Both the position numbers and the translations under genes were made by a program. The notes under the pieces are model-generated. The model had not been told where the DNA came from. It did no database searches and saw only the letters and a list, made by a program, of their open reading frames with translations. Shown here one piece after another: positions 1 to 58,967 of a stretch of DNA of 58,967 nucleotides. Location of the stretch: assembly GCA_028867785.1 (NCBI GenBank), contig JAGWFS010000011.1, positions 1 to 58,967 of the forward strand. Direction: 5' to 3'. Positions within the stretch are counted from its first letter, which is position 1. Every line of letters begins with the position of its first letter. This stretch comes from Nitrososphaerota archaeon (GTDB taxonomy: Archaea > Thermoproteota > Nitrososphaeria > Nitrososphaerales > Nitrosopumilaceae).

Positions 1-1
1 G

Positions 2-82
2 CAGACAGATAGGGAAAATCTGTCACATGAGACAATCCGAAAATTAATCTTATATATTCAGAAGAAGATATCTCAGATATGA
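2..82 (+). CDS. Possible C-terminal end of a gene that starts outside the window
   Basis: Frame 2 is open from the window edge to a TGA at 80-82 and reads as a charged helical tail ending in QKKISQI. Its stop overlaps an ATG at 79 as ATGA, the arrangement seen between coupled genes elsewhere in this window. The piece is too short to assign a family. The competing frame 3 is also open from 31 to 195, so only one of the two readings may be real, or the region may carry a frameshift. Confidence 0.3.
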   Translation, partial: QTDRENLSHETIRKLILYIQKKISQI

Positions 83-195
83 AAACAGGCTCTGAGCGGG
101 ATGCAATGAAAAAACAAATCAAAGAGAAGTATTCTAGGATATTTGATGACTTGACAAATGAAAAGAGATATTTGCTCAAACGTTCCAGTAAATGA
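79..195 (+). CDS. Possible small charged protein (38 aa) or the tail of a longer one
   Basis: ATG at 79 to TGA at 193-195 encodes a 38-residue, lysine-rich, probably helical peptide (starts MKTGSERDAM, ends LLKRSSK). The frame stays open upstream to 31, so it may instead be the end of a longer protein. No family is recognised. The ATGA overlap with the upstream frame is the main argument for a separate start. Confidence 0.3.
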   Translation: MKTGSERDAMKKQIKEKYSRIFDDLTNEKRYLLKRSSK

Positions 196-276
196 CATTT
201 TATCTTTTACCAGTCTAAAAATAAACGCCGTGTGTGCAGTTTAGTTTAAGAGAGTCTAATACTGCATTGAATCTTG

Positions 277-966
277 TCAAAGATTGAATTCTGACTTGAA
301 ATTACGATAAAATGTTTGCATGTTGTCCTGGACAATATCCAAGTTTTTGGGCATGTCATCTATTATTTCTTGAACTCTGATGTGCGGTGCAGGGCTTAGG
401 TCCTCTTTGGATTTTTCAAGCCATAGCCTTATTGTAATCTCGTCCACTTCTAGGTGAAACTGTACTCCCACTGCGCTTCCAATCTTTATTGCCTGATTTT
501 GATAATACTTAGAATGTGCAAGCCTTGTTGCTTCCTCTGGAAGGTCAAACGTGTCTCCGTGCCAGTGAAATACTGTAGCAGGGTTTTGTATTCCTTGGAA
601 AATCTTTGACCTTGAGGTATTGTCAAATTCTATATCATGATAGAACCCAATCTCTTTTTTCTTACCTTGGTACACTCTTGCTCCAAATGCCTTTGCAATA
701 AGCTGCGACCCAAGGCATATTCCCAGAACTGGTACATTGTTTTTTACCGCATCCCGTATCAGTGCTAGCTCATCCCTTAGGTAAGACAGGTCGTCATTTG
801 CACTCTCGGGGGCACCGAGTATGACCAGGGCTTGGGGTTTTGATGACGGGATCTTTTCTTTTTTGGCAAGAACAGTTGTTATGGTAAAACCGTCTTGTTC
901 CAGCAGACTTCCTAGGGCCGCAATTCCTTCATTTTTTGTATTCTGTATGACCAGAATGTCTGACAC
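277..966 (-). CDS. Class I glutamine amidotransferase-like protein (GMP synthase GATase type)
   Basis: This 229-residue protein has the class I glutamine amidotransferase fold. The nucleophile elbow GICLGSQ places Cys84 as nucleophile, and QFHLEVD near the C-terminus supplies His171 and Glu173 of the triad. The family hydrolyses glutamine or related gamma-glutamyl amides. This is a stand-alone domain with no synthetase partner, so the acceptor or substrate is unknown. The start is GTG at 966. An AT element 25 nt upstream (987-995) fits a leaderless transcript, and the same element serves the divergent Toprim gene. Confidence 0.8.
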   Translation of the reverse strand: MSDILVIQNTKNEGIAALGSLLEQDGFTITTVLAKKEKIPSSKPQALVILGAPESANDDLSYLRDELALIRDAVKNNVPVLGICLGSQLIAKAFGARVYQGKKKEIGFYHDIEFDNTSRSKIFQGIQNPATVFHWHGDTFDLPEEATRLAHSKYYQNQAIKIGSAVGVQFHLEVDEITIRLWLEKSKEDLSPAPHIRVQEIIDDMPKNLDIVQDNMQTFYRNFKSEFNL

Positions 967-986
967 AAGTACATTTTTGAAAATTG

Positions 987-995
987 CTTAATATG
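987..995. promoter_or_regulatory. Shared divergent TATA-like element
   Basis: CTTAATATG reads as a TATA-like box on both strands. It lies about 25 nt from the GTG start at 966 on the minus strand and about 24 nt from the GTG start at 1015 on the plus strand. The two starts are only 48 nt apart, so one element may place two leaderless transcripts in opposite directions. Confidence 0.45.
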
Positions 996-1014
996 TTTAA
1001 TCACAAATGAAACC

Positions 1015-1389
1015 GTGGATCTTGACGAGTCGGAAATAGCTGAGGTTCATGATTTCATCAAGTCTCTTAATTCAAAAAAGGATAGTATCGTGGTTGTAGA
1101 GGGAAAACGAGACGGGGAAGCACTTGAAAAACTTGGTTTTACTGGAAATGTTTGCCAGTTTCACAGCTTTCAAGGTTTGATAAAGTTTGTTGACTATGCC
1201 ATGCAGTACAAGAACCTGATTCCATTGCTAGATTCAGACAGAAAAGGCACATACCTCACAAAAAGGATAATCTCACAACTAGGACATCGTATGACGGTCG
1301 ATCTCTCATTTAGACGCAAGCTAACCGCAATAACAAAAGGCAAGGCACGGCATGTTGAGGGCCTCCTCTCATATTATGGGGCAATCTAA
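1015..1389 (+). CDS. Small Toprim-domain protein
   Basis: This 124-residue protein is essentially a single Toprim domain. The acidic motif VVVEGKRDG (about residues 26-34) and the LLDSDRKG motif (about 71-78) are the two metal-binding signatures shared with primases, topoisomerases and OLD nucleases. Small stand-alone Toprim proteins are common in archaea and their substrate is usually unknown. The gene sits 71 nt upstream of dnaG on the same strand, which suggests a nucleic-acid role. Start is GTG 1015; the nearby ATG at 1007 is out of frame. Confidence 0.75.
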   Translation: MDLDESEIAEVHDFIKSLNSKKDSIVVVEGKRDGEALEKLGFTGNVCQFHSFQGLIKFVDYAMQYKNLIPLLDSDRKGTYLTKRIISQLGHRMTVDLSFRRKLTAITKGKARHVEGLLSYYGAI

Positions 1390-1460
1390 CTGCCTGACAA
1401 AAAGCACTTATATCTGCCCCCTTGGAAAGTAAACTGATCAAAAATTAAGAGGTTTATGAA

Positions 1461-2606
1461 TTGCCATATAGTGGAATTGTCAAGTATCACGTTAAGCTCA
1501 GCTTTGACGTCGATGGACTCGTTGAAAAAGCCGACATAATAGGCGCAATCTTTGGCCAAACAGAAGGACTGCTTGGACCAGAGATGAACCTAAATGAACT
1601 TCAGAAAGTCTCGAAAGTAGGAAGAATCGAGGTCAACACTACGAGCACGACTAATCAAACAAAAGGCGACGCCCTGATTCCTATGAGTACGGATATCAAC
1701 ACTGCCGCACTTATTGCAGCTGCAATAGAAAGCATCGACAAGGTTGGCCCGTTCCAGGCCCACTTTAAGCTAGAAGCAATAGAGGATGTCCGTTCTGCAA
1801 AAAAGAAAGAGATTGTTGACAGGGCAAAACAGATTGTGCAGAAATGGTCTACAAAAACAATAAGCGAAGGAGAGGAGATGCTAAAGGATGTACAAGACGT
1901 CACATCATCTGGCAAGCTTACTACGTTTGGAAGAGAGAAACTTGCGTGCGGCTCTGGCGTCTTCGAGTCACCGTGGGTGATTCTAGTTGAGGGAAGGGCA
2001 GATGTCATCAACCTACTCAGAGCGGGATTTGACAATGCACTTGCAATAGAGGGCGCAAGAATCGACGAATCAATCACATCACTTTGCGAATCAAAGCAGA
2101 AGGTTGTGGCATTTCTTGACGGAGACAGGGCAGGAGGCTTCATACTGAAAGAATTAAAATCACTTGTAAACGTAGATGTCGTCCATCGCGCACCAGAAGG
2201 CGTTGAAGTGGAAGAGCTGACCCCACAACAGATTGCTGATATTCTCAAGGAAACAGCAGAGGAGATGAAAAAAGAAACCGCCAAGCCAAAACTCCAGGAT
2301 CCAAAGGACGAGCCAATTGCAAATGTTGCAAAAAAGGTGTTCCCAGACCTAAATGAATCTCTAGAGGCAATAGCACTAGACGAGGGACTCAACAGCGTCT
2401 TCAAGGTGCCTGTAAGCGAGGTAGTGTCGAAACTTTCACCTGGATCAGGGATAAAATACCTCATACTGGACGGCATCATAACCCAGAGGCTTATTGATTC
2501 TGCCAAGCAAGCTGGAATAGAGTGTGTCATAGGACACAGGATGGCCAATCTAAAATCAACTGATGGCATGACGCTGAAAACATTTACAGAGCTTGGTATT
2601 GCATAA
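1461..2606 (+). CDS. dnaG: Archaeal DnaG-type primase / exosome-associated DnaG
   Basis: The 381-residue protein opens with the archaeal DnaG N-terminal domain (KYHVKLSFDVDGLVEKADI). It then has a Toprim domain with VEGRADVINLL and DGDRAGG at about residues 176-225, followed by a charged linker. Archaeal DnaG copurifies with the RNA exosome, where it helps recruit poly(A)-rich substrates, and it also has primase activity in some species. There is no bacterial zinc-finger or helicase-binding domain, as usual in archaea. Start is TTG 1461 with GAGGT 8 nt upstream. The 304-residue antisense frame is a shadow of this gene. Confidence 0.93.
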   Translation: MPYSGIVKYHVKLSFDVDGLVEKADIIGAIFGQTEGLLGPEMNLNELQKVSKVGRIEVNTTSTTNQTKGDALIPMSTDINTAALIAAAIESIDKVGPFQAHFKLEAIEDVRSAKKKEIVDRAKQIVQKWSTKTISEGEEMLKDVQDVTSSGKLTTFGREKLACGSGVFESPWVILVEGRADVINLLRAGFDNALAIEGARIDESITSLCESKQKVVAFLDGDRAGGFILKELKSLVNVDVVHRAPEGVEVEELTPQQIADILKETAEEMKKETAKPKLQDPKDEPIANVAKKVFPDLNESLEAIALDEGLNSVFKVPVSEVVSKLSPGSGIKYLILDGIITQRLIDSAKQAGIECVIGHRMANLKSTDGMTLKTFTELGIA

Positions 2607-2611
2607 AACCA

Positions 2612-3307
2612 ATGCCGGAACTCAAACTACAGCACATACTAACACTTGCAGAACTTTTTTCCAAGGGGGCTCGCTACAACTTTATTCCAATCACGACCTC
2701 GTCCCTTGGAAAAAACATACACAAATCGCAGCAGGCCGCATCAAAACACCTTGTAGATCTAGAGTCTGACGGGTACATCGAAAGGCTGAGATCTGGCACC
2801 AAAGTCTCTGTCAGGATAACTACAAAAGGGCACGCAGAAATGTTGAAAATTTTTTCAATCCTGAAATCAAGCCTTGAGACCTCGCCTTCATATGTCGAAT
2901 TCAAGGGAATGATAATTTCAGGAATGGGAGAGGGGGCATATTACATGTCAATGAAAGGGTACACAAGGCAATTCAAGTCAAAGCTTGGGTATGTTCCATT
3001 TCCAGGAACGCTTAATGTAAAACTGAGAGACAAGGAATTCATCGAGGCAAAACGGCTGCTTGACGCACATCCTGCAATAATGATAAGCGGGTTTTCAGAT
3101 GGAAAGCGCACGTATGGCTGGGTAAAATGCTATCCTGCAAGAGTCAATAACAATGTGGATGCTGCGCTCATCGTGCTTGAGAGAACACACCATGACGATT
3201 CTGTAATAGAGCTCATCTCAAAGGAAAACATAAAAAAATCGACAAAACTTTCGACAGGTTCCCAGATGACAATACGTGTAAATGTAAAACCGAAATCCAC
3301 AGAATAA
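2612..3307 (+). CDS. ribK: CTP-dependent riboflavin kinase with N-terminal winged helix
   Basis: This 231-residue protein converts riboflavin to FMN with CTP as donor (DUF120/RibK family). Residues 1-85 form a winged-helix DNA-binding domain (SLGKNIHKSQQAASKHLVDL). The kinase barrel runs from about 95 to 225, with GMGEGAYYMSMKGY, the FPGTLNVKL motif and YGWVKCYPA. The N-terminal HTH suggests that the enzyme also regulates transcription, as proposed for other archaeal fusions. It follows dnaG by 5 nt and converges on the FAD synthetase 3310-3936, so consecutive flavin steps face each other. Confidence 0.93.
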   Translation: MPELKLQHILTLAELFSKGARYNFIPITTSSLGKNIHKSQQAASKHLVDLESDGYIERLRSGTKVSVRITTKGHAEMLKIFSILKSSLETSPSYVEFKGMIISGMGEGAYYMSMKGYTRQFKSKLGYVPFPGTLNVKLRDKEFIEAKRLLDAHPAIMISGFSDGKRTYGWVKCYPARVNNNVDAALIVLERTHHDDSVIELISKENIKKSTKLSTGSQMTIRVNVKPKSTE

Positions 3308-3309
3308 AA

Positions 3310-3936
3310 TCAAAGACCGTAAATTGATTTGCCGTAATCGCTCTCTATCTTTGAACTCTTGATGTCAGGTATTGGCGACTGGAGCCTTGCAATGGATACC
3401 TCCACTCCGATCTTCTTGCATCCGTCTATGATGAATTTTTCTTGGTGTATCTGGTCGTAACCCAGGGCAATTATGTTGGGCCTGACACGCGCCACTGTCT
3501 TGAATATGTCTCCTTCGTGGCCAACCACTGCATGGTCCACCATTGACAGGGACTTTACAAGGTCTCGCCGAAGGTCCATGTTGTGCAGAGGTATCCTGTT
3601 TTTCATCTTTTGCGCGGTGCTGTCTGTTGCAACCACCACAACCAGCACGTTGCCAAGCGCCTTGGCCCCCTTCAACGTGTGTATGTGCCCAGGATGTATG
3701 ATGTCAAAGACTCCTCCTGCAAGAACTATTCTTATGGCTCCTCTTCCAAGCTCGGTGAGTGTTTTTCTGTCTTTTTCAATAAAACCATTTGACACAAGAG
3801 AATCCAATCTGCTGAGTACATAATCGGGGTTCACCGACAGCTTTTTTCTGACAACCTCCACCGTGTCTTCACCAGAAAGCTTGGCAACATAACATGCGGA
3901 AATTAGCTCCTTGTCAAGCGCATCCAAACGTATCAC
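3310..3936 (-). CDS. ribL: FAD synthetase (RibL-type cytidylyltransferase family) with N-terminal HTH
   Basis: This 208-residue protein adenylates FMN to FAD. Residues 1-65 look like a winged helix (KKLSVNPDYVLSRLDSLVSN). The nucleotidyltransferase domain starts with GGVFDIIHPGHIHTL, containing the HIGH-type motif HPGH, and has ALGYDQ further on. It is convergent with ribK with a 2-nt gap. Both flavin enzymes carry an HTH at the N-terminus, which is an unusual symmetrical arrangement. Confidence 0.88.
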   Translation of the reverse strand: MIRLDALDKELISACYVAKLSGEDTVEVVRKKLSVNPDYVLSRLDSLVSNGFIEKDRKTLTELGRGAIRIVLAGGVFDIIHPGHIHTLKGAKALGNVLVVVVATDSTAQKMKNRIPLHNMDLRRDLVKSLSMVDHAVVGHEGDIFKTVARVRPNIIALGYDQIHQEKFIIDGCKKIGVEVSIARLQSPIPDIKSSKIESDYGKSIYGL

Positions 3937-3965
3937 AGGAGCTGAAGCTTTACCACTTGATTAAT

Positions 3966-5000
3966 CTATGTCCAAGGGTCTATTCCCTTGGAGAGGCGGA
4001 GCGCATCCATGAGCCCTTCCGCATAACCTATGCTTAGCACGGCAAGCTCTTCTTTTCCCTCGCTTTGGAATTTTTCGGCATCGTCTATGTACAGCTGGGC
4101 GTTTTCTATCACAGGCTGCATCTCCTTGTCATCTTTGAACATTCTGATTACTTCTTCTAGTGCCTTTCTTGCCTTTGGGACATATTTTGCAAGCATCTGG
4201 TCTGATATCTTTTGAATCTTTGAATTGCCAAAGGGCTCATCAAGACATCTTGCAAATACCTCGAGTGCGTCCGTTTCTGTAAAATGCATTCTTCCAGGTA
4301 TTATCACTGTATGTGGGGGCTTGCCAAAGTCTAATTTTGCAAGGCTTGAAATCTTCCCTGCAACTATGTTCTGCTTCTTTGAGCCTATTCTTGATGCCAC
4401 TATTGCAAAAGTGGACCTGTCTATCACATTTCTTTTCTGTTCTTTCTCTGCTGACAAGAGGCTTGCAACCGCATCCTTTGGATCTAGAAAGAATCCAGCA
4501 TCACTGTTGTATTCAAGAATCAGCATGCTATGCATTCCTCTGACAAGATTTTCATAAATGGTATAGTATACGGTATTCCACGACTGTTGCTCCCTCATTA
4601 TGGTAACAGGCTTGCCCATCTTGTAATACTGCAAACCGCACTCGCCTACAAGGGAGGGAATTGCCGATGCGGCGTGCACAGTTCTGGTCTTTATCTTTTC
4701 AAGTTCGGCTCTAGTTCGCAGCTCAATATGAGTAGTGGCAATGTACGGGTCGCCATATGCGAGCAAGACTGCTGTCTTTTTTTTGGCCTCTGAGAGAATC
4801 ATCTTGCCGTCTTCTACCAGCCATCGGGGAGCTACCATGAATCTGCTTCTGACTAGTTTTTTTATCTTGACCTGGTCGCTTTTTGGTATCGGGCTTGTAA
4901 AGTTTTCAAAAAAAACCACGCCTGCTTTTTTTAAAATCTTCAACGTGCTTGGACTCATACCATCAATTCCAGTGATGCCAAGCCCGATAAACCATAACAT
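3966..5000 (-). CDS. dph5: Diphthine synthase fused to a DUF357-like C-terminal domain
   Basis: Residues 1-255 match diphthine synthase (DphB/Dph5), the SAM-dependent methyltransferase that builds the diphthamide precursor on elongation factor 2. Visible motifs are FIGLGITGIDGMS at the N-terminus, LLAYGDPYIATTH (79-91) and HAASAIPS (109-116). Archaeal homologues are usually about 260 residues; this one has 344. Residues 265-340 form a helical module ending in YIDDAEKF and GYAEGLMDALRL, which resembles DUF357, normally a small stand-alone archaeal protein. Fusion to the translation-factor modifier suggests DUF357 works near the ribosome or EF2. Confidence 0.88.
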   Translation of the reverse strand: MLWFIGLGITGIDGMSPSTLKILKKAGVVFFENFTSPIPKSDQVKIKKLVRSRFMVAPRWLVEDGKMILSEAKKKTAVLLAYGDPYIATTHIELRTRAELEKIKTRTVHAASAIPSLVGECGLQYYKMGKPVTIMREQQSWNTVYYTIYENLVRGMHSMLILEYNSDAGFFLDPKDAVASLLSAEKEQKRNVIDRSTFAIVASRIGSKKQNIVAGKISSLAKLDFGKPPHTVIIPGRMHFTETDALEVFARCLDEPFGNSKIQKISDQMLAKYVPKARKALEEVIRMFKDDKEMQPVIENAQLYIDDAEKFQSEGKEELAVLSIGYAEGLMDALRLSKGIDPWT

Positions 5001-5049
5001 AGCGCCAGTCCAACTGTTGTATATTTTGATGTTCGTTTTACGGCGTACA

Positions 5050-6177
5050 TTATTTCTTCTGGCCGTCGTGCAGTCTCTTTAGGTGCTGCAGCATCTTCTT
5101 GAAGACCTCGATGCTTCGTAGATACTCATCTGTTGACACGTGCTCGTCAATTGTATGGGATGCATGAGGGTCCCCCGGACCGTATGTTACAACGGGAATA
5201 TTCAAAGAGTTTCCAATTATGTTCATGTCGCCTGTCCCTGTCTTTCTGATAAGCTGCGGCCTGGTCTTTTCTACATCCAAAATTCCAAGAGTCAGAGCCC
5301 TGACTAGGGGGGAACTGTGCGGGGCCTCAAACGGTTCTGTCTCGTCTAGCACGGAATAAAAAGCATTTACTCCCTGTTTCTTGGCTACCTCCTGCACTAT
5401 GGTGGCAATCTTCTCTCCAACCATCTTGCAGTTCATGTCTACTGGAATTCTAATGTCTATTATTGCATCACATTCTACTGCAGTGACGTTGTGACTTGTT
5501 CCTCCCTTTATCTCGGTAAGGGCTGCTGTCAGCATCATGCTTTTGGGTTTGTTTTCTTGGTTTCCCTCAAGTGATTCCTTGATTGCCTTGGTAAAGACAT
5601 ATGATTCCTCAATTGCATTCTTTGCAAGCCATGGGGCGCTTGCATGTGCGCTGTCTCCAACATTTATCTTGAGGTTTATGGCAATCCTTCCTTTGTATGC
5701 TATTGTGATGTTTCTGATGCTGCTTGGCTCGCCAAATATCGCATAGTCGATGTCAAGCTTTTGTTTGACAAGGCTTTTGATACCTGTTGCATTGCCTTCC
5801 TCGTCTACAACTGCCGCAAAGACAACCGTGCCGTTATTGTTTTGAAATGAGGCAGCAGCAAGAAGCATTGCCATCAATGGCGCCTTTGCATCCGAAGCAC
5901 CTCTTCCGTAGATGTATCCATTCTCGTTTCTTACCTTTATCTTGCCTGGGACTGTGTCCATGTGTCCGCAAAGCAGGATCTTTGGTGACCCAGAACCCTT
6001 TGTTGCTATGAGGTTGCCGACTTCATCAATGTGTATGTTCTCAAACCCAAGATCATCGCACTTGTCTGCCAGAAATTCAGCCAGCTGCTTTTCAGAAAGC
6101 GAGGGGGTGTAGAGCCTTAGAGCCTTCTCTAGCATCTTTACTGAATATCTGGGTGTGACGGTAATTGAAGAGTCCAA
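5050..6177 (-). CDS. lysK: [LysW]-lysine / [LysW]-ornithine hydrolase
   Basis: M20-family zinc peptidase of 375 residues that releases lysine (and probably ornithine) from the carrier LysW. Metal-site motifs are CGHMDTVPG (His72, Asp74), GRGASDAKAP with bridging Asp97, and VVDEEGNATG with the catalytic and metal-binding glutamates 126-127. It is the last gene of the hcs-lysW1-lysX-lysK unit and follows lysX by 3 nt. Only one copy is seen for the two LysW loading enzymes, so it probably serves both pathways, as in Sulfolobus. Confidence 0.9.
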   Translation of the reverse strand: MDSSITVTPRYSVKMLEKALRLYTPSLSEKQLAEFLADKCDDLGFENIHIDEVGNLIATKGSGSPKILLCGHMDTVPGKIKVRNENGYIYGRGASDAKAPLMAMLLAAASFQNNNGTVVFAAVVDEEGNATGIKSLVKQKLDIDYAIFGEPSSIRNITIAYKGRIAINLKINVGDSAHASAPWLAKNAIEESYVFTKAIKESLEGNQENKPKSMMLTAALTEIKGGTSHNVTAVECDAIIDIRIPVDMNCKMVGEKIATIVQEVAKKQGVNAFYSVLDETEPFEAPHSSPLVRALTLGILDVEKTRPQLIRKTGTGDMNIIGNSLNIPVVTYGPGDPHASHTIDEHVSTDEYLRSIEVFKKMLQHLKRLHDGQKK

Positions 6178-6180
6178 TTC

Positions 6181-7029
6181 TTATTTTCTCAACTGTCTGG
6201 CGTAATCTATCATCAAGGCTGGTATATCTACGCCAGTAACTCTTACGGTATTTTTGTATTCCGTTGTGTTGTTAACCTCGTGAACAACAAGCCCATTTTC
6301 TTTACTTTCCATGAGATCTATGCCAACTATCTGGCCTTGCACTGCATTCTTTGCCTTTATACAAATGTCTTCCATCTCCTTTGTTGCTTTCAACGGTTCG
6401 GCCTTGCCGCCTAGTGCCATGTTTGTCTTCCACTGCCCGTCTCCAGAATAGCGGTATATTGCTGCAACCACCGTGTCTCCCACCATGATTGCCCTTATGT
6501 CGCGTGGAGGCCTGATGACAAACTCTTCTAGATAGTAAACTTGGTAGATTGGATGCATCTTTTCACGCATCTCGATTATTCCTTCTGCAGAATCCCGATC
6601 TTTTAGCAGTGAGATCATCCTTCCCCAGCTTCCCACGGTGGGCTTGAGCACCATCGGGTAGCCTTTTTTATCAAGATATTCAAGTGCTGCTTCCTCTGAA
6701 AACGCAACTGCGCTAAACGGAGTAGGAACCCCGCTCTTTACAAGAAGCATATGTGTGAACAGCTTGTTTCCTGCAAGTATGCTTGTGTTTAGGCCATTGA
6801 TGACATTGACTCCCTTGCCCTCAAGAGCTGCTGTCGAATGCAGACTTCGGTAGTAGCTTACACATCGCTGTATGGCAGTTTCGTATTCTTCCTTGCTCTT
6901 GTCTAAATTAATGGATAAACTCTTGCAATCGACCATCTTTGCATCGATGCCTTTTTTCTTTGCGGCATCAAACAGAGCCTTTTCTTCCCACCTGATGGTA
7001 TCGTAGAGTATCGATAGGCCTGAGCTCAC
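6181..7029 (-). CDS. lysX: LysW:alpha-aminoadipate ligase
   Basis: This 282-residue RimK-type ATP-grasp ligase joins alpha-aminoadipate to the LysW C-terminus. The start GTG 7029 overlaps the lysW1 stop as GTGA. Conserved features are LKPTVGSWGRMISL (ATP-grasp loop), RPPRDIRAIMVGD and VHEVNNTTEYKNT. The final block has YKNT where the paralogue 11998-12855 has FKGL. From family knowledge, the N-T pair marks aminoadipate-specific LysX and the G-F type marks glutamate-specific ArgX. Its operon with homocitrate synthase agrees with the lysine role. Confidence 0.9.
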   Translation of the reverse strand: MSSGLSILYDTIRWEEKALFDAAKKKGIDAKMVDCKSLSINLDKSKEEYETAIQRCVSYYRSLHSTAALEGKGVNVINGLNTSILAGNKLFTHMLLVKSGVPTPFSAVAFSEEAALEYLDKKGYPMVLKPTVGSWGRMISLLKDRDSAEGIIEMREKMHPIYQVYYLEEFVIRPPRDIRAIMVGDTVVAAIYRYSGDGQWKTNMALGGKAEPLKATKEMEDICIKAKNAVQGQIVGIDLMESKENGLVVHEVNNTTEYKNTVRVTGVDIPALMIDYARQLRK

Positions 7030-7190
7030 TGGCCCCAGTCCTCACCAACAGTTTGTGCTGGTTTCAACTCAAAGCCTGAGGATCCTTTTGCTAGTTCAAA
7101 GCTTGCGCCACAGTCTGGGCAAGTCACAATTTCGCCCTCCATGGAGTCTTTTGGGGGATTTATGTCCGCGTCGCATTCTAAACATTTCAT
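7026..7190 (-). CDS. lysW: Amino-group carrier protein LysW, copy 1, with C-terminal Gln
   Basis: This 54-residue acidic carrier has two CxxC pairs (Cys3/Cys6 and Cys24/Cys27) for zinc. It lies between homocitrate synthase and lysX, with a 1-nt gap upstream and a GTGA overlap downstream. In characterised LysW the substrate is attached to the gamma-carboxylate of a C-terminal Glu in EDWGE. Here the last codon is CAG, giving EDWGQ, whereas copy 2 (12856-13023) ends in EDWGE. Length and zinc ligands are intact. Either this copy needs deamidation, is inactive, or the base is a sequencing error. Confidence 0.9.
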   Translation of the reverse strand: MKCLECDADINPPKDSMEGEIVTCPDCGASFELAKGSSGFELKPAQTVGEDWGQ

Positions 7191-7191
7191 A

Positions 7192-8382
7192 TTATTTACC
7201 TGTCTTTACCTTCATTTGGGTGTCATTAATTATCTTTCTTTCAAGCCTGTCATCAAGGGGTATCTCCAGCAAGTCGCCCATTCTTAGGTTCTTGAGACCG
7301 GCAGCTACCTTCTTTGCATGGTCTTCGTCTTGATCAAGGCCCAAAAGAGACATGAGATATGCGGCGCCGTTCTTTCCTGCAAGCTCGCCGAAAACAATCT
7401 TTCTCCTGTTGCCGACCACCTTTGGCTCTATTGGTTCGTATGCTGCTGGATTTCGAAGTATTGCTGCCAGGTGCGTTCCTGCCTTGTGCTTGTATGCAGT
7501 AGCGCCAACAATTGGCTTGGAATCATACGGGACGATTCCGGTATACTGCTCAATCAGTCTTGAAAGGTCCATGAGCATGTCTAGTCTGAAATTATTTGGA
7601 GATCTGTAAAGATAAGTAAGTGCCACTGCCGTCTCTGCCAAGGCAGGTATGCCTGTTCTTTCCCCTACGCCGTCAATGGTTGTGTGTATCTGGTCTGCTC
7701 CTGCATCGCAGCCTGCAAGCGCGTTGGCCAACGCAAGGCCAATATCATTGTGGCAGTGCACATCAAGCGGAGTCTTGACGTTGTCGCGTACTGTTTTGAC
7801 AAGATTGTACATGCCAATCGGCCTCATTATTCCTACTGTATCTGGTATGCTGATCCTGTCAACTCCGGCATTTGCTATCTCCTTGCAAACCTTGATGAGA
7901 AACTCTGGGTCAGCCCTGCTGCCGTCTTCTACCGTAAACCGCATCTTGAGACCGTGGGATTTTGCATACTCGACTGTTTCTACTGCTCTTCTCAGAGCCT
8001 CCTCCCTTGTTATCCTGAGCTTGTCTCTCATGTGTATTTCAGAAATTCCAAGATATGTGGCCATCCATGTGGCATCACATTCTAGTGCAATATCGACATC
8101 CTCTTTCAGCGCTCGTACGTGTGCAACAATGTCTGCCTTGAGTCCCTGCTTGAGTATTGTTTTGGTAGCTTCCTTGTGGTCTGGCGATACCACTGGCGAA
8201 ATCTCAATCTGGTCAACCCCGAAATAGTCAAGCATCCATGCAATCTGGATTCTCTGCTTGTTGGAAAATGTAACACCTGGATGCTGTTCTCCTTCTCTTA
8301 GGGTACTATCAAGTATGCGGATCTTCTTTGGTTTCTGTCCCATCTCGTTATGCTTGTATGCGTAATAGTTTGCGTCATCCAT
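7192..8382 (-). CDS. hcs: Homocitrate synthase (LeuA/HCS family)
   Basis: This 396-residue DRE-TIM aldolase condenses 2-oxoglutarate with acetyl-CoA, the first step of the alpha-aminoadipate route to lysine. Visible motifs are LDSTLREGEQHPG (24-36), with the catalytic Arg and the start of the metal site, and the DVHCHNDIGLALANAL metal-ligand block. The closely related enzymes are isopropylmalate and citramalate synthase; the lysW-lysX-lysK operon is the reason for calling homocitrate synthase. It is the first gene of the unit. The promoter and a 15-bp palindrome lie at 8447-8468. Confidence 0.85.
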   Translation of the reverse strand: MDDANYYAYKHNEMGQKPKKIRILDSTLREGEQHPGVTFSNKQRIQIAWMLDYFGVDQIEISPVVSPDHKEATKTILKQGLKADIVAHVRALKEDVDIALECDATWMATYLGISEIHMRDKLRITREEALRRAVETVEYAKSHGLKMRFTVEDGSRADPEFLIKVCKEIANAGVDRISIPDTVGIMRPIGMYNLVKTVRDNVKTPLDVHCHNDIGLALANALAGCDAGADQIHTTIDGVGERTGIPALAETAVALTYLYRSPNNFRLDMLMDLSRLIEQYTGIVPYDSKPIVGATAYKHKAGTHLAAILRNPAAYEPIEPKVVGNRRKIVFGELAGKNGAAYLMSLLGLDQDEDHAKKVAAGLKNLRMGDLLEIPLDDRLERKIINDTQMKVKTGK

Positions 8383-8446
8383 TGCTTATTTAGTAGAAAA
8401 TTTTGCGAATATAAACATATTTGTGCATGTTTCGTCTGTTTTTGTT

Positions 8447-8456
8447 GCTTTTATAA
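8447..8456 (-). promoter_or_regulatory. TATA box of the lysine operon
   Basis: On the minus strand TTATAAAAGC lies upstream of hcs (start 8382). Its upstream end overlaps the last three bases of the palindrome at 8454-8468. The box is about 70 nt from the start, so this transcript probably has a leader of about 40 nt, unlike most units here. Confidence 0.6.
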
Positions 8457-8468
8457 CGATTTTCGTTA
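8454..8468. promoter_or_regulatory. 15-bp palindromic operator candidate for the Lrp-type regulator
   Basis: TAACGA-TTT-TCGTTA is a perfect inverted repeat with 6-bp arms and a 3-bp centre. It abuts and overlaps the hcs TATA box and lies 30 bp from the 3' end of the Lrp-family gene 8498-8917. Size and symmetry suit an Lrp/AsnC dimer. Binding here would compete with TBP, so repression of the lysine operon is the natural inference, comparable to LysM control in Sulfolobus. Confidence 0.55.
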
Positions 8469-8497
8469 ACAGTTGAAATCTAGAGCCGAACTTCGTT

Positions 8498-8917
8498 TTA
8501 TGATACTGTTCTCAGTATTATGACTGTATTTGTGTCAAAAACGCCAGGTACTTTGCGCAGAGCATCTATGCACGCGTTAATCTCTGTTATGTTTGGCGCG
8601 CGAATGACTGTTGCAATGTCATACTGCCCGGTTATTTCGTAAACCGTGTGTACGCCTTGAAGCTTTGACAGCCTTGCAGAAACTTTTGAGGTATCTGTGG
8701 AGGAGTCAACTGATATCAGGATTATTGCACTAGTTGAATTGCTGTCACCTGTCTCTATTGTAAATTTCTTTATCGTCCCTCCATCGGTGAGGTTTTTCAC
8801 TCTTCTTCTTACTGCGGACTCGGATAGGCCAAGCTTTTCTCCAATCTCTACAAAAGACTGCCTAGAGTCCTTCTTTAGCATCTCGATTATAGTCTCGTCA
8901 GTCTTGTCCCTATACAT
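8498..8917 (-). CDS. Lrp/AsnC-family transcriptional regulator (LysM-like)
   Basis: This 139-residue protein has an N-terminal HTH (DETIIEMLKKDSRQSFVEIG, then LSESAVRRRVKNL, residues 7-45) and a C-terminal RAM ligand-binding domain (VHTVYEITGQYDIATVI, about 90-105). It is the last gene of the arg block and overlaps the end of argD by 8 nt, so it is probably cotranscribed with arginine genes while lying beside the lysine promoter. This suggests it senses lysine, arginine or a pathway intermediate and balances the two branches. The ligand cannot be read from sequence. Confidence 0.88.
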   Translation of the reverse strand: MYRDKTDETIIEMLKKDSRQSFVEIGEKLGLSESAVRRRVKNLTDGGTIKKFTIETGDSNSTSAIILISVDSSTDTSKVSARLSKLQGVHTVYEITGQYDIATVIRAPNITEINACIDALRKVPGVFDTNTVIILRTVS

Positions 8918-10085
8918 TTCTCCTCTGTTCCTCCTTTGTTAGTATTAGGTCCAGAGTTTCTAAAGCTTTGTTTATGTCAGACTCGGAAATCACAAGAGGT
9001 GGCAACAGTCTCAGTATGTTCTTTCCGGAATAGAGGAGCAGCAAGTTGTTTGCAATTCCGTCAAACAGAATGTCTTTTACTTCAAACTTTAACTCGACTC
9101 CAATCATGAGTCCCTTGCCTCGTATCTCGCGAATTATCTTATGTTTTTCCTTTAGTCTTTCAAGCCCCTCTCTGAAAATCTTTCCCATCTTTGCTGCATT
9201 GTCCACAAGACCGTCCTCTGTTAATGCTTGAATGGCACCAATTCCTGCAGCACATGAAAGCGGATTGCCTCCAAATGTAGATGACTGTTCCCCTTTTCCT
9301 ATGCATGCAAGGATCTCAGGCTTGACAAGGGTTGCACCCATGGGAACACCTCCTGCAATTCCCTTTGCAAGGCACATGATATCGGGAGTCGTATCCCAGT
9401 GCTGGCTTGCCCACATCTTGCCAGTTCTTCCAAGTCCTGACTGTATCTCATCAAATACAAGGATCGCTCCGTTTTCGTTGCAAATTTTTCTTACCTCTTG
9501 CAGAAATCCATCCGGTGCAACATGTATGCCACTTTCTCCCTGTATGGGTTCTAGTATGACTAGTGCGGTATCTGAACTGACTGCTGATCTTAGGGCTTCT
9601 ATGTCGCCAAACGGTGTAAACGAAACATTGCTCAGGAGCGGTTCAAAGGCCTTGCGATACTTTGGATTGAATGTTAATGAGAGGGAACCAAACGATTTTC
9701 CGTGATATGACCCATTCATTGCAACCATTCCCTTTTTTCCAGTGAACTTGCGGGCAAACTTTATCGCTGCCTCGACTGCCTCTGTTCCGCTGTTGTTTAG
9801 GTACACGTGTCCAAGGCTTGGCGGTGAAATCTTGATTAATTTTTCAAGAAATTCTTCCCTTGTCTTGTTGTAGAGTGAACTGTGTACCGTGATTATCTTG
9901 TCAACCTGATCTTTTATGGCCTTGACAACGCGCGGGTTACAGTGTCCGACAAGAGCCACCCCGTAACCTCCCATGCAATCAATGTACTCCTTTCCGCCTG
10001 CATCCCAGACATGGGAACCAAGTCCGCGCTCTATTGTTACAGGAAATCTCTGGTAGATGTTTCCCATGAATTGGTCTTCTGTCAT
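8910..10085 (-). CDS. argD: [LysW]-aminoadipate/glutamate semialdehyde aminotransferase
   Basis: Class III PLP aminotransferase (391 residues) of the ArgD/LysJ family. It transaminates the LysW-bound semialdehyde in both lysine and ornithine synthesis. Motifs are YLNNSGTEAVEAAIK, the cofactor-binding FDEIQSGLGRTG and the Schiff-base lysine in LAKGIAGGVPMGA. The start is set at ATG 10085, not the upstream in-frame 10103: that ATG overlaps the argB stop as ATGA and has GGTGATC, complementary to the archaeal 16S tail, 5 nt upstream. Only one such gene is seen, so it is probably shared by both pathways. Confidence 0.92.
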   Translation of the reverse strand: MTEDQFMGNIYQRFPVTIERGLGSHVWDAGGKEYIDCMGGYGVALVGHCNPRVVKAIKDQVDKIITVHSSLYNKTREEFLEKLIKISPPSLGHVYLNNSGTEAVEAAIKFARKFTGKKGMVAMNGSYHGKSFGSLSLTFNPKYRKAFEPLLSNVSFTPFGDIEALRSAVSSDTALVILEPIQGESGIHVAPDGFLQEVRKICNENGAILVFDEIQSGLGRTGKMWASQHWDTTPDIMCLAKGIAGGVPMGATLVKPEILACIGKGEQSSTFGGNPLSCAAGIGAIQALTEDGLVDNAAKMGKIFREGLERLKEKHKIIREIRGKGLMIGVELKFEVKDILFDGIANNLLLLYSGKNILRLLPPLVISESDINKALETLDLILTKEEQRRNV

Positions 10086-10882
10086 TTTGAGATCACCGTA
10101 CAATTATCGTTAGATATTGCTTTTGATATTGGGTTTTCCTTCTGACCGCTTGCTACAAGTGCCTGTTTTACTCCCATCTCGATTGCTTCTGTTGCTGCAA
10201 GTATCTTCTTTTCCATTCCGAACCCTATCTTGGGAAGTATTGCCTTTGCCTCCTCAAGAGACAGTTTTGTGACAAGCTTGTCGTCCATCAAGAGTCCGTC
10301 CACGTTGGTCAGGAAGAGTATCTTGTCTGACTGCATCTTTCCTGCAACGTATGCCGCGGCCCTGTCACCGTCGACATTTAGAAAGTCAAACTCTTCGCTT
10401 GTTGCTATCGGCGATATCACCGGTACGTATCCTTGGTCTAGTAGTACTCTGATGAGGCCAGTGTTAACCTCGTGTATCTTTCCAGTATATCCTCCGTCAA
10501 TTATCATCCTTCTTCCCTTCTCATTCATGACAATGAGCTTCTTTTTTCGCTCAGCCTGGATTATCTTGCCGTCAATACCCGAAAGTCCAACAGCATTTAT
10601 GCCATTTTTTTGCAGCATTCCAACTATCATCTTGTTTATCTTGCCTGACATTACCATGGTAAAAATCTCGGCAGTCTCCTTGTCAGTGTATCTGCTCTTG
10701 ATTCCGCCAGGTGACACTATGAATTTTTGTTCTTTGCCAAGCGCTTCTGAAATTCTTGTCACTTCTTTTCCCCCTCCGTGGACTAGGATTACTTTTTCCT
10801 GTTCTGAGACTTTTTTCAGGTCTGATATGGTTGAGGGATGAAGGCCGTCTACGACACTTCCCCCTATCTTGATTGTGATCAT
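10082..10882 (-). CDS. argB: [LysW]-aminoadipate/glutamate kinase
   Basis: This 266-residue amino-acid kinase (ArgB/LysZ) phosphorylates the carboxylate of LysW-bound aminoadipate or glutamate. Visible features are IKIGGSVVDG at the N-terminus, VILVHGGGKEVTRI (substrate/ATP glycine loop) and NVDGDRAAAYVAG. It lies 4 nt after argC and overlaps argD by ATGA, so the three chemistry steps are tightly coupled. Only one kinase is seen for two pathways. Confidence 0.92.
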   Translation of the reverse strand: MITIKIGGSVVDGLHPSTISDLKKVSEQEKVILVHGGGKEVTRISEALGKEQKFIVSPGGIKSRYTDKETAEIFTMVMSGKINKMIVGMLQKNGINAVGLSGIDGKIIQAERKKKLIVMNEKGRRMIIDGGYTGKIHEVNTGLIRVLLDQGYVPVISPIATSEEFDFLNVDGDRAAAYVAGKMQSDKILFLTNVDGLLMDDKLVTKLSLEEAKAILPKIGFGMEKKILAATEAIEMGVKQALVASGQKENPISKAISNDNCTVISK

Positions 10883-10886
10883 CTTT

Positions 10887-11939
10887 TCACACAGGAGTTA
10901 ACGGAGAATATGCAAGGCCTTCCATCTCGTTGAATCCTGCCATTACGTTTAGGTTTTGTATGGCAGAGCCTGCTGCTCCCTTCATTAGGTTATCTGATGC
11001 TGATAATACGACCAATCTGTTGTTGTCTTCGTCTATGTCAAATCCGACATCGCAAAAGTTGGAGCCTACCACAAACTTTGGATCTGGAAATTTGTAGAAT
11101 CCTTTCTTGTCGCGAATTAGCCTGATGAACTTTTCATTTCCGTACTGTTCACGGTAGAGCTTCCAAAGGTCCATCTCTGTTACCTGTTGTTTGAGAAACG
11201 TGTGGTTTGTACACAATATTCCTCTGACAATATCGACCGCATGTGGGCTCATTGAGACTTTGATCTTGGCTCCGGCTGCCTGGCTGAGCTCTTGCTCAAT
11301 CTCTCCGGTGTGCCTATGTTTTGCAGGCTTGTATGGCCTGATTACGCCTGACCTCATTGCATGGTGAGTTCCTGCCTCAGAGCCCGCGCCAGCTCCTGAC
11401 GAGCCTATCTTGGAATCGACAACGATGTGTTCAGTATCAATCAATCCTTTCTTTACGAGTGGATACAGTGCAAGAATTGATGTCACCGCCATGCATCCAG
11501 GACATGAGACAAGCTGTGCCTTTTTGATCTCCTCTCTGTGAAGCTCTGGCACACCAAAGACTGACTTTGGTAGATAGTCTGGATGCGGATGTTGCCAGCC
11601 ATACCACTTGTCGTAGTCTGGTGCATTGTGCAGCCTATAGTCTGCGCTCAAATCAATAACCTTCATTCCCCTGTCATACAATTCCTTTACAATTTCTACT
11701 GCTGTGCCATGTGGAACTGAAGTAAATACAAGATCGCATTTGTCAGATAACTTGTCATAGTTTAGTTCTGAAAATGTTAGATCAGTAAATCCTTTGAGGC
11801 TTGGTTGTACTCTGGAGATATATTCTCCAACATATTGTCGCGAAGTTACTGCAGCAATCTCAACCTTGGGATGGCTGACAAGAAGCCTGAGAATTTCTCC
11901 CCCGACATATCCCGATGCCCCTATTACCCCTACTCGCAT
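10887..11939 (-). CDS. argC: [LysW]-aminoadipyl/glutamyl phosphate reductase
   Basis: This 350-residue ArgC/LysY-family NADPH-dependent reductase makes the carrier-bound semialdehyde. It has the Rossmann motif GVIGASGYVGGE (4-15) and the catalytic cysteine in SCPGCM (Cys149). HRHTGEIEQEL and SPHAVDIVRG are also conserved. It begins a three-gene run argC-argB-argD. The 58-nt gap to argX holds a TATA-like TTTAAATTATA and a strong Shine-Dalgarno GGAGATCACT just before the ATG. Confidence 0.92.
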   Translation of the reverse strand: MRVGVIGASGYVGGEILRLLVSHPKVEIAAVTSRQYVGEYISRVQPSLKGFTDLTFSELNYDKLSDKCDLVFTSVPHGTAVEIVKELYDRGMKVIDLSADYRLHNAPDYDKWYGWQHPHPDYLPKSVFGVPELHREEIKKAQLVSCPGCMAVTSILALYPLVKKGLIDTEHIVVDSKIGSSGAGAGSEAGTHHAMRSGVIRPYKPAKHRHTGEIEQELSQAAGAKIKVSMSPHAVDIVRGILCTNHTFLKQQVTEMDLWKLYREQYGNEKFIRLIRDKKGFYKFPDPKFVVGSNFCDVGFDIDEDNNRLVVLSASDNLMKGAAGSAIQNLNVMAGFNEMEGLAYSPLTPV

Positions 11940-11942
11940 AAG

Positions 11943-11952
11943 TGATCTCCTA
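11943..11952 (-). promoter_or_regulatory. Strong ribosome-binding site of argC
   Basis: On the minus strand AGGAGATCAC precedes the argC ATG at 11939 by 3 nt. It closely matches the complement of the archaeal 16S 3' tail. The mRNA therefore has a leader here. The TATA-like TTTAAATTATA at about 11960-11972 could start it. Confidence 0.45.
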
Positions 11953-11997
11953 GCATACCATAGTATAATTTAAACTCTAAAACTTTCAGGTTCTTTT

Positions 11998-12855
11998 TTA
12001 TCTGCGAGCTGAATTTACTGCAAACTCGATCATTTCTTTTGGTATGTTGCGTTTGGCAACCTTTGCAAGTCCCTTGAATTCCACAGTGTTGTTGACCTCG
12101 TGTACCACGAATCCTCTTTTCTCGTCTTCCATTACGTCAATTCCAAGTATTCCTCCCCCGACTGCTTTTGACGATCTCATGCAAATGTCTTCTAATTCCT
12201 TTGTTATCTCACACGGGACAGGCTCTCCGCCAAGAGCAATGTTTGTCTTAAATCCGCCTGATGACGTTCTATACATTGCCGCTATGACTTGGTCTCCTAC
12301 TGCAATCGCTCGTATGTCCCTTGGCGGTCTCTTGACTGCCTCCTGCAAATAGTATATTCTGTCCAGTGGGCCGTCGCTGAGCTCTCTTACCTCAATTATT
12401 GCATCTGCAATCTCTCTGTCCTTTAGCAATATTACTCCCCTTCCCCAGCTTCCTACGATTGGCTTTATGACTAGTGGATATCCGTGCTTTTCGAGTGTTT
12501 CAACTGCAGATTCTGATGAGAATGAGAAATGGGTCTCTGGGGTGGGCACATTGTGTTTTTTTAACAATAAAGACGTTAACAGCTTGTTTCCGCAGTTTGT
12601 TGCAACCTGAAGATTGTTGAAAATTGGAACGTCTAGAAACTCTAAACATGCTGTAAAATGCAGGCCGCGGAAGTAGCTGACGCACCTTTCGAGAACAACG
12701 TCTCCAAAATCAAAATCGCTTTTCTTACTTTCAGTACTGATGTTAGTTGTTTTGGCATCTATCATCTTCGTATCATGTCCGAGCTCGACTGCTTTTTCTT
12801 CGAGCATTTTTTCCTCTAGTCTTACTCTATCAAACAAGATGCGTACTTTGGGCAT
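11998..12855 (-). CDS. argX: LysW:glutamate ligase
   Basis: This 285-residue RimK-type ATP-grasp enzyme is a paralogue of LysX at 6181-7029. It attaches glutamate to LysW to start ornithine synthesis. Motifs are LVIKPIVGSWGRGVILL, RPPRDIRAIAVGD and VHEVNNTVEFKGLAKVAK. The block FKGL replaces LysX YKNT, close to the G-F signature of ArgX enzymes, and the gene lies between argG and argC. The ATG directly abuts the lysW2 stop. Arginine assignment rests on both signature and context. Confidence 0.88.
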   Translation of the reverse strand: MPKVRILFDRVRLEEKMLEEKAVELGHDTKMIDAKTTNISTESKKSDFDFGDVVLERCVSYFRGLHFTACLEFLDVPIFNNLQVATNCGNKLLTSLLLKKHNVPTPETHFSFSSESAVETLEKHGYPLVIKPIVGSWGRGVILLKDREIADAIIEVRELSDGPLDRIYYLQEAVKRPPRDIRAIAVGDQVIAAMYRTSSGGFKTNIALGGEPVPCEITKELEDICMRSSKAVGGGILGIDVMEDEKRGFVVHEVNNTVEFKGLAKVAKRNIPKEMIEFAVNSARR

Positions 12856-13023
12856 CTACTCTCCCCAGTCTTCGCCTACTTTTTCAGCATGCTTTAGCTC
12901 ATATGCTGAACCATTCTTTGTGGCAATCTCGAAATCTGCTCCGCAGTCTGGACAAGAAACTATCTCTCCTACACTTGCGTCGCCTGGAATTTTCAAATTT
13001 GCATCACATTCTGGACAATTCAT
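12856..13023 (-). CDS. lysW: Amino-group carrier protein LysW, copy 2 (canonical EDWGE)
   Basis: This 55-residue carrier has CxxC pairs at Cys3/Cys6 and Cys24/Cys27 and the canonical C-terminal EDWGE whose last glutamate accepts the substrate. It lies between argG and argX. Two starts are possible: GTG 13038, which overlaps the argG stop as GTGA, or ATG 13023. ATG 13023 is preferred because it gives the family length and has AGGTGA about 11 nt upstream. Compare copy 1 (7026-7190), which ends in Gln. Confidence 0.92.
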   Translation of the reverse strand: MNCPECDANLKIPGDASVGEIVSCPDCGADFEIATKNGSAYELKHAEKVGEDWGE

Positions 13024-13034
13024 TATTTGATCTT

Positions 13035-14222
13035 TCACCTCTTTTTAAGTAATTTATTAGCTTCTGTTGATTGCAGCCCCCACAATTCTACAAATCCCTT
13101 TGCAAGGGTTTGGTCGAAGGTGGAGCCTGAACCATAGGTTGCCAAATCATGACTGTATAGCGAATAATCTGATTTTCTGCCAACAACTCTTAGACTTCCT
13201 TTGAACATTTTCAGTTTTACAGTTCCGCTAACTCTCTTTTGCGACGCATTGATAAACATATCTAAATCAGTTTTCAGAGGATCTTGCCAGAGTCCGGAAT
13301 ATGCAAGCCATGCCCATTCTGAATCAACCAGTGTTTTGAATTTTAATTCGTGCTTTGTAAGTACCATTTTTTCTAGATCGGTATGAGCCTCGATGAGACA
13401 AAGTGCTGCCGGAGTCTCGTATACCTCTCGTGATTTTATTCCTACAACCCGGTCTTCAATATGATCCACAATGCCCACTCCTGAAGCGCCTGCTTTTTTG
13501 TTGACGTACTGTATCAACTCGATTGGTTTTAGGCTCTTGCCGTCTACTACAACTGGAACTCCTTGTACGAATTTTATCTCAAGATACTGTGGCCTATCTG
13601 GCAGGTTTTTGGTTTTGACCCAGATGAATGCGTCATCTGGAGGCTCTGAATAGGCGTCTTCTAGTTCCCCGCCTTCTATTGCTCTACCCCACAAGTTTTG
13701 GTCGATGCTGAATCTTTTTGCCGCAGTATCAATCGGAATTCCATGCTTTTTTGCAAACTTTAACTCGACATCGCGAGTAAGGTTGAGATCCCGTATTGGT
13801 GCAATGATTGGAAGTGTAGAGCCTGAGCGCATGGTGACATCAAATCTAACCTGATCATTTCCTTTGCCAGTGCATCCGTGTGCTAGTGCTTCCGCATTTT
13901 CCTTTTTGGCAATCTCTACGACCTTTTGTGCAATGAGCGGTCGTGCAAGAGCCGTTGCAAGACAATATTTTTTCTGATACAAGGCATTTGCCTTGATTGA
14001 TGGCATTATGAAATCTGATACAAACTCGTTTTTTGCATCAACATTGTAATGTCGTACAACTCCGAGTTTTTTTGCCTTGGATGAAATCTTTTTGAGATCG
14101 TCACCCTGTCCCACGTCAACTGTAATGGTAACCACATCCATGCCATGTTTTTCTTGAAGGTATTTTATGACAACCGAAGTATCTAATCCACCAGAGAAAG
14201 CCAAAACTGCTTTTTCTTTCAT
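13035..14222 (-). CDS. argG: Argininosuccinate synthase
   Basis: This 395-residue protein ligates citrulline and aspartate with ATP. The PP-loop motif SGGLDTS is at residues 10-16, and GCTGKGNDQVRFD and the family-typical EGGELEDAYSEPP follow. It is the first gene of argG-lysW2-argX. Argininosuccinate lyase is not in the window. The promoter probably lies in 14223-14280 (minus-strand CATAAAAG). Confidence 0.95.
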   Translation of the reverse strand: MKEKAVLAFSGGLDTSVVIKYLQEKHGMDVVTITVDVGQGDDLKKISSKAKKLGVVRHYNVDAKNEFVSDFIMPSIKANALYQKKYCLATALARPLIAQKVVEIAKKENAEALAHGCTGKGNDQVRFDVTMRSGSTLPIIAPIRDLNLTRDVELKFAKKHGIPIDTAAKRFSIDQNLWGRAIEGGELEDAYSEPPDDAFIWVKTKNLPDRPQYLEIKFVQGVPVVVDGKSLKPIELIQYVNKKAGASGVGIVDHIEDRVVGIKSREVYETPAALCLIEAHTDLEKMVLTKHELKFKTLVDSEWAWLAYSGLWQDPLKTDLDMFINASQKRVSGTVKLKMFKGSLRVVGRKSDYSLYSHDLATYGSGSTFDQTLAKGFVELWGLQSTEANKLLKKR

Positions 14223-14376
14223 TGAGGTTTTGTGTGATCAAATTTTGCATTTATCTTTTATGATCTGGAACTCTGATCCATTTTTCTGGCATGAAAAATT
14301 AAAAATTATTTTTCAAATCAATGAGACAAAGCAAATTAGTCCAAGCTAAAATTCGAACACTATTTAACCGCAATAT

Positions 14377-14391
14377 TATAACGCTGTTATA
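14377..14391. promoter_or_regulatory. 15-bp inverted repeat in the ABC-transporter promoter
   Basis: TATAAC-GCT-GTTATA is a perfect inverted repeat with 6-bp arms and a 3-bp centre, 74 nt before the ATPase start. It contains TATA-like sequence and so could be an operator on the promoter of the transporter operon. Its geometry equals that of the lysine palindrome (6-3-6) but the sequence differs. Confidence 0.45.
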
Positions 14392-14447
14392 TGCATCTGG
14401 TTCCAGTTGTGGGTGCGCCTCAGGGTAACTCGTATAGCAAAGATTGG

Positions 14448-14454
14448 AAAGGAG
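14448..14454 (+). promoter_or_regulatory. Shine-Dalgarno that fixes the ABC ATPase start
   Basis: AAAGGAG lies 10 nt before ATG 14465 and inside the longer reading from TTG 14444, so it argues for the ATG start. The leader before it holds TTCCA (14401-14405) and TGGAA (about 14445-14449), which could pair; a regulatory fold is possible but not recognised. Confidence 0.55.
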
Positions 14455-14464
14455 CCAGTTTCTA

Positions 14465-15241
14465 ATGACAAAACTTCAGGCAAAAAATATTGTAAAGCGC
14501 TTTGATCATAATGGAAATCCTGTTGTTGCATTGGACGGGATAAATCTAGACGTACAGGAAGGAGATTTTCTATGCATTGTTGGTCCATCAGGATGTGGCA
14601 AGTCTACATTTCTAAATATTGTGGCGGGCCTTGAAACTCCAGACTCTGGGGAGATACTGCTTAACGGAAAATCCATCTATACTCCGGGACCTGACAGGAC
14701 AATGGTGTTTCAGGAAGGCGCGCTCTTTCCATGGCTAAAAGTAATTGATAATGTAGAGTTTGGACTGAAGATGGCTGGAATTCCAGAAGAAGAACGCAGG
14801 CAGATATCTGAAAGATATTTGGACATGATGCAGCTTACCAAGTTTGCCGATTCGTATACATATCAGTTGTCTACTGGAATGAAACAAAGAGTAGCAATTG
14901 CGCGAGCACTTGCAATGGATCCTGAGATTCTTTTGATGGATGAACCATTTGCAGCATTGGATTCGCAAACAAGAGATCTGCTTCTTGTTGAACTACAACT
15001 CATCTGGGAAAGGACAAAAAAAACAATCATCTTTGTAACTCATAACATTTCAGAATCAGTAATTTTAGGAAATCGTGTGGTTATTTTCAAAAATAGGCCC
15101 TCAAAAATAAAAAAGGAAATTACAATCGACTATAGAAGACCCCGCCTCATGGAAGATGAAAACCTTCAAAAGTATTATCATCAGATTGTAGAGGAGCTCA
15201 AAAGCGAGGTTATTGCTAGAATAAAGGATGAAAACCAATGA
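14465..15241 (+). CDS. ABC transporter ATPase, NitT/TauT type
   Basis: This 258-residue ATPase has Walker A GPSGCGKST (40-48), Q-loop MVFQEGALFPW, signature LSTGMKQRVAIARAL (the usual LSGGM has Thr at the third place) and Walker B ILLMDEPFAALDS. The FPWL context is typical of nitrate/sulfonate/taurine/thiamine-precursor importers. It overlaps the permease by ATGA. The three-gene transporter is visibly more AT-rich than its neighbours and separates the arg block from metF, which suggests acquisition by transfer. The substrate is unknown. Confidence 0.9.
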   Translation: MTKLQAKNIVKRFDHNGNPVVALDGINLDVQEGDFLCIVGPSGCGKSTFLNIVAGLETPDSGEILLNGKSIYTPGPDRTMVFQEGALFPWLKVIDNVEFGLKMAGIPEEERRQISERYLDMMQLTKFADSYTYQLSTGMKQRVAIARALAMDPEILLMDEPFAALDSQTRDLLLVELQLIWERTKKTIIFVTHNISESVILGNRVVIFKNRPSKIKKEITIDYRRPRLMEDENLQKYYHQIVEELKSEVIARIKDENQ

Positions 15242-16041
15242 GCAAAAAAACAACAAATCGGAAAAGCTTTAAAGGCAATCTGGAAGACGCTGCCAACGCA
15301 GCACTATTCTTAGCAGCTTTCATAGGTATCTGGCAACTAGTATGCATATTAGGCATCTGGCCTAAAGTATCTCTTCCATCGCCTGAGATGGTGGCAGAAT
15401 CATTTGGTAAAATAATATTAAACCTATCTTTGCCTGATAGTATTGCTGTAACACTAGGTAGGCTTGTCGCTGCTTTCTCAATTTCTATTACGATTGGGAT
15501 TCTTGTAGGTCTAACAATGATCAGGTTCAAAGGGTTTGGAAAGACAATGAACTCATTTGCTGCAGGTCTTTTATCTTTCCCGAGCATAGCTTGGGTTCCT
15601 TTCTCGATTCTCTTGATTGGCTTCAATGAATTTGGAATTATGTTTGTTGTTATAATGAGCTCCGTCTTTTCCATAATGATCTCGACTTATAGTAGCATCA
15701 GAAACATTCCTCCGATTTATCTTGATGCCGCAAGAAACATGGGTGCCAAGGGGGTTTCTCTTTTTAGGCACGTAACAATACCTGCTGCTACGCCGTCTTT
15801 GATAGTAGGAGTTAGACAAGCTTGGTCATTTGCTTGGCACGCAATCATTGGAGCAGAAATACTCATGTCAATTGTGGGGTTGGGCCACATTCTTTCTGTA
15901 GGTAGGGAATTTCTTGACATGAGCCAAGTAATTGCAAGCATGATCACAATCTTTGCAATTGGGCTATTGGTGGACCGACTCTTGCTACACAAAATTGAAG
16001 ACAAAATTCGAAGAAAATGGGGTTTGGACCAACACAGATAG
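15238..16041 (+). CDS. ABC transporter permease, NitT/TauT type
   Basis: This 267-residue protein has about six membrane helices and the EAA-type coupling loop DAARNMGAKGVSLFRHVTIP (about residues 162-181), which contacts the ATPase. It belongs to the SsuC/TauC/NrtB family. The start overlaps the ATPase stop as ATGA. The substrate-binding protein follows after 14 nt. Confidence 0.9.
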   Translation: MSKKTTNRKSFKGNLEDAANAALFLAAFIGIWQLVCILGIWPKVSLPSPEMVAESFGKIILNLSLPDSIAVTLGRLVAAFSISITIGILVGLTMIRFKGFGKTMNSFAAGLLSFPSIAWVPFSILLIGFNEFGIMFVVIMSSVFSIMISTYSSIRNIPPIYLDAARNMGAKGVSLFRHVTIPAATPSLIVGVRQAWSFAWHAIIGAEILMSIVGLGHILSVGREFLDMSQVIASMITIFAIGLLVDRLLLHKIEDKIRRKWGLDQHR

Positions 16042-16055
16042 AAGAGGAATAAGAA

Positions 16056-17111
16056 ATGAAATTTGGAATCAAACTTACAATTGCAGGAATTATAATGTTG
16101 CTTGTAATTGTCACGTCATACATACCGAATTTTGGAAATCAACCTGCCATTGTCTCTGAAAACACATCTGGTGTTTTGCGGATAGGCTATTTTCTTAACA
16201 TAAATCATGCTCAGGCAGTAATAGGTTTAGGAAATGGGGATTTTCAGAAAAAAATGGGAAACATTAAGGTAGAAACCCAGGTATTCAATGCTGGTCCGTC
16301 TGAGATGGAAGCATTGTTTGCAAACAGAATAGATGTAGCATATGTTGGACCAAATCCTGCAATTAATGGATATTTGAAGACCGATGGTCAAGGCCTAAGA
16401 ATAATTTCGGGTGTGTCAAGTGGTGGTGCAGTTTTTGTAGTAAGAAATGATTCTGGTATAGAATCAGTAAAGGATTTTGAGGGGAAAAAATTTGCATCAC
16501 CACAACTAGGTAATACTCAAGATGTGTCTCTTAGAACATATCTTCTAAAAAATGGCTATAAAACTTCCGAAAATGGTGGCAGTATACAAGTTATACCTGC
16601 AGCAAATTCTGACATTTTTACTATGATGGAAAGAAAAGAAATCGACGGAGCTTGGGTTCCAGAACCATGGGGTGCAAAACTAGTTCAGGAAACAAATTCG
16701 CACATCTTTCTTGATGAGAGAGATTTGTGGCCTAATGGAAAATTCACAACAGCATTAATAGTAGCAAGAACTGACTATTTGCAAAGTCACCCTGATATTA
16801 TAAAAAAATTGCTTGAAGCTCATGTTGATGAGACACTATGGATAAACAACAACAAAGACGAAGCAATTAATGCCTTCAATGAACAAAATAAAATGTTGAC
16901 AGGAAAGACTATTCCTCAAGACGAAATTATTCAAGCTTTTTCAAGGATGGTCCTGACCTATGATCCTGACAAAGATTCCCTTTACAAAGTAGCAGATAAT
17001 GCATTTAATTTGGGATTTTTAGGAGATAAGAAACCTGATTTAACAAATATCTTTGATCTGAGAATTCTAAATCAAATACTTGAAGAAAAAAATTTATCAC
17101 CTATTCAGTAA
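16056..17111 (+). CDS. ABC transporter substrate-binding protein, NMT1/SsuA family
   Basis: This 351-residue protein starts with a hydrophobic segment (about 5-25) and then a periplasmic-binding fold of the NMT1/SsuA/TauA group (LRIGYFLNINHAQAVIGLG, FAGP-like VFNAGPSEMEALFANRIDVAYVG in two parts). No lipobox cysteine is seen, so it is either anchored by the N-terminal helix or released. Possible ligands include sulfonates, taurine, nitrate or pyrimidine precursors; the sequence does not decide. The codon usage is AT-rich like the two genes before it. Confidence 0.85.
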   Translation: MKFGIKLTIAGIIMLLVIVTSYIPNFGNQPAIVSENTSGVLRIGYFLNINHAQAVIGLGNGDFQKKMGNIKVETQVFNAGPSEMEALFANRIDVAYVGPNPAINGYLKTDGQGLRIISGVSSGGAVFVVRNDSGIESVKDFEGKKFASPQLGNTQDVSLRTYLLKNGYKTSENGGSIQVIPAANSDIFTMMERKEIDGAWVPEPWGAKLVQETNSHIFLDERDLWPNGKFTTALIVARTDYLQSHPDIIKKLLEAHVDETLWINNNKDEAINAFNEQNKMLTGKTIPQDEIIQAFSRMVLTYDPDKDSLYKVADNAFNLGFLGDKKPDLTNIFDLRILNQILEEKNLSPIQ

Positions 17112-17870
17112 TTAATGATTGAATTCTTTCAATACTTCTAATGCTCTTTTAAAGTCATTTGGAGAACTAAGAAGTACATTTCCTGCAATCTTGTGAACTT
17201 CCTTTAAGAATCCAATCATATCCTTGCTGTATCCTGACCAGTCAAGATTGAGCATCTGCGCAGATTTTTGATTCAACTCTGAGGCCAAAAGTATGCAGGG
17301 TATTACTACAAATCCCTGCGGTTTTAGCTTGTCTACTATTCTTGCTACTTGGTCAATTGAGCTTATTACTTGGGTAACAAAGCCTCTTGGTTGGGCCTCG
17401 ATTTTCTTGTGAATCTTTTCAAAGTTGGGGTTGCTTGAGATTGAAAGATAGAGGTCAATCTTTTCCCCAAAACCCTGCTCGTTGAATTGCTTTACGACAT
17501 CGCTTGGAACCAGTCTAGAGTCCTTGGGGCCTGTTGGAGGAGGGTCGCCTTTTACTATCAATACTCCATTTAGGTTCAAAAGTATGGCATCACAAACAGT
17601 TTGAGTGATAGAAGTGTGGTTTCTGTCCCTCACTCTTATGCTTGCAGAGATCTTGATCTTGCTATTGGAATTTTTTACAAAGAATCCAGCGGTTATGGGA
17701 GATATTCTTGGGATGCCAAGGACGGAATCTGTTACATGTATGCCGTCGCAGATCCGGCCAATTTCGGTTGATTTTATCTTGAATTTTTCCACGGAATTCT
17801 GTAATTCATCGTGAGAAAGTATCCTGTCTTGTATTACCTTTGGAGGGTTTAACTCGTAAATTATTGTCAT
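17112..17870 (-). CDS. metF: Methylenetetrahydrofolate reductase-like protein
   Basis: This 252-residue TIM-barrel protein resembles MetF, which provides 5-methyl-tetrahydrofolate (or the archaeal pterin equivalent) for methionine synthesis. Visible are GIHVTDSVLGIPR, the SIRVRDRNHTS motif and LIVKGDPPPTGP. It is shorter than bacterial MetF (about 295). It is divergent from the split metH, supporting the methyl-supply role. The start ATG 17870 has TATA-like GGTTATAATC 26 nt upstream. Confidence 0.82.
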   Translation of the reverse strand: MTIIYELNPPKVIQDRILSHDELQNSVEKFKIKSTEIGRICDGIHVTDSVLGIPRISPITAGFFVKNSNSKIKISASIRVRDRNHTSITQTVCDAILLNLNGVLIVKGDPPPTGPKDSRLVPSDVVKQFNEQGFGEKIDLYLSISSNPNFEKIHKKIEAQPRGFVTQVISSIDQVARIVDKLKPQGFVVIPCILLASELNQKSAQMLNLDWSGYSKDMIGFLKEVHKIAGNVLLSSPNDFKRALEVLKEFNH

Positions 17871-17890
17871 AAAAGAGTGTCACGACTACT

Positions 17891-17945
17891 TGATTATAAC
17901 CTTTGAAGACAAGGCTTATGACAAAAACAAAAGAAAATTAATACA
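17891..17945. promoter_or_regulatory. Divergent promoters of metF and metH
   Basis: Minus-strand GGTTATAATCA (17891-17901) is centred 26 nt before the metF ATG at 17870. Plus-strand AAAATTAATAC (17935-17945) is centred 25 nt before the TTG at 17965. Both distances fit leaderless transcripts. Confidence 0.55.
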
Positions 17946-17964
17946 TTGAAACACGCATCACTTA

Positions 17965-18912
17965 TTGTTGGCAACAAAAACTCCTCTTGTTGAATTGATG
18001 AAACAAAAGATAGTGCTCTTTGATGGAGCCATGGGGACAGAGATTCAAAAGTTGAATCCAAAACCGGAGGATTTTCCCGATGGAAAGGATGGCTTTAACG
18101 ACGGACTGTCTTTTACTAGGCCTGACTGGATACGTACAATTCACAGAAACTATCTAAAGGCAGGCGCAGACTGCATTGAGACCAACACGTTTGGCTCAAA
18201 CAAGCTCAAGCTGGAAGAATATGGGTATGGCGACAAGACACTAGAGTTTAACAAAAAAATTGTCGAGCTGGCAGTGGATGTCACAAAAGAGTTTGATGAC
18301 AAACCGCGCTATGTGATAGGTTCCATGGGACCCACTGGGTTCTTGCCAAGCTCAAACGATCCTTCTCTTGGGCAGATTCCTCTTGAAAAAATCCGAGAAG
18401 CATTTGAGATTCAAGCTGAAGGGTTGATCTTGGGTGGGGTGGATGCGTTACTAATCGAGACGAGCCAGGACATACTGGAGGTAAAGCTTGCAATAGAAAG
18501 CTCGCACAATGCGATGAAAAAGACAGGAAAGAAAGTTCCGATAATTGCAAATGTGACACTCGACAAGTATGGCAAGATGTTGCTTGGGACAAACGTTCAG
18601 GCTGCATATACGACCGTCTCTGATATGGGAGTTGACGCATTTGGACTGAACTGTTCTACTGGGCCTGTAGAGATGACCTCTAGCGTACAGTGGCTCAACG
18701 AGCAAGACGATCTTCCGATCCTTGTTGTGCCAAATGCAGGCATGCCTGAAAACCAAGGGGGTCTGGCAGTATACAAGATGACGCCTGAAGATATGGCCAA
18801 AGTTATGAAAGATTTCCTGTCTCAATACGACAAAGTCAGGATAATAGGGGGTTGTTGCGGTACCAACATGGATCATATAGCACTTTTACGGAAAATAATT
18901 GATGAAAAGTAA
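17965..18912 (+). CDS. metH: Methionine synthase, homocysteine-binding module (split MetH, part 1)
   Basis: This 315-residue protein equals the N-terminal homocysteine methyltransferase domain of cobalamin-dependent methionine synthase. The zinc ligands are Cys230 in GLNCSTGP and Cys297/Cys298 in GGCCGT. The N-terminus LFDGAMGTEIQ is also typical. The remaining modules are in a separate gene 35 nt downstream. The start is taken as TTG 17965 because a TATA-like element lies 25 nt upstream; a shorter start at ATG 17998 is possible. Confidence 0.9.
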   Translation: MLATKTPLVELMKQKIVLFDGAMGTEIQKLNPKPEDFPDGKDGFNDGLSFTRPDWIRTIHRNYLKAGADCIETNTFGSNKLKLEEYGYGDKTLEFNKKIVELAVDVTKEFDDKPRYVIGSMGPTGFLPSSNDPSLGQIPLEKIREAFEIQAEGLILGGVDALLIETSQDILEVKLAIESSHNAMKKTGKKVPIIANVTLDKYGKMLLGTNVQAAYTTVSDMGVDAFGLNCSTGPVEMTSSVQWLNEQDDLPILVVPNAGMPENQGGLAVYKMTPEDMAKVMKDFLSQYDKVRIIGGCCGTNMDHIALLRKIIDEK

Positions 18913-18947
18913 TCAGAAAATAAGCGCTAGGTATTTAGAAAAAGTAA

Positions 18948-21464
18948 TTGAAAGTGAATGTGTTGAAAGACGTTAGAGTAAGTTCTGCATTAAAGGCAGT
19001 TGAGCTAAGACAGAATCCAGCCCCGCTTATCATCGGTGAGAGATTGAATGCACAGGGATCGAAAAAGGCCAAAGAATGTGTCTTGGGCAACAACTTTGAG
19101 GAACTGGTAAAGATAGCAAGGGATCAGGTAGATGACGGTGCGCACTGCCTTGACGTATGCGTTGCAACCACCGAACGTGCGGACGAGTTGGAATTTATGA
19201 AAAAACTCGCAAAGATGCTTAGCCTTGAGATAGAAGCTCCACTGGTAATTGATTCCACCGAGCCCAAAGTTATCGCGGCAGCATTAGAGCAGATTCCAGG
19301 AAAACCAATAATCAACTCGATTAATCTTGAAGGTGACGGGAGTAGGTTTCATTCCTTGGCACCGCTGATGGTAAAATATGGTGTTCCTGCAATTGCCATG
19401 TGCATTGGACCAAAAGGAATGGCAAAGACTCCCAAGGAAAAACTGGAAACTGCAGAGCTCTTGGTTGAGACAGGAAAAAAGTACGGACTAGAAGAAGGGC
19501 ATTTCATCTTTGATGTTCTCACTTTTACACTAGCTACTGGGGAATCAGAGTTTTTGGATGCAGGAAAAAATACTCTGGAAGGAATCAGTCTTGTAAAAAA
19601 GAGATTCCCAAATTCGTTTACAACGCTTGGACTAAGCAATGTCAGCTTTGGGCTGGCCCCAAGGGCACGAAAGATACTAAATGCGATATTCCTGTATCAC
19701 GCAGTAAAAGCAGGTCTTGATACAGTCATAATAAACCCAAAAGACATAATCCCGTATACTGAGATAGATGAAAAAGAACGAAATCTGGCAGAAGACCTGA
19801 TATTTAACAAACATTCAAACGCACTTGCAGAGTTTATCGCACATTTTGAGGCTACGAAGTCTACCGCAAACATGGCAGCAAAGAAGATGGAGGTAGACCC
19901 GTCATGGCCTGCCGGAAAGCGTTCTAATTTTAGGATAGTGAACAGAATTCGCGATGACATAGAACGCGACGTTGTTACTGCAATATCTGAAAAAATTGCG
20001 GAAAAACACAAACTGAAAGAAAGGGACGGTCTGCTAGTGATTGATGCTCCAAAAGAGATTACGCACAACGCCGCCATCCGGACATTAAACGATGATTTGC
20101 TGCCTGCAATGAAGGAAGTGGGCGACAAGTTTGGTGCGGGCGAACTAATACTTCCATTTGTGCTAAAATCAGCAGAGTGTATGAAGGCAGCTGTGGCAGA
20201 GCTTGAAAAATATCTCTTAAAAGAGGAGGGAAGCACCAAGGGGAAGTTAGTTCTTGGAACCGTATATGGGGATGTTCATGACATTGGAAAAAACCTTGTA
20301 AAGACAATCTTTGAAAACAACGGATACACTGTATACGACTTGGGAAAGCAGGTTCCGATGCAAAAATTTCTTGAGAAAATTGACGAGGTAAAGGCGGATG
20401 CAGTGGGATTATCCGCGCTCTTGGTCTCAACCTCAAAGCAGATGCAGTTCTTTGTTGAGCATGCAAGAAAAAACGACATGAAGATTCCTGTACTGTGCGG
20501 AGGTGCTGCCATCAACAGTAATTACATAAATCGAATCGCAAAGAATGGAGGAATATACCAGCCTGGAGTATTTTATTGTAAAAACATGTTTGACGGACTC
20601 AAGACAATGGATAACCTTGTTTCACAAGACAGACAAAAGTTTGTCCAGCAGTGGAAAGAACGAATGGAAAAATGGACTGAAACTGTGGTTGAAAAGCCGC
20701 TTGGGGGAACAACCGAACGTAGCGCAATAAAGCCAGTTGTAGCACCATCTCCTCCTCACATCAACAAGATAATCAGGTTCGAACCGAAGGATATCGATCT
20801 GAACCAAGTGTGGAAGTTTTTGGACAAAAAATCACTCTTTGTCTTGTCCTGGGGGCTGAGAGGCAAGTCTGCAAAAGAATCCGAGGCCGAACATGAGACA
20901 CTTCTTGAGGAATGGAAGAAAAAAATTCTTGCCGAAAAATTGTTCGAGCCACATGCTGTATACGGGTATTTCAAATGCCATGGAAAAGATGGTATCCTTA
21001 CAGTCGAACATCCGAATGGTGAAAAACTTGTATTCGAGTTTCCCCGCTCATCCCGGGCAAAACACCTGTGTCTTGCCGATTATTTTGGAGAAGATGACAT
21101 TGTAGCTTTTCAAGCAGTAACTGTTGGAAACAAAGTATCAGAGATCATTGAAAAATGGAACAAGGAAGACAGGTACACTGACGCCTATTACTTGCATGGT
21201 ATCGCGGTTGAGACTGCAGAGGCAATGGCTGCATGGATAAACCAGAAAATAAGGGATGATCTGAAGATTGGACAAAAACGTGGGCTGCGATACAGCTGGG
21301 GATATCCTAGCTGTCCAGACGTGGCACAACATAATCTTGTTTGGAAGCTGCTGGAACCTGCCAAATCTGGCATGACGCTTACCGAATTAGGGCAGATAGT
21401 GCCAGAACAATCTACAGCCGCAATTGTAGTACACCATCCTGATGCCGAATACTTTGCGCTGTGA
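18948..21464 (+). CDS. metH: Methionine synthase, pterin-, B12- and activation-domain module (split MetH, part 2)
   Basis: This 838-residue protein has, in order, a pterin-binding barrel (IIGERLNAQGSKK near residue 28), a helical B12 cap, a Rossmann B12 domain with the base-off motif D442-x-H444-x-x-G447 (GDVHDIGKN), and a C-terminal activation-like domain (RYSWGYPSCPDVAQH). It transfers the methyl group via cobalamin to homocysteine bound on the partner protein. TTG 18948 is the first start; GTG 18954 or 18960 are alternatives. Its stop overlaps the Nudix gene by GTGA. Confidence 0.9.
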   Translation: MKVNVLKDVRVSSALKAVELRQNPAPLIIGERLNAQGSKKAKECVLGNNFEELVKIARDQVDDGAHCLDVCVATTERADELEFMKKLAKMLSLEIEAPLVIDSTEPKVIAAALEQIPGKPIINSINLEGDGSRFHSLAPLMVKYGVPAIAMCIGPKGMAKTPKEKLETAELLVETGKKYGLEEGHFIFDVLTFTLATGESEFLDAGKNTLEGISLVKKRFPNSFTTLGLSNVSFGLAPRARKILNAIFLYHAVKAGLDTVIINPKDIIPYTEIDEKERNLAEDLIFNKHSNALAEFIAHFEATKSTANMAAKKMEVDPSWPAGKRSNFRIVNRIRDDIERDVVTAISEKIAEKHKLKERDGLLVIDAPKEITHNAAIRTLNDDLLPAMKEVGDKFGAGELILPFVLKSAECMKAAVAELEKYLLKEEGSTKGKLVLGTVYGDVHDIGKNLVKTIFENNGYTVYDLGKQVPMQKFLEKIDEVKADAVGLSALLVSTSKQMQFFVEHARKNDMKIPVLCGGAAINSNYINRIAKNGGIYQPGVFYCKNMFDGLKTMDNLVSQDRQKFVQQWKERMEKWTETVVEKPLGGTTERSAIKPVVAPSPPHINKIIRFEPKDIDLNQVWKFLDKKSLFVLSWGLRGKSAKESEAEHETLLEEWKKKILAEKLFEPHAVYGYFKCHGKDGILTVEHPNGEKLVFEFPRSSRAKHLCLADYFGEDDIVAFQAVTVGNKVSEIIEKWNKEDRYTDAYYLHGIAVETAEAMAAWINQKIRDDLKIGQKRGLRYSWGYPSCPDVAQHNLVWKLLEPAKSGMTLTELGQIVPEQSTAAIVVHHPDAEYFAL

Positions 21465-22063
21465 TCACAACAGAAAATAACAAACCCCTAGATAGTATTG
21501 CGTTGGAGCTTGAAAAAATACAAAATGCGTTATCCAGTACGGTAAACGCCAAAGTATATGATGACAAGAAGACCAAACTTGCTGCGGTACTTGTGATAAT
21601 CTATGGTCCGGAACCGTCCATCCTTATGACAGAGCGTTCAAAGACTATGGACTGCCATGCAGGAGAGATATCGTTTCCTGGCGGCAGGTGGCAACATGAT
21701 GATACAGATCTCCTGTCAACTGCCCTGAGGGAGACTAGGGAGGAGATTGGTGTGGATGTATCAAGAGAGCAGATCATAGGACAACTCAAGCCTGTTACCA
21801 CACTCAATTCCGGCTTTACAATTGCCCCTTTTATTACACTTCAGGAGAAAGTTCCTTTGATAATTCCGAACTCTGAGATAGAGTCTGTCTTGAAAATTCC
21901 GTTGATTCCACTATTGAAAACCATGGATGGTGATAAAGATCCGGCTCATCAGTCTATCCAAGAGATGTTTACTTTCAAATTTCAAAATTACCTGATATGG
22001 GGGGCTTCTGCAAGAATGTTAAATCAGATCACCATGATGTTGTCATCAAATGGTTTACTTTGA
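21461..22063 (+). CDS. Nudix hydrolase, CoA-pyrophosphatase type
   Basis: This 200-residue protein has a Nudix box GG-x5-...-ALRETREEIGV (about residues 72-94) preceded by MDCHAGEISFPGG, which resembles NudL/coenzyme A pyrophosphatases. It removes nucleoside-diphosphate-linked waste such as CoA derivatives. GTG 21461 overlaps the metH stop as GTGA, so it is translationally coupled to methionine synthase, though no direct functional link is evident. Confidence 0.85.
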   Translation: MITTENNKPLDSIALELEKIQNALSSTVNAKVYDDKKTKLAAVLVIIYGPEPSILMTERSKTMDCHAGEISFPGGRWQHDDTDLLSTALRETREEIGVDVSREQIIGQLKPVTTLNSGFTIAPFITLQEKVPLIIPNSEIESVLKIPLIPLLKTMDGDKDPAHQSIQEMFTFKFQNYLIWGASARMLNQITMMLSSNGLL

Positions 22064-22113
22064 GCATTATTTCTTAGATTCATTTAAAAAGAGGTCCAGA
22101 TTTTCAAACTTTT

Positions 22114-22272
22114 ATGGCTGCCCGCAAGTCAACTCCAAGAAAGATTAGGCTGATGAGCAAAATAAAGCAGAATTCAGCCGTTCCAGCTTGGATAATAGTA
22201 AAGACAAAACGTAGAGTAAGAACAAATCCTAAGAAGAGACAGTGGCGCCGAACAGACGTGAGGGTTGGTTAG
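22114..22272 (+). CDS. rpl39e: Ribosomal protein eL39
   Basis: This 52-residue, strongly basic protein (starts MAARKSTPRKIRL, contains AVPAWIIVKTKRRV, ends in RRTDVRVG) matches archaeal/eukaryotic L39e, which lines the peptide exit tunnel. It is followed immediately by eL31 at TTG 22273. ATTTAAAAAG about 28 nt upstream of the ATG is a suitable TATA box. Confidence 0.95.
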   Translation: MAARKSTPRKIRLMSKIKQNSAVPAWIIVKTKRRVRTNPKKRQWRRTDVRVG

Positions 22273-22713
22273 TTGTCAGAAGAAGCACTAGAGAGAATCT
22301 ACACAATTAATCTGGGAAAGGTATTGCTTTCTCCAAACAACCAGAGAGCAAAGCGAGCAATAAACATGATACGAGAATTTGCTACAAAGCACATGAAATC
22401 TGAGAATGTAAAAATTGAAGAAGAAATCAGTCATTTAGTTTGGGAACGTGGCATTCGACATCCACCAAGAAAGATTCGTGTAAAACTATCTAAAGATGAC
22501 GATGGTAACATTCTAGTTTCAAAGTATCAGGAAGAAAAGAAAATAACCGAAGAAAAACCAAAGAAGGAAGAAAAGAAAGTAGAGGAAAAACCAAAAGAGA
22601 AGAAATCTGATGAAAAACCAAAAACTGAAGAAAAGAAAATAACCGAAGAAAAACCAAAGAAGGAAGAAAAGAAAACTGCAGAATCTAAACCTGCAAAGAA
22701 ATCAAAAGAGTAA
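22273..22713 (+). CDS. rpl31e: Ribosomal protein eL31 with a long Lys/Glu repeat tail
   Basis: Residues 1-90 are a complete eL31 (YTINLGKVLLSPNNQRAKRA, then WERGIRHPPRKIRVKL). Archaeal eL31 is usually about 80-95 residues, but this one has 146. The extra 55 residues are built of KPKKEEKK and EEKPK-type repeats. The start is TTG directly after the eL39 stop. The tail DNA contains an exact 48-bp direct repeat (22531-22578 and 22627-22674). eL31 sits at the tunnel exit, so the tail would protrude near emerging chains. Confidence 0.93.
   Translation: MSEEALERIYTINLGKVLLSPNNQRAKRAINMIREFATKHMKSENVKIEEEISHLVWERGIRHPPRKIRVKLSKDDDGNILVSKYQEEKKITEEKPKKEEKKVEEKPKEKKSDEKPKTEEKKITEEKPKKEEKKTAESKPAKKSKE
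22531..22674 (+). repeat. 48-bp exact direct repeat inside the eL31 tail
   Basis: Bases 22531-22578 are repeated without change at 22627-22674, with a 96-bp period, so the reading frame is kept. The repeat encodes the lysine/glutamate-rich tail of eL31. It points to tail growth by in-frame duplication and predicts length variation between strains. Confidence 0.85.
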
Positions 22714-22716
22714 ATC

Positions 22717-23670
22717 CTATTCTATTTGTTCTAATTTCAAGTCTATCTTTACGCTAGAATCTGGCTCGTCCCAGTCTAACATATTCTCTTTTGGAACAAT
22801 TCCCAAAGGGTCGTATCTGTCAAAGCGTGTCTCACCTTCTATTGAGGTGAGCAGTACCACTTTGGACTTTTCACCATTTGCAACAGACAAACTTACTCTT
22901 GTGCTATCGTTGCTAAATATTCCGCTGATAGTGCTCACCATTGAATTTAGAACGCCAATAGGAACTTTGTTTCCTCCTACTACGTAAAGCAGTGCACTCT
23001 TGATGCTGTTTGGGGATGCATCCTCGTATAACATCTTGATTGAATCTCTAAGAGATGTCTCAACATCTGGTATGTCTTTACTTGTCGAGAGAATGTTGGT
23101 CCTAAGCGGTAAGGATGAGTTTTTCAAAGTGGAGATAACATGCATCAAGGCAGCATTTGTGATGGTATTGCAAGAATCAGGTGTCAGATCTGGATTGCTG
23201 TCAAGCAGAGCATCGTTGTCTATAATTACGGTGCAATCAGAATTCGCCTTTAGTCTTTTTAGAGAAACTCCTGAGAAGAAAATCCTGTCCTTTTCAAATT
23301 TGAAAGGCATTATTCCAAAGGAAAGAACGTTTTTGCCCATCTCCTTGCTAATCTGGGAGACAACTGGAGCCAACGCCGCACCAGATTTTCCAGCCAAGTT
23401 AGCTATTATTATTATGGTTGAGTAGGACGCCAGTTTTTCAGCAATTGTGCTTCTTGCACCAAACGATATGCCTCTGATAAGATATGCTGATGGGTTGAGA
23501 ATGGGGCTAGTATTTATCAAAATCTTGGAAGATTCTTGGTTTAGGTCTTTGGGGTCGTGGCTAATGAGAAGGGAATCGCATCCAATCTCAGTTTTTATGC
23601 CTGTAGCAAGTCTGCTGCCTGCGCCTCCCAATCCTACGACTAGAATTGGCCCTTGCATCTGAAATTCCAT
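22717..23670 (-). CDS. FtsZ/tubulin-superfamily protein lacking the GTPase signature
   Basis: This 317-residue protein has the FtsZ-like N-terminal glycine loop VVGLGGAGSRLATGI (11-25). At the place of the tubulin signature (GGGTGTG) it reads ANLAGKSGAALAP (90-102), so the phosphate-binding loop is destroyed. A clear T7 loop (NxDxxD type) is not seen either. Nitrososphaerota divide with Cdv/ESCRT-like proteins, and a degenerate FtsZ homologue of unknown role is known in the group. It may bind nucleotide weakly or be structural. It converges on eL31 with a 3-nt gap. Confidence 0.75.
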   Translation of the reverse strand: MEFQMQGPILVVGLGGAGSRLATGIKTEIGCDSLLISHDPKDLNQESSKILINTSPILNPSAYLIRGISFGARSTIAEKLASYSTIIIIANLAGKSGAALAPVVSQISKEMGKNVLSFGIMPFKFEKDRIFFSGVSLKRLKANSDCTVIIDNDALLDSNPDLTPDSCNTITNAALMHVISTLKNSSLPLRTNILSTSKDIPDVETSLRDSIKMLYEDASPNSIKSALLYVVGGNKVPIGVLNSMVSTISGIFSNDSTRVSLSVANGEKSKVVLLTSIEGETRFDRYDPLGIVPKENMLDWDEPDSSVKIDLKLEQIE

Positions 23671-23744
23671 GGCTCCCTCTTGCTTGCAAAAATGATTAAA
23701 AAACTTTGTTGCTTAGTTTTGATCCTAATTTCGATCTAAAAAAT

Positions 23745-25013
23745 TTAGCTCGTAATATGGCCGCGTAGTCCGTGTTTTGTGGCACCTGTTACCTCAACTA
23801 TTGTCTTTTGTCCAATCCTGACCTCGTCGTCTACTACAACTGGCTTGTACGCATAGTTGCGACCCCTGATGGTTCCCTCCGAACTTTCATCAAATATGAC
23901 CTCGCCCTTCCAGCCAATCCATTCTTGGTTTCTTTCATGGTATATCCTATTTGCCATCTCGAAAACTGTCTTGCTTCTTCGCATAACCTCGGAAACCTCT
24001 ATCTGGTCCATCAAAGCAGCCTTTGTTCCAGGTCTTGCGCTGTATCTTGAGAGGTTGATTATGTCTGGCTGGGTTTCTTGTATTAGATCAAGCGTTTGTT
24101 CAAAGTCTTCCAGGCTTTCAGTTGGAAATCCTACTATGATATCTGTGGAAATTGTGAATTTTTCAAACTTTTCCCTGAATAGTTTGCTTGTATTTCTAAA
24201 GACCTCGGCAGTATGGCCGCGTTTCATGTCTTTGAGCACCTTGTTACTGCCGCTTTGAACAGGAATGTGAAGGAATTTGAAGACTTTGTGGTTTTCAAAC
24301 GACTTGACCAGATTGTCCCGAATTCTAGGCATGTACATTGGATTCATCATACCTATGCGAACCATAAAGTCTTGTTCTATATCTGAGACTGCGTTGACTA
24401 GGCTTGGAAGGTCAGTCCCAATATCAAGACCATAGCATCCATTGTCAGTTGATGTAAGCCATACTTCGCCGCATCCGTCATTAATCTCCTGTCTTACCTG
24501 CCTTACGATATCTCCAATCCTGAAGCTCTGGAGATCTCCCTTTGACAGCTTTGTCTGACAGAAGGTACACTCACTCATGCATCCGCTGGCTATCTCTACT
24601 ATCCCGACAGCAGGGTTTAGGCGAACTTTGGGCAGCCCTATCTTTGATATGTCAGAATCCTCAAGTTCAACTCTTCTTTGCCCCTTCAGGGTCAGGTCTA
24701 TTATCTCCAAAGTTTTTCCAATGGAATTTGGTCCAAGAAGACTTGCCTTCGGACTGAATCTCTCTACTGTTGCGGTCTCCGCCTTGGGCAGACAGCCTGC
24801 AACAACGAGCGGTTTGCTTTTCAATTGTTTTATTCTGTGAACCATCTTGTCTGCAGTTGCGTCTTTTACAGAACATGTTACAATTACATTAAGATCTGCA
24901 TCTGATGGGTTTTCTGCAAGTGTATGTCCTCCATTTACCACAAGCCCGGTAATCATTTCAGAGTCTGCAAAACTGGCAGAACATCCGTATGCCTCAACCC
25001 ATATCTTTGCCAT
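23745..25013 (-). CDS. tRNA t6A37 methylthiotransferase (MiaB-like, archaeal MtaB type)
   Basis: This 422-residue radical-SAM enzyme adds a methylthio group to N6-threonylcarbamoyladenosine 37 of tRNAs. It has the UPF0004 N-domain (VEAYGCSASFADSEM), the radical-SAM cluster GCMSECTFCQ (CxxxCxxC) and a C-terminal TRAM domain (about 365-422). The start is ATG 25013, one nt after the fumarase stop, rather than the in-frame 25046 that would overlap fumarase. Confidence 0.9.
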   Translation of the reverse strand: MAKIWVEAYGCSASFADSEMITGLVVNGGHTLAENPSDADLNVIVTCSVKDATADKMVHRIKQLKSKPLVVAGCLPKAETATVERFSPKASLLGPNSIGKTLEIIDLTLKGQRRVELEDSDISKIGLPKVRLNPAVGIVEIASGCMSECTFCQTKLSKGDLQSFRIGDIVRQVRQEINDGCGEVWLTSTDNGCYGLDIGTDLPSLVNAVSDIEQDFMVRIGMMNPMYMPRIRDNLVKSFENHKVFKFLHIPVQSGSNKVLKDMKRGHTAEVFRNTSKLFREKFEKFTISTDIIVGFPTESLEDFEQTLDLIQETQPDIINLSRYSARPGTKAALMDQIEVSEVMRRSKTVFEMANRIYHERNQEWIGWKGEVIFDESSEGTIRGRNYAYKPVVVDDEVRIGQKTIVEVTGATKHGLRGHITS

Positions 25014-25014
25014 G

Positions 25015-26385
25015 TTATCCAAGCAGCGTGTTGACTTCTTTTTCACTCATCAATCCTTTTGAGATCACAATCTGTCGTATGGTTTTTCCAGTCTTGAGTG
25101 ATTCTTTGTACAAGTCAGCAGAAACTAGGTAACCAAGTTTTGGAGAAAGAAGTGTTACTATCACAGGACTGTTTTCTATATAATGACGTAGTTTTTGCTT
25201 GTTTGCGCTAAGTCCTGCAACCATATTCTTGGAAAATATTGGCACAAAGTTCTTGAGCATATCTGTTGATTCAAGAACTACTTTTAACATGACAGGAAGC
25301 ATCACATTCAGCTCAAACTGTCCTGATTGAGCAGCAAGTGCAGCAGTTGTATCGTTGCCTATTATGTTAAAGCACACCATGTTCATGCACTCTGCAAGTG
25401 ATGGATTGACCTTTCCTGGCATGATGGAAGAGCCTGCATGGACTGCAGGTATTCCAATCTCTGACAGACCGGCAACAGGACCTGACGCCATCAACCTGAT
25501 ATCATTTGAAAATCTTCCAAGTTCCAACGCTAGGTTTCTCAAAGTTGATGAAATGTTTGCCACTGCAAACCTGCTTTGTAAACCGTATTGCATGTCGGGT
25601 TCCGGTTTGAGTGGAATCTTTGAAATCTTTGCAAGCTCTGCTATTGCAAGGGTTCTGTATCCCTTTGGGGTGTTTGCACCACTTCCTACTGCCGTTCCTC
25701 CAAGAGCTACGCGTTCAAGTTCTTTCTGTGCAACAAAAATACCATCTCGTGCTTTTGCAATGGCGGTTGCATATGCTACAAACTCTCCGCCAAGAGTGAC
25801 GGGGAGAGCGTCCATGAGGTGAGTCCTGCCTATTTTCCTATAACCTGAAAACTCTTTTGCCTTTTTTGCTATTGTTTTAATCAAATCATCAAGTACTGAA
25901 ATGACTTGTTTTATGTTGAAAAGAATCGCTACATGCATGGCAGTTGGAAACGTATCATTGCTTGACTGTGACATGTTTACATGATCGTTAGAGTGCAAGA
26001 CTTTACCATTTCCTTTCTTTTCTCCTAGAATCTCAAGTGCAATGTTTGCAATGACCTCGTTGGTATTCATGTTAAAGGCGGTGCCGGCGCCAGAATTGAT
26101 TGGTTCTATGAGGAACTGGTCAAGAAACTTTCCTGCCAGTATTTTGTCACATGCCTTTACTATCGCATTTCCACGTTTTGCGTCAATCGCCCTTGTCTTC
26201 ATGTTGGCAACAGTAGCTGATCGCTTTATCATGACAAATGCCATTATCAAATTGATGTGGGGTTTGAGACCGGTTACATGATATTGGTTGATTGCCCTTG
26301 ACGTGAACGCACCATAATATGCTTCAGAAGGGATCTTTACCTCTCCTAGTGAATCTCTCTCTGTTCTAAATTCCACGTGCACCAT
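25015..26385 (-). CDS. fumC: Fumarate hydratase class II / aspartase family
   Basis: The fumarase/aspartase family signature GSSIMPGKVNPS is present, together with GSGANTPKGY and NDHVNMSQSSND. It most likely hydrates fumarate in the central cycle (3-hydroxypropionate/4-hydroxybutyrate and TCA-type reactions); aspartase cannot be excluded by motif. The ATG at 26385 (MVHVEFRTERDSLGEV) matches the usual family N-terminus, so it is preferred over 26415. 456 residues. Confidence 0.88.
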   Translation of the reverse strand: MVHVEFRTERDSLGEVKIPSEAYYGAFTSRAINQYHVTGLKPHINLIMAFVMIKRSATVANMKTRAIDAKRGNAIVKACDKILAGKFLDQFLIEPINSGAGTAFNMNTNEVIANIALEILGEKKGNGKVLHSNDHVNMSQSSNDTFPTAMHVAILFNIKQVISVLDDLIKTIAKKAKEFSGYRKIGRTHLMDALPVTLGGEFVAYATAIAKARDGIFVAQKELERVALGGTAVGSGANTPKGYRTLAIAELAKISKIPLKPEPDMQYGLQSRFAVANISSTLRNLALELGRFSNDIRLMASGPVAGLSEIGIPAVHAGSSIMPGKVNPSLAECMNMVCFNIIGNDTTAALAAQSGQFELNVMLPVMLKVVLESTDMLKNFVPIFSKNMVAGLSANKQKLRHYIENSPVIVTLLSPKLGYLVSADLYKESLKTGKTIRQIVISKGLMSEKEVNTLLG

Positions 26386-26485
26386 ACAACTAAAATTCCT
26401 AATATTCATTCGCATTTGAAAAATTACAAAAATATCTCAAGTAATGCCATAACTTTCGCTTGTTTTAGAGTCGAAACCCAATAGA

Positions 26486-26502
26486 TTAATATACTTATAA
26501 AA
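26486..26502 (+). promoter_or_regulatory. TATA region of the NirK gene
   Basis: TTAATATACTTATAAAA contains two overlapping TATA-like boxes. TTAATATAC is centred about 26 nt before ATG 26516, which would suit a leaderless mRNA and would place the protein start at the second Met (MNKRYS). Confidence 0.5.
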
Positions 26503-26512
26503 AAGACTCGAG

Positions 26513-27820
26513 ATGATGAATAAGCGATACAGTATACTGTCTATTGTTGCAGTAGCAGCAGTAGCCGGCATTCTGTTCGGTAGCACATATTCAAACACAC
26601 AGTCAGTAGCTGGTAACGCTTTAGGCGTATCACCAGAGACAATTGACAAAGTGACACCACAGACAATTGATTCTGTCACTGCAAAAGATGTGCAGAGTGC
26701 AGGCGGTCTGGAATTCAAGATGTTCGGAGCGGACGCAATTCCGCTAGACCAGGTTGCAGCTGAAAAAGCAGCTGGTCGAACCGTTCATGAGATTACCCTG
26801 ACCGCACAAAGCGTCGATCTGCCAATTCCTGGCGGAAAGATGTATCATGCAATGACCTTTGACGGCCAAGTTCCTGGTCCGACAATTAGGGTAACACAAG
26901 GTGACGTCATCGAAGTTACACTAAATGTTCCATCAACTGAACTGACACCTCATAGTCTTGATATGCACGCTGGTAGAATCTCGGCAGTACCGAACTTTCT
27001 TGCTGTGATGCCAGGCAAGTCAAACACATATGCATATATCGCAAACACTCCAGGCGCCTTCAAGTATCACTGTGAAGGTGTAAATGTAATTGGTATGGAC
27101 CAGCACGTTCTTTCCGGCATGTACGGAATGACCATTGTTGATCCACTCAACGGTTACCACAAACTCCTAATCCAGAGAACTGCGACACAGAATGGTCAAG
27201 TAGTGTTAAACAATACACTCATTTCACCAGCAGCATATGAGTTTACTTTGGAATTCAACCAACTATACCTGAATTCAGACGGATCTTACAACCAAGCTGC
27301 AATGTTCCTACACAATACAACTTGGACTGTAATAAACGGAAAACCATTTGGTTATGATCCGGTTGTAACAAAGATATGGAACAACGCGCCGGTAGCTCAC
27401 GACAAATCCGCCCCGTTGATTTTGCCAGTTGGTCAACACATACGATACTTCGTAGTGAACCAAGGTAACATGCCATTATTCTTCCACATTGTAGGAGGAC
27501 AGATGGACAGAGTTACACAAGGCAACGTGGTACAAGCAATGGGCACACAAACATGGGACATTGGTGGTTCACAAGACGCAATCATCGATGCTGTGTATGA
27601 CGAACCAGGTGCATATGTTATAGTCAACCATGACTATGCAGCCATCTTCACTGGTGCCGCTGCAGTACAGCTAGCTCAGGCAAGTCCAGCTCCAAATCCA
27701 TCGGACGCTGTACCTCCGACTTCGAGCCTGCCTGGTACAAGCATTCCGCAGCAGACATTTGTCCACTGTGAGTGCACAAACGAACGTGCTAACGAAATAG
27801 GAAACATGACTGGACAGTAA
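26513..27820 (+). CDS. nirK: NirK-type two-domain multicopper oxidase (copper nitrite reductase-like)
   Basis: This 435-residue secreted protein has an N-terminal signal helix (7-24) and two cupredoxin domains. Type 1 copper ligands: His147, Cys187, His198 and Met203 (PHSLDMH, YHCEG, QHVLSGM). Type 2 ligands: His152, His186 and His373 (VNHDY). Asp150 corresponds to the catalytic Asp of NirK. At the catalytic-His position (GGH in bacterial NirK) the sequence is GGQ (Gln330). A C-terminal extension (about 390-435) holds Cys419 and Cys421 in HCEC. NirK is abundant in ammonia-oxidising archaea and reacts with nitrite or hydroxylamine/NO. Confidence 0.9.
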   Translation: MMNKRYSILSIVAVAAVAGILFGSTYSNTQSVAGNALGVSPETIDKVTPQTIDSVTAKDVQSAGGLEFKMFGADAIPLDQVAAEKAAGRTVHEITLTAQSVDLPIPGGKMYHAMTFDGQVPGPTIRVTQGDVIEVTLNVPSTELTPHSLDMHAGRISAVPNFLAVMPGKSNTYAYIANTPGAFKYHCEGVNVIGMDQHVLSGMYGMTIVDPLNGYHKLLIQRTATQNGQVVLNNTLISPAAYEFTLEFNQLYLNSDGSYNQAAMFLHNTTWTVINGKPFGYDPVVTKIWNNAPVAHDKSAPLILPVGQHIRYFVVNQGNMPLFFHIVGGQMDRVTQGNVVQAMGTQTWDIGGSQDAIIDAVYDEPGAYVIVNHDYAAIFTGAAAVQLAQASPAPNPSDAVPPTSSLPGTSIPQQTFVHCECTNERANEIGNMTGQ

Positions 27821-27897
27821 GTCCAACAATCCCACTTTTTCCTTTTTTATTCTAATTTCACACAATGATTATATTCTGTACGTATAGGCCTTCTTGC

Positions 27898-28830
27898 ATG
27901 AGTATGAATCAAAAAGTTTTGATCTGTGATCAGGTCGACAAAGTATTAAATGATATATTGCAAAAAAACGGTCTAAAAATTACCTATGAACCAGAAATTA
28001 CTCCAGAACAGATCAAAGAGAAGATTGGCAGTTATGAGATTGTGATCGTGCGAAGCAGGACCAAGCTAACAAAAGATTTGATAGAAAAGGCAACTGCGTG
28101 CAAAATAATTGCCAGAGTGGGAGTGGGCCTTGACAATATTGATGTAGATGCTGCAAAGGCAAAGGGCATACGGGTAATCAATGCAGTAGAAGGTGCGATG
28201 AATGCAGTAGCTGAACTGGTACTAGGACTGATGCTATCACTTGCAAGGGAGATACCACGGGCAGACAGGGAAATACGAAATGGAAAATGGCTAAAGAAAG
28301 AACTGATGGGAAGCGAGCTTTCTGGAAAATATCTAGGCATTGTTGGATTGGGCAACATTGGAAAGAAGCTTGCACGGCATGCAAAAGCCCTCAATATGAA
28401 TATCATAGGATATGACGTGTTTCCCATACCTGATGAATTTTCAAGAGAAGTGGGGCTGATAAAGGCAGATCTTGATACGCTATTGTCAAGCGCAGATTAT
28501 GTGTCATTTCACGTGCCATTTACACCGGAAACAAGTCATCTGGTAAATGCGCAAAGGTTGTCAAAAATGAAAAAAACTGCCTACATCATCAATACCTCAA
28601 GAGGAGAAGTAATTGACGAGGAAGCACTTTATGGCGCACTCAAGGAAGGAATGATTGCAGGTGCAGCTCTGGACGTGTTTGAGAAAGAGCCTGCCACAGG
28701 AAACAAGCTTGCCATGCTTCCAAATGTCATATGTACGCCACACATAGGAGCTCAGACAAGAGAAGCTCAGGCTTTAGCTGCAAATGTTATAGCAGAAAAG
28801 ATAATAATGATTCTTCGTGGCGTAATCTAG
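27898..28830 (+). CDS. serA: D-3-phosphoglycerate dehydrogenase-like 2-hydroxyacid dehydrogenase
   Basis: NAD-dependent D-2-hydroxyacid dehydrogenase of about 310 residues. It shows LGIVGLGNIGKKLARHAKAL (NAD-binding), NTSRGEVIDEEAL and the PHIGAQTREAQ block carrying the catalytic His. The first step of serine synthesis is likely; a glyoxylate reductase role is the alternative. There is no C-terminal ACT domain. ATG 27898 or 27904 is preferred to the longer frame from 27865, whose first residues do not match the family. Confidence 0.82.
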   Translation: MSMNQKVLICDQVDKVLNDILQKNGLKITYEPEITPEQIKEKIGSYEIVIVRSRTKLTKDLIEKATACKIIARVGVGLDNIDVDAAKAKGIRVINAVEGAMNAVAELVLGLMLSLAREIPRADREIRNGKWLKKELMGSELSGKYLGIVGLGNIGKKLARHAKALNMNIIGYDVFPIPDEFSREVGLIKADLDTLLSSADYVSFHVPFTPETSHLVNAQRLSKMKKTAYIINTSRGEVIDEEALYGALKEGMIAGAALDVFEKEPATGNKLAMLPNVICTPHIGAQTREAQALAANVIAEKIIMILRGVI

Positions 28831-28832
28831 TC

Positions 28833-29576
28833 GTGGTACGTCTAGTACTTGTATCTTCAGTGTTATTCCTGGTAGTGTTCTCTATGATCCAAGTCTTTGC
28901 TGACACTGGTAATGTTTCAGTTGTGGCAGGAAAGACATTCCAGGTAGGCTATAATGCAAACGGAGTTAAAGTGCAAGACATTGAAACAAACCCGACATAT
29001 GACGAACTTACCGTATCAGTACAGGTCTCATCTCAGAACGCATTGCTTGAGCTTACAATACCGCGTGATCTTTTGGATTCCAAACAAGGAAACAGTGACA
29101 TCCCGTTCATTACAGTGATTGACGGAACACTTGGCAATGTAATGGAGAAAGACCCGACTGACACTACGCGAACCATCTCGATTCAACTCTCTCCGGGGAA
29201 TCAACAAATTGAGATAATCGGGACATTTGTGGCAATAGCAGGACCGCATGGCAGCACACAAGCGGTACCGTCATCAAATACTGTAAACTCAACTTCAAAC
29301 ATACCTCAGGAACATCAATCCACACCATCTGCGCCTGAACAGAAAACGCCTCCCAAAACTATAACTCAGCCACAAGAAAGTATTCCGCAGGAAAATACTA
29401 CATCTCCCCTAAATTCATCCAAAAATATTGTTTTCAACATACCATATCTTCAAAATGCATCCATCAATCTGAGTCAAACTGACTTGGCCGTAATTGGCGC
29501 CATAGTCCTGGTAGTAATAATTGTGATTGCAAGTGTTGCAAGAAGAAAGCCGGCCAGAGTTGCCAAGAAAATTTAG
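28833..29576 (+). CDS. Secreted, C-terminally anchored protein of unknown function
   Basis: GTG 28833 gives 247 residues; the longer frame from 28731 overlaps serA and is unlikely. It has a signal helix (RLVLVSSVLFLVVFSMIQVF), a beta-rich domain (VSVVAGKTFQVGYNANGVKV) of about 110 residues, a Pro/Ser/Gln-rich linker and a C-terminal membrane helix (LAVIGAIVLVVIIVIASVA) followed by RRK. It should sit on the cell surface. It resembles the PEFG-anchored proteins 30749-31252 and 55518-56321 in layout but has no PEFG motif. Confidence 0.7.
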   Translation: MVRLVLVSSVLFLVVFSMIQVFADTGNVSVVAGKTFQVGYNANGVKVQDIETNPTYDELTVSVQVSSQNALLELTIPRDLLDSKQGNSDIPFITVIDGTLGNVMEKDPTDTTRTISIQLSPGNQQIEIIGTFVAIAGPHGSTQAVPSSNTVNSTSNIPQEHQSTPSAPEQKTPPKTITQPQESIPQENTTSPLNSSKNIVFNIPYLQNASINLSQTDLAVIGAIVLVVIIVIASVARRKPARVAKKI

Positions 29577-29577
29577 T

Positions 29578-30204
29578 CTAGACTCTCATTATGTCGGACT
29601 CTATGAGATATTCTATCGCATGCCCGAAATCACTGTCTGATATGGAGCCGTTTGACCACCATAGCGCATCATTTCTGAACCATTGGGGTATGGATGTCAC
29701 GTTTTGCTCATGATATCCATCTATCTTGATTGTACCAGAACTGACAAGAGCAGCAATGTGTTCTCCAAATAATCTGCTGGATGTCTGATTCTGAACCCAG
29801 GAACTTGCTACCTCTTTGAATTGCGGAGGGATTGCAATGTTTCCAGTATCTACAAGTTGAAAACTTGTAACTGCACTGGCCCCCGCATACTGTATTTTTA
29901 AAAAATAAGTGCCAGGAGCATAAGTTGTCCTATAGAATGGAAAAGGTGCAGTAAAGTTTGAAACTGGTTTTGTAATTATAGTCGGGACAGGACCGGATGA
30001 TTGGTTTGCTTGATCTACTATCTCTAAAACCGCATTGTCCCCAGTAACATTTGATACTCTTATAGAAAAAGAGAGACTTTCTCCATAGGAATAAACTGGC
30101 TTACTGGCGGAGATTGAGATCTGAGCCGAACCGTAAGACTCACCAATAGATCCAATGGCAAGTAATCCGGTTGCAATGAACAAGATGACAACAAGTCTTA
30201 TCAT
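29578..30204 (-). CDS. Secreted protein with C-terminal PQWFRNDALWW repeat domain
   Basis: This 208-residue protein has a signal peptide (1-26, ending SYG-SA), an Ig-like beta domain (about 30-115) and a C-terminal domain with IPQWFRNDALWWSNGSISD. The last motif, IPxWFxxxAxWWsxGxIsDxdF, is a recurring surface-protein module in Nitrososphaerota. Several NxS/T sites could be glycosylated. The function is unknown; it is convergent with 28833-29576 with a 1-nt gap. Confidence 0.7.
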   Translation of the reverse strand: MIRLVVILFIATGLLAIGSIGESYGSAQISISASKPVYSYGESLSFSIRVSNVTGDNAVLEIVDQANQSSGPVPTIITKPVSNFTAPFPFYRTTYAPGTYFLKIQYAGASAVTSFQLVDTGNIAIPPQFKEVASSWVQNQTSSRLFGEHIAALVSSGTIKIDGYHEQNVTSIPQWFRNDALWWSNGSISDSDFGHAIEYLIESDIMRV

Positions 30205-30293
30205 GGCTGATGCAATAATTTAATTTTATAATAGCGTTTTGAATCTAAATCTCATAACAGAATATTAAGGGGGAATTTGGTAGTGCGGGGTAT

Positions 30294-30752
30294 ATGACCA
30301 GTCGCCAAGAACAAGTCTGGCTCAAGATGTGGAAAGAAAATTCCACCGAGCTTAGGGCAAAAGCTGTAGAATGGAGGAAACAGCATGCCTTGGAGAGGAT
30401 TGAAAGGCCGAGCAGATTATACAAGGCAAGACAACTTGGATACAAGGCAAAACAAGGCATAGTCGTAGTAAGAATGCGCGTAGGAAGAGGTAACATGCGC
30501 AAAAAGAGACCTGTTGCGGGAAGAAGACCAAAACATCTTGGTGTACTGAGAATAAAACCGGCACTCAGCATGCAGAGAGTTGCTGAGCGCAGAGTGCTGG
30601 AAAGATTTCCTAATCTGAAACTTCTTGGTTCATACTATCTTTATCAGGACGGTGTCTATCTGTGGTACGAAGTCATACTGGCAGATGTATCCCACCCAAG
30701 AATCACATCTGATAAAGAAATGCGCGGAAAGATTGCCGGTCTGAAAAATTGA
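30294..30752 (+). CDS. rpl15e: Ribosomal protein eL15
   Basis: This 152-residue basic protein matches archaeal L15e (RPSRLYKARQLGYKAKQG, VAGRRPKHLGV, LLGSYYLYQDGVYLWYEVI). It is a large-subunit core protein. Its TGA overlaps the next start by TTGA, which couples a ribosomal gene to a secreted protein. Confidence 0.95.
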   Translation: MTSRQEQVWLKMWKENSTELRAKAVEWRKQHALERIERPSRLYKARQLGYKAKQGIVVVRMRVGRGNMRKKRPVAGRRPKHLGVLRIKPALSMQRVAERRVLERFPNLKLLGSYYLYQDGVYLWYEVILADVSHPRITSDKEMRGKIAGLKN

Positions 30753-31252
30753 AACAACTTGTTCTAGTCATTGTACTTGCTTTAGGATTATCTACAATAT
30801 TACTTTCAGAACACGCCTTTGCACAATTGCAGTTCAAAGGTCTTAACTATCCAGGCATAAGATGGGAGTGGCCAATCAAAGCCGACCAGTATACGTTCAC
30901 AGTAAACACTACGACAAATTATGACATGCAAAACGTAACATTCAACAAGGACGCGAAAACTTTGACGTTTCTTGGCAACAGCCCTCATACAGGAAACATT
31001 GCCGAAATCGAGATACCAAAAAACCTCATTGGAGGAAACTATACTGTTTATCAGGACGGCAAGCGGATATCGCCAATCGTACTTAGGAACGGAAATCTTA
31101 CAACAGTGATGCTAAAATTCAACGACACTGGTAATGTGAAGACTGACATAACGGGGACTACGTACCTTCCGGAGTTCTCTGGAATCGTACCAGTAATAAT
31201 GGCGGCATCTTTTGGGATGTTGCTTCTTGCTTCTAGATACCGTAAGATCTAG
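30749..31252 (+). CDS. Small secreted protein with a PEF-type C-terminal anchor
   Basis: This 167-residue protein has a signal peptide (1-25, ending AFA-Q), a beta-rich domain with several NxT/S sequons, and LPEFSGIVP (140-148) before a C-terminal hydrophobic helix and RYRK. This is the PEFG-CTERM layout known from Nitrososphaerota, with Ser in place of Gly. A sortase-like archaeosortase would cut or anchor it. TTG 30749 overlaps the eL15 stop. Confidence 0.75.
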   Translation: MKQLVLVIVLALGLSTILLSEHAFAQLQFKGLNYPGIRWEWPIKADQYTFTVNTTTNYDMQNVTFNKDAKTLTFLGNSPHTGNIAEIEIPKNLIGGNYTVYQDGKRISPIVLRNGNLTTVMLKFNDTGNVKTDITGTTYLPEFSGIVPVIMAASFGMLLLASRYRKI

Positions 31253-31965
31253 TATCCGTTCATGTAGTCTTCCCACATGTTTGAGCGCGTGGTAAACTTG
31301 TTGATCTGATAGAATATTCCGCCTACTATTCCAGCTTGGTAGCATGCATACAAGTAAACTTGTGAGTGGGTGGGATCAGTGTGGGTAAGACTGAGTGCAA
31401 TCATTGTAAAGAAAACGTATGTTCCAACAAATGTGAAAATTCTGCTGAAAAAACCGCTCATTCCAACTATGCGTTTTGTAGCAGCAGCCATCATTGTTAT
31501 GCTGGAGACTATGAGAAATGTCAGCCCGCCATTTGCCTTGACAAAATCGTTTATCCACGGTATTATTCCCTCTTTCAAAATGGAATCCTGTGGGGGATGA
31601 GCACCGCCATGGAGCGCAAAAGAGACTGATGTAAATATCGAACCCATCATGAAGATGAACAAAAATATTTTGATAATTCCTCTTCTTACAGGACTTCGTG
31701 GAGCTGCAGGAGACATTACTCTTTCTGCCATCTTGACCCCATATAGCACGCCAATCAGAAATGAAGGTATGAACATTAAATCTATAATAATTGGAGACTG
31801 CTTGATGGCCTGATCAATTTCCTGACCAAATAGAAGTGAAACCATCAGGGAAAGAGCTACCGCTCCGGCAAAAATTCCGATATCCAACCAATTTCTGCTA
31901 TGCCTAATTTCAAATAGGTCAGGTCCCCACTCGTCCAATCCTATGTCTGCTTTATGAAAGCACAT
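31249..31965 (-). CDS. Polytopic membrane protein of unknown function
   Basis: This 238-residue protein has about six predicted membrane helices, starting at LDIGIFAGAVALSLMVSLLF. It carries His-containing loops (LHGGAHPP, LTHTDPTHSQ) that could face the outside. No catalytic family is recognised. It overlaps the 3' end of 30749-31252 by 4 nt on the opposite strand. His-rich external loops would suit metal binding, but this is only a guess. Confidence 0.65.
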   Translation of the reverse strand: MCFHKADIGLDEWGPDLFEIRHSRNWLDIGIFAGAVALSLMVSLLFGQEIDQAIKQSPIIIDLMFIPSFLIGVLYGVKMAERVMSPAAPRSPVRRGIIKIFLFIFMMGSIFTSVSFALHGGAHPPQDSILKEGIIPWINDFVKANGGLTFLIVSSITMMAAATKRIVGMSGFFSRIFTFVGTYVFFTMIALSLTHTDPTHSQVYLYACYQAGIVGGIFYQINKFTTRSNMWEDYMNGY

Positions 31966-32043
31966 TAAAGAAAGAATTCCAAATGATTTTGCCTATTTTA
32001 TCAACTCATTTTGTCTTTTATTCCTAGACTGTATAACAATAGT

Positions 32044-32256
32044 ATGAGAATTGCAATACCGATAGTCGGAATAGGTATAACCGTATTTGCTTTTGGCGTG
32101 TTATTCTTTTTACAGGGAAACTCGGTTGTAGGACCGACTTCGTCTTTTATGTATTCAAATACTAAATGGATTACGTATGGAAAGACAATTGCTGCAGTGG
32201 GTATAGGAGTGATTGTGCTAGGAATTGTAACTAGCTTACGACGCCCAAAGTCATAG
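32044..32256 (+). CDS. Small membrane protein with two helices
   Basis: ATG 32044 gives 70 residues with two membrane helices (IAIPIVGIGITVFAFGVLFF and IAAVGIGVIVLGIVTSL) and a basic tail. CTTTTATT about 25 nt upstream fits a leaderless start, so the longer frame from 32011 is not used. Its end overlaps the convergent RAM-domain gene by 26 nt. Function unknown. Confidence 0.6.
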   Translation: MRIAIPIVGIGITVFAFGVLFFLQGNSVVGPTSSFMYSNTKWITYGKTIAAVGIGVIVLGIVTSLRRPKS

Positions 32257-32461
32257 TGGATCTAACCTTGTCCATTTTTCTAATTTTCTTTGTGATCAGG
32301 TTGTCAAGCTGGGTATCTGTACCTGCTTCTGCTTCTACTACTATGTCGTAATCTCCGTAGACAACTCTTGCGTCCTTGACCTTATCCATGCGCTTTATCT
32401 TTTCCACGATCTCGCCTTCTGCACCAAGTTCGCATCCAATCAAGATGTATGCTTTTTCCAT
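32231..32461 (-). CDS. Stand-alone Lrp-type RAM domain protein
   Basis: This 76-residue protein equals the C-terminal ligand-binding RAM domain of Lrp/AsnC regulators (RVVYGDYDIVVEAEAGTD) without the HTH. Such proteins bind amino acids and can co-assemble with full Lrp proteins. The minus-strand GGATTTAAAG about 27 nt upstream of the ATG is a suitable TATA box. Convergent overlap of 26 nt with 32044-32256. Confidence 0.82.
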   Translation of the reverse strand: MEKAYILIGCELGAEGEIVEKIKRMDKVKDARVVYGDYDIVVEAEAGTDTQLDNLITKKIRKMDKVRSTMTLGVVS

Positions 32462-32607
32462 GATATTATTAATCGAATTGCATCTTTAAATCCTTACTTG
32501 AACCATGTTATATCCCAATGGCCCTTCTACTGTAATTCATGAATGTCCTATCTTGTATGAAAAGAAACAAGTTCAGAGTTTTTAAATGCCTTCATTTAAC
32601 AAGTGCT

Positions 32608-32874
32608 ATGGGACTTTTTGGCAAAGAAAAACAAAAAGACGATAATGCAGAAAAACTGACTGCGCTACTTGACAAATTCGAATACCCGCATCTTGAGAAA
32701 TTATGTACCGATATAATGAAAAAGTCTCCTCAAATGATGAAAGACGAGCGTATGGAGAGAACCGAATATCTGGAATTCATCTGGGATCAATACAGGAAAG
32801 GGGCAGTGAATTTCCAACAAGTCATGGATTTTGCAACAAGCCAAGGAATCGTATCAAAAGATTTCTTTGAATAG
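32608..32874 (+). CDS. Conserved small acidic protein of unknown function
   Basis: ATG 32608 (MGLFGKEKQKDD) gives 88 residues, mostly helical, with KFEYPHLEKLCTDIMKKSP near the middle. TTTTTAAATG about 25 nt upstream supports this start over 32539. No family is recognised. Confidence 0.65.
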   Translation: MGLFGKEKQKDDNAEKLTALLDKFEYPHLEKLCTDIMKKSPQMMKDERMERTEYLEFIWDQYRKGAVNFQQVMDFATSQGIVSKDFFE

Positions 32875-32894
32875 GCTTGATTCTAAACGTAAGA

Positions 32895-34385
32895 TCAGGC
32901 AGTTATCTCCAAAGTGTTGAGCAAATTTGTCTTTGTGTCATAGATGCGTATCAAGTGATTGTTAGTGTCTGCAATGTACAACTTGTCCATATACCACTTT
33001 ACATCACTTGGTTCGTAGAGTCCAAGTGAATCGCAATTTGGATCACCAAGCCTGCAGATGCCCGACGCGTGTCTTCCAATTATTGTGGACACATTATTGT
33101 TTTCGACATCTATGCTTCTCAACGCCGAGTTGTAAGTATCCGCGACGAAAATTCTATTTTGCATGGCGCACAATCCCAGAGGGTGCTGAAACAGGGCGTT
33201 GTCAACATGGCCGTCTTTGTGCCCAAATGCAAAAAGGCCTTGTCCAACAAGCGTTCTGACATGGCCTGACTGCAGATCAACTTCACGTATTGAAGAAGTT
33301 TCACTGTCTGCAAAATACAATCTGTCTGCAAAGAGTGAAAGCCCGCTTGGCTGGGCAAGTTGTGCACGCATCCTGCCTCCATCCACTATGTTCTCATGGC
33401 CATTTCCAGCAAAGGGCTGAATCAAATCCGTCTTGATGTCATACACCCATATCTGATGATTTCCTGCCATTGCAACAAAAACAAGATCGTCCTTCACAAT
33501 AATATCCCATGGAGACGAAAGCGACGTGTCTTTTCCAATTCCTCCGCTTGACATCCACGGTCCCTGTTTTCCTGTTCCTGCAACAGTAGATAATTTTTTT
33601 GCAAGCAAATCTATTTTTCTGATTGCGTGGTTTTCAGTATCTGCAACAAATACTGTGTTGTTGTCTTTCCAAGCTATTCCTTGCGGCCTAAAAAATGAGG
33701 CATTTGAAAAATCCCCATCTAAAAATCCCGCTCTTCCATTTCCTATTATGTTTTCAATTTTTCCATTCATGTCTGTTATGATTACCCTGTTGTGGTTTGA
33801 ATCTGATATTGCTATCTTGTTATTTGATAAGGCTATCTTGCCTGGATAGGAGAGAATTGATTTGTCATGCATGACTTGGTGAGAAATTTTGGCTGGTTCT
33901 CTGGTCAGAGTTCCTGCCTTGCCATGTTTTTCTAATAGTGTATCTACAGTATCTTCTATCAATTCCTTCTGGCCTTCGCCAGACTGCTTGTATGCAATGG
34001 TGCCCTTTGGATCGATTATCACAATTGTGGGCCACCCCGCAATATCATATTTTTGCCATATTGTCATCTGTCTGTCTACCAGCACAGGATGCGAGATCTC
34101 ATACCGTCTTACTGCGTGTTCTATGTTTTTCCTGTCCTGTTCGTTGAAAAATTTGGCAGAATGGACTCCGACGAAAACAACTGGCTTTCCCTCATATTTC
34201 TTTTCAAGCTGCGCAAGGACTGGCAGCGTATGCATGCAGTTTATGCAGCAGTATGTCCAAAAATCAAGTACGACTACATGCCCTCTGAGCATCTCAAGTG
34301 AGAGAGGCCTGTCTGCATTGATCCAGTCAAAGCCTAGCGGAAATTCCGGCGCCTTTGTCACATTTGTGTAAAACCTATCAAACAC
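32895..34385 (-). CDS. Thioredoxin-like/NHL-repeat protein (NHLRC2 type)
   Basis: This 496-residue protein has an N-terminal thioredoxin/TlpA-like domain with VVLDFWTYCCINCMHTLPV (37-55), in which the CxxC-type site is CINC within CCINC, and GWPTIVIID further on. A six-bladed NHL propeller follows (about 170-496; repeats with GIAWKDNNTVFVADTENHAIRKI-like blades). The layout equals human NHLRC2. No signal peptide is seen, so it is probably cytosolic. Start is GTG 34385 with a TATA-like element 27 nt upstream. Confidence 0.85.
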   Translation of the reverse strand: MFDRFYTNVTKAPEFPLGFDWINADRPLSLEMLRGHVVVLDFWTYCCINCMHTLPVLAQLEKKYEGKPVVFVGVHSAKFFNEQDRKNIEHAVRRYEISHPVLVDRQMTIWQKYDIAGWPTIVIIDPKGTIAYKQSGEGQKELIEDTVDTLLEKHGKAGTLTREPAKISHQVMHDKSILSYPGKIALSNNKIAISDSNHNRVIITDMNGKIENIIGNGRAGFLDGDFSNASFFRPQGIAWKDNNTVFVADTENHAIRKIDLLAKKLSTVAGTGKQGPWMSSGGIGKDTSLSSPWDIIVKDDLVFVAMAGNHQIWVYDIKTDLIQPFAGNGHENIVDGGRMRAQLAQPSGLSLFADRLYFADSETSSIREVDLQSGHVRTLVGQGLFAFGHKDGHVDNALFQHPLGLCAMQNRIFVADTYNSALRSIDVENNNVSTIIGRHASGICRLGDPNCDSLGLYEPSDVKWYMDKLYIADTNNHLIRIYDTKTNLLNTLEITA

Positions 34386-34553
34386 ATTGAACTTTGGAAA
34401 AAATCATAATAAAAATTCTTACTGGTACAATCAATTAGAACATGCTAGAGTAAAATATGGCGTTATTCCTTCATCGCTTTCGAACCACACATTGCCTTCG
34501 AATACCTCAGCCTGCCTTTGCAAATTCTCTCATGCTGTAACACAAATAATTCA

Positions 34554-35753
34554 TCAAAAACCGGCTGACACTGGGTCAGCAGGCTTCATTATCTCCCTTA
34601 ACAAGATAGTGGCATAGGAACCGCGGGAAAGCGTAAAGATCACGTATTGCCTGTCTACTGAAAAATCTTTGCATGACATGACTGACTGCCTGAAACCGCC
34701 CTCGCTGCTTACCTCCTGCATTTCTTTGACAAAAAAGTCCTTTGGATTTGTTTCTTCTTCTGCAAGTATCTTGGATATCTGGTATTCAAATCTGTTTTTC
34801 TTTGAATAAGAATATCCTACAAGAGGAATCGTCAGTTTTTGCTCCGGATCATTTTGGTACCTGCCCAAGTTGTCGTCTTTGTCATAGCACACGTCATCTG
34901 CCTGAGGATTGAATACGTCTTCTCCCATCTCATATGCCATACTGAGAGTATGATTGAAAATAAATGACTGGTACGCCTCTACAAAAAATCTTCGAAGCGA
35001 TATGGGTATGGCGTGCAGTGCTTTGGAAGCATTACCATGGTCTATCATTTCCCTTAGGACCAGTCTCTCTATATCCATCTGCGGAGGTACATCTGCAAAT
35101 ACTTGAGAATAATTTGCCTTGTCCTTAAGCTCGTTTCTTATCTTGTTGTTTTCAGGAAGGTCGTATTCTGAAGTCAATGAAAGAAGTATCTCTACGGCTT
35201 GATCAAAGTTTCTTTGCACTATTGACTTGCCTATGAGATGTGAAACTGCCCTCCTGCTCCCAAATCTCTGGTATCCATAAAAATTTAGAATCTTGTCATA
35301 TTGTCCAAAATCCGAAATTTTTGAAAAATCTGCATCTTCGATCCTTATTTTGAAACGATTTCCAATCATGTCTTTTTTTGTGAGTGGTTTTTGAACAAAA
35401 CCAATTTTTTCTATCGAATATCTGTTTGTTGTTATGTCTTTGTATGTGCGAGAAACGTTCATGTCGCAAACAAATTGCTCTGTTGTGGCATTTGCATCCT
35501 TTAGGCCAAGAGCCTTTAGCCTAATGCCGTGTTTTTCATATATGTCTGACAGTGAATGATTTGTATCAATACCTGACTTTTTTAGCTTGAAAACTGCATA
35601 TTTCCCAGTCTGGGAAATCTTATCCAGTATTTTTTCACGCAGGACCTCTGAAACAAAAAACTGGTCTTGGGACGTACGTATCTTTCCTCCAGTTCCTTGT
35701 GTCTTGGTACAATAAACCGAAATCCCAATTATGCTATCTAATTTAGGAACCAC
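34554..35753 (-). CDS. truD: tRNA pseudouridine(13) synthase TruD
   Basis: This 399-residue protein makes pseudouridine 13 in tRNAs. The catalytic Asp lies in LGLKDANATTEQ, and NRFKIRI and FYGYQRFGSRRAVSH are TruD signatures. It follows the secreted beta-propeller gene by 3 nt on the minus strand, starting with GTG 35753, an odd operon partner. Confidence 0.92.
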   Translation of the reverse strand: MVPKLDSIIGISVYCTKTQGTGGKIRTSQDQFFVSEVLREKILDKISQTGKYAVFKLKKSGIDTNHSLSDIYEKHGIRLKALGLKDANATTEQFVCDMNVSRTYKDITTNRYSIEKIGFVQKPLTKKDMIGNRFKIRIEDADFSKISDFGQYDKILNFYGYQRFGSRRAVSHLIGKSIVQRNFDQAVEILLSLTSEYDLPENNKIRNELKDKANYSQVFADVPPQMDIERLVLREMIDHGNASKALHAIPISLRRFFVEAYQSFIFNHTLSMAYEMGEDVFNPQADDVCYDKDDNLGRYQNDPEQKLTIPLVGYSYSKKNRFEYQISKILAEEETNPKDFFVKEMQEVSSEGGFRQSVMSCKDFSVDRQYVIFTLSRGSYATILLREIMKPADPVSAGF

Positions 35754-35756
35754 TTC

Positions 35757-37301
35757 TTACTGTATTGTCACAGTAACAAATTGCGATACTGTGACGTCTT
35801 GGTATCTTGCGCTGATTAACACTTTGTAGGTTCCTGAAAGGGCAAAACTGTCTGCAGACATGTTTACTGATACGGTCTTTTGCTTGTCTAGTATCACATC
35901 TTTATCAGAAGGGGTGACCCTCAAGTCTTGAGTACTGGCTGTTTGCTGTGTCATTATATCGACAGGCCCGCTCATCTGTTCATTTGGACTCAGTGTTACA
36001 TTGACAGTACCGTTCTGTCCTCTGTGCAGGGTAACGTCTGTGGTAGACATATTTTGAGAAAATGGAAGCGGTACGGTAGAGTCAAGCACTCCTATGTTGT
36101 TTTCAACCCACTCTGGGAACCATACCTTGTTGTGTGAAACTGTAAAGGCAAGCACTTGTGCCACTCCGCAGTCCGTTTGGGTGCCACAATCTGACCAGTT
36201 GGGGTTTTTCGATGGAACTAGGTATTCTACAAGGGTTCCTTTTGCTGGATCAAAGACTGCAAGTGTGTTTGCCACCTGTTCATTAAACCACAGTCTTCCC
36301 TGATCATCGAACTGACTCCAGTATGGCCTTGTGATGGGCGTCTTGATCAGTCCTGAGGCGTTACCATATGTTGAAATTTGTGGTACGGATGTGATGTATT
36401 TTGTAAATTGCTGAGACTGGGGATTGAAACTAATGAACATGCTGCTTGCGGTATCTGTTATCCATATGATGCCGCTAGGTCCAATTGAGATTCCATTTGG
36501 GGCTAGTATCCCGGAAGGAAGTGTATAGTTGGAGAACTGCGAAGTTTGCGGGTCGTATCTTACAAGTTCTCCTCCCAATTGATATGTCCATACGGCATAC
36601 CATATTTTGCCTGAAGAGTCGGCTGACATGTCACTTGTAAAGTTGTACACGCCAGGGGAGTTGACGTCTATTGTCTTTAGGTTATTTCCTGTCTGTTCTG
36701 TACTGAAAATGGAAATTTTTCTTCCCGTAAAGTCATTTACAACCAAATCCGAACCATCCGGTTTGAGAATCTGTGGAAACGCTTCTGACTGACCCTGCGT
36801 TTTTGGAAATACGAAACTAGAATAATTTCCTATCTTTGTGTTGAATTTCCACATCAGGTTGTGCTGTGAATCGCTAAACCAAATATTTCCATCCGGTTCG
36901 TAGTATATTCCCCACACCATTGATTTTTCTCCCTTTTGCCATAGGGGATTGTTGAACTCTTGGAATGTATTCGTAGTAGGATCAAATTTTGCAATGTTTC
37001 CCGTGTTGGTTTCAGCAAACCACACATTTCCGGACGGATCCGTAGTGATGGCTAGTGGCTGTGTACATAGAGTGGGAATCTTGAACTCTGTGATGTATTT
37101 GGTTGATTTTGTCTCGTTCTCGCTTTGACAGAAAGTAGTCCACTTGTCTGGCGGATAGTTGTCTTCAGGAGTTCCAGTCAGTGCAGCATGCTGTCCTTGT
37201 GGATTGGACTTGAAAAAACCCGCTCCCACAGCGGCCACCGTTGAAAGTATGAAAACTGCCATAAATCCAATAGCTAAAAGCTTCTTGACGTTCTTCTTCA
37301 C
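35757..37301 (-). CDS. Secreted Vgb-like beta-propeller protein
   Basis: This 514-residue protein has a signal or anchor helix (LLAIGFMAVFILSTVAAVGA) and a seven-bladed propeller with ITTDPSGNVWFAETNTGNI-type blades as in virginiamycin B lyase-like (streptogramin lyase) proteins. The last 110 residues form an Ig-like domain (VTLHRGQNGTVNVTLSP). A surface role is likely; lyase activity cannot be claimed. Start GTG 37301 has a TATA-like element about 27 nt upstream and shares a divergent palindrome at 37355-37379. Confidence 0.75.
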   Translation of the reverse strand: MKKNVKKLLAIGFMAVFILSTVAAVGAGFFKSNPQGQHAALTGTPEDNYPPDKWTTFCQSENETKSTKYITEFKIPTLCTQPLAITTDPSGNVWFAETNTGNIAKFDPTTNTFQEFNNPLWQKGEKSMVWGIYYEPDGNIWFSDSQHNLMWKFNTKIGNYSSFVFPKTQGQSEAFPQILKPDGSDLVVNDFTGRKISIFSTEQTGNNLKTIDVNSPGVYNFTSDMSADSSGKIWYAVWTYQLGGELVRYDPQTSQFSNYTLPSGILAPNGISIGPSGIIWITDTASSMFISFNPQSQQFTKYITSVPQISTYGNASGLIKTPITRPYWSQFDDQGRLWFNEQVANTLAVFDPAKGTLVEYLVPSKNPNWSDCGTQTDCGVAQVLAFTVSHNKVWFPEWVENNIGVLDSTVPLPFSQNMSTTDVTLHRGQNGTVNVTLSPNEQMSGPVDIMTQQTASTQDLRVTPSDKDVILDKQKTVSVNMSADSFALSGTYKVLISARYQDVTVSQFVTVTIQ

Positions 37302-37354
37302 AGAAAAAGGGCGGTTTTTACCTTGTTATATCTTATACGCAGTTTCTAGTCTAA

Positions 37355-37379
37355 CTTGTATCGTATCTAACGATACAAG
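37355..37379. promoter_or_regulatory. Perfect 10-bp-arm inverted repeat between divergent genes
   Basis: CTTGTATCGT-atcta-ACGATACAAG is a perfect inverted repeat with 10-bp arms and a 5-bp centre. It lies in the 108-bp gap between the propeller gene (minus, start 37301) and the small gene at 37410 (plus). It ends just before the plus-strand TATA-like AATATTAAAC and about 20 bp behind the minus-strand TATA. This is a strong operator candidate that could control both directions. Confidence 0.7.
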
Positions 37380-37409
37380 ACAAATATTAAACATAAACAT
37401 GAATATTTT

Positions 37410-37640
37410 ATGCCAAATGAAGACGATCTAGAACGGCTACATCTCTTAGATGTGGTCATGAATAAAGGAATCAGTATACTCTCAAGGGACGAGCTTGAAC
37501 GCCTTTATGATCTTCTTGAACAAAAGGACTATAGTCATGATGCAAAAGCGCAAAAATCAAAGAAAAAACTTCTCAAGAAAATTTCTATTGCAATTTATGA
37601 TTACGACGTAAAATATGGCAATTCATTTAAAACAAGCTAG
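37410..37640 (+). CDS. Small helical protein of unknown function
   Basis: This 76-residue protein is charged and helical (DELERLYDLLEQKDYS). It starts at ATG 37410 with a TATA-like element about 23 nt upstream. It is 15 nt before a DedA-type membrane protein and could be its partner. No family recognised; it lies beside the palindrome at 37355-37379. Confidence 0.6.
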   Translation: MPNEDDLERLHLLDVVMNKGISILSRDELERLYDLLEQKDYSHDAKAQKSKKKLLKKISIAIYDYDVKYGNSFKTS

Positions 37641-37655
37641 GAGAAAGGTCAGGCG

Positions 37656-38150
37656 ATGTTATCCGATGTCCTCCACGCAGTATTTCATGATACTCTGTTC
37701 GTAAAATATGGTCTTGCAGGTCTTTTTTTCAATGGGATGTTTTCCTCGTTTATTCCAATTCCAACCGAAGTCACAACCTCGACTTTACTTTTGGGCGGAG
37801 TAAATCCAATCCATGTCTTCCTAGTCCTGACTGTCGGCTCAATCATTGGGGGATACATTGCATATTATCTTGGATATAATGGGCGGCTGATAGGAAGACT
37901 GCGAAAATCTACTCCAAAATACGAACAAAAAAGCATGAGCATAATGACAAAATATGGATGGAGCACAATAATTTTCTTTTCTCCGTGGATACCTATACTG
38001 GGAGATATAATATCGATCATAGCTGGCACAAAGAAATACAACATTGTAAAATATTCGATCGCAATGACTGCGGGAAAGACAGTAAAATCAAGCGCAATTG
38101 TATTTTTCAGCATCCATTTTCTGCACTGGCTGCTCAACATTTTGCATTAG
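37656..38150 (+). CDS. DedA/YqaA-type membrane protein (VTT domain)
   Basis: This 164-residue protein shows the DedA/VTT layout: helix, then FSSFIPIPTEVTTSTLLLGG (membrane re-entrant with conserved PxPxE), GGYIAYYLGY, and FFSPWIPILGDIISIIAGT. VTT proteins act in lipid scrambling or phospholipid transport across membranes. 24 nt upstream of the aminopeptidase. Confidence 0.8.
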   Translation: MLSDVLHAVFHDTLFVKYGLAGLFFNGMFSSFIPIPTEVTTSTLLLGGVNPIHVFLVLTVGSIIGGYIAYYLGYNGRLIGRLRKSTPKYEQKSMSIMTKYGWSTIIFFSPWIPILGDIISIIAGTKKYNIVKYSIAMTAGKTVKSSAIVFFSIHFLHWLLNILH

Positions 38151-38173
38151 ATTAAAGGTATATTACTTGTCTC

Positions 38174-40678
38174 TTGGAACCGATTGCTGTGAGAACAGTT
38201 TTACCGATTAATTATGATCTGGAGTTTGAACCAGACTTTGGCAAGTTCAAATTTAGAGGAAAGGAGAAAATCAAGGTAAAAATATCAAAACCGACACGGC
38301 AGATTGTCCTAAACGCGGCAGAACTTGAGGTTGATAGCTGTACGGTATTATGGAATGAAAAAAAATTAAAGGCAAGAGTTCGACTTGATGAGAAAAATGA
38401 ATGGCTAACTCTAAACCTGCCTGAAAAAATATCTGGCAAAGCACTAATTCTCATTGATTTTACAGGCACACTAAATGACAAACTAGTCGGATTTTACAGG
38501 AGCAAATATGAATACAAGGGAAAGGAAAGGCACCTTGCAACCACCCAGTTTGAGGCAGCTGATGCAAGACGGGCGTTTCCATGCTGGGACGAACCTGAGG
38601 CCAAGGCCACATTCGACGTGTCTCTTGTGGTGGATAACAATCTTGCAGCGATCTCAAACATGCCGGTTGTATCAAGGAAAAGGCTTGGCAAAAAGACTCT
38701 GTTTAGATTTGAGCAAACCCCGGTCATGTCAACATATCTTTTGTATCTTGGAGTTGGAGACTTTGAGGTTCTGCAGAGCAAGCTGGGAAAGACACTTGTT
38801 AGAATTATCACAACTAGGGGCAAGAAACAGCAAGGCAAGATGGCTCTTGTGTTTACAAAACAATTCCTGTCGTATTTTCAAAACTACTTCAAGATTCCAT
38901 ACCCACTGCCAAAACTTGACATGATTGCAATTCCTGACTTTGCATCTGGAGCGATGGAAAACTGGGGGGCCATCACATTCAGGGAGACCGTACTGCTCTA
39001 TGATCCAAAAACGTCCTCTACTGATACTCTGCAACACATTGCAGAAGTGATAGCGCACGAGCTTGCACATCAGTGGTTTGGAAACCTTGTAACAATGAAG
39101 TGGTGGAACGATCTTTGGCTAAACGAAAGCTTTGCAACATTCATGGCTACAAAGGCAGTAGACAAGATTTATCCGGGATGGGACTTTAGGGATCAATTCC
39201 TGATATCTGAGATGACGGGCGGCCTAAGTCTTGATTCGCTCAAGTCCTCTCATCCTATAGATGTAGATGTAAAAAGCCCTGCCGATGTTCGACAGATATT
39301 TGATGAGATAAGCTACAACAAAGGTGGAAGCGTGCTCATGATGCTGGAAGATTTCATCGGACAAGAAAACTTCAGAAAAGGTCTTTACAGCTATCTGAAA
39401 AAACACGAGTATTCTAATGCGACAACTGAAGATCTATGGAATTCTCTTGGATCTGCGTCAAGAAAACCCGTGAGACAGATGATGGATACTTGGGTAAGGC
39501 ATATTGGATATCCTATAATCGAAGCTACTGCATCTGGGTCTGGGATAAAACTATCACAAAAGAGATTTTTACTTGAAAATAAAACTAAACCGCAGCGTGG
39601 AAACTGGATAATCCCGATCTCTGTTAGGATGGAGGATAAAGTTGTCACAAAAGTGATGCGTAATCCTATCAGTATACAGTACGGTGGCAGTTGGTTCAAG
39701 GTAAATGATGGGCAGAAGGGCTTTTACAGAGTAAAATACGACGAAAATTCTCTGGAAAAGCTTGGAAGACTTGTAGAGGAAAAGAAGATATCGAATCTTG
39801 ACCGATGGAGCATACATCATGACCTGACCGCACTTGTGCTCTCAAACCAGTATCCTCTCAAACACTATCTAGAGTTTGTCAGACATTATGAGGAAGAGGA
39901 CGACTATGTCGTACTGTCAGATATTATAGCATTTCTGAATTTCCTGTATGTCACGCTTTCAGGAGAGAAATTCTGGGACGAGATAAAAGAGTTCAACCAA
40001 TATTTCATGAATGTAATATTCCAAAGATCTGGATGGGATCCGGTAAAGGGGGAAAAACCGACACATGCCCTATTGAGAAATTCGTTGATAGGCTCGCTTG
40101 GAAGACTCGATGACAAGGATATATCGTCTGAGGCCCAGTCAAGATTTTCAAACCTACTCAAAACTCATTCCTTGAATCCTGATCTGAGAAGCTCGGTATA
40201 TTCCACGGTTGCATGGAATGGTAATTTGAAAACGTATCAAAAGCTAGTAAGCATGTATCGTCAGGCCAACACGCAAGAAGAAAAGGTAAGGTTTCTGGGA
40301 TCACTTGCAAACTTTAAAGAAAAACAACTACTTGAAAAAACACTGGCCTTTACACTCTCAAAAGATGTCAGGACACAGAGTCTGTTTGTCCCGATTGCAA
40401 GGATGATAACAAATCCGTATGGCAAAAACTTGGTGTGGCCATGGATACGAAAGAACTGGAAGGGGCTAGTCAAGAAATTTGGTGTGGGAAATCCATTGCT
40501 AAACCGAATAGTTGGAAGCGTATCTGTAATGGCCGACTTGGATAAAGAGAGAGAAATTCAAAAGTTCTTTGCAAAACATCACGTTCCTGGAACCGAGATG
40601 AAACTTGCCCAGAGCCTTGAAAGAATTCGCATCCATGCAAAATTTCTTGAAAATACAAGAAAAGAATTCGGTCAATAG
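38174..40678 (+). CDS. M1-family aminopeptidase (aminopeptidase N / tricorn-factor type)
   Basis: This 834-residue zinc aminopeptidase has GAMENWGAIT (from residue 259) and the metal site H295-E-L-A-H299 with the third ligand in LNESFATF. Upstream FDVSLVVDNN and the C-terminal ERAP-like helical domain complete the family. No signal peptide is present, so it is cytosolic and trims peptides, as archaeal tricorn-interacting factors do. Start is TTG 38174. Confidence 0.93.
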   Translation: MEPIAVRTVLPINYDLEFEPDFGKFKFRGKEKIKVKISKPTRQIVLNAAELEVDSCTVLWNEKKLKARVRLDEKNEWLTLNLPEKISGKALILIDFTGTLNDKLVGFYRSKYEYKGKERHLATTQFEAADARRAFPCWDEPEAKATFDVSLVVDNNLAAISNMPVVSRKRLGKKTLFRFEQTPVMSTYLLYLGVGDFEVLQSKLGKTLVRIITTRGKKQQGKMALVFTKQFLSYFQNYFKIPYPLPKLDMIAIPDFASGAMENWGAITFRETVLLYDPKTSSTDTLQHIAEVIAHELAHQWFGNLVTMKWWNDLWLNESFATFMATKAVDKIYPGWDFRDQFLISEMTGGLSLDSLKSSHPIDVDVKSPADVRQIFDEISYNKGGSVLMMLEDFIGQENFRKGLYSYLKKHEYSNATTEDLWNSLGSASRKPVRQMMDTWVRHIGYPIIEATASGSGIKLSQKRFLLENKTKPQRGNWIIPISVRMEDKVVTKVMRNPISIQYGGSWFKVNDGQKGFYRVKYDENSLEKLGRLVEEKKISNLDRWSIHHDLTALVLSNQYPLKHYLEFVRHYEEEDDYVVLSDIIAFLNFLYVTLSGEKFWDEIKEFNQYFMNVIFQRSGWDPVKGEKPTHALLRNSLIGSLGRLDDKDISSEAQSRFSNLLKTHSLNPDLRSSVYSTVAWNGNLKTYQKLVSMYRQANTQEEKVRFLGSLANFKEKQLLEKTLAFTLSKDVRTQSLFVPIARMITNPYGKNLVWPWIRKNWKGLVKKFGVGNPLLNRIVGSVSVMADLDKEREIQKFFAKHHVPGTEMKLAQSLERIRIHAKFLENTRKEFGQ

Positions 40679-40680
40679 TT

Positions 40681-40941
40681 TTGAAAACATTCTCAATGTT
40701 TAATAGTGTCACTAGTCAGCAAACGCTGATGAGCACCCCGTCTCCGCAAAAGCTAAAGGCAATAACAGTGATGTTTCTTGTAGCAGGTGCGTGGGGACTT
40801 TCAATGGGTATGTTTTACTTCAAAGACCCGAACTTTCCTCTCACCGCGCTAGGGGTAGTGAACCTAGTGCTTGGAATCTTTCTAGGATTTCGTCAGCTGA
40901 GAAAAGACAATAGCGGCAAAATTCGAAAAAAGGAAAAATAA
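40681..40941 (+). CDS. Small two-helix membrane protein
   Basis: This 86-residue protein (TTG 40681; ATG 40696 or 40729 possible) has two membrane helices (ITVMFLVAGAWGLSMGMFYF and LTALGVVNLVLGIFLGF) and a basic tail. It begins 2 nt after the aminopeptidase stop. Function unknown. Confidence 0.55.
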   Translation: MKTFSMFNSVTSQQTLMSTPSPQKLKAITVMFLVAGAWGLSMGMFYFKDPNFPLTALGVVNLVLGIFLGFRQLRKDNSGKIRKKEK

Positions 40942-40969
40942 AAAGAGATTACACAACACTTTGGAACTG

Positions 40970-40981
40970 TTTTTATAATTT
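40970..40981 (+). promoter_or_regulatory. TATA box of the antiporter gene
   Basis: TTTTTATAATTT is centred about 26 nt before ATG 41001. The distance fits a leaderless transcript. Confidence 0.55.
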
Positions 40982-41000
40982 GATACCATGAAAGTTAGGG

Positions 41001-42281
41001 ATGGTTGACATAAGCATAGGGTCACTGCTCAGAACTGAATGGGTCATTCCAATATTTCTTGGCATGATCTTTCTTGCATCGCTGCTTGCCAAAAAGATTC
41101 GACTGCCGTATACGATGGTTTTGGTAGGTATCGGAATAGCAGTCTCGCTCATACACACGTCAGGATTTGGCATTTTTGATACGTCCAAGTTTCATGTGGA
41201 CCCAAAACTAATTCTGTATTTCATCGTACCACCTTTAATCTATGAAGCCATGATGAAGATAGATCGTGAACAATTCAAGGCAGTGAGACTCTCATCATTA
41301 TTGCTTGCAACCCTCGGTGTAGTTTTTGCAACGCTAGCTGGGGGATTCCTGTTATCGTATGTTGCAGGCCTGCCAACCATAGTTGCATTCGCATTTGCAG
41401 CATTGATTGCACCAACTGATGCAGCAATTGTAATTCAGGTATTCAAACAAGTCAAGGCACCAAAGGCACTGACAACGCTCATGGAATCCGAAGCTAGCTT
41501 TAACGATGCTACAGGCCTTGTCATATTTTCCTCTATTATTGCAATAGCTGCTGCCCAGGGTTCTGTACTAGAGTCCCCTGAGACCATTGGACAGATACAC
41601 GTCAATATACTGGAACAGATGGGGCACTTTGCCCTCGTATTTTTTGGCGGAATAGCAGTGGGTCTTGGATTTGCACTGGGAGCAAGATTCCTCATCAGGC
41701 TAATGGACGAACCCTTTTCAGAGACTGCTCTTTCCGTAGCTGTCTTGTTTGGCTCTGTAGTTGTTGCAAACGCATTACAGCTTTCCGGTCTAGTTGCGGC
41801 TGCTGCGGCTGGCCTGTACTTTGGTAGTCTTGTTATGAAGGGAAAAGGAATAATGAGTGAAAAAACCCAGATGTACAGTTCACACTTTTGGGAGCTGATT
41901 GCATTTTTTGCAAACTCGGTAGCCTTCTTGTATCTGGGGCTTAGCATGGATATGCAAAACATGGGAAAGAACTTGCCTCTGATAGCGATGGCCTTTGGTG
42001 CTGTGCTGGCAGCACGGGCTGTGTCCACATATCCAATACTTGCAGCAACTCACAGGTTTACGCATGAAAAATGGCCCAACGCATGGAGACATGTAATAAT
42101 GTTGGGAGGTATGAGAGGGGCCCTGTCTGTCGCACTTGTGGCAACGCTTCCAGAAAGCAACTTCAAGGATATACTGGAACCTATCACATTCGGAGTGGTT
42201 CTCTCATCTCTCATAGTTCAATATCCTGTACTGTCAAGATACATGAAAAAAGCATTTCCAGAAACCCCCAACGCATCATAA
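41001..42281 (+). CDS. CPA1-family Na+/H+ antiporter
   Basis: This 426-residue protein has about 12 membrane helices. The CPA1 core is clear: LIAPTDAAIVIQVFKQV and ESEASFNDATGLVIFS, with the ND pair of electroneutral NhaP/NHE-type exchangers, then GGMRGALSVALVATLP. It exchanges Na+ or K+ for protons for pH and salt balance. No regulatory RCK/TrkA-C domain follows. Confidence 0.92.
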   Translation: MVDISIGSLLRTEWVIPIFLGMIFLASLLAKKIRLPYTMVLVGIGIAVSLIHTSGFGIFDTSKFHVDPKLILYFIVPPLIYEAMMKIDREQFKAVRLSSLLLATLGVVFATLAGGFLLSYVAGLPTIVAFAFAALIAPTDAAIVIQVFKQVKAPKALTTLMESEASFNDATGLVIFSSIIAIAAAQGSVLESPETIGQIHVNILEQMGHFALVFFGGIAVGLGFALGARFLIRLMDEPFSETALSVAVLFGSVVVANALQLSGLVAAAAAGLYFGSLVMKGKGIMSEKTQMYSSHFWELIAFFANSVAFLYLGLSMDMQNMGKNLPLIAMAFGAVLAARAVSTYPILAATHRFTHEKWPNAWRHVIMLGGMRGALSVALVATLPESNFKDILEPITFGVVLSSLIVQYPVLSRYMKKAFPETPNAS

Positions 42282-42364
42282 TTTACTAGCTAAATTCTAA
42301 TCTGGTGCAAAACCAAGTATTTCTACACAATTTTTAACATTAATGCAATGGCTATTTTTTTAAA

Positions 42365-42487
42365 ATGGTGATTTTGTGCCAATTTCAGACATCAAAAACT
42401 CATGATTTTAAACAGATGGAGTCTAATGTGACAAGTATTGCTAGCCTTTCACACAAAGTGGTGTCATTTGGAGTACTGGACGCATGA
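42365..42487 (+). CDS. Possible 40-aa ORF in the gap before the TPR gene
   Basis: ATG 42365 to TGA 42487 encodes 40 residues (starts MVILCQFQTSK). An AATTTTTAACA element lies about 29 nt upstream. No homologue is recognised, and composition gives no strong coding signal. The rest of 42282-42544 shows only the TPR promoter ACTATATG at 42515-42522. Confidence 0.2.
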   Translation: MVILCQFQTSKTHDFKQMESNVTSIASLSHKVVSFGVLDA

Positions 42488-42544
42488 TTGCCGTAAACTT
42501 AAATCGTCAATTGTACTATATGTAATAATTAACACTAGATCAAA

Positions 42545-43357
42545 TTGACACAAAACCAAAATGAATCTGCTGGCATGATATCGGAAGGCGCAAGCTATGC
42601 AAAACTTGGCAAGCACAAAGACGCCATATCCTTCTTTGACAAGGCCCTAAAAGTTGATCCGCTAAACCTAGATGCGTTATACAACAAGGGGCTGTCGCTG
42701 ATTCAGCTAAAGAAGCACAAGGACGCCATGGCCTCTTTTGAAAAAATACTTGAAAAAAACCCCAGCCATGTACTGGCATTGAACAATTTGGGAAACCTGC
42801 ATGCAGAACAGCAGCAGTTTGAACGTGCGCTAGGTTTCTATGAAAAGGCACTAAAAACAGACCCAAATCATGTTTCAGTTGTATATAACAAAGGAATTGC
42901 AGAAATAGGAATAGGAAAATATGATGAAGCCCTCAAGTGTTTCAATCATGTTTTGTCAATTGAGCCTGAAAACATCTCTGCTACTTACTTTAAGGGCCTC
43001 GTACTTGGAAAACAGAAAAAACACGACGATGCGTTACCATGTTTTGACAAAGTGATGGAAAAAGATCCGGAAAATTTCGAGGCCGTATTTTACAAAGCAA
43101 CAAGCCTTGCAGAACTTGGCAAACATCAAGACGCAATCGTTTTGTTTGACAAGGTTTTAAAAGAAAGTCCAAAAAACGGCACGGTGATTTATTCAAAATC
43201 TAGAAGCAAGGCAGAGCTGGGCGATGATCGTGAAGCCCTTGAGCTTCTTGCACAGGCCATATTGTATTATGGAAAGACAATAAAGGGATGGGCAACAAAG
43301 GACTCGGCATTTAATAGGTTTAAAGATGATCTGCGATTCAAGGCAGTTGTGAAATGA
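42545..43357 (+). CDS. TPR-repeat protein
   Basis: This 270-residue protein consists of about seven tetratricopeptide repeats (DAISFFDKALKVDPLNLDAL, then similar 34-residue units with Gly/Ala, Tyr and Pro at the usual places). It is a protein-interaction scaffold. Start is TTG 42545, 26 nt after ACTATATG. It is followed by the SHOCT-domain gene after 1 nt and lies upstream of the tubulin-like gene. Confidence 0.88.
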   Translation: MTQNQNESAGMISEGASYAKLGKHKDAISFFDKALKVDPLNLDALYNKGLSLIQLKKHKDAMASFEKILEKNPSHVLALNNLGNLHAEQQQFERALGFYEKALKTDPNHVSVVYNKGIAEIGIGKYDEALKCFNHVLSIEPENISATYFKGLVLGKQKKHDDALPCFDKVMEKDPENFEAVFYKATSLAELGKHQDAIVLFDKVLKESPKNGTVIYSKSRSKAELGDDREALELLAQAILYYGKTIKGWATKDSAFNRFKDDLRFKAVVK

Positions 43358-43358
43358 C

Positions 43359-43658
43359 ATGTCAGATGACTTTGTAAAAAACATAAAGACACTTCTTGCC
43401 TCAGGCAAAGGAGACGCAAAGAGGCTGATGGAAATACTTGATTTTGTAAAACAATCCAACCCTGTATACATGTCAGATTACAAATATGTGCAAAATCTGA
43501 TATCTGATGAATCAAGTAACACCAAGATGGAATCTGCAGATGCCCGACCTGAAATTAAATTGGAAGACCAGATAGCACTTCTTAGGATGAGACTTGCAGA
43601 GGGGAAGATTACAATAGCCGAATTCAGGGAACTGAAAAAGACCATAATAGAATCCTGA
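43359..43658 (+). CDS. SHOCT-domain protein with an N-terminal domain shared with 49416-50201
   Basis: Residues 1-50 (MSDDFVKNIKTLLASGKGDA, then RLMEILDFVKQS) are clearly alike to the N-terminus of the membrane protein 49416-50201 (MSDDAIKIIQSLIDSKKGD, then RLHEILNKLQQG). The C-terminus is a SHOCT motif (LLRMRLAEGKITIAEFREL), a short helical oligomerisation or docking module. It is cotranscribed with the TPR protein (1-nt gap). The function is unknown. Confidence 0.75.
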   Translation: MSDDFVKNIKTLLASGKGDAKRLMEILDFVKQSNPVYMSDYKYVQNLISDESSNTKMESADARPEIKLEDQIALLRMRLAEGKITIAEFRELKKTIIES

Positions 43659-43805
43659 ACTCTCTAAAGGATGATTTCTTCCTAAATTTTAAATTCAGAA
43701 ACCGCATTTGTCATACAATGCAGCAAGTAACTGGCAAAACCTCGTTTTTATGTCTACAACAATCAAGTATGGGCTTTACAATCTTACACTCTAGGATTAA
43801 AGTGA

Positions 43806-43812
43806 GTATATC
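43806..43812 (+). promoter_or_regulatory. TATA-like element of the tubulin-like operon
   Basis: GTATATC is centred 25 nt before TTG 43834, so the tubulin-like gene probably has its own leaderless promoter. The 175-nt gap 43659-43833 shows no other feature. Confidence 0.45.
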
Positions 43813-43833
43813 ATTGTTATATGGTGATTAGTA

Positions 43834-45228
43834 TTGGCTACTGTTAACGCTCCACTGCCTCCTGCCCCAGTTCTGATGACATGTTTTGGTCATTGCGGTA
43901 TAGGACTCGGCGCAGAAGCGTATAGGAGATTATTGATTGACGCAGGGGCTGATCCTCTCAAGCCCACATTAAAAGGTGAAAAGGATGAATCGCGTGTTTT
44001 GAAGAGGTATGGCAGCACAATCTTGAGGTTTCCAAACTCATATGGTGGAAATGAGATTCCGCTAATTCCACGTGCACTGCTGGTTGACTTGGACCCGAGG
44101 GCAGCGAACCTAATACTGCAGTCATATCCTGATCTTTTTGCACTACGTGACAAGCATGTCATTCACGGAGCAGGCGGGGCAGCTAGAAACTGGGCAGAAG
44201 GCAGGAGCAGATTCATCAATGAAGTAACAAAAAAATTCGACATGCAAAAGCAACTGGCAGGACTGTCTCCTGAACCAGTGAGGGGCTTTACAATTCCATT
44301 TGCGATGGGCGGAGGAACAGGGAGCTCCTTTGCCAGCGCATTCATGCAGTATATCAAAAAAGACACCAAGGAACATGCCACAATCGCATCGTTTGGATTG
44401 TTGCCAGAATTTGGCTGGGATCCGGTAATCTTTGAAGCAGCGGCAATTAACATTGTCATGAATCTTGAACACCAGATAAAATACAGCGACTGCTCTCTTT
44501 TATTTTCAAACAAGAGGTTAAGGGAACTTGCACACAAACACGAGAAAAAGACAGAAAAGTTACAATCCATCATAGATGATCTTCCAAAAGAACACGAGAT
44601 TGGGTGGAAGGACTATAAGGGAATGAACCTTATTGCGGCAAACGCCATATCGATGTTTACTGCATCATTTGCAAGAGAAACAGAATGGGATATGTCAAAC
44701 TACAGGACATGGCTTGCAACCAAGAAACCGAGGTTTGCAGTACCGTGGGTTATTCCGGTGGTTCCGGAGGAAAGGCAGTGGGGAACTGATCTGATGTCTG
44801 GAGGAAAGGGAAACACCATGGATGCTATTGTGGAACATATCGGAAAGAAAAACGATGCCGTATTGTTTGACATTGATGAAAACGATGTGCGTGACAAGGG
44901 CGGACAACGAGACTCTTGTGTGGCATTAGTTAAGATCAAAGGAGACTTTGATGCAAAGGAAAGGGATATCCTAAAGAACATGATAAAGGACAGGTTCCAC
45001 ATTGAAGAATCTCGTATGATATTTGTCAAGATTCCTATACTGGATACAGAGCAGGCAAATGTGACAATACTTGTAAACACAAAAGCAATTGGACCCAAGA
45101 TCTTGGAGATTGCAAGCGAAGCAGAGGCCTCTTGGGACGGCTACAAGGAAGAATATGGCAAGTGGGGGCTTACAACCGAAGAGTTCAAGCAAAGTCTTAT
45201 GGATGTTGTCCATCAATTTAGCGCATAA
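43834..45228 (+). CDS. Tubulin-like GTPase, artubulin type
   Basis: This 464-residue protein resembles eukaryotic tubulin more than FtsZ. Features in order: FGHCGIGLGAEAYRRL (18-33; compare tubulin GQCGNQIG), PRALLVDLDP (80-89), GAGGAARNWAEGR (112-124; compare GAGNNWAKG), GGGTGSS (159-165; the tubulin signature GGGTGSG with a final Ser), SFGLLPEFGWDPVIFEA (186-202) and a T7-like NLIAANAISMFTASF then WDMSN (285-289). Artubulins are known only from a few Nitrososphaerota and related archaea. A coiled-coil protein follows 2 nt later. Start TTG 43834 (25 nt after GTATATC). GTP-dependent filament formation is the inference. Confidence 0.85.
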   Translation: MATVNAPLPPAPVLMTCFGHCGIGLGAEAYRRLLIDAGADPLKPTLKGEKDESRVLKRYGSTILRFPNSYGGNEIPLIPRALLVDLDPRAANLILQSYPDLFALRDKHVIHGAGGAARNWAEGRSRFINEVTKKFDMQKQLAGLSPEPVRGFTIPFAMGGGTGSSFASAFMQYIKKDTKEHATIASFGLLPEFGWDPVIFEAAAINIVMNLEHQIKYSDCSLLFSNKRLRELAHKHEKKTEKLQSIIDDLPKEHEIGWKDYKGMNLIAANAISMFTASFARETEWDMSNYRTWLATKKPRFAVPWVIPVVPEERQWGTDLMSGGKGNTMDAIVEHIGKKNDAVLFDIDENDVRDKGGQRDSCVALVKIKGDFDAKERDILKNMIKDRFHIEESRMIFVKIPILDTEQANVTILVNTKAIGPKILEIASEAEASWDGYKEEYGKWGLTTEEFKQSLMDVVHQFSA

Positions 45229-45230
45229 CC

Positions 45231-45782
45231 ATGACTGACTTTAATTTTCTAGAACAGGTCGCACTCCAGATAAAACGAAATAGGCAACAACTAACTGACG
45301 TTGACGATGAACTTTCCACAATAAACTTTAGAATTCACGAAATACCGCTTAAAATATCGACTGAATCGACGTTTGCAAAAATGATTGGCGAACAGTACGT
45401 TGACGCAACACAAGAGCTGGAATCTGCAAAAGAAAAACTCATGAAAGAAAAAGAGACCCTGACTGCCAAGATAAATGACGATATTGCAACATTCATCTCT
45501 GATTTTACATCTAGGGAACTTGTAATTCCATTAGAGCCAAATCCGATGATAGCAGACGGAAGCACCTTTTTCAAATACAAAAATGAAAATACGTTTAAGA
45601 ACATTTTTGACATATTGAGCGAACTTTTGGGATTGAGCTCGCCCATACTTGTAAAAGACGTAATGTTTTCCCCTACTGGAATTGTAATCAAAGTAACCGA
45701 CGAATATGAGGCAAAACAAAAGTTCCTAAGTAGCATTAATGAAGTGCAGAAAACTCTCTCAATTAAGAAAAGAAGGGACTAG
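45231..45782 (+). CDS. Coiled-coil protein cotranscribed with the tubulin-like gene
   Basis: This 183-residue protein has a long helical N-terminal part with heptad-like character (LEQVALQIKRNRQQLTDVDD; about 5-95) and a compact C-terminal part (about 96-175). It starts with ATG 45231, 2 nt after the tubulin-like stop. No family is recognised. The position suggests a binding partner or regulator of the tubulin-like protein. Confidence 0.7.
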   Translation: MTDFNFLEQVALQIKRNRQQLTDVDDELSTINFRIHEIPLKISTESTFAKMIGEQYVDATQELESAKEKLMKEKETLTAKINDDIATFISDFTSRELVIPLEPNPMIADGSTFFKYKNENTFKNIFDILSELLGLSSPILVKDVMFSPTGIVIKVTDEYEAKQKFLSSINEVQKTLSIKKRRD

Positions 45783-45825
45783 TTACACAACAAACCATAA
45801 AAATGGGCTGGTGTAGTACCACTTG

Positions 45826-46230
45826 ATGAAAACACTGCTTGTCTTCTTGGCAATCGCTGGAATCGTGCTGTATTCAGTATTGCCGCCTGCACACGCGGAG
45901 ATTTCTAATCAAATTACAGCCAATTTACAAAATGGAACAGCATGGACAATACATGTAAACAAGCAAGTACAGATCTCTGCAGACGTATCCAGCGGACTTG
46001 ATATGGCTCAGCCCTTTGCCTATATTGTACAAATACTGGATAAAAATGGAGTTGTGATACAGCTCTCGTGGCTTACTGGTACGCTCAGCGCAGGCCAGTC
46101 GCTTAACCCGTCGCAGTCTTGGACTCCGACAACGCCTGGAAACTATACTGCGCAGATATTTGTGTGGTCGGGAATTGACAATCCAGACGCCCTGTCACCG
46201 CCTCTTGTCATGAAACTTGCAGTAACCTAG
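45826..46230 (+). CDS. Small secreted Ig-like protein
   Basis: This 134-residue protein starts at ATG 45826 (TTG 45823 also possible), with CCATAAAAATGG about 23 nt upstream. It has a signal peptide (ending AHA-E) and a beta-sandwich domain (LDMAQPFAYIVQILDKNGVV, TPTTPGNYTAQIFVWSGID). Function unknown, probably a surface protein. Confidence 0.65.
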   Translation: MKTLLVFLAIAGIVLYSVLPPAHAEISNQITANLQNGTAWTIHVNKQVQISADVSSGLDMAQPFAYIVQILDKNGVVIQLSWLTGTLSAGQSLNPSQSWTPTTPGNYTAQIFVWSGIDNPDALSPPLVMKLAVT

Positions 46231-46271
46231 TTCCACATCGGTTATAATTTGGGAGTGACAAAACCTCAATA

Positions 46272-46625
46272 ATGAACAGAAAAGGCGGACTCATCACTGG
46301 GGTCATTCTTGCTGTTTCTTCGGCTTTCTTTTTCATCTTTATCGGATTTCCTCTTTTTAATTCGCAATCTGGGGATCAGGCGGGATCCCCGTTTGACAAC
46401 AGCATCCAGTCTCCTGAAGCAATAAGTACTATAGCAAACGACATAGACTCTTGCGTGACAAGCCCAACCTCTGACTGTGATCAGGAAATGGCACAGGTGG
46501 AAAAGTTCTGTCAACAAAATAAAGGCCAAGAGCAGAACTATCCTTTCTGCACCGACTCTAGGGTGTCAATATATCTTGAACACAGAAACATGGCACAGAT
46601 CACAGTAAACGGCGGCGGAAGTTAA
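46272..46625 (+). CDS. Membrane-anchored extracytoplasmic protein with four cysteines
   Basis: This 117-residue protein has one N-terminal helix (LITGVILAVSSAFFFIFIGF) and an outside domain with four Cys (CVTSPTSDC ... FCQQNKGQEQNYPFC), which could make two disulfides. TATA-like GGTTATAATTTGG lies about 27 nt upstream of ATG 46272. Function unknown. Confidence 0.65.
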   Translation: MNRKGGLITGVILAVSSAFFFIFIGFPLFNSQSGDQAGSPFDNSIQSPEAISTIANDIDSCVTSPTSDCDQEMAQVEKFCQQNKGQEQNYPFCTDSRVSIYLEHRNMAQITVNGGGS

Positions 46626-46628
46626 CCT

Positions 46629-47486
46629 CTAAGATTTTGTTCTGTGTCTTACTATAGTGAAGTTGCCGTCCAAGATCATACTGCTTGCCAAAATGTACTC
46701 TTTTGTTCGCTCGTCATTTAGTATGGTAGTAAACCTAGGCGTGATCTTGATTACAGTTCCAGTGTATTTTTCACTTGCTCCTGTTATCTCCACGTAATCG
46801 CCTTCAGAGTACGGAAGCTTGTCAACAATTGCAATGTCTTTTAGAATTCTAACAGTGCCCTGTATCATTGCATTATTTGGGACTATGTATTCTTTACCTT
46901 CGTCTGTCTCTATTGTCGTGTACATGAGGTTTATCTCACGTATCTTTCCATGGACATTGTCGTTTACAACATGGATTGAATCCCCAATCTTGGCTGGATA
47001 TGTAGTAAGTATCAATCCGCTCGAAAGTATGTTTCCCACTATGGTGGATATTCCGATACCTACTATGATTGCGGCCACGCCGCCACTGATTAGTATCTCT
47101 TCCGGGTTGACATTTAGCTGGTGAAGAATTGAAAGACTTGCAACAAGGGAAATAATTATAATGACAAAAAACGACAAGCTTGCAGAAAATTGGGGATGTG
47201 ATTTGCTTGCAAATTTCTTAAGCAATCGTCTTGTTGCAGTAATCACTGAAAGTGCTATGACTACAGTAGCTATAACACTGGCAATCTGTATATGAAAATG
47301 TGTGATGCCAACAAGCGGTGCAACAAATATTTCAAACAGGCGCAAAGATACCCATGCGCCTGCTACTGTCAGAATGGCCTTTATGACAAGTTCATTAATC
47401 TCCCTGTGCAGAGTTTTACGGCTTCTTGCAGCTGCCTGTTCTACTTTCAATATGTCTCTTGGACTCTCATCTGTAGACGCTGACAT
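46629..47486 (-). CDS. MscS-family mechanosensitive channel
   Basis: This 285-residue protein has three membrane helices, a pore-lining helix with VGIGISTIVGNILSSGLIL and the MscS beta domain (KIGDSIHVVNDNVHGKIREI, then MYTTIETDEGKEYIVPNNAMI). It releases solutes under hypo-osmotic stress. ATG 47486 has AAATTATACA about 20-25 nt upstream. Confidence 0.9.
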   Translation of the reverse strand: MSASTDESPRDILKVEQAAARSRKTLHREINELVIKAILTVAGAWVSLRLFEIFVAPLVGITHFHIQIASVIATVVIALSVITATRRLLKKFASKSHPQFSASLSFFVIIIISLVASLSILHQLNVNPEEILISGGVAAIIVGIGISTIVGNILSSGLILTTYPAKIGDSIHVVNDNVHGKIREINLMYTTIETDEGKEYIVPNNAMIQGTVRILKDIAIVDKLPYSEGDYVEITGASEKYTGTVIKITPRFTTILNDERTKEYILASSMILDGNFTIVRHRTKS

Positions 47487-47523
47487 GATGTGCTAATGTA
47501 TAATTTGGTAATTATTGGTTATG

Positions 47524-47934
47524 CTATTTCTCGGTAGCTTTGAGAAAATCGGCCATGTTTTTTGCAACCAACGGGATTATTTTTTTCGTGATTATCTGAT
47601 GAAAATCGTCCGCATTTGAATCAAATGAAAGCAGCAAGACATGCGCCAGTCTGCTGTTTTCGTCTGCAATGGGGATTGTGGCCCTTATCAATTTTGTATA
47701 ATGTGAGCTTGCATACGATATCTTTCCAAGCCTGTATTCCCATCTTAATCTGGTGTACTGTCTTGTTGATGCAGTAATGGCATACTGTGCCCTCTCCTCC
47801 GAACTCAGCAAAGGGTTGAGACCCTTTCTGTCTGCCGTAGCCTCCAGTTTTCCATCCCCATCTGCAATGCCTGCAAATCGTATCTTGGGATCTAGCGCAA
47901 CAACATTTTTGCAAAACTCTTCAAATACGTTCAT
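47524..47934 (-). CDS. Conserved archaeal sensor-like domain protein of unknown function
   Basis: This 136-residue protein has a mixed alpha/beta pattern (FAGIADGDGKLEATADRKG, HVLLLSFDSNADDFHQII). The layout recalls small roadblock- or PAS-like sensor domains, but no family is claimed. A TATA-like AAATTATAGC lies 27 nt before ATG 47934. Confidence 0.6.
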   Translation of the reverse strand: MNVFEEFCKNVVALDPKIRFAGIADGDGKLEATADRKGLNPLLSSEERAQYAITASTRQYTRLRWEYRLGKISYASSHYTKLIRATIPIADENSRLAHVLLLSFDSNADDFHQIITKKIIPLVAKNMADFLKATEK

Positions 47935-47977
47935 TCAATAGGTGTATTGTCAGTAGCTATAATTTGTTTTCTGTAAA

Positions 47978-48334
47978 TCACTTGAGCCTGTGATATAGTA
48001 TCTTAAAGTCTTCTGCAATCCTGTATGCGGCATTTTGTAGCTTGGTTACCTCGGTCATGTTTGGCTTGCCTACTGCGATTTGCCTCATCATTGTCATGCA
48101 TTTGTGCACCTTGTTGTGATCAGAATGGTCTTCATTGTCCGACCACATCCTAAAACAGTCGTCAAACTCAAGGCAAAACCTTAGTATGAATTCCTCCCAA
48201 TGCTGCTGCATGACTGGATAGCCTATGGCATGCGCAATCTCGCGAAACTCGTTGCTTCTGTTTATCAGCAGCCTATCAAGCGTATATCTCACCTTTGACG
48301 GATCATAATCACCAGTAACGAGTTTTGCTTGCAC
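47978..48334 (-). CDS. Helical protein of unknown function
   Basis: This 118-residue protein is all-helical (YTLDRLLINRSNEFREIAHAI, HNKVHKCMTMMRQI). Start is GTG 48334 with a TATA-like CTTTATCATTTC upstream. No family recognised; no conserved catalytic residue is evident. Confidence 0.55.
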   Translation of the reverse strand: MQAKLVTGDYDPSKVRYTLDRLLINRSNEFREIAHAIGYPVMQQHWEEFILRFCLEFDDCFRMWSDNEDHSDHNKVHKCMTMMRQIAVGKPNMTEVTKLQNAAYRIAEDFKILYHRLK

Positions 48335-48403
48335 GATACTGTATTGTTTTCAGAAATGATAAAGACTAGGAATATACTGCACTACACTGCAAGCAAAAAC
48401 CAG

Positions 48404-48610
48404 CTACTGTTTGATGCTTTTTGGCTTTACTGCCTGAAATACAAAATTGACAACAAGCATGATGGAAATCCATATTCCAAGTAACAATACCGTAGTATAC
48501 GAACCAATGCACTTGTGGCAAAAGAACTTGTCAATCAGAAATACTGTTCCTCCTCCCACAAACACTCCCGTTGCATAGTCTGCAAACCTCCACCAAAAAT
48601 ATTTCATCAT
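48404..48610 (-). CDS. Small membrane protein
   Basis: From ATG 48610 (MKYFWWRFADYATG) the protein has about 68 residues with two helices (GVFVGGGTVFLIDKFF and VLLLGIWISIMLVVNFVF). The longer frame from 48685 is possible but its extra N-terminus is not clearly coding. It contains CHKC between the helices. Function unknown. Confidence 0.5.
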   Translation of the reverse strand: MMKYFWWRFADYATGVFVGGGTVFLIDKFFCHKCIGSYTTVLLLGIWISIMLVVNFVFQAVKPKSIKQ

Positions 48611-48693
48611 GATACCTTGCTGCATCGTTAATATAAGACTGATTTTTGTAAAATGAAGATATTTATGATATCGTGAATAGGACATGATTGTAC

Positions 48694-48909
48694 ATGTTCA
48701 TAGATTGGACAGTTCCATTGCTGATTGGTCTAGTCGGAGGACCGCTGTCAGTGATTGTAAAAATCTGGTACAAAAAGAAAAATACTGGAACCAGCAAATT
48801 TGCAGACAATGGAACTTACGTACGAGATGACTCTCTATACTCGTACAACGATCCTGCCCCAAAATCGGCAGAAAAAGACACAAAAGACAACAACAAGAAC
48901 AACTCATAA
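48694..48909 (+). CDS. Small single-helix membrane protein
   Basis: ATG 48694 (TTG 48688 also in frame) gives 71 residues with one helix (VPLLIGLVGGPLSVIVKIW) and a charged, Asn/Lys/Asp-rich cytoplasmic or external tail. Function unknown. Confidence 0.5.
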   Translation: MFIDWTVPLLIGLVGGPLSVIVKIWYKKKNTGTSKFADNGTYVRDDSLYSYNDPAPKSAEKDTKDNNKNNS

Positions 48910-48935
48910 ATTCATCTCCTGATCTCTGAGAATCG

Positions 48936-49412
48936 ATGGTTCTCCAACCAAAAAGTCCTGTGGAATCACAGACGGAAATGACTGTCAGAATGTTTCCGTC
49001 TGACGCCAACCCTGCAGGAAATGTCTTTGGTGGAGAGATACTAAAACAAATTGATCTGATTGCAGGACTGGTATCACAACGACATGCCAGAACAAATGCG
49101 GTTACTGCAAGCATTGACAGGGTAAACTTTCTCAAGCCTGTCTATGTTGGAAATGCGCTGATTCTCAACGCAAGGCTCAACTATGTTCATCGTTCATCAA
49201 TGGAGATAGAAATCAAGGTGGAAGCAGAAGACCTGATGACAGGTACTAGAACTCTAACAAATACTGCATATGTGACATCTGTAGCATTAGGTCCTGATGG
49301 CAAGACAAGTGAAGTACCACCGCTTCTTCTTGAGACGGAAGAAGACAGGCAGAGATTTGCCGAAGGGGAGAGAAGAATGCTACAGAGGCTCAAGGAACGC
49401 GGAAAAAACTAG
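48936..49412 (+). CDS. Acyl-CoA thioesterase, hotdog fold (YciA-type)
   Basis: This 158-residue protein has the hotdog thioesterase pattern FPSDANPAGNVFGGEILKQIDL (in two parts; Asn/Asp and Gly-Gly-containing turn) and the SRHAR-type Arg-rich strand. It hydrolyses acyl-CoA. ATG 48936 is used. Confidence 0.85.
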   Translation: MVLQPKSPVESQTEMTVRMFPSDANPAGNVFGGEILKQIDLIAGLVSQRHARTNAVTASIDRVNFLKPVYVGNALILNARLNYVHRSSMEIEIKVEAEDLMTGTRTLTNTAYVTSVALGPDGKTSEVPPLLLETEEDRQRFAEGERRMLQRLKERGKN

Positions 49413-49415
49413 GTC

Positions 49416-50201
49416 TCAACTACAGCTGAAATCGCCGGGAGGTCCATTTCTGAGCACGTCTTGGAACTGCTCTGCGGAATATTGTTTTACTACGGAGAAT
49501 GGGATTGCCCCAAATATTGGAGCGTCGACCGTTGTAGTAATTTTTGCCAGTGTAGGATCAAACGTTGCATTTTTTTCTTTTAGCTTGAGTATGCTGTCTG
49601 CGTTTAATACAAATACGCCTTCTACCACGGATGCTGTCTTGGGTGAGACCGTACTGCCATTGATCTCGGCCTTTTCTATTGGTTCTGAATCGTAAAAGGC
49701 ACTTATCTCATATTTGTTAAAAGTTACAGGAAAGAACGAGGGATTGCAAACGGCTGCCTGTATGTGAATCTCTGTAGGTGATATCTGATACTGGTTTCCT
49801 TGCGCTGGCCTGAACTGCAGTGTGCCAACGGAATAAACATCAAGCCCAACATACGCCACCACTATTGCAAGAATCACGGCTGATATCGCTATGACTCTTT
49901 TTCTTGACGGAGAGTTTCTAGCTTCACGAATGACAGCGTCATCAGGAGACTCGTGTTCCACATTTTGTTGCTCTGAGGGATCAGGATGTTCTTGAATCTC
50001 AGAATCCACATGTTCCAAAGCCTCGGAAGATGTTTGTTCTGCAGGCTGTGTCTCCTTTGCAATCTCATCCAAATATCTTTGATCAGAAACATCAAGAGAA
50101 TTACCTTGCTGCAATTTGTTCAATATCTCATGCAATCTGTTGGGATCCCCTTTTTTGGAGTCAATGAGTGATTGAATTATCTTGATTGCATCGTCTGACA
50201 T
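49416..50201 (-). CDS. Single-span membrane protein with LEA14-type external domain
   Basis: ATG 50201 is used because the TATA-like GCTTTAAATTGAG (50221-50233) is 26 nt upstream; the longer frame from 50339 is rejected. Residues 1-50 are a domain shared with the SHOCT protein 43359-43658. Residues 51-100 are acidic linker. A membrane helix lies at 103-124. Residues 140-250 form a LEA14-like beta domain (IQAAVCNPSFFPVTFNKYEI). Function unknown; it likely couples cytoplasmic partners to the surface. Confidence 0.7.
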   Translation of the reverse strand: MSDDAIKIIQSLIDSKKGDPNRLHEILNKLQQGNSLDVSDQRYLDEIAKETQPAEQTSSEALEHVDSEIQEHPDPSEQQNVEHESPDDAVIREARNSPSRKRVIAISAVILAIVVAYVGLDVYSVGTLQFRPAQGNQYQISPTEIHIQAAVCNPSFFPVTFNKYEISAFYDSEPIEKAEINGSTVSPKTASVVEGVFVLNADSILKLKEKNATFDPTLAKITTTVDAPIFGAIPFSVVKQYSAEQFQDVLRNGPPGDFSCS

Positions 50202-50220
50202 CTCGTTCAAATCCGATCGA

Positions 50221-50233
50221 CTCAATTTAAAGC
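50221..50233 (-). promoter_or_regulatory. TATA box of 49416-50201
   Basis: On the minus strand GCTTTAAATTGAG is centred about 26 nt before ATG 50201. It supports the short start and a leaderless transcript. Confidence 0.55.
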
Positions 50234-50292
50234 AAGTGATTTGAAACCGCATCTTTTTAATTCTGGAAAACCACTGGAAAAACACGCCAAAA

Positions 50293-50717
50293 ATAAAGAT
50301 TGAAAAAATAATCAAAGCAAACAGGGAAAAGATTTTCAAGATGGTGACAGACTTTGAAAGTCTGCCAACAGCTTTCCGCAGTTTTTCAAATCCGTCAAGA
50401 TCGTATCAAGAGATGGCAATACGGTAACTACTGAAGATCATGCTATGATGGCAGGAAGAGAAGTACACCAGACAACAAGGCATGTATTGACCCCGCCTGA
50501 AATAGATGACGTGTATCTTCTCTCTGGGGACGCAAAGAACAGTCGCATAGTCACCTACATACACGTGATTCCAGAGGGAACAAAAGTCACAGTGGAGGGC
50601 GACTTTAAACTGGCAGGAAATCTAAAACTGGTTGGATTTATGGCAAAGGGGAAGATAGAAAAAAGCATAGAAGAAGTAATCGACCAGTTTGGTAAAGTGG
50701 CGGAAAATTCGCAATAA
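50293..50717 (+). pseudogene. SRPBCC (START-like) protein, start lost and frame shifted
   Basis: Two adjacent frames together make one SRPBCC/polyketide-cyclase-like protein. Frame A gives KIEKIIKANREKIF then MVTDFESLPTAF (to about 50375), and frame B gives FPQFFKSVKIVSRDGN and continues to TAA 50717, ending in IEKSIEEVIDQFGKVAENSQ. The change falls at GCTTTCCG (50371-50378), consistent with one T lost from a T run. The expected ATG is ATA at 50293. The only canonical start in frame A is ATG 50341. Two lesions suggest a young pseudogene; a sequencing error or programmed frameshift is the alternative. Confidence 0.7.
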
Positions 50718-50787
50718 GAACATCAGGAACCATATGATTTGCTGCATGTCACCAACCATATTTAACCGGAGACAAGCTATCTAGTAC

Positions 50788-50949
50788 ATGGCTTCTTTCA
50801 AATCTGTTGCTAAAGTAATCGTTCTGATAATTAGTGGAATCGCAATAGTTGTTGTGGGAGGGTTCATGATGGGGGCTGTTGCAAGACTGTGGATGCCAAA
50901 GGATGCAAAAAAACAAGACTCTGATAATGACCCGAAAAAAGCAGATTAA
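50788..50949 (+). CDS. Small single-helix membrane protein (53 aa)
   Basis: ATG 50788 to TAA 50949 encodes 53 residues with one helix (VIVLIISGIAIVVVGGFMM) and a charged tail. ATATTTAACC at about 50758-50767 lies 26 nt upstream, so it is a credible leaderless small gene. Function unknown. Confidence 0.65.
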   Translation: MASFKSVAKVIVLIISGIAIVVVGGFMMGAVARLWMPKDAKKQDSDNDPKKAD

Positions 50950-50974
50950 TATAAAACCAGAAAAGTTTTGATCA

Positions 50975-51643
50975 TTGAAATTGTCTCAACCAAACGAAAC
51001 ACCCCAAGTAAGCGAACAGATTTCAAAGATCAAGTCAATAAAGTATTTCACTCCTGCAAGAACCCTAGAGGAGGCAAACTCAATCCTTCCAAAGGTAAGC
51101 CAAATCGTAGATGAGTATGTCAAGGCACTGGGTCCATGGCAACAAGACAATCTTTTACAACATGCAAGCGATTCACTGTGGGATCTTGCACGAGTTGCAG
51201 CGATAAAATCCTATAAGACAAACACCTGGGATTCAATATGGGATTATGTGTGGAGGGAGGCAAGCTATAATGCGCGGGATAACTATGGATGGTATGGCGG
51301 GGGATATATCTCAGGAGAGTCTGCCCGTGATGCCGCACGCGATGCAGCAAAATATGCTGCAAGATACATTGCATACGAGTCTGCAAAAGACAACATGCAA
51401 AACCCTAATCCATTCAGCTTTGTAATAGATCTTTATTCTATGGGGCTAAAACCGACATACTTTAGAAAAGTAAACGAGCAGGAAAAGTTTGTTGTGGATG
51501 TCCCAATAAAGAGCGGTAACAAGTTTGTTCTTGGATGCTACGTACATGGAGATAGCGATATTCTCTTTACCCACCAGTGGAAGGAGTATTGTTCAGGTCT
51601 CGTCTCGCTAAAAGAGGAGTCCTCTTCTAGAACTATCGCTTAA
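50975..51643 (+). CDS. Protein with Ala/Asp/Arg helical repeats, unknown function
   Basis: This 222-residue protein starts at TTG 50975 with TTAATATAAAA about 25 nt upstream. The middle holds a DAARDAAKYAARY-type amphipathic helix (about 115-140) with regular Ala and Arg/Asp. The C-terminus has LFTHQWKEYCSGL. Probably cytoplasmic; no family recognised. Confidence 0.65.
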   Translation: MKLSQPNETPQVSEQISKIKSIKYFTPARTLEEANSILPKVSQIVDEYVKALGPWQQDNLLQHASDSLWDLARVAAIKSYKTNTWDSIWDYVWREASYNARDNYGWYGGGYISGESARDAARDAAKYAARYIAYESAKDNMQNPNPFSFVIDLYSMGLKPTYFRKVNEQEKFVVDVPIKSGNKFVLGCYVHGDSDILFTHQWKEYCSGLVSLKEESSSRTIA

Positions 51644-51685
51644 CCGTTCACAGGACTTAAGTATTTGATCTTGGCATCTGTCTTT

Positions 51686-51802
51686 ATGTGTGAAATGATG
51701 GATGAGATTGAAATCGAGCATCTCAGAATGGCGCTTGCCAGGGCACGAAAAGAAACGCAAGAACCAGTAGAAGAAAAATCTCTGGTTGCTGTTGCCAGCT
51801 AG
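51686..51802 (+). CDS. Small helical protein (38 aa)
   Basis: ATG 51686 to TAG 51802 encodes 38 residues with an amphipathic helix (IEIEHLRMALARARKE). CTTAAGTATTTG about 28 nt upstream fits a leaderless start. It overlaps the convergent gene 51799-52053 by 4 nt. Coding is likely from composition, not from homology. Confidence 0.45.
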   Translation: MCEMMDEIEIEHLRMALARARKETQEPVEEKSLVAVAS

Positions 51803-52053
51803 TACTTCCACTCGTCAGTGATGCCATTCCACCACGAACGGTAGGAATTGGCATCTTTTTGGATCTCTTCTTTTATTCTGTTTTGTATCGCAAAATACAT
51901 GTTCACCATCGAGTCAACCCCTCCATCATTGTATAGTTCTCTTCCTATCTCTTGGATTCTCTCTTTCTTGGAACTGTAATCTGCAGAGGATGGGGAATTT
52001 TGTATGCAAAAAGTCAGCAAGTCATACAGTTCCTCTTCCAGGTATGCATCCAT
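51799..52053 (-). CDS. Small acidic helical protein
   Basis: This 84-residue protein (MDAYLEEELYDLLTFCIQN, ends SWWNGITDEWKY) is mostly helical with a Trp-rich C-terminus. No family is recognised; start ATG 52053. Confidence 0.6.
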   Translation of the reverse strand: MDAYLEEELYDLLTFCIQNSPSSADYSSKKERIQEIGRELYNDGGVDSMVNMYFAIQNRIKEEIQKDANSYRSWWNGITDEWKY

Positions 52054-52100
52054 TGCAAACCAACCACCTGCAACTGTATAAAAATATTCACGGGCTAAAA

Positions 52101-52979
52101 CTATGCCACTGATTGTTTAACGTGCATCTTGTTTCCTAGAAACCTGGTTATTATCTCGACAAGTTTTCCAGGTTCTTCTACATGTGGCCTGTGACCGCAT
52201 TCCTCCATTACAACAAACTTGCAGTTTTTCAGATTTGACACATAGTCATCTGAAAAATTGATTGGAATCATGGTGTCCTCTCTTCCCCAGATGACAAGAG
52301 CCGGTATGGAGATCAGATGCAGTCTCTGAGTTATTGCAGGCCAGTGCTTGAAACTTATCACTGAAGAAAGAAATGCCATCTTTGCATTTGGTCTCGACAT
52401 CCCATCACGAAACCTTGCAATGGTGGATTCCTCGACATGTTTTCGTTTGCCTGCCATCATCTGGTATGCTGTCTTGATCAAGTCATGCTGCGGATACAGG
52501 CCGGCCATTATGTATGCATCAAGGGTTGGGTTTGTTGTGCGCATCGTGCCTGTTGGTGACACAAGCACTATCTTCTGGATTACTCCGCTGTCATCAAGGG
52601 CTGCTGCAGACTCGGCAACAATCTGTCCTCCAAGGGACGAGCCTATCATGACTGTCTTTTTGATTCCAAGCCCCTCCAAAAAATCAAAGATGAATTTTAC
52701 AAAATATTTTGGCGTATAGTCAACAGGCGGCTTGTCACTGTATCCGAATCCTATCAGGTCTGGAACTATGACATGATGATCCTTGCTTAGGTGAGGCATT
52801 ACACTTGACCACCTGTCCGCCTGGCTTCCAAGCCCGTGTATCATGACGACATCTGGACCGCTGCCGTCCTCCAGATATCTTATCTTGTTGCCCTCAATTG
52901 TAATGTATCGCTCTCTTACTGTCACTTGTGATGTAACAAAAATCGTCAAGATAAGACCTAGCTCATTGCATAAGCTCAA
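52101..52979 (-). CDS. Alpha/beta-fold hydrolase
   Basis: This 292-residue protein has the alpha/beta hydrolase triad: oxyanion loop VVMIHGLGSQADRW, nucleophile Ser in GSSLGGQ, Asp in WGREDTMIP and His in CGHRPHVEEPG. The substrate is unknown. The first 20 residues before VTVRERYITI are poor in conservation, so a GTG start at about 52922 is also possible. Confidence 0.85.
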   Translation of the reverse strand: MSLCNELGLILTIFVTSQVTVRERYITIEGNKIRYLEDGSGPDVVMIHGLGSQADRWSSVMPHLSKDHHVIVPDLIGFGYSDKPPVDYTPKYFVKFIFDFLEGLGIKKTVMIGSSLGGQIVAESAAALDDSGVIQKIVLVSPTGTMRTTNPTLDAYIMAGLYPQHDLIKTAYQMMAGKRKHVEESTIARFRDGMSRPNAKMAFLSSVISFKHWPAITQRLHLISIPALVIWGREDTMIPINFSDDYVSNLKNCKFVVMEECGHRPHVEEPGKLVEIITRFLGNKMHVKQSVA

Positions 52980-52990
52980 ACATCATGGCA

Positions 52991-53614
52991 TTATGATGAT
53001 ACTCTGAGAAACCTTTCCTCAACCTCTGGCCAGTTGACCACATTCCACCATGACTCAACATATGCGGCCCGCCTGTTTTGGTACTTGAGATAATATGCGT
53101 GCTCCCAGACATCAAGTCCTAGCAGAGGGATTCGTCTTAGGGTCCACGGGCTTGTCTGGTTTTCCGTTGTCATGAACTCCAGTCTGGAGTATGTCTGGTT
53201 GTAGACAAGCCAGCTCCATCCGCTTCCCTGCATTGCTGTTGCTTCTTCGGAAAACTTTTTCTTAAACTCGTCAAAACTTCCAAAATACACTGAAATCTCA
53301 TCTGCTAGCTTGCCTCCAGGCTTTCCTCCCCCTTTTGGCTTCATGCTTTCCCAGAATGTCCTGTGATTCTCATATCCACCCCCATGGAAGTTTATCGCAC
53401 TCCTTGCATTTTCTGGAACGCTTGTCATGTCAGACAAAATGCCAACAACGTAATTTTTGTGTGATAACGCGTTTATCTTTGCAAGAGCGTCATTTAGTCC
53501 GTCTGTGTATGCTTGGTGATGTTTTGTGTGGTGAATTCGCATGGTGGCCTCGTCTATGTACGGTTCAAGTGCATCATACGAGTATGGGAGAGGAGGAAGT
53601 TCATACTTGACCAT
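52991..53614 (-). CDS. sod: Superoxide dismutase (Fe/Mn)
   Basis: ATG 53614 (MVKYELPPLPYSYD) matches the family N-terminus and has GGATATAAATGG 28 nt upstream. The 207-residue protein has ligands His28 (IHHTKHH), the second His in the GSGWSWLVYN region block, and DVWEHAYY with Asp and His. It disproportionates superoxide. Metal type is not decided by the visible residues. Confidence 0.93.
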   Translation of the reverse strand: MVKYELPPLPYSYDALEPYIDEATMRIHHTKHHQAYTDGLNDALAKINALSHKNYVVGILSDMTSVPENARSAINFHGGGYENHRTFWESMKPKGGGKPGGKLADEISVYFGSFDEFKKKFSEEATAMQGSGWSWLVYNQTYSRLEFMTTENQTSPWTLRRIPLLGLDVWEHAYYLKYQNRRAAYVESWWNVVNWPEVEERFLRVSS

Positions 53615-53630
53615 GACAGAATTTTTCAAA

Positions 53631-53654
53631 ATTCCATTTATATCCTAATGGAAT
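53631..53654. promoter_or_regulatory. Inverted repeat around the sod TATA box
   Basis: ATTCCAT-(10 nt)-ATGGAAT has perfect 7-bp arms, and the sod TATA-like GGATATAAATGG (minus strand 53634-53645) lies within it. A protein bound here would mask the TATA box, so it is a candidate redox- or metal-responsive operator. Confidence 0.55.
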
Positions 53655-53691
53655 GACTGGAAGGTATTAATCATAACAATGTAAATAATTT

Positions 53692-54387
53692 ATGGTGAAG
53701 TTTTCACAGATAAAGGAGCCAAGCCTGCAAAAACCTCTGATGATTGCGGCAATGCAAGACATGGGAGATGTGGGCAGTATAGTTATAGATTTTATCAACG
53801 CAAACCTAGACACTGCAATCTTTCGAGAGGTTTTTCCGTCTTATCCGGCATACGTGATAGACAATGGCGGATACATTGACCTACCGGAAGAAAAATGGGA
53901 ATACAGATCTGGAAAGGACACGATTGTCTTTGGCGGGGGTTCTGGACAGCCTTCCTCGACTGAGGAACTCAACGTACTGTGCCAGGACGTAATCAATGTG
54001 GCAAAAAAATACTCGACAAGATTCATCTACACGCTTGGAGGGTTTCACACCGCAAAACCGATTGGAAAAGAACCCCAGACTTTTGTCACCACGACATCGC
54101 TAGAAATGACAGATCAGGTACGCAAGCTTGGAATTGCCACAACACCTGAGGCTTCTATCATTACTGGCTTTAACGGCCTCATACTGGGTTTTGCAAAGAT
54201 GAACGGTATACAGGGAATTGGGCTCTATGCGGAGCTCAACGAGCCAAAGCTTCCGCAGTACCGCTCTGCAAAAAGCATAATCAAGACGCTTGAAAAACTG
54301 ACGTATCAAAAACTAGGTGATACGTCAGAACTTGACGTCCTAGCAGATGAAATCGAGTCAAAGAGCAGGGGCAAGCCTGTGGACTAG
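53692..54387 (+). CDS. PAC2-family protein (proteasome assembly chaperone-like)
   Basis: This 231-residue protein has the PAC2/COG2047 pattern: AAMQDMGDVGSIVIDFI, FIYTLGGFHTAK and ITGFNGLILGFAKMNGI. Archaeal PAC2 proteins help proteasome assembly or have related roles. ATG 53692 has GGTATTAATC about 26 nt upstream. Confidence 0.85.
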   Translation: MVKFSQIKEPSLQKPLMIAAMQDMGDVGSIVIDFINANLDTAIFREVFPSYPAYVIDNGGYIDLPEEKWEYRSGKDTIVFGGGSGQPSSTEELNVLCQDVINVAKKYSTRFIYTLGGFHTAKPIGKEPQTFVTTTSLEMTDQVRKLGIATTPEASIITGFNGLILGFAKMNGIQGIGLYAELNEPKLPQYRSAKSIIKTLEKLTYQKLGDTSELDVLADEIESKSRGKPVD

Positions 54388-54388
54388 T

Positions 54389-54742
54389 CTAGTTTTGTCT
54401 CCACATCTTTTGCCATGTCTCGGCAAACTTGTTCATCATGTCGCCGTATGTCTTTAGCTGTTCAAGGCCAGAATCGCTAATTGATTTTTGCCAGTTTTCC
54501 CCGAATTGCTTGAACGCTGCTGTTCCTGCCTGGGTCATGGCCTTTTGCCAGTTGTCTTGAAACTCTTTCATTGTCTTCTGACTTGACTCGCTTATTGCCT
54601 TTGACATGACTTCTTTGTATTTTTCCTGGACCTCGACGCTTGTTTTTTGCAGTGATTCTAAATTCTGCGCCCATTTTTTTAGGAGATCTGTGTATTCAGC
54701 CCAGAGGCTATTCCAATCGCTAGTTTTGGTGTCTTTTGACAT
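54389..54742 (-). CDS. Helical phasin-like protein
   Basis: ATG 54742 (MSKDTKTSDWNSLWAEYTDL) with AGGAT 5 nt upstream gives 117 residues, nearly all helical with regular Trp, Phe and Lys (FQDNWQKAMTQAGTAAFKQF). The pattern resembles phasins that coat polyester granules; the SDR next door would suit an acetoacetyl-CoA reductase. No PHA synthase is in the window, so the role is unproven. Confidence 0.6.
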   Translation of the reverse strand: MSKDTKTSDWNSLWAEYTDLLKKWAQNLESLQKTSVEVQEKYKEVMSKAISESSQKTMKEFQDNWQKAMTQAGTAAFKQFGENWQKSISDSGLEQLKTYGDMMNKFAETWQKMWRQN

Positions 54743-54823
54743 GGTATATCCTAGTGGCATAGTCTGATAAACATGATCACTGGGGAAAGATTCTTTTTTA
54801 ATTGGTAGTACAGTCTTTGTGTT

Positions 54824-55543
54824 GTGAAAGACTACAATTTTTCGGGTAAAGTGGTACTTGTGACCGGGGGAAGCGGAGGGCTGGGAGTTGACGTTGGAAA
54901 GACATTTCTAAAGTCTGGGGCAACTCTTGTCATTACGTATTATTCAGACAGTTCTCTTCCGCTGTTGCAGGAGATTTGTGGCATGGCCAAAAACGTATTC
55001 TTGCTGAGAGGTGATTTCAAGAAAGAAGAGGATGCAAAAACCTTGGTATCTGCAATATTGGAGAAGTTTGGAAGGATAGACGTATTTGCAAATGTCATAG
55101 GAGGGTACATTGCAGGAAAGCCGATCACCGAGATTGATGAAAATGAATGGCAGGAAATGATGGATCTCAACCTCAAGACAGCGTTCTTGCTGAGCAAGCA
55201 TGTTGTCAAGCAGATGATAAAACAATCTAGCGGCAAAATAATTCATGTTGCAGCAAGACTAGGGCTCAGGGGAAGTGGACTTGATGCTGCATATGTTGCA
55301 TCAAAAAGCGGAGTGATAAGACTAGTCGAGTCTCTCTCGGAAGAAGTCAAGTCAAAAGGAATTAACGTCAACTGTATACTGCCAAGCATAATTGACACCG
55401 AGGAAAACCGCGCAGCAATGCCCAAAGCTGATCACACAAGATGGGTCAAACCAAATGATATTGCAAGAGTGATTCTTTTTCTGGCCTCTGACGATGCAAG
55501 GCCCATACACGGTGCAGCTATCCCAGTTTACGGGCTGGCGTAA
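54824..55543 (+). CDS. SDR-family oxidoreductase (3-oxoacyl/acetoacetyl-CoA reductase-like)
   Basis: This 239-residue protein has the cofactor loop TGGSGGLG (14-21) and the catalytic YxxxK at Tyr157/Lys161 (AAYVASKSG). At the usual catalytic Ser position, 13 residues before Tyr, the sequence is HVAARLG with no Ser. GTG 54824 is the start. The 3' end overlaps 55518-56321 by 26 nt on the other strand. Confidence 0.85.
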   Translation: MKDYNFSGKVVLVTGGSGGLGVDVGKTFLKSGATLVITYYSDSSLPLLQEICGMAKNVFLLRGDFKKEEDAKTLVSAILEKFGRIDVFANVIGGYIAGKPITEIDENEWQEMMDLNLKTAFLLSKHVVKQMIKQSSGKIIHVAARLGLRGSGLDAAYVASKSGVIRLVESLSEEVKSKGINVNCILPSIIDTEENRAAMPKADHTRWVKPNDIARVILFLASDDARPIHGAAIPVYGLA

Positions 55544-56321
55544 ATCTTGTGAACAGGACCAGTGCTATGACGGATGCTGCAAGAACAAGCATGGCAACTG
55601 GTCCAAATTCTGGAACTACTTGGGTGCCAACAATGCTTACCTGTTCTGTCATTGTAGTGATGGGTATTGTTACGACCTCTATTCCCTGCTCGTCTGATAC
55701 TGTAAAGTCCTTTGTGAACTGACCGTCAAGCTGTACACCAAAGAACGGAGGAGAGATGAGGCCTGTCGGCAGTCTGAGTACTAGGTTGTCATTTCCTGTT
55801 GTCTTGCCAACAAGGACTAGGTTGAGGGACTTGTCCTTTGCTCCAATGCTTGCAGAAATGATGTTTTTTGCTGACTGGTACTGTACATCAAACGTTGTCT
55901 TGCCATCGCCTACATCGGCGCCAACATTGTGAATTACCTTGTACCCTGATGGCGTTTCCTGGACCTGTATGGTTCCAACCATCCACGGATATGACTTGTC
56001 ATAAAAACTGAATGTTCCAACGTCATATTCTGTAAGGGTGTAGTATGCTGACTGCCCAAGGTTTATCGTGCCGCTATCGAACTTTCCATTGGGTCCGGAA
56101 TTTGGGTCTCCTGAGACAACCTCGTGAGTAACTGTATCACCGTTTGAAAACTTTAGCGTGTCACCAACATATGCTGTTGTAGCTGAGGTGTAAAATGTAA
56201 GATGTTGATTTGGATCCGCAGACCCTGTGTGGATATCGACTTCGATATTTGAAGCAAATGACTTTGACGCAAAAGGAATAAGCAAAACTATTGCTGCAAC
56301 GGCTATTGCTATTTTATACAC
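55518..56321 (-). CDS. PEFG-anchored secreted protein with a copper-less cupredoxin domain
   Basis: This 267-residue protein has a signal peptide (1-24), a plastocyanin-like domain (about 25-120), an external beta domain and PEFG at residues 237-240 before a C-terminal helix and basic tail. It is a typical PEFG-CTERM protein. In the cupredoxin domain His66 (VTHEVVSG) and Met114 remain, but FYDKSYPWM has Asp108 and Tyr111 where copper-binding Cys and His stand (FYCxxHPWM). The copper site therefore looks lost. Confidence 0.8.
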   Translation of the reverse strand: MYKIAIAVAAIVLLIPFASKSFASNIEVDIHTGSADPNQHLTFYTSATTAYVGDTLKFSNGDTVTHEVVSGDPNSGPNGKFDSGTINLGQSAYYTLTEYDVGTFSFYDKSYPWMVGTIQVQETPSGYKVIHNVGADVGDGKTTFDVQYQSAKNIISASIGAKDKSLNLVLVGKTTGNDNLVLRLPTGLISPPFFGVQLDGQFTKDFTVSDEQGIEVVTIPITTMTEQVSIVGTQVVPEFGPVAMLVLAASVIALVLFTRFTPARKLG

Positions 56322-56478
56322 GAGAACGATTCTAGAAATATTAGTTAATAAATCTGGTTATTTAGAAAACTTACCACTTTGTCAAACCGTTCTCAAATTG
56401 TGTAAAACTGTATTGGCACTAACTATGAAAAATTACATCCCCAGTTTTACTGTCAGACGATCATTTTATCATGACAAA

Positions 56479-57057
56479 TTACTGCAGTGACGGCTTCCAG
56501 ACAATCAGCTTGACAAACTTGAAGATTACTATCTCATCGTCCAGGGATTCATCGGTTATGTGGACCTTGAGCGATTCCAATATTGTCTTGACATATTTCA
56601 AAACAAATCTTGCCCACTTGCGTCCCATACTTGTCTCAAAAACCAGGGTATAGTTTGAGCGCTCTGTTTTGTATCGGAACTGGTACCAGCCGCAATATTT
56701 GCCTATCACTGAAAAGTAGTTTTCTACAATGTTATCGACGTCATACTCCCATCCGCCAAGGGCTGCCAGCTTTTTGACCATTCTTGGGGCTATCTTTGCA
56801 GCTTGGTTCATTGCAATCTCGTCCATGTTTTCAATTAGCGCCGAGAATAATACCTGGGATGTAAGTATGGTGGGCATCATCTCAAAACGCTTGTCAAACG
56901 ATAGGTATTTGCTAAGAACCTTGACTATGAACGAATTTAGGGGAAGGTCTTTTTCTTCCGCATCCTTTCTCAATTCGTCAATTAGACTGTACGGTAGCCT
57001 CAGGGTAACCCTGTTTGTACGAAATGTGGACTCTAACGATTCCAATGTTATGTTCAT
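56479..57057 (-). CDS. Ribbon-helix-helix-like regulator with a large C-terminal domain
   Basis: Residues 15-52 (RVTLRLPYSLIDELRKDAE, then LPLNSFIVKVLSKYLSF) read as a ribbon-helix-helix DNA-binding domain. Residues 60-192 form a domain with NYTLVFETSMGRKWARF, of unknown ligand. It probably regulates transcription. The adjacent gaps 56322-56478 and 57058-57182 show no gene. Confidence 0.65.
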   Translation of the reverse strand: MNITLESLESTFRTNRVTLRLPYSLIDELRKDAEEKDLPLNSFIVKVLSKYLSFDKRFEMMPTILTSQVLFSALIENMDEIAMNQAAKIAPRMVKKLAALGGWEYDVDNIVENYFSVIGKYCGWYQFRYKTERSNYTLVFETSMGRKWARFVLKYVKTILESLKVHITDESLDDEIVIFKFVKLIVWKPSLQ

Positions 57058-57182
57058 TCTTTGTCCCGTATATCATCTATAAAATAACGTGCGTGTTTGT
57101 TTGGAAATATCTTGGATGGAGGCACTAAACTGGCAGGAAAAACGACACTTGGCTACGTATTTTACCGGTATTTCTCAAGTTG

Positions 57183-58487
57183 CTACATGTGAGAGGCAAA
57201 TCTCTCTGATGCCTGTATCAAATGTCTAATGTCAGACCTGCTATGGGCGTGTGATATTGCACCAAGTTTTCCTGGCAGGAAAAAAATCCCGTCCCTTGCA
57301 ATCATCTCAAAGTGATATCTGTGAAGCAGGTCTGTATTGCACATTGCGGCATCTGAAGCATTTCTGATCTCAGTCATGCCTCCAGTCAAAAAGTGTGTCA
57401 TAAACAACGAGCCCTTTCCAGTGGTAGCAACTTTGCCGTCAAATGCTTTCTCAAGTTCCTTTCTTGCCATGTCTCCAAGTTTGCCAATTTTTTTGTAAAC
57501 GCCGGAATTTTTCTTGAGGAACTGCAGCATTGCTCTTCCCGAAGTCATGGTTATGGGGTTTGCAGAAAATGTCCCGCCTCCAATGTATGATCTATCAAAT
57601 CTTGTATGTGTACTAGTGTCAGAAATTTTCATTATGTCTTCTTTTCCGCAGATTACTCCAATCGGAAATCCCCCGCCAACAATCTTTCCAAGAGTTACAA
57701 TGTCAGGATCTAGATTCATCGAGTGATATAGACACCCAAATGAAAATCTAAATCCTGTCACAATCTCGTCAAGCAAAAAAAGAGCATTATTCTTGTGCAC
57801 AAATTCCTGAACTCCTGTCAGATATTCCTTTGTAGCAGGTATGCATCCTGCCCCTCCAAGGACTGGCTCTATGATTACACCTGCCAGATCATCTTTTACT
57901 GATTGCAGTATCTGAATTGACTTTTCAAGGTCATTGTACGGTATTGATACAATGTGGGAATCGTCTGCAAGCCCTAGACTTTCCTGCTGGTCAAAAGGCC
58001 AGTTAACTGACTTGAGCAAGTCCGTTGTGTACCCGTGCCAGCCACCGTCAATCTTTGCAATTATTTTTTTTCCGGTAAATGCCCTTGCAGTCCTTACTGC
58101 ATACATGGTGGCCTCTGTGCCTGTGGAGACATAACGGATCTTTTCAGCTACCGGAACTGCGCCTTGAATTACATCGGAGAACTGCACTGTCATCTCATTT
58201 ACGGTACCGTGCATCCAGCATGAAGGCAATTGCTTTTTCACAAGGCTTGCAACAGCTGGAGCGGCATGACCTAGGATGAGACTCCAGTGTCCCATCCAAT
58301 AGTCTGTATACTTGTTTCCGTCAACATCTGAGATGGTCTTTCCCTTTGCAGACCTAGTGACAAACGGGTAGGGCTTGAAGAATCGTATGTTGTGGCTTAC
58401 GCCGTTAACATGGTATTTTTTTGACTTTTCAAAAATCTTTGCCGATTTTCTAGTTTTTTTCTTGTAGATTTCAACAGCAGAAGACAA
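57183..58487 (-). CDS. hemL: Glutamate-1-semialdehyde 2,1-aminomutase (HemL) or close relative
   Basis: This 434-residue class III PLP protein has [22 protein letters not shown] and the Schiff-base lysine in [14 protein letters not shown]. HemL makes 5-aminolevulinate for haem and B12, needed here for MetH. Several residues of the usual HemL set deviate (for example the N-terminal block), so a related aminotransferase is possible. Start is TTG 58487; the minus-strand ACAATATAAATC (about 58560-58572) is a TATA candidate. Confidence 0.75.
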
Positions 58488-58737
58488 CGAACAAGATAGC
58501 GTCCAAGACCAATATTAGCGATCGCAAAAAATGCAGTTTTTGGGCCGTATTTGTGCATGATTTATATTGTTTCGCTTTGATCACCTGTTTGCATACGTAA
58601 CAGCAAGGCGGCGCTTGTGATGACACTTGGTGTTGTACCATCGCATGATTCACAGGCCTCCAGTTACGCATACAAGATGTGGATATGACCTAACGGTTTT
58701 ATCTGAAATTTGAAGAAAGTGTGTGAATCCACCAATT

Positions 58738-58749
58738 CCCAATATAATG
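58738..58749 (+). promoter_or_regulatory. Candidate rRNA operon promoter with flanking direct repeats
   Basis: CCCAATATAATG is a TATA-like box about 60 nt before the 16S start. TGTGTGAAT is present at 58720-58728 and again at 58748-58756, 28 bp apart, flanking the box. The repeats may be upstream activator or factor B recognition sites. Confidence 0.5.
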
Positions 58750-58774
58750 TGTGAATTAAGTCGTACTTCGACAA

Positions 58775-58798
58775 GGTATTTGAGAAAAATCAAGTACC
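58775..58798 (+). other. Hairpin just before the 16S rRNA
   Basis: GGTATTTGA-gaaaaa-TCAAGTACC folds into a 9-bp stem with one G-U pair and a six-base loop, 9 nt before the 16S start. It is probably part of the pre-rRNA leader involved in processing; the partner strand of a bulge-helix-bulge would lie beyond the window. Confidence 0.5.
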
Positions 58799-58807
58799 GA
58801 TAAAACG

Positions 58808-58967
58808 AATCCGGTTGATCCTGCCGGACCTGATTGCTATCGGATTGGTACTAAGCCATGCGAGTAAGTGTAGCAATACACTGCAGACGGCTCAGTAACA
58901 CGTGGTCAAGCTAACCTATGGACGTGGATAACCTCGGGAAACTGAGAATAAACCGCGATAGATCATG
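58808..58967 (+). rRNA. rrs: 16S ribosomal RNA, 5' part (truncated by the window edge)
   Basis: The sequence begins with AATCCGGTTGATCCTGCCGG, the universal archaeal 5' end of 16S rRNA, and continues with ACGGCTCAGTAACACG and CCTCGGGAAACTGAG. Only the first 160 nt are present. It supports a Nitrososphaerota origin. Confidence 0.97.

Follow-up and report, generated by a model that had tools for sequence, protein, structure and literature searches.

The artubulin family is already known. Members have been described from Nitrosarchaeum and Nitrosotenuis (PMC3349469; PMC3835317), and the artubulin locus reported by Yutin and Koonin in 2012 has Snf7 and dCMP deaminase genes as neighbours (PMC3349469). 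In published trees, artubulins branch either at the tubulin base or among the tubulins, without resolution (PMC9871819, PMC13394414). The closest solved sequences are the Asgard tubulins AtubA/B and OdinTubulin (PMC13394414; PDB 9f6t, 7evb), which have a tubulin fold like that predicted for artubulin; the Atub proteins pair as an A/B heterodimer in which one T7 glutamate is catalytic, whereas artubulin is usually encoded by a single gene and appears to have no acid there. OdinTubulin also has coiled-coil neighbours (PMC9871819). Elsewhere in the superfamily, BtubA/B of Prosthecobacter are prokaryotic tubulins encoded beside a TPR gene (bklc; PMC3349469), and FtsZl-1 (Tubulin_2; Makarova and Koonin 2010, PMC2875224) is a GTPase that occurs with a coiled coil, fused to the GTPase itself, and with a vWA protein.

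The window analysed here, a 58,967-nt stretch of an archaeal contig, derives from a Nitrosotalea-type ammonia-oxidising soil archaeon of the same genus group as Candidatus Nitrosotalea devanaterra, and its artubulin is 87% identical to that of the N. devanaterra locus LN890280.1. A sequence-only reading had proposed a tubulin homologue followed by a coiled-coil protein, and both open reading frames, the gap between them and all of the motifs quoted were found as described (Table 1). Comparison with other Nitrosotalea shows strong purifying selection on both genes (dN 0.02–0.09 for artubulin and 0.06–0.20 for the downstream gene, hereafter the partner, with dS saturated). A separate FtsZ homologue in the window has a degenerate T4 loop, reading LAGKSGAA where the FtsZ signature is GGGTGTG.

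Table 1 Features of the artubulin locus; positions are those of the window unless another locus is named
Feature	Position	Strand	Description
Upstream TPR gene	42545–43357	+	Nitrosotalea and sister genus only; outside the universal unit
Small SHOCT-like gene	43359–43658	+	Upstream of artubulin, Nitrosotalea and sister genus only; outside the universal unit
17-bp element TGTCTAnAACnATCAAG	43751–43767	+	Fixed distance before artubulin; likely promoter or regulatory element for the two genes
TTAAAG	43797–43802	+	Candidate TATA box for both genes, 37 nt 5' of the artubulin start codon; from Nitrosotalea and Nitrosotenuis alignment
GGTGAT	43823–43828	+	Shine-Dalgarno-like, just 5' of the artubulin start; conserved in Nitrosotalea
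Artubulin gene	43834–45228	+	464 aa, TTG start; tubulin-superfamily GTPase (PF00091, tubulin PDB matches, predicted fold)
T7-loop region RETEWDMSNYRTWL	44674–44715	+	Codons 281–294; apparently non-acidic at the alpha-tubulin E254 position
Partner gene	45231–45782	+	183 aa, ATG start; directly 3' of artubulin, gap 2 nt
Partner parts	Residues 4–51 and 60–92; 106–182		Helical hairpin; C-terminal alpha/beta domain (predicted model)
Separate FtsZ	22717–23670	−	317 aa; matches NCBIfam FtsZ model TIGR00065 below its cut-off
vWA gene, deep-lineage locus L067	7734–8366	−	Example of the deep-lineage vWA set
311–325-aa protein gene, deep-lineage locus L067	10328–11263	+	Example of the deep-lineage set; family unassigned

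The first gene encodes a true artubulin, as judged from its PF00091 match (61.2 bits, cut-off 33), its tubulin matches in sequence and fold, the lack of matches to FtsZ models and its orthology with the named Nitrosarchaeum and Nitrosotenuis homologues, to which it is 76–80% identical over the full length and with which it shares the same motifs. In PDB searches using a single sequence and a profile, the best 60 matches were all tubulins, headed by Asgard AtubB and AtubA, and the nearest solved sequences were Asgard and eukaryotic tubulins. The predicted structure (pTM 0.76, mean pLDDT 68) has the tubulin fold over its full length, including the C-terminal helices, and its top 50 fold matches were all tubulins or tubulin complexes (TM 0.63–0.69 by query, over approximately the whole length). 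None of 22 artubulins matched an NCBIfam model, including the FtsZ equivalog TIGR00065, and none matched PF13809 (FtsZl-1/Tubulin_2) significantly (best E 0.14, in 2 of 22). Both the artubulin-type assignment of the sequence-only reading and its view that the protein is closer to tubulin than to FtsZ are thus upheld. An FtsZ or CetZ paralogue might be suspected, as PF00091 spans both groups and, in a difference from the Asgard tubulins, the C-terminal half of artubulin has no detectable tubulin sequence similarity. Against the uniform tubulin matches, the absence of any FtsZ-model match among the 22 artubulins and published trees that put artubulins with tubulins, though without resolution (PMC9871819, PMC13394414), such a paralogue is barely credible; placement relative to CetZ rests on those trees.

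The GTP-binding motifs are intact. Nucleotide-contact motifs T1–T5 were found in 55 of 55 full-length artubulins, as was the T6 pattern; the GGGTG signature is present and the H7 pattern occurs in 54 of the 55. The T7 segment reads RETEWDMSN in 54 of 55 full-length artubulins and RDTEWDMSS in the other, a count restricted to the whole-genome set found with tblastn because the seeds of the named loci include RETEWDM, and it is near-invariant among 57 distinct artubulins. Four of five MAFFT settings pair D286 with the OdinTubulin aspartate and place S288 at the catalytic glutamate, the fifth shifts further, and a phmmer alignment places N289 at that position; the model predicts H7 at residues 259–285 and H8 at 288–295. 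No alignment setting put an acidic residue at the alpha-tubulin E254 position, and none occurs at residues 288–290 in the distinct artubulins examined. Since the register varies with alignment settings and model confidence around T7 is low (pLDDT ~60), the register is not certain, but the artubulin loop (ETEWDMSN) appears to lack the catalytic acid of alpha-tubulin E254. The loop earlier described as T7-like is correctly placed, but apparently without the acid found at the catalytic position in tubulin and FtsZ.

The partner is the one universal neighbour of artubulin. Among 80 named loci it lies directly downstream on the same strand in all 76 that could be scored, the remaining four having a contig edge within 140 nt of artubulin. 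Pairing spans Nitrosotalea, Nitrosotenuis, Nitrosarchaeum and deep non-ammonia-oxidising lineages. Loci from whole genomes, which overlap the named loci by species, agree: the partner stands beside every full-length artubulin with room for it, separated by ~2–18 nt or with a short overlap. Relatives with a tubulin-like gene and no coiled-coil neighbour would have spoken against the proposed unit, and the synteny survey found the opposite; the suggestion of a dedicated partner is strongly supported by this gene order. Papers on artubulins do not discuss the coiled-coil gene as a partner, nor, in the portions available, the altered T7 position (PMC3349469, PMC3835317), and relative to them the obligate two-gene module is new.

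No other gene is common to all artubulin loci. In Nitrosotalea and its sister genus the flanking genes are a TPR gene and a SHOCT gene; the former recalls BtubA/B, but it lies outside the unit, is confined to these two genera and stays when the pair is lost. In the deep non-ammonia-oxidising lineage, a divergently transcribed vWA gene is found upstream in 19 of 19 loci (for example L067; L171–L189), with a MIDAS DGSRS seen in L188, and a 311–325-aa protein of unassigned family follows the partner in 17 of 19. These two genes recall FtsZl-1/vWA systems. The resemblance lies in the vWA neighbour, whereas the artubulin coiled coil is a separate gene and artubulin has no significant PF13809 match.

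Snf7 is directly upstream in only seven loci, all of Nitrosarchaeum type, which also show the published dCMP deaminase neighbour; no Snf7 gene adjoins artubulin in the remaining 73 named loci, nor in the Nitrosotalea locus of the window. This limited distribution weakens the proposal that artubulin acts with ESCRT-III/Snf7 in cell division, with the coiled-coil gene secondary (Yutin and Koonin 2012, PMC3349469). That proposal draws on the Nitrosarchaeum-type arrangement, but the partner is present wherever the contig allows, Nitrosotenuis uzonensis has no Snf7 neighbour (PMC3835317) and the pair is lost in close relatives, and we regard it as unlikely.

The two genes are also duplicated and lost together. 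Both of the artubulins present in one genome (G038) have a partner of their own. A single 2.2-kb deletion in a Nitrosotalea genome of 99% completeness (G018) joins the equivalents of window positions 43408 and 45655; artubulin is gone entirely, as are most of the SHOCT gene and most of the partner, of which only the 3' end is left. The TPR gene is retained. Main clades agree between artubulin and partner trees and pairwise distances are correlated (r = 0.97), as expected from co-inheritance of linked genes. In two Nitrosopumilus-type genomes (L087, 3810–4325; L088, 6421–7206), artubulin is without its N-terminal GTPase region and the partner is intact, reflecting decay, truncation or assembly error.

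Artubulin is more widespread than the earlier statement that it is known from few archaea, which is now outdated: within the order, roughly one sampled genome in four has it (94 of 400, and 55 of 209 of good quality), as do 34 of 37 in the host's own genus, many of the genomes searched being metagenome-assembled. Across the 400 genomes, artubulins of Nitrosopumilaceae-type genera are 76–99% identical and those of two deep families 53–59%. In a 398-genome sample of the phylum, every match fell within the host's own family. A plasmid search returned no artubulin relative, and two viral contig matches were rejected as phage connector proteins sharing AARNWAE, not tubulins. One record titled Gammaproteobacteria bacterium BBSC-SA02 (L143) holds a pair 80% identical to that of the window and is probably a mislabelled or contaminating archaeal contig.

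The partner was predicted with confidence (pLDDT 92.6) as a long helical hairpin followed by a C-terminal alpha/beta domain. Its description as a coiled-coil protein therefore fits the hairpin, whereas half of the predicted model is globular; the statement that it has no known family stands, as no Pfam or NCBIfam family matched and searches of PDB and viral structures gave no convincing match. A ZapB match (E 0.001) and similar matches from single members were set aside as coiled-coil noise, a weak PADLOC match (E 1e-4) was read as coiled-coil similarity, and a Pcc1-like assignment of the C-terminal domain was rejected (hhalign probability 0.2%). Hairpin-bearing homologues occur without artubulin in one family, beside a radical SAM gene (L072–L075). 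In another family without artubulin, the C-terminal domain stands alone as proteins of 112–158 aa (within L078–L091: L078–L083, L085 and L089–L091) adjoining an EMG1/NEP1 or dual-specificity phosphatase gene; these form an unnamed small domain family. The partner domain is thus wider than the artubulin system.

These features bear on whether the partner might instead serve artubulin outside the filament, folding or storing its monomers as an assembly chaperone or cofactor comparable to prefoldin or the tubulin cofactors. The strictness of the pairing and the length of the hairpin suit a chaperone as well as a filament-binding factor, but comparisons of the partner with prefoldin, tubulin cofactors and ZapB gave nothing significant in sequence or fold, and some genomes that lack artubulin encode the partner's C-terminal domain by itself. 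We hold a chaperone to be the less probable role, though it has the strongest claim among the alternatives weighed here.

Upstream of artubulin, TGTCTAnAACnATCAAG and TTAAAG are kept in Nitrosotalea and nearly all Nitrosotenuis-type loci; TGTCTAnAACnATCAAG is not present in Nitrosarchaeum-type and deep loci. Searches for it in the host genome and six others found a single copy in each, apart from N. devanaterra, which has one further site bearing a mismatch. Conservation of both elements while neighbouring genes differ fits a pair with its own promoter. The TATA-like element of the sequence-only reading is accordingly replaced: TATATC and TATATGG are not conserved in relatives, whereas TGTCTAnAACnATCAAG, TTAAAG and GGTGAT are. 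The conserved block at 43750–43795 (45 nt) can also be read as a 14–16-aa open reading frame, MSTTIKYGLYNLTL. A micropeptide was rejected in favour of a DNA element, because in Nitrosotenuis the 17-bp motif stays while the start codon and later codons change: conservation lies more in the DNA than in the frame.

Genes may lie side by side because they are expressed together, without any contact between their products, and the two proteins might share a promoter through simultaneous need without acting together. Partner homologues that exist apart from artubulin would suit this explanation, but flanking genes change in every lineage and the pair never splits, even where identity falls to ~53% for artubulin and 25% for the partner, which makes mere co-expression quite improbable.

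We favour the interpretation that the operon encodes a GTP-binding filament of tubulin type and a dedicated associated factor, and consider it probable. On this interpretation, a single conserved promoter would drive both genes, which would be passed on together throughout Nitrososphaeria; artubulin would bind GTP and form a single-subunit, tubulin-like protofilament; and the partner, through its hairpin and alpha/beta domain, would bind the filament and organize it by nucleating, cross-linking, anchoring or controlling its turnover. Microtubules built from the alpha-tubulin E254N mutant show no GTP hydrolysis and no catastrophe as they grow (PMC8764682). With the catalytic glutamate apparently missing from its T7 loop, the artubulin polymer is predicted to hydrolyse GTP slowly by itself, unless the needed chemistry comes from E282, E284, D286 or the partner, and its turnover may for the same reason depend on the partner. 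A stronger version likens the replaced T7 glutamate to the engineered E254N mutant: the filament interface would have no GTP hydrolysis of its own, and the obligate partner would be a dynamics switch, completing the active site or removing subunits. We think this version doubtful; if true, the pair would make up a GTP-tubulin machine of two components, different from FtsZ, CetZ and alpha/beta-tubulin. Whatever the role of the favoured filament and its factor, the pair probably does not carry out cell division on its own, given that some species dispense with it and that Cdv and FtsZ genes are present besides.

In the literature since 2012, artubulins figure as possible relatives of the ancestral form of eukaryotic tubulins, and the Snf7 neighbour, a link now seen to be local, had been the only lead to their function. 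The one constant companion gene of artubulin is now named, which makes a direct biochemical target available, and the altered T7 loop yields a sharp prediction of stable GTP filaments. The evidence points to artubulin and its partner as a two-part cytoskeletal system not yet characterized, much as the sequence-only reading had suggested.
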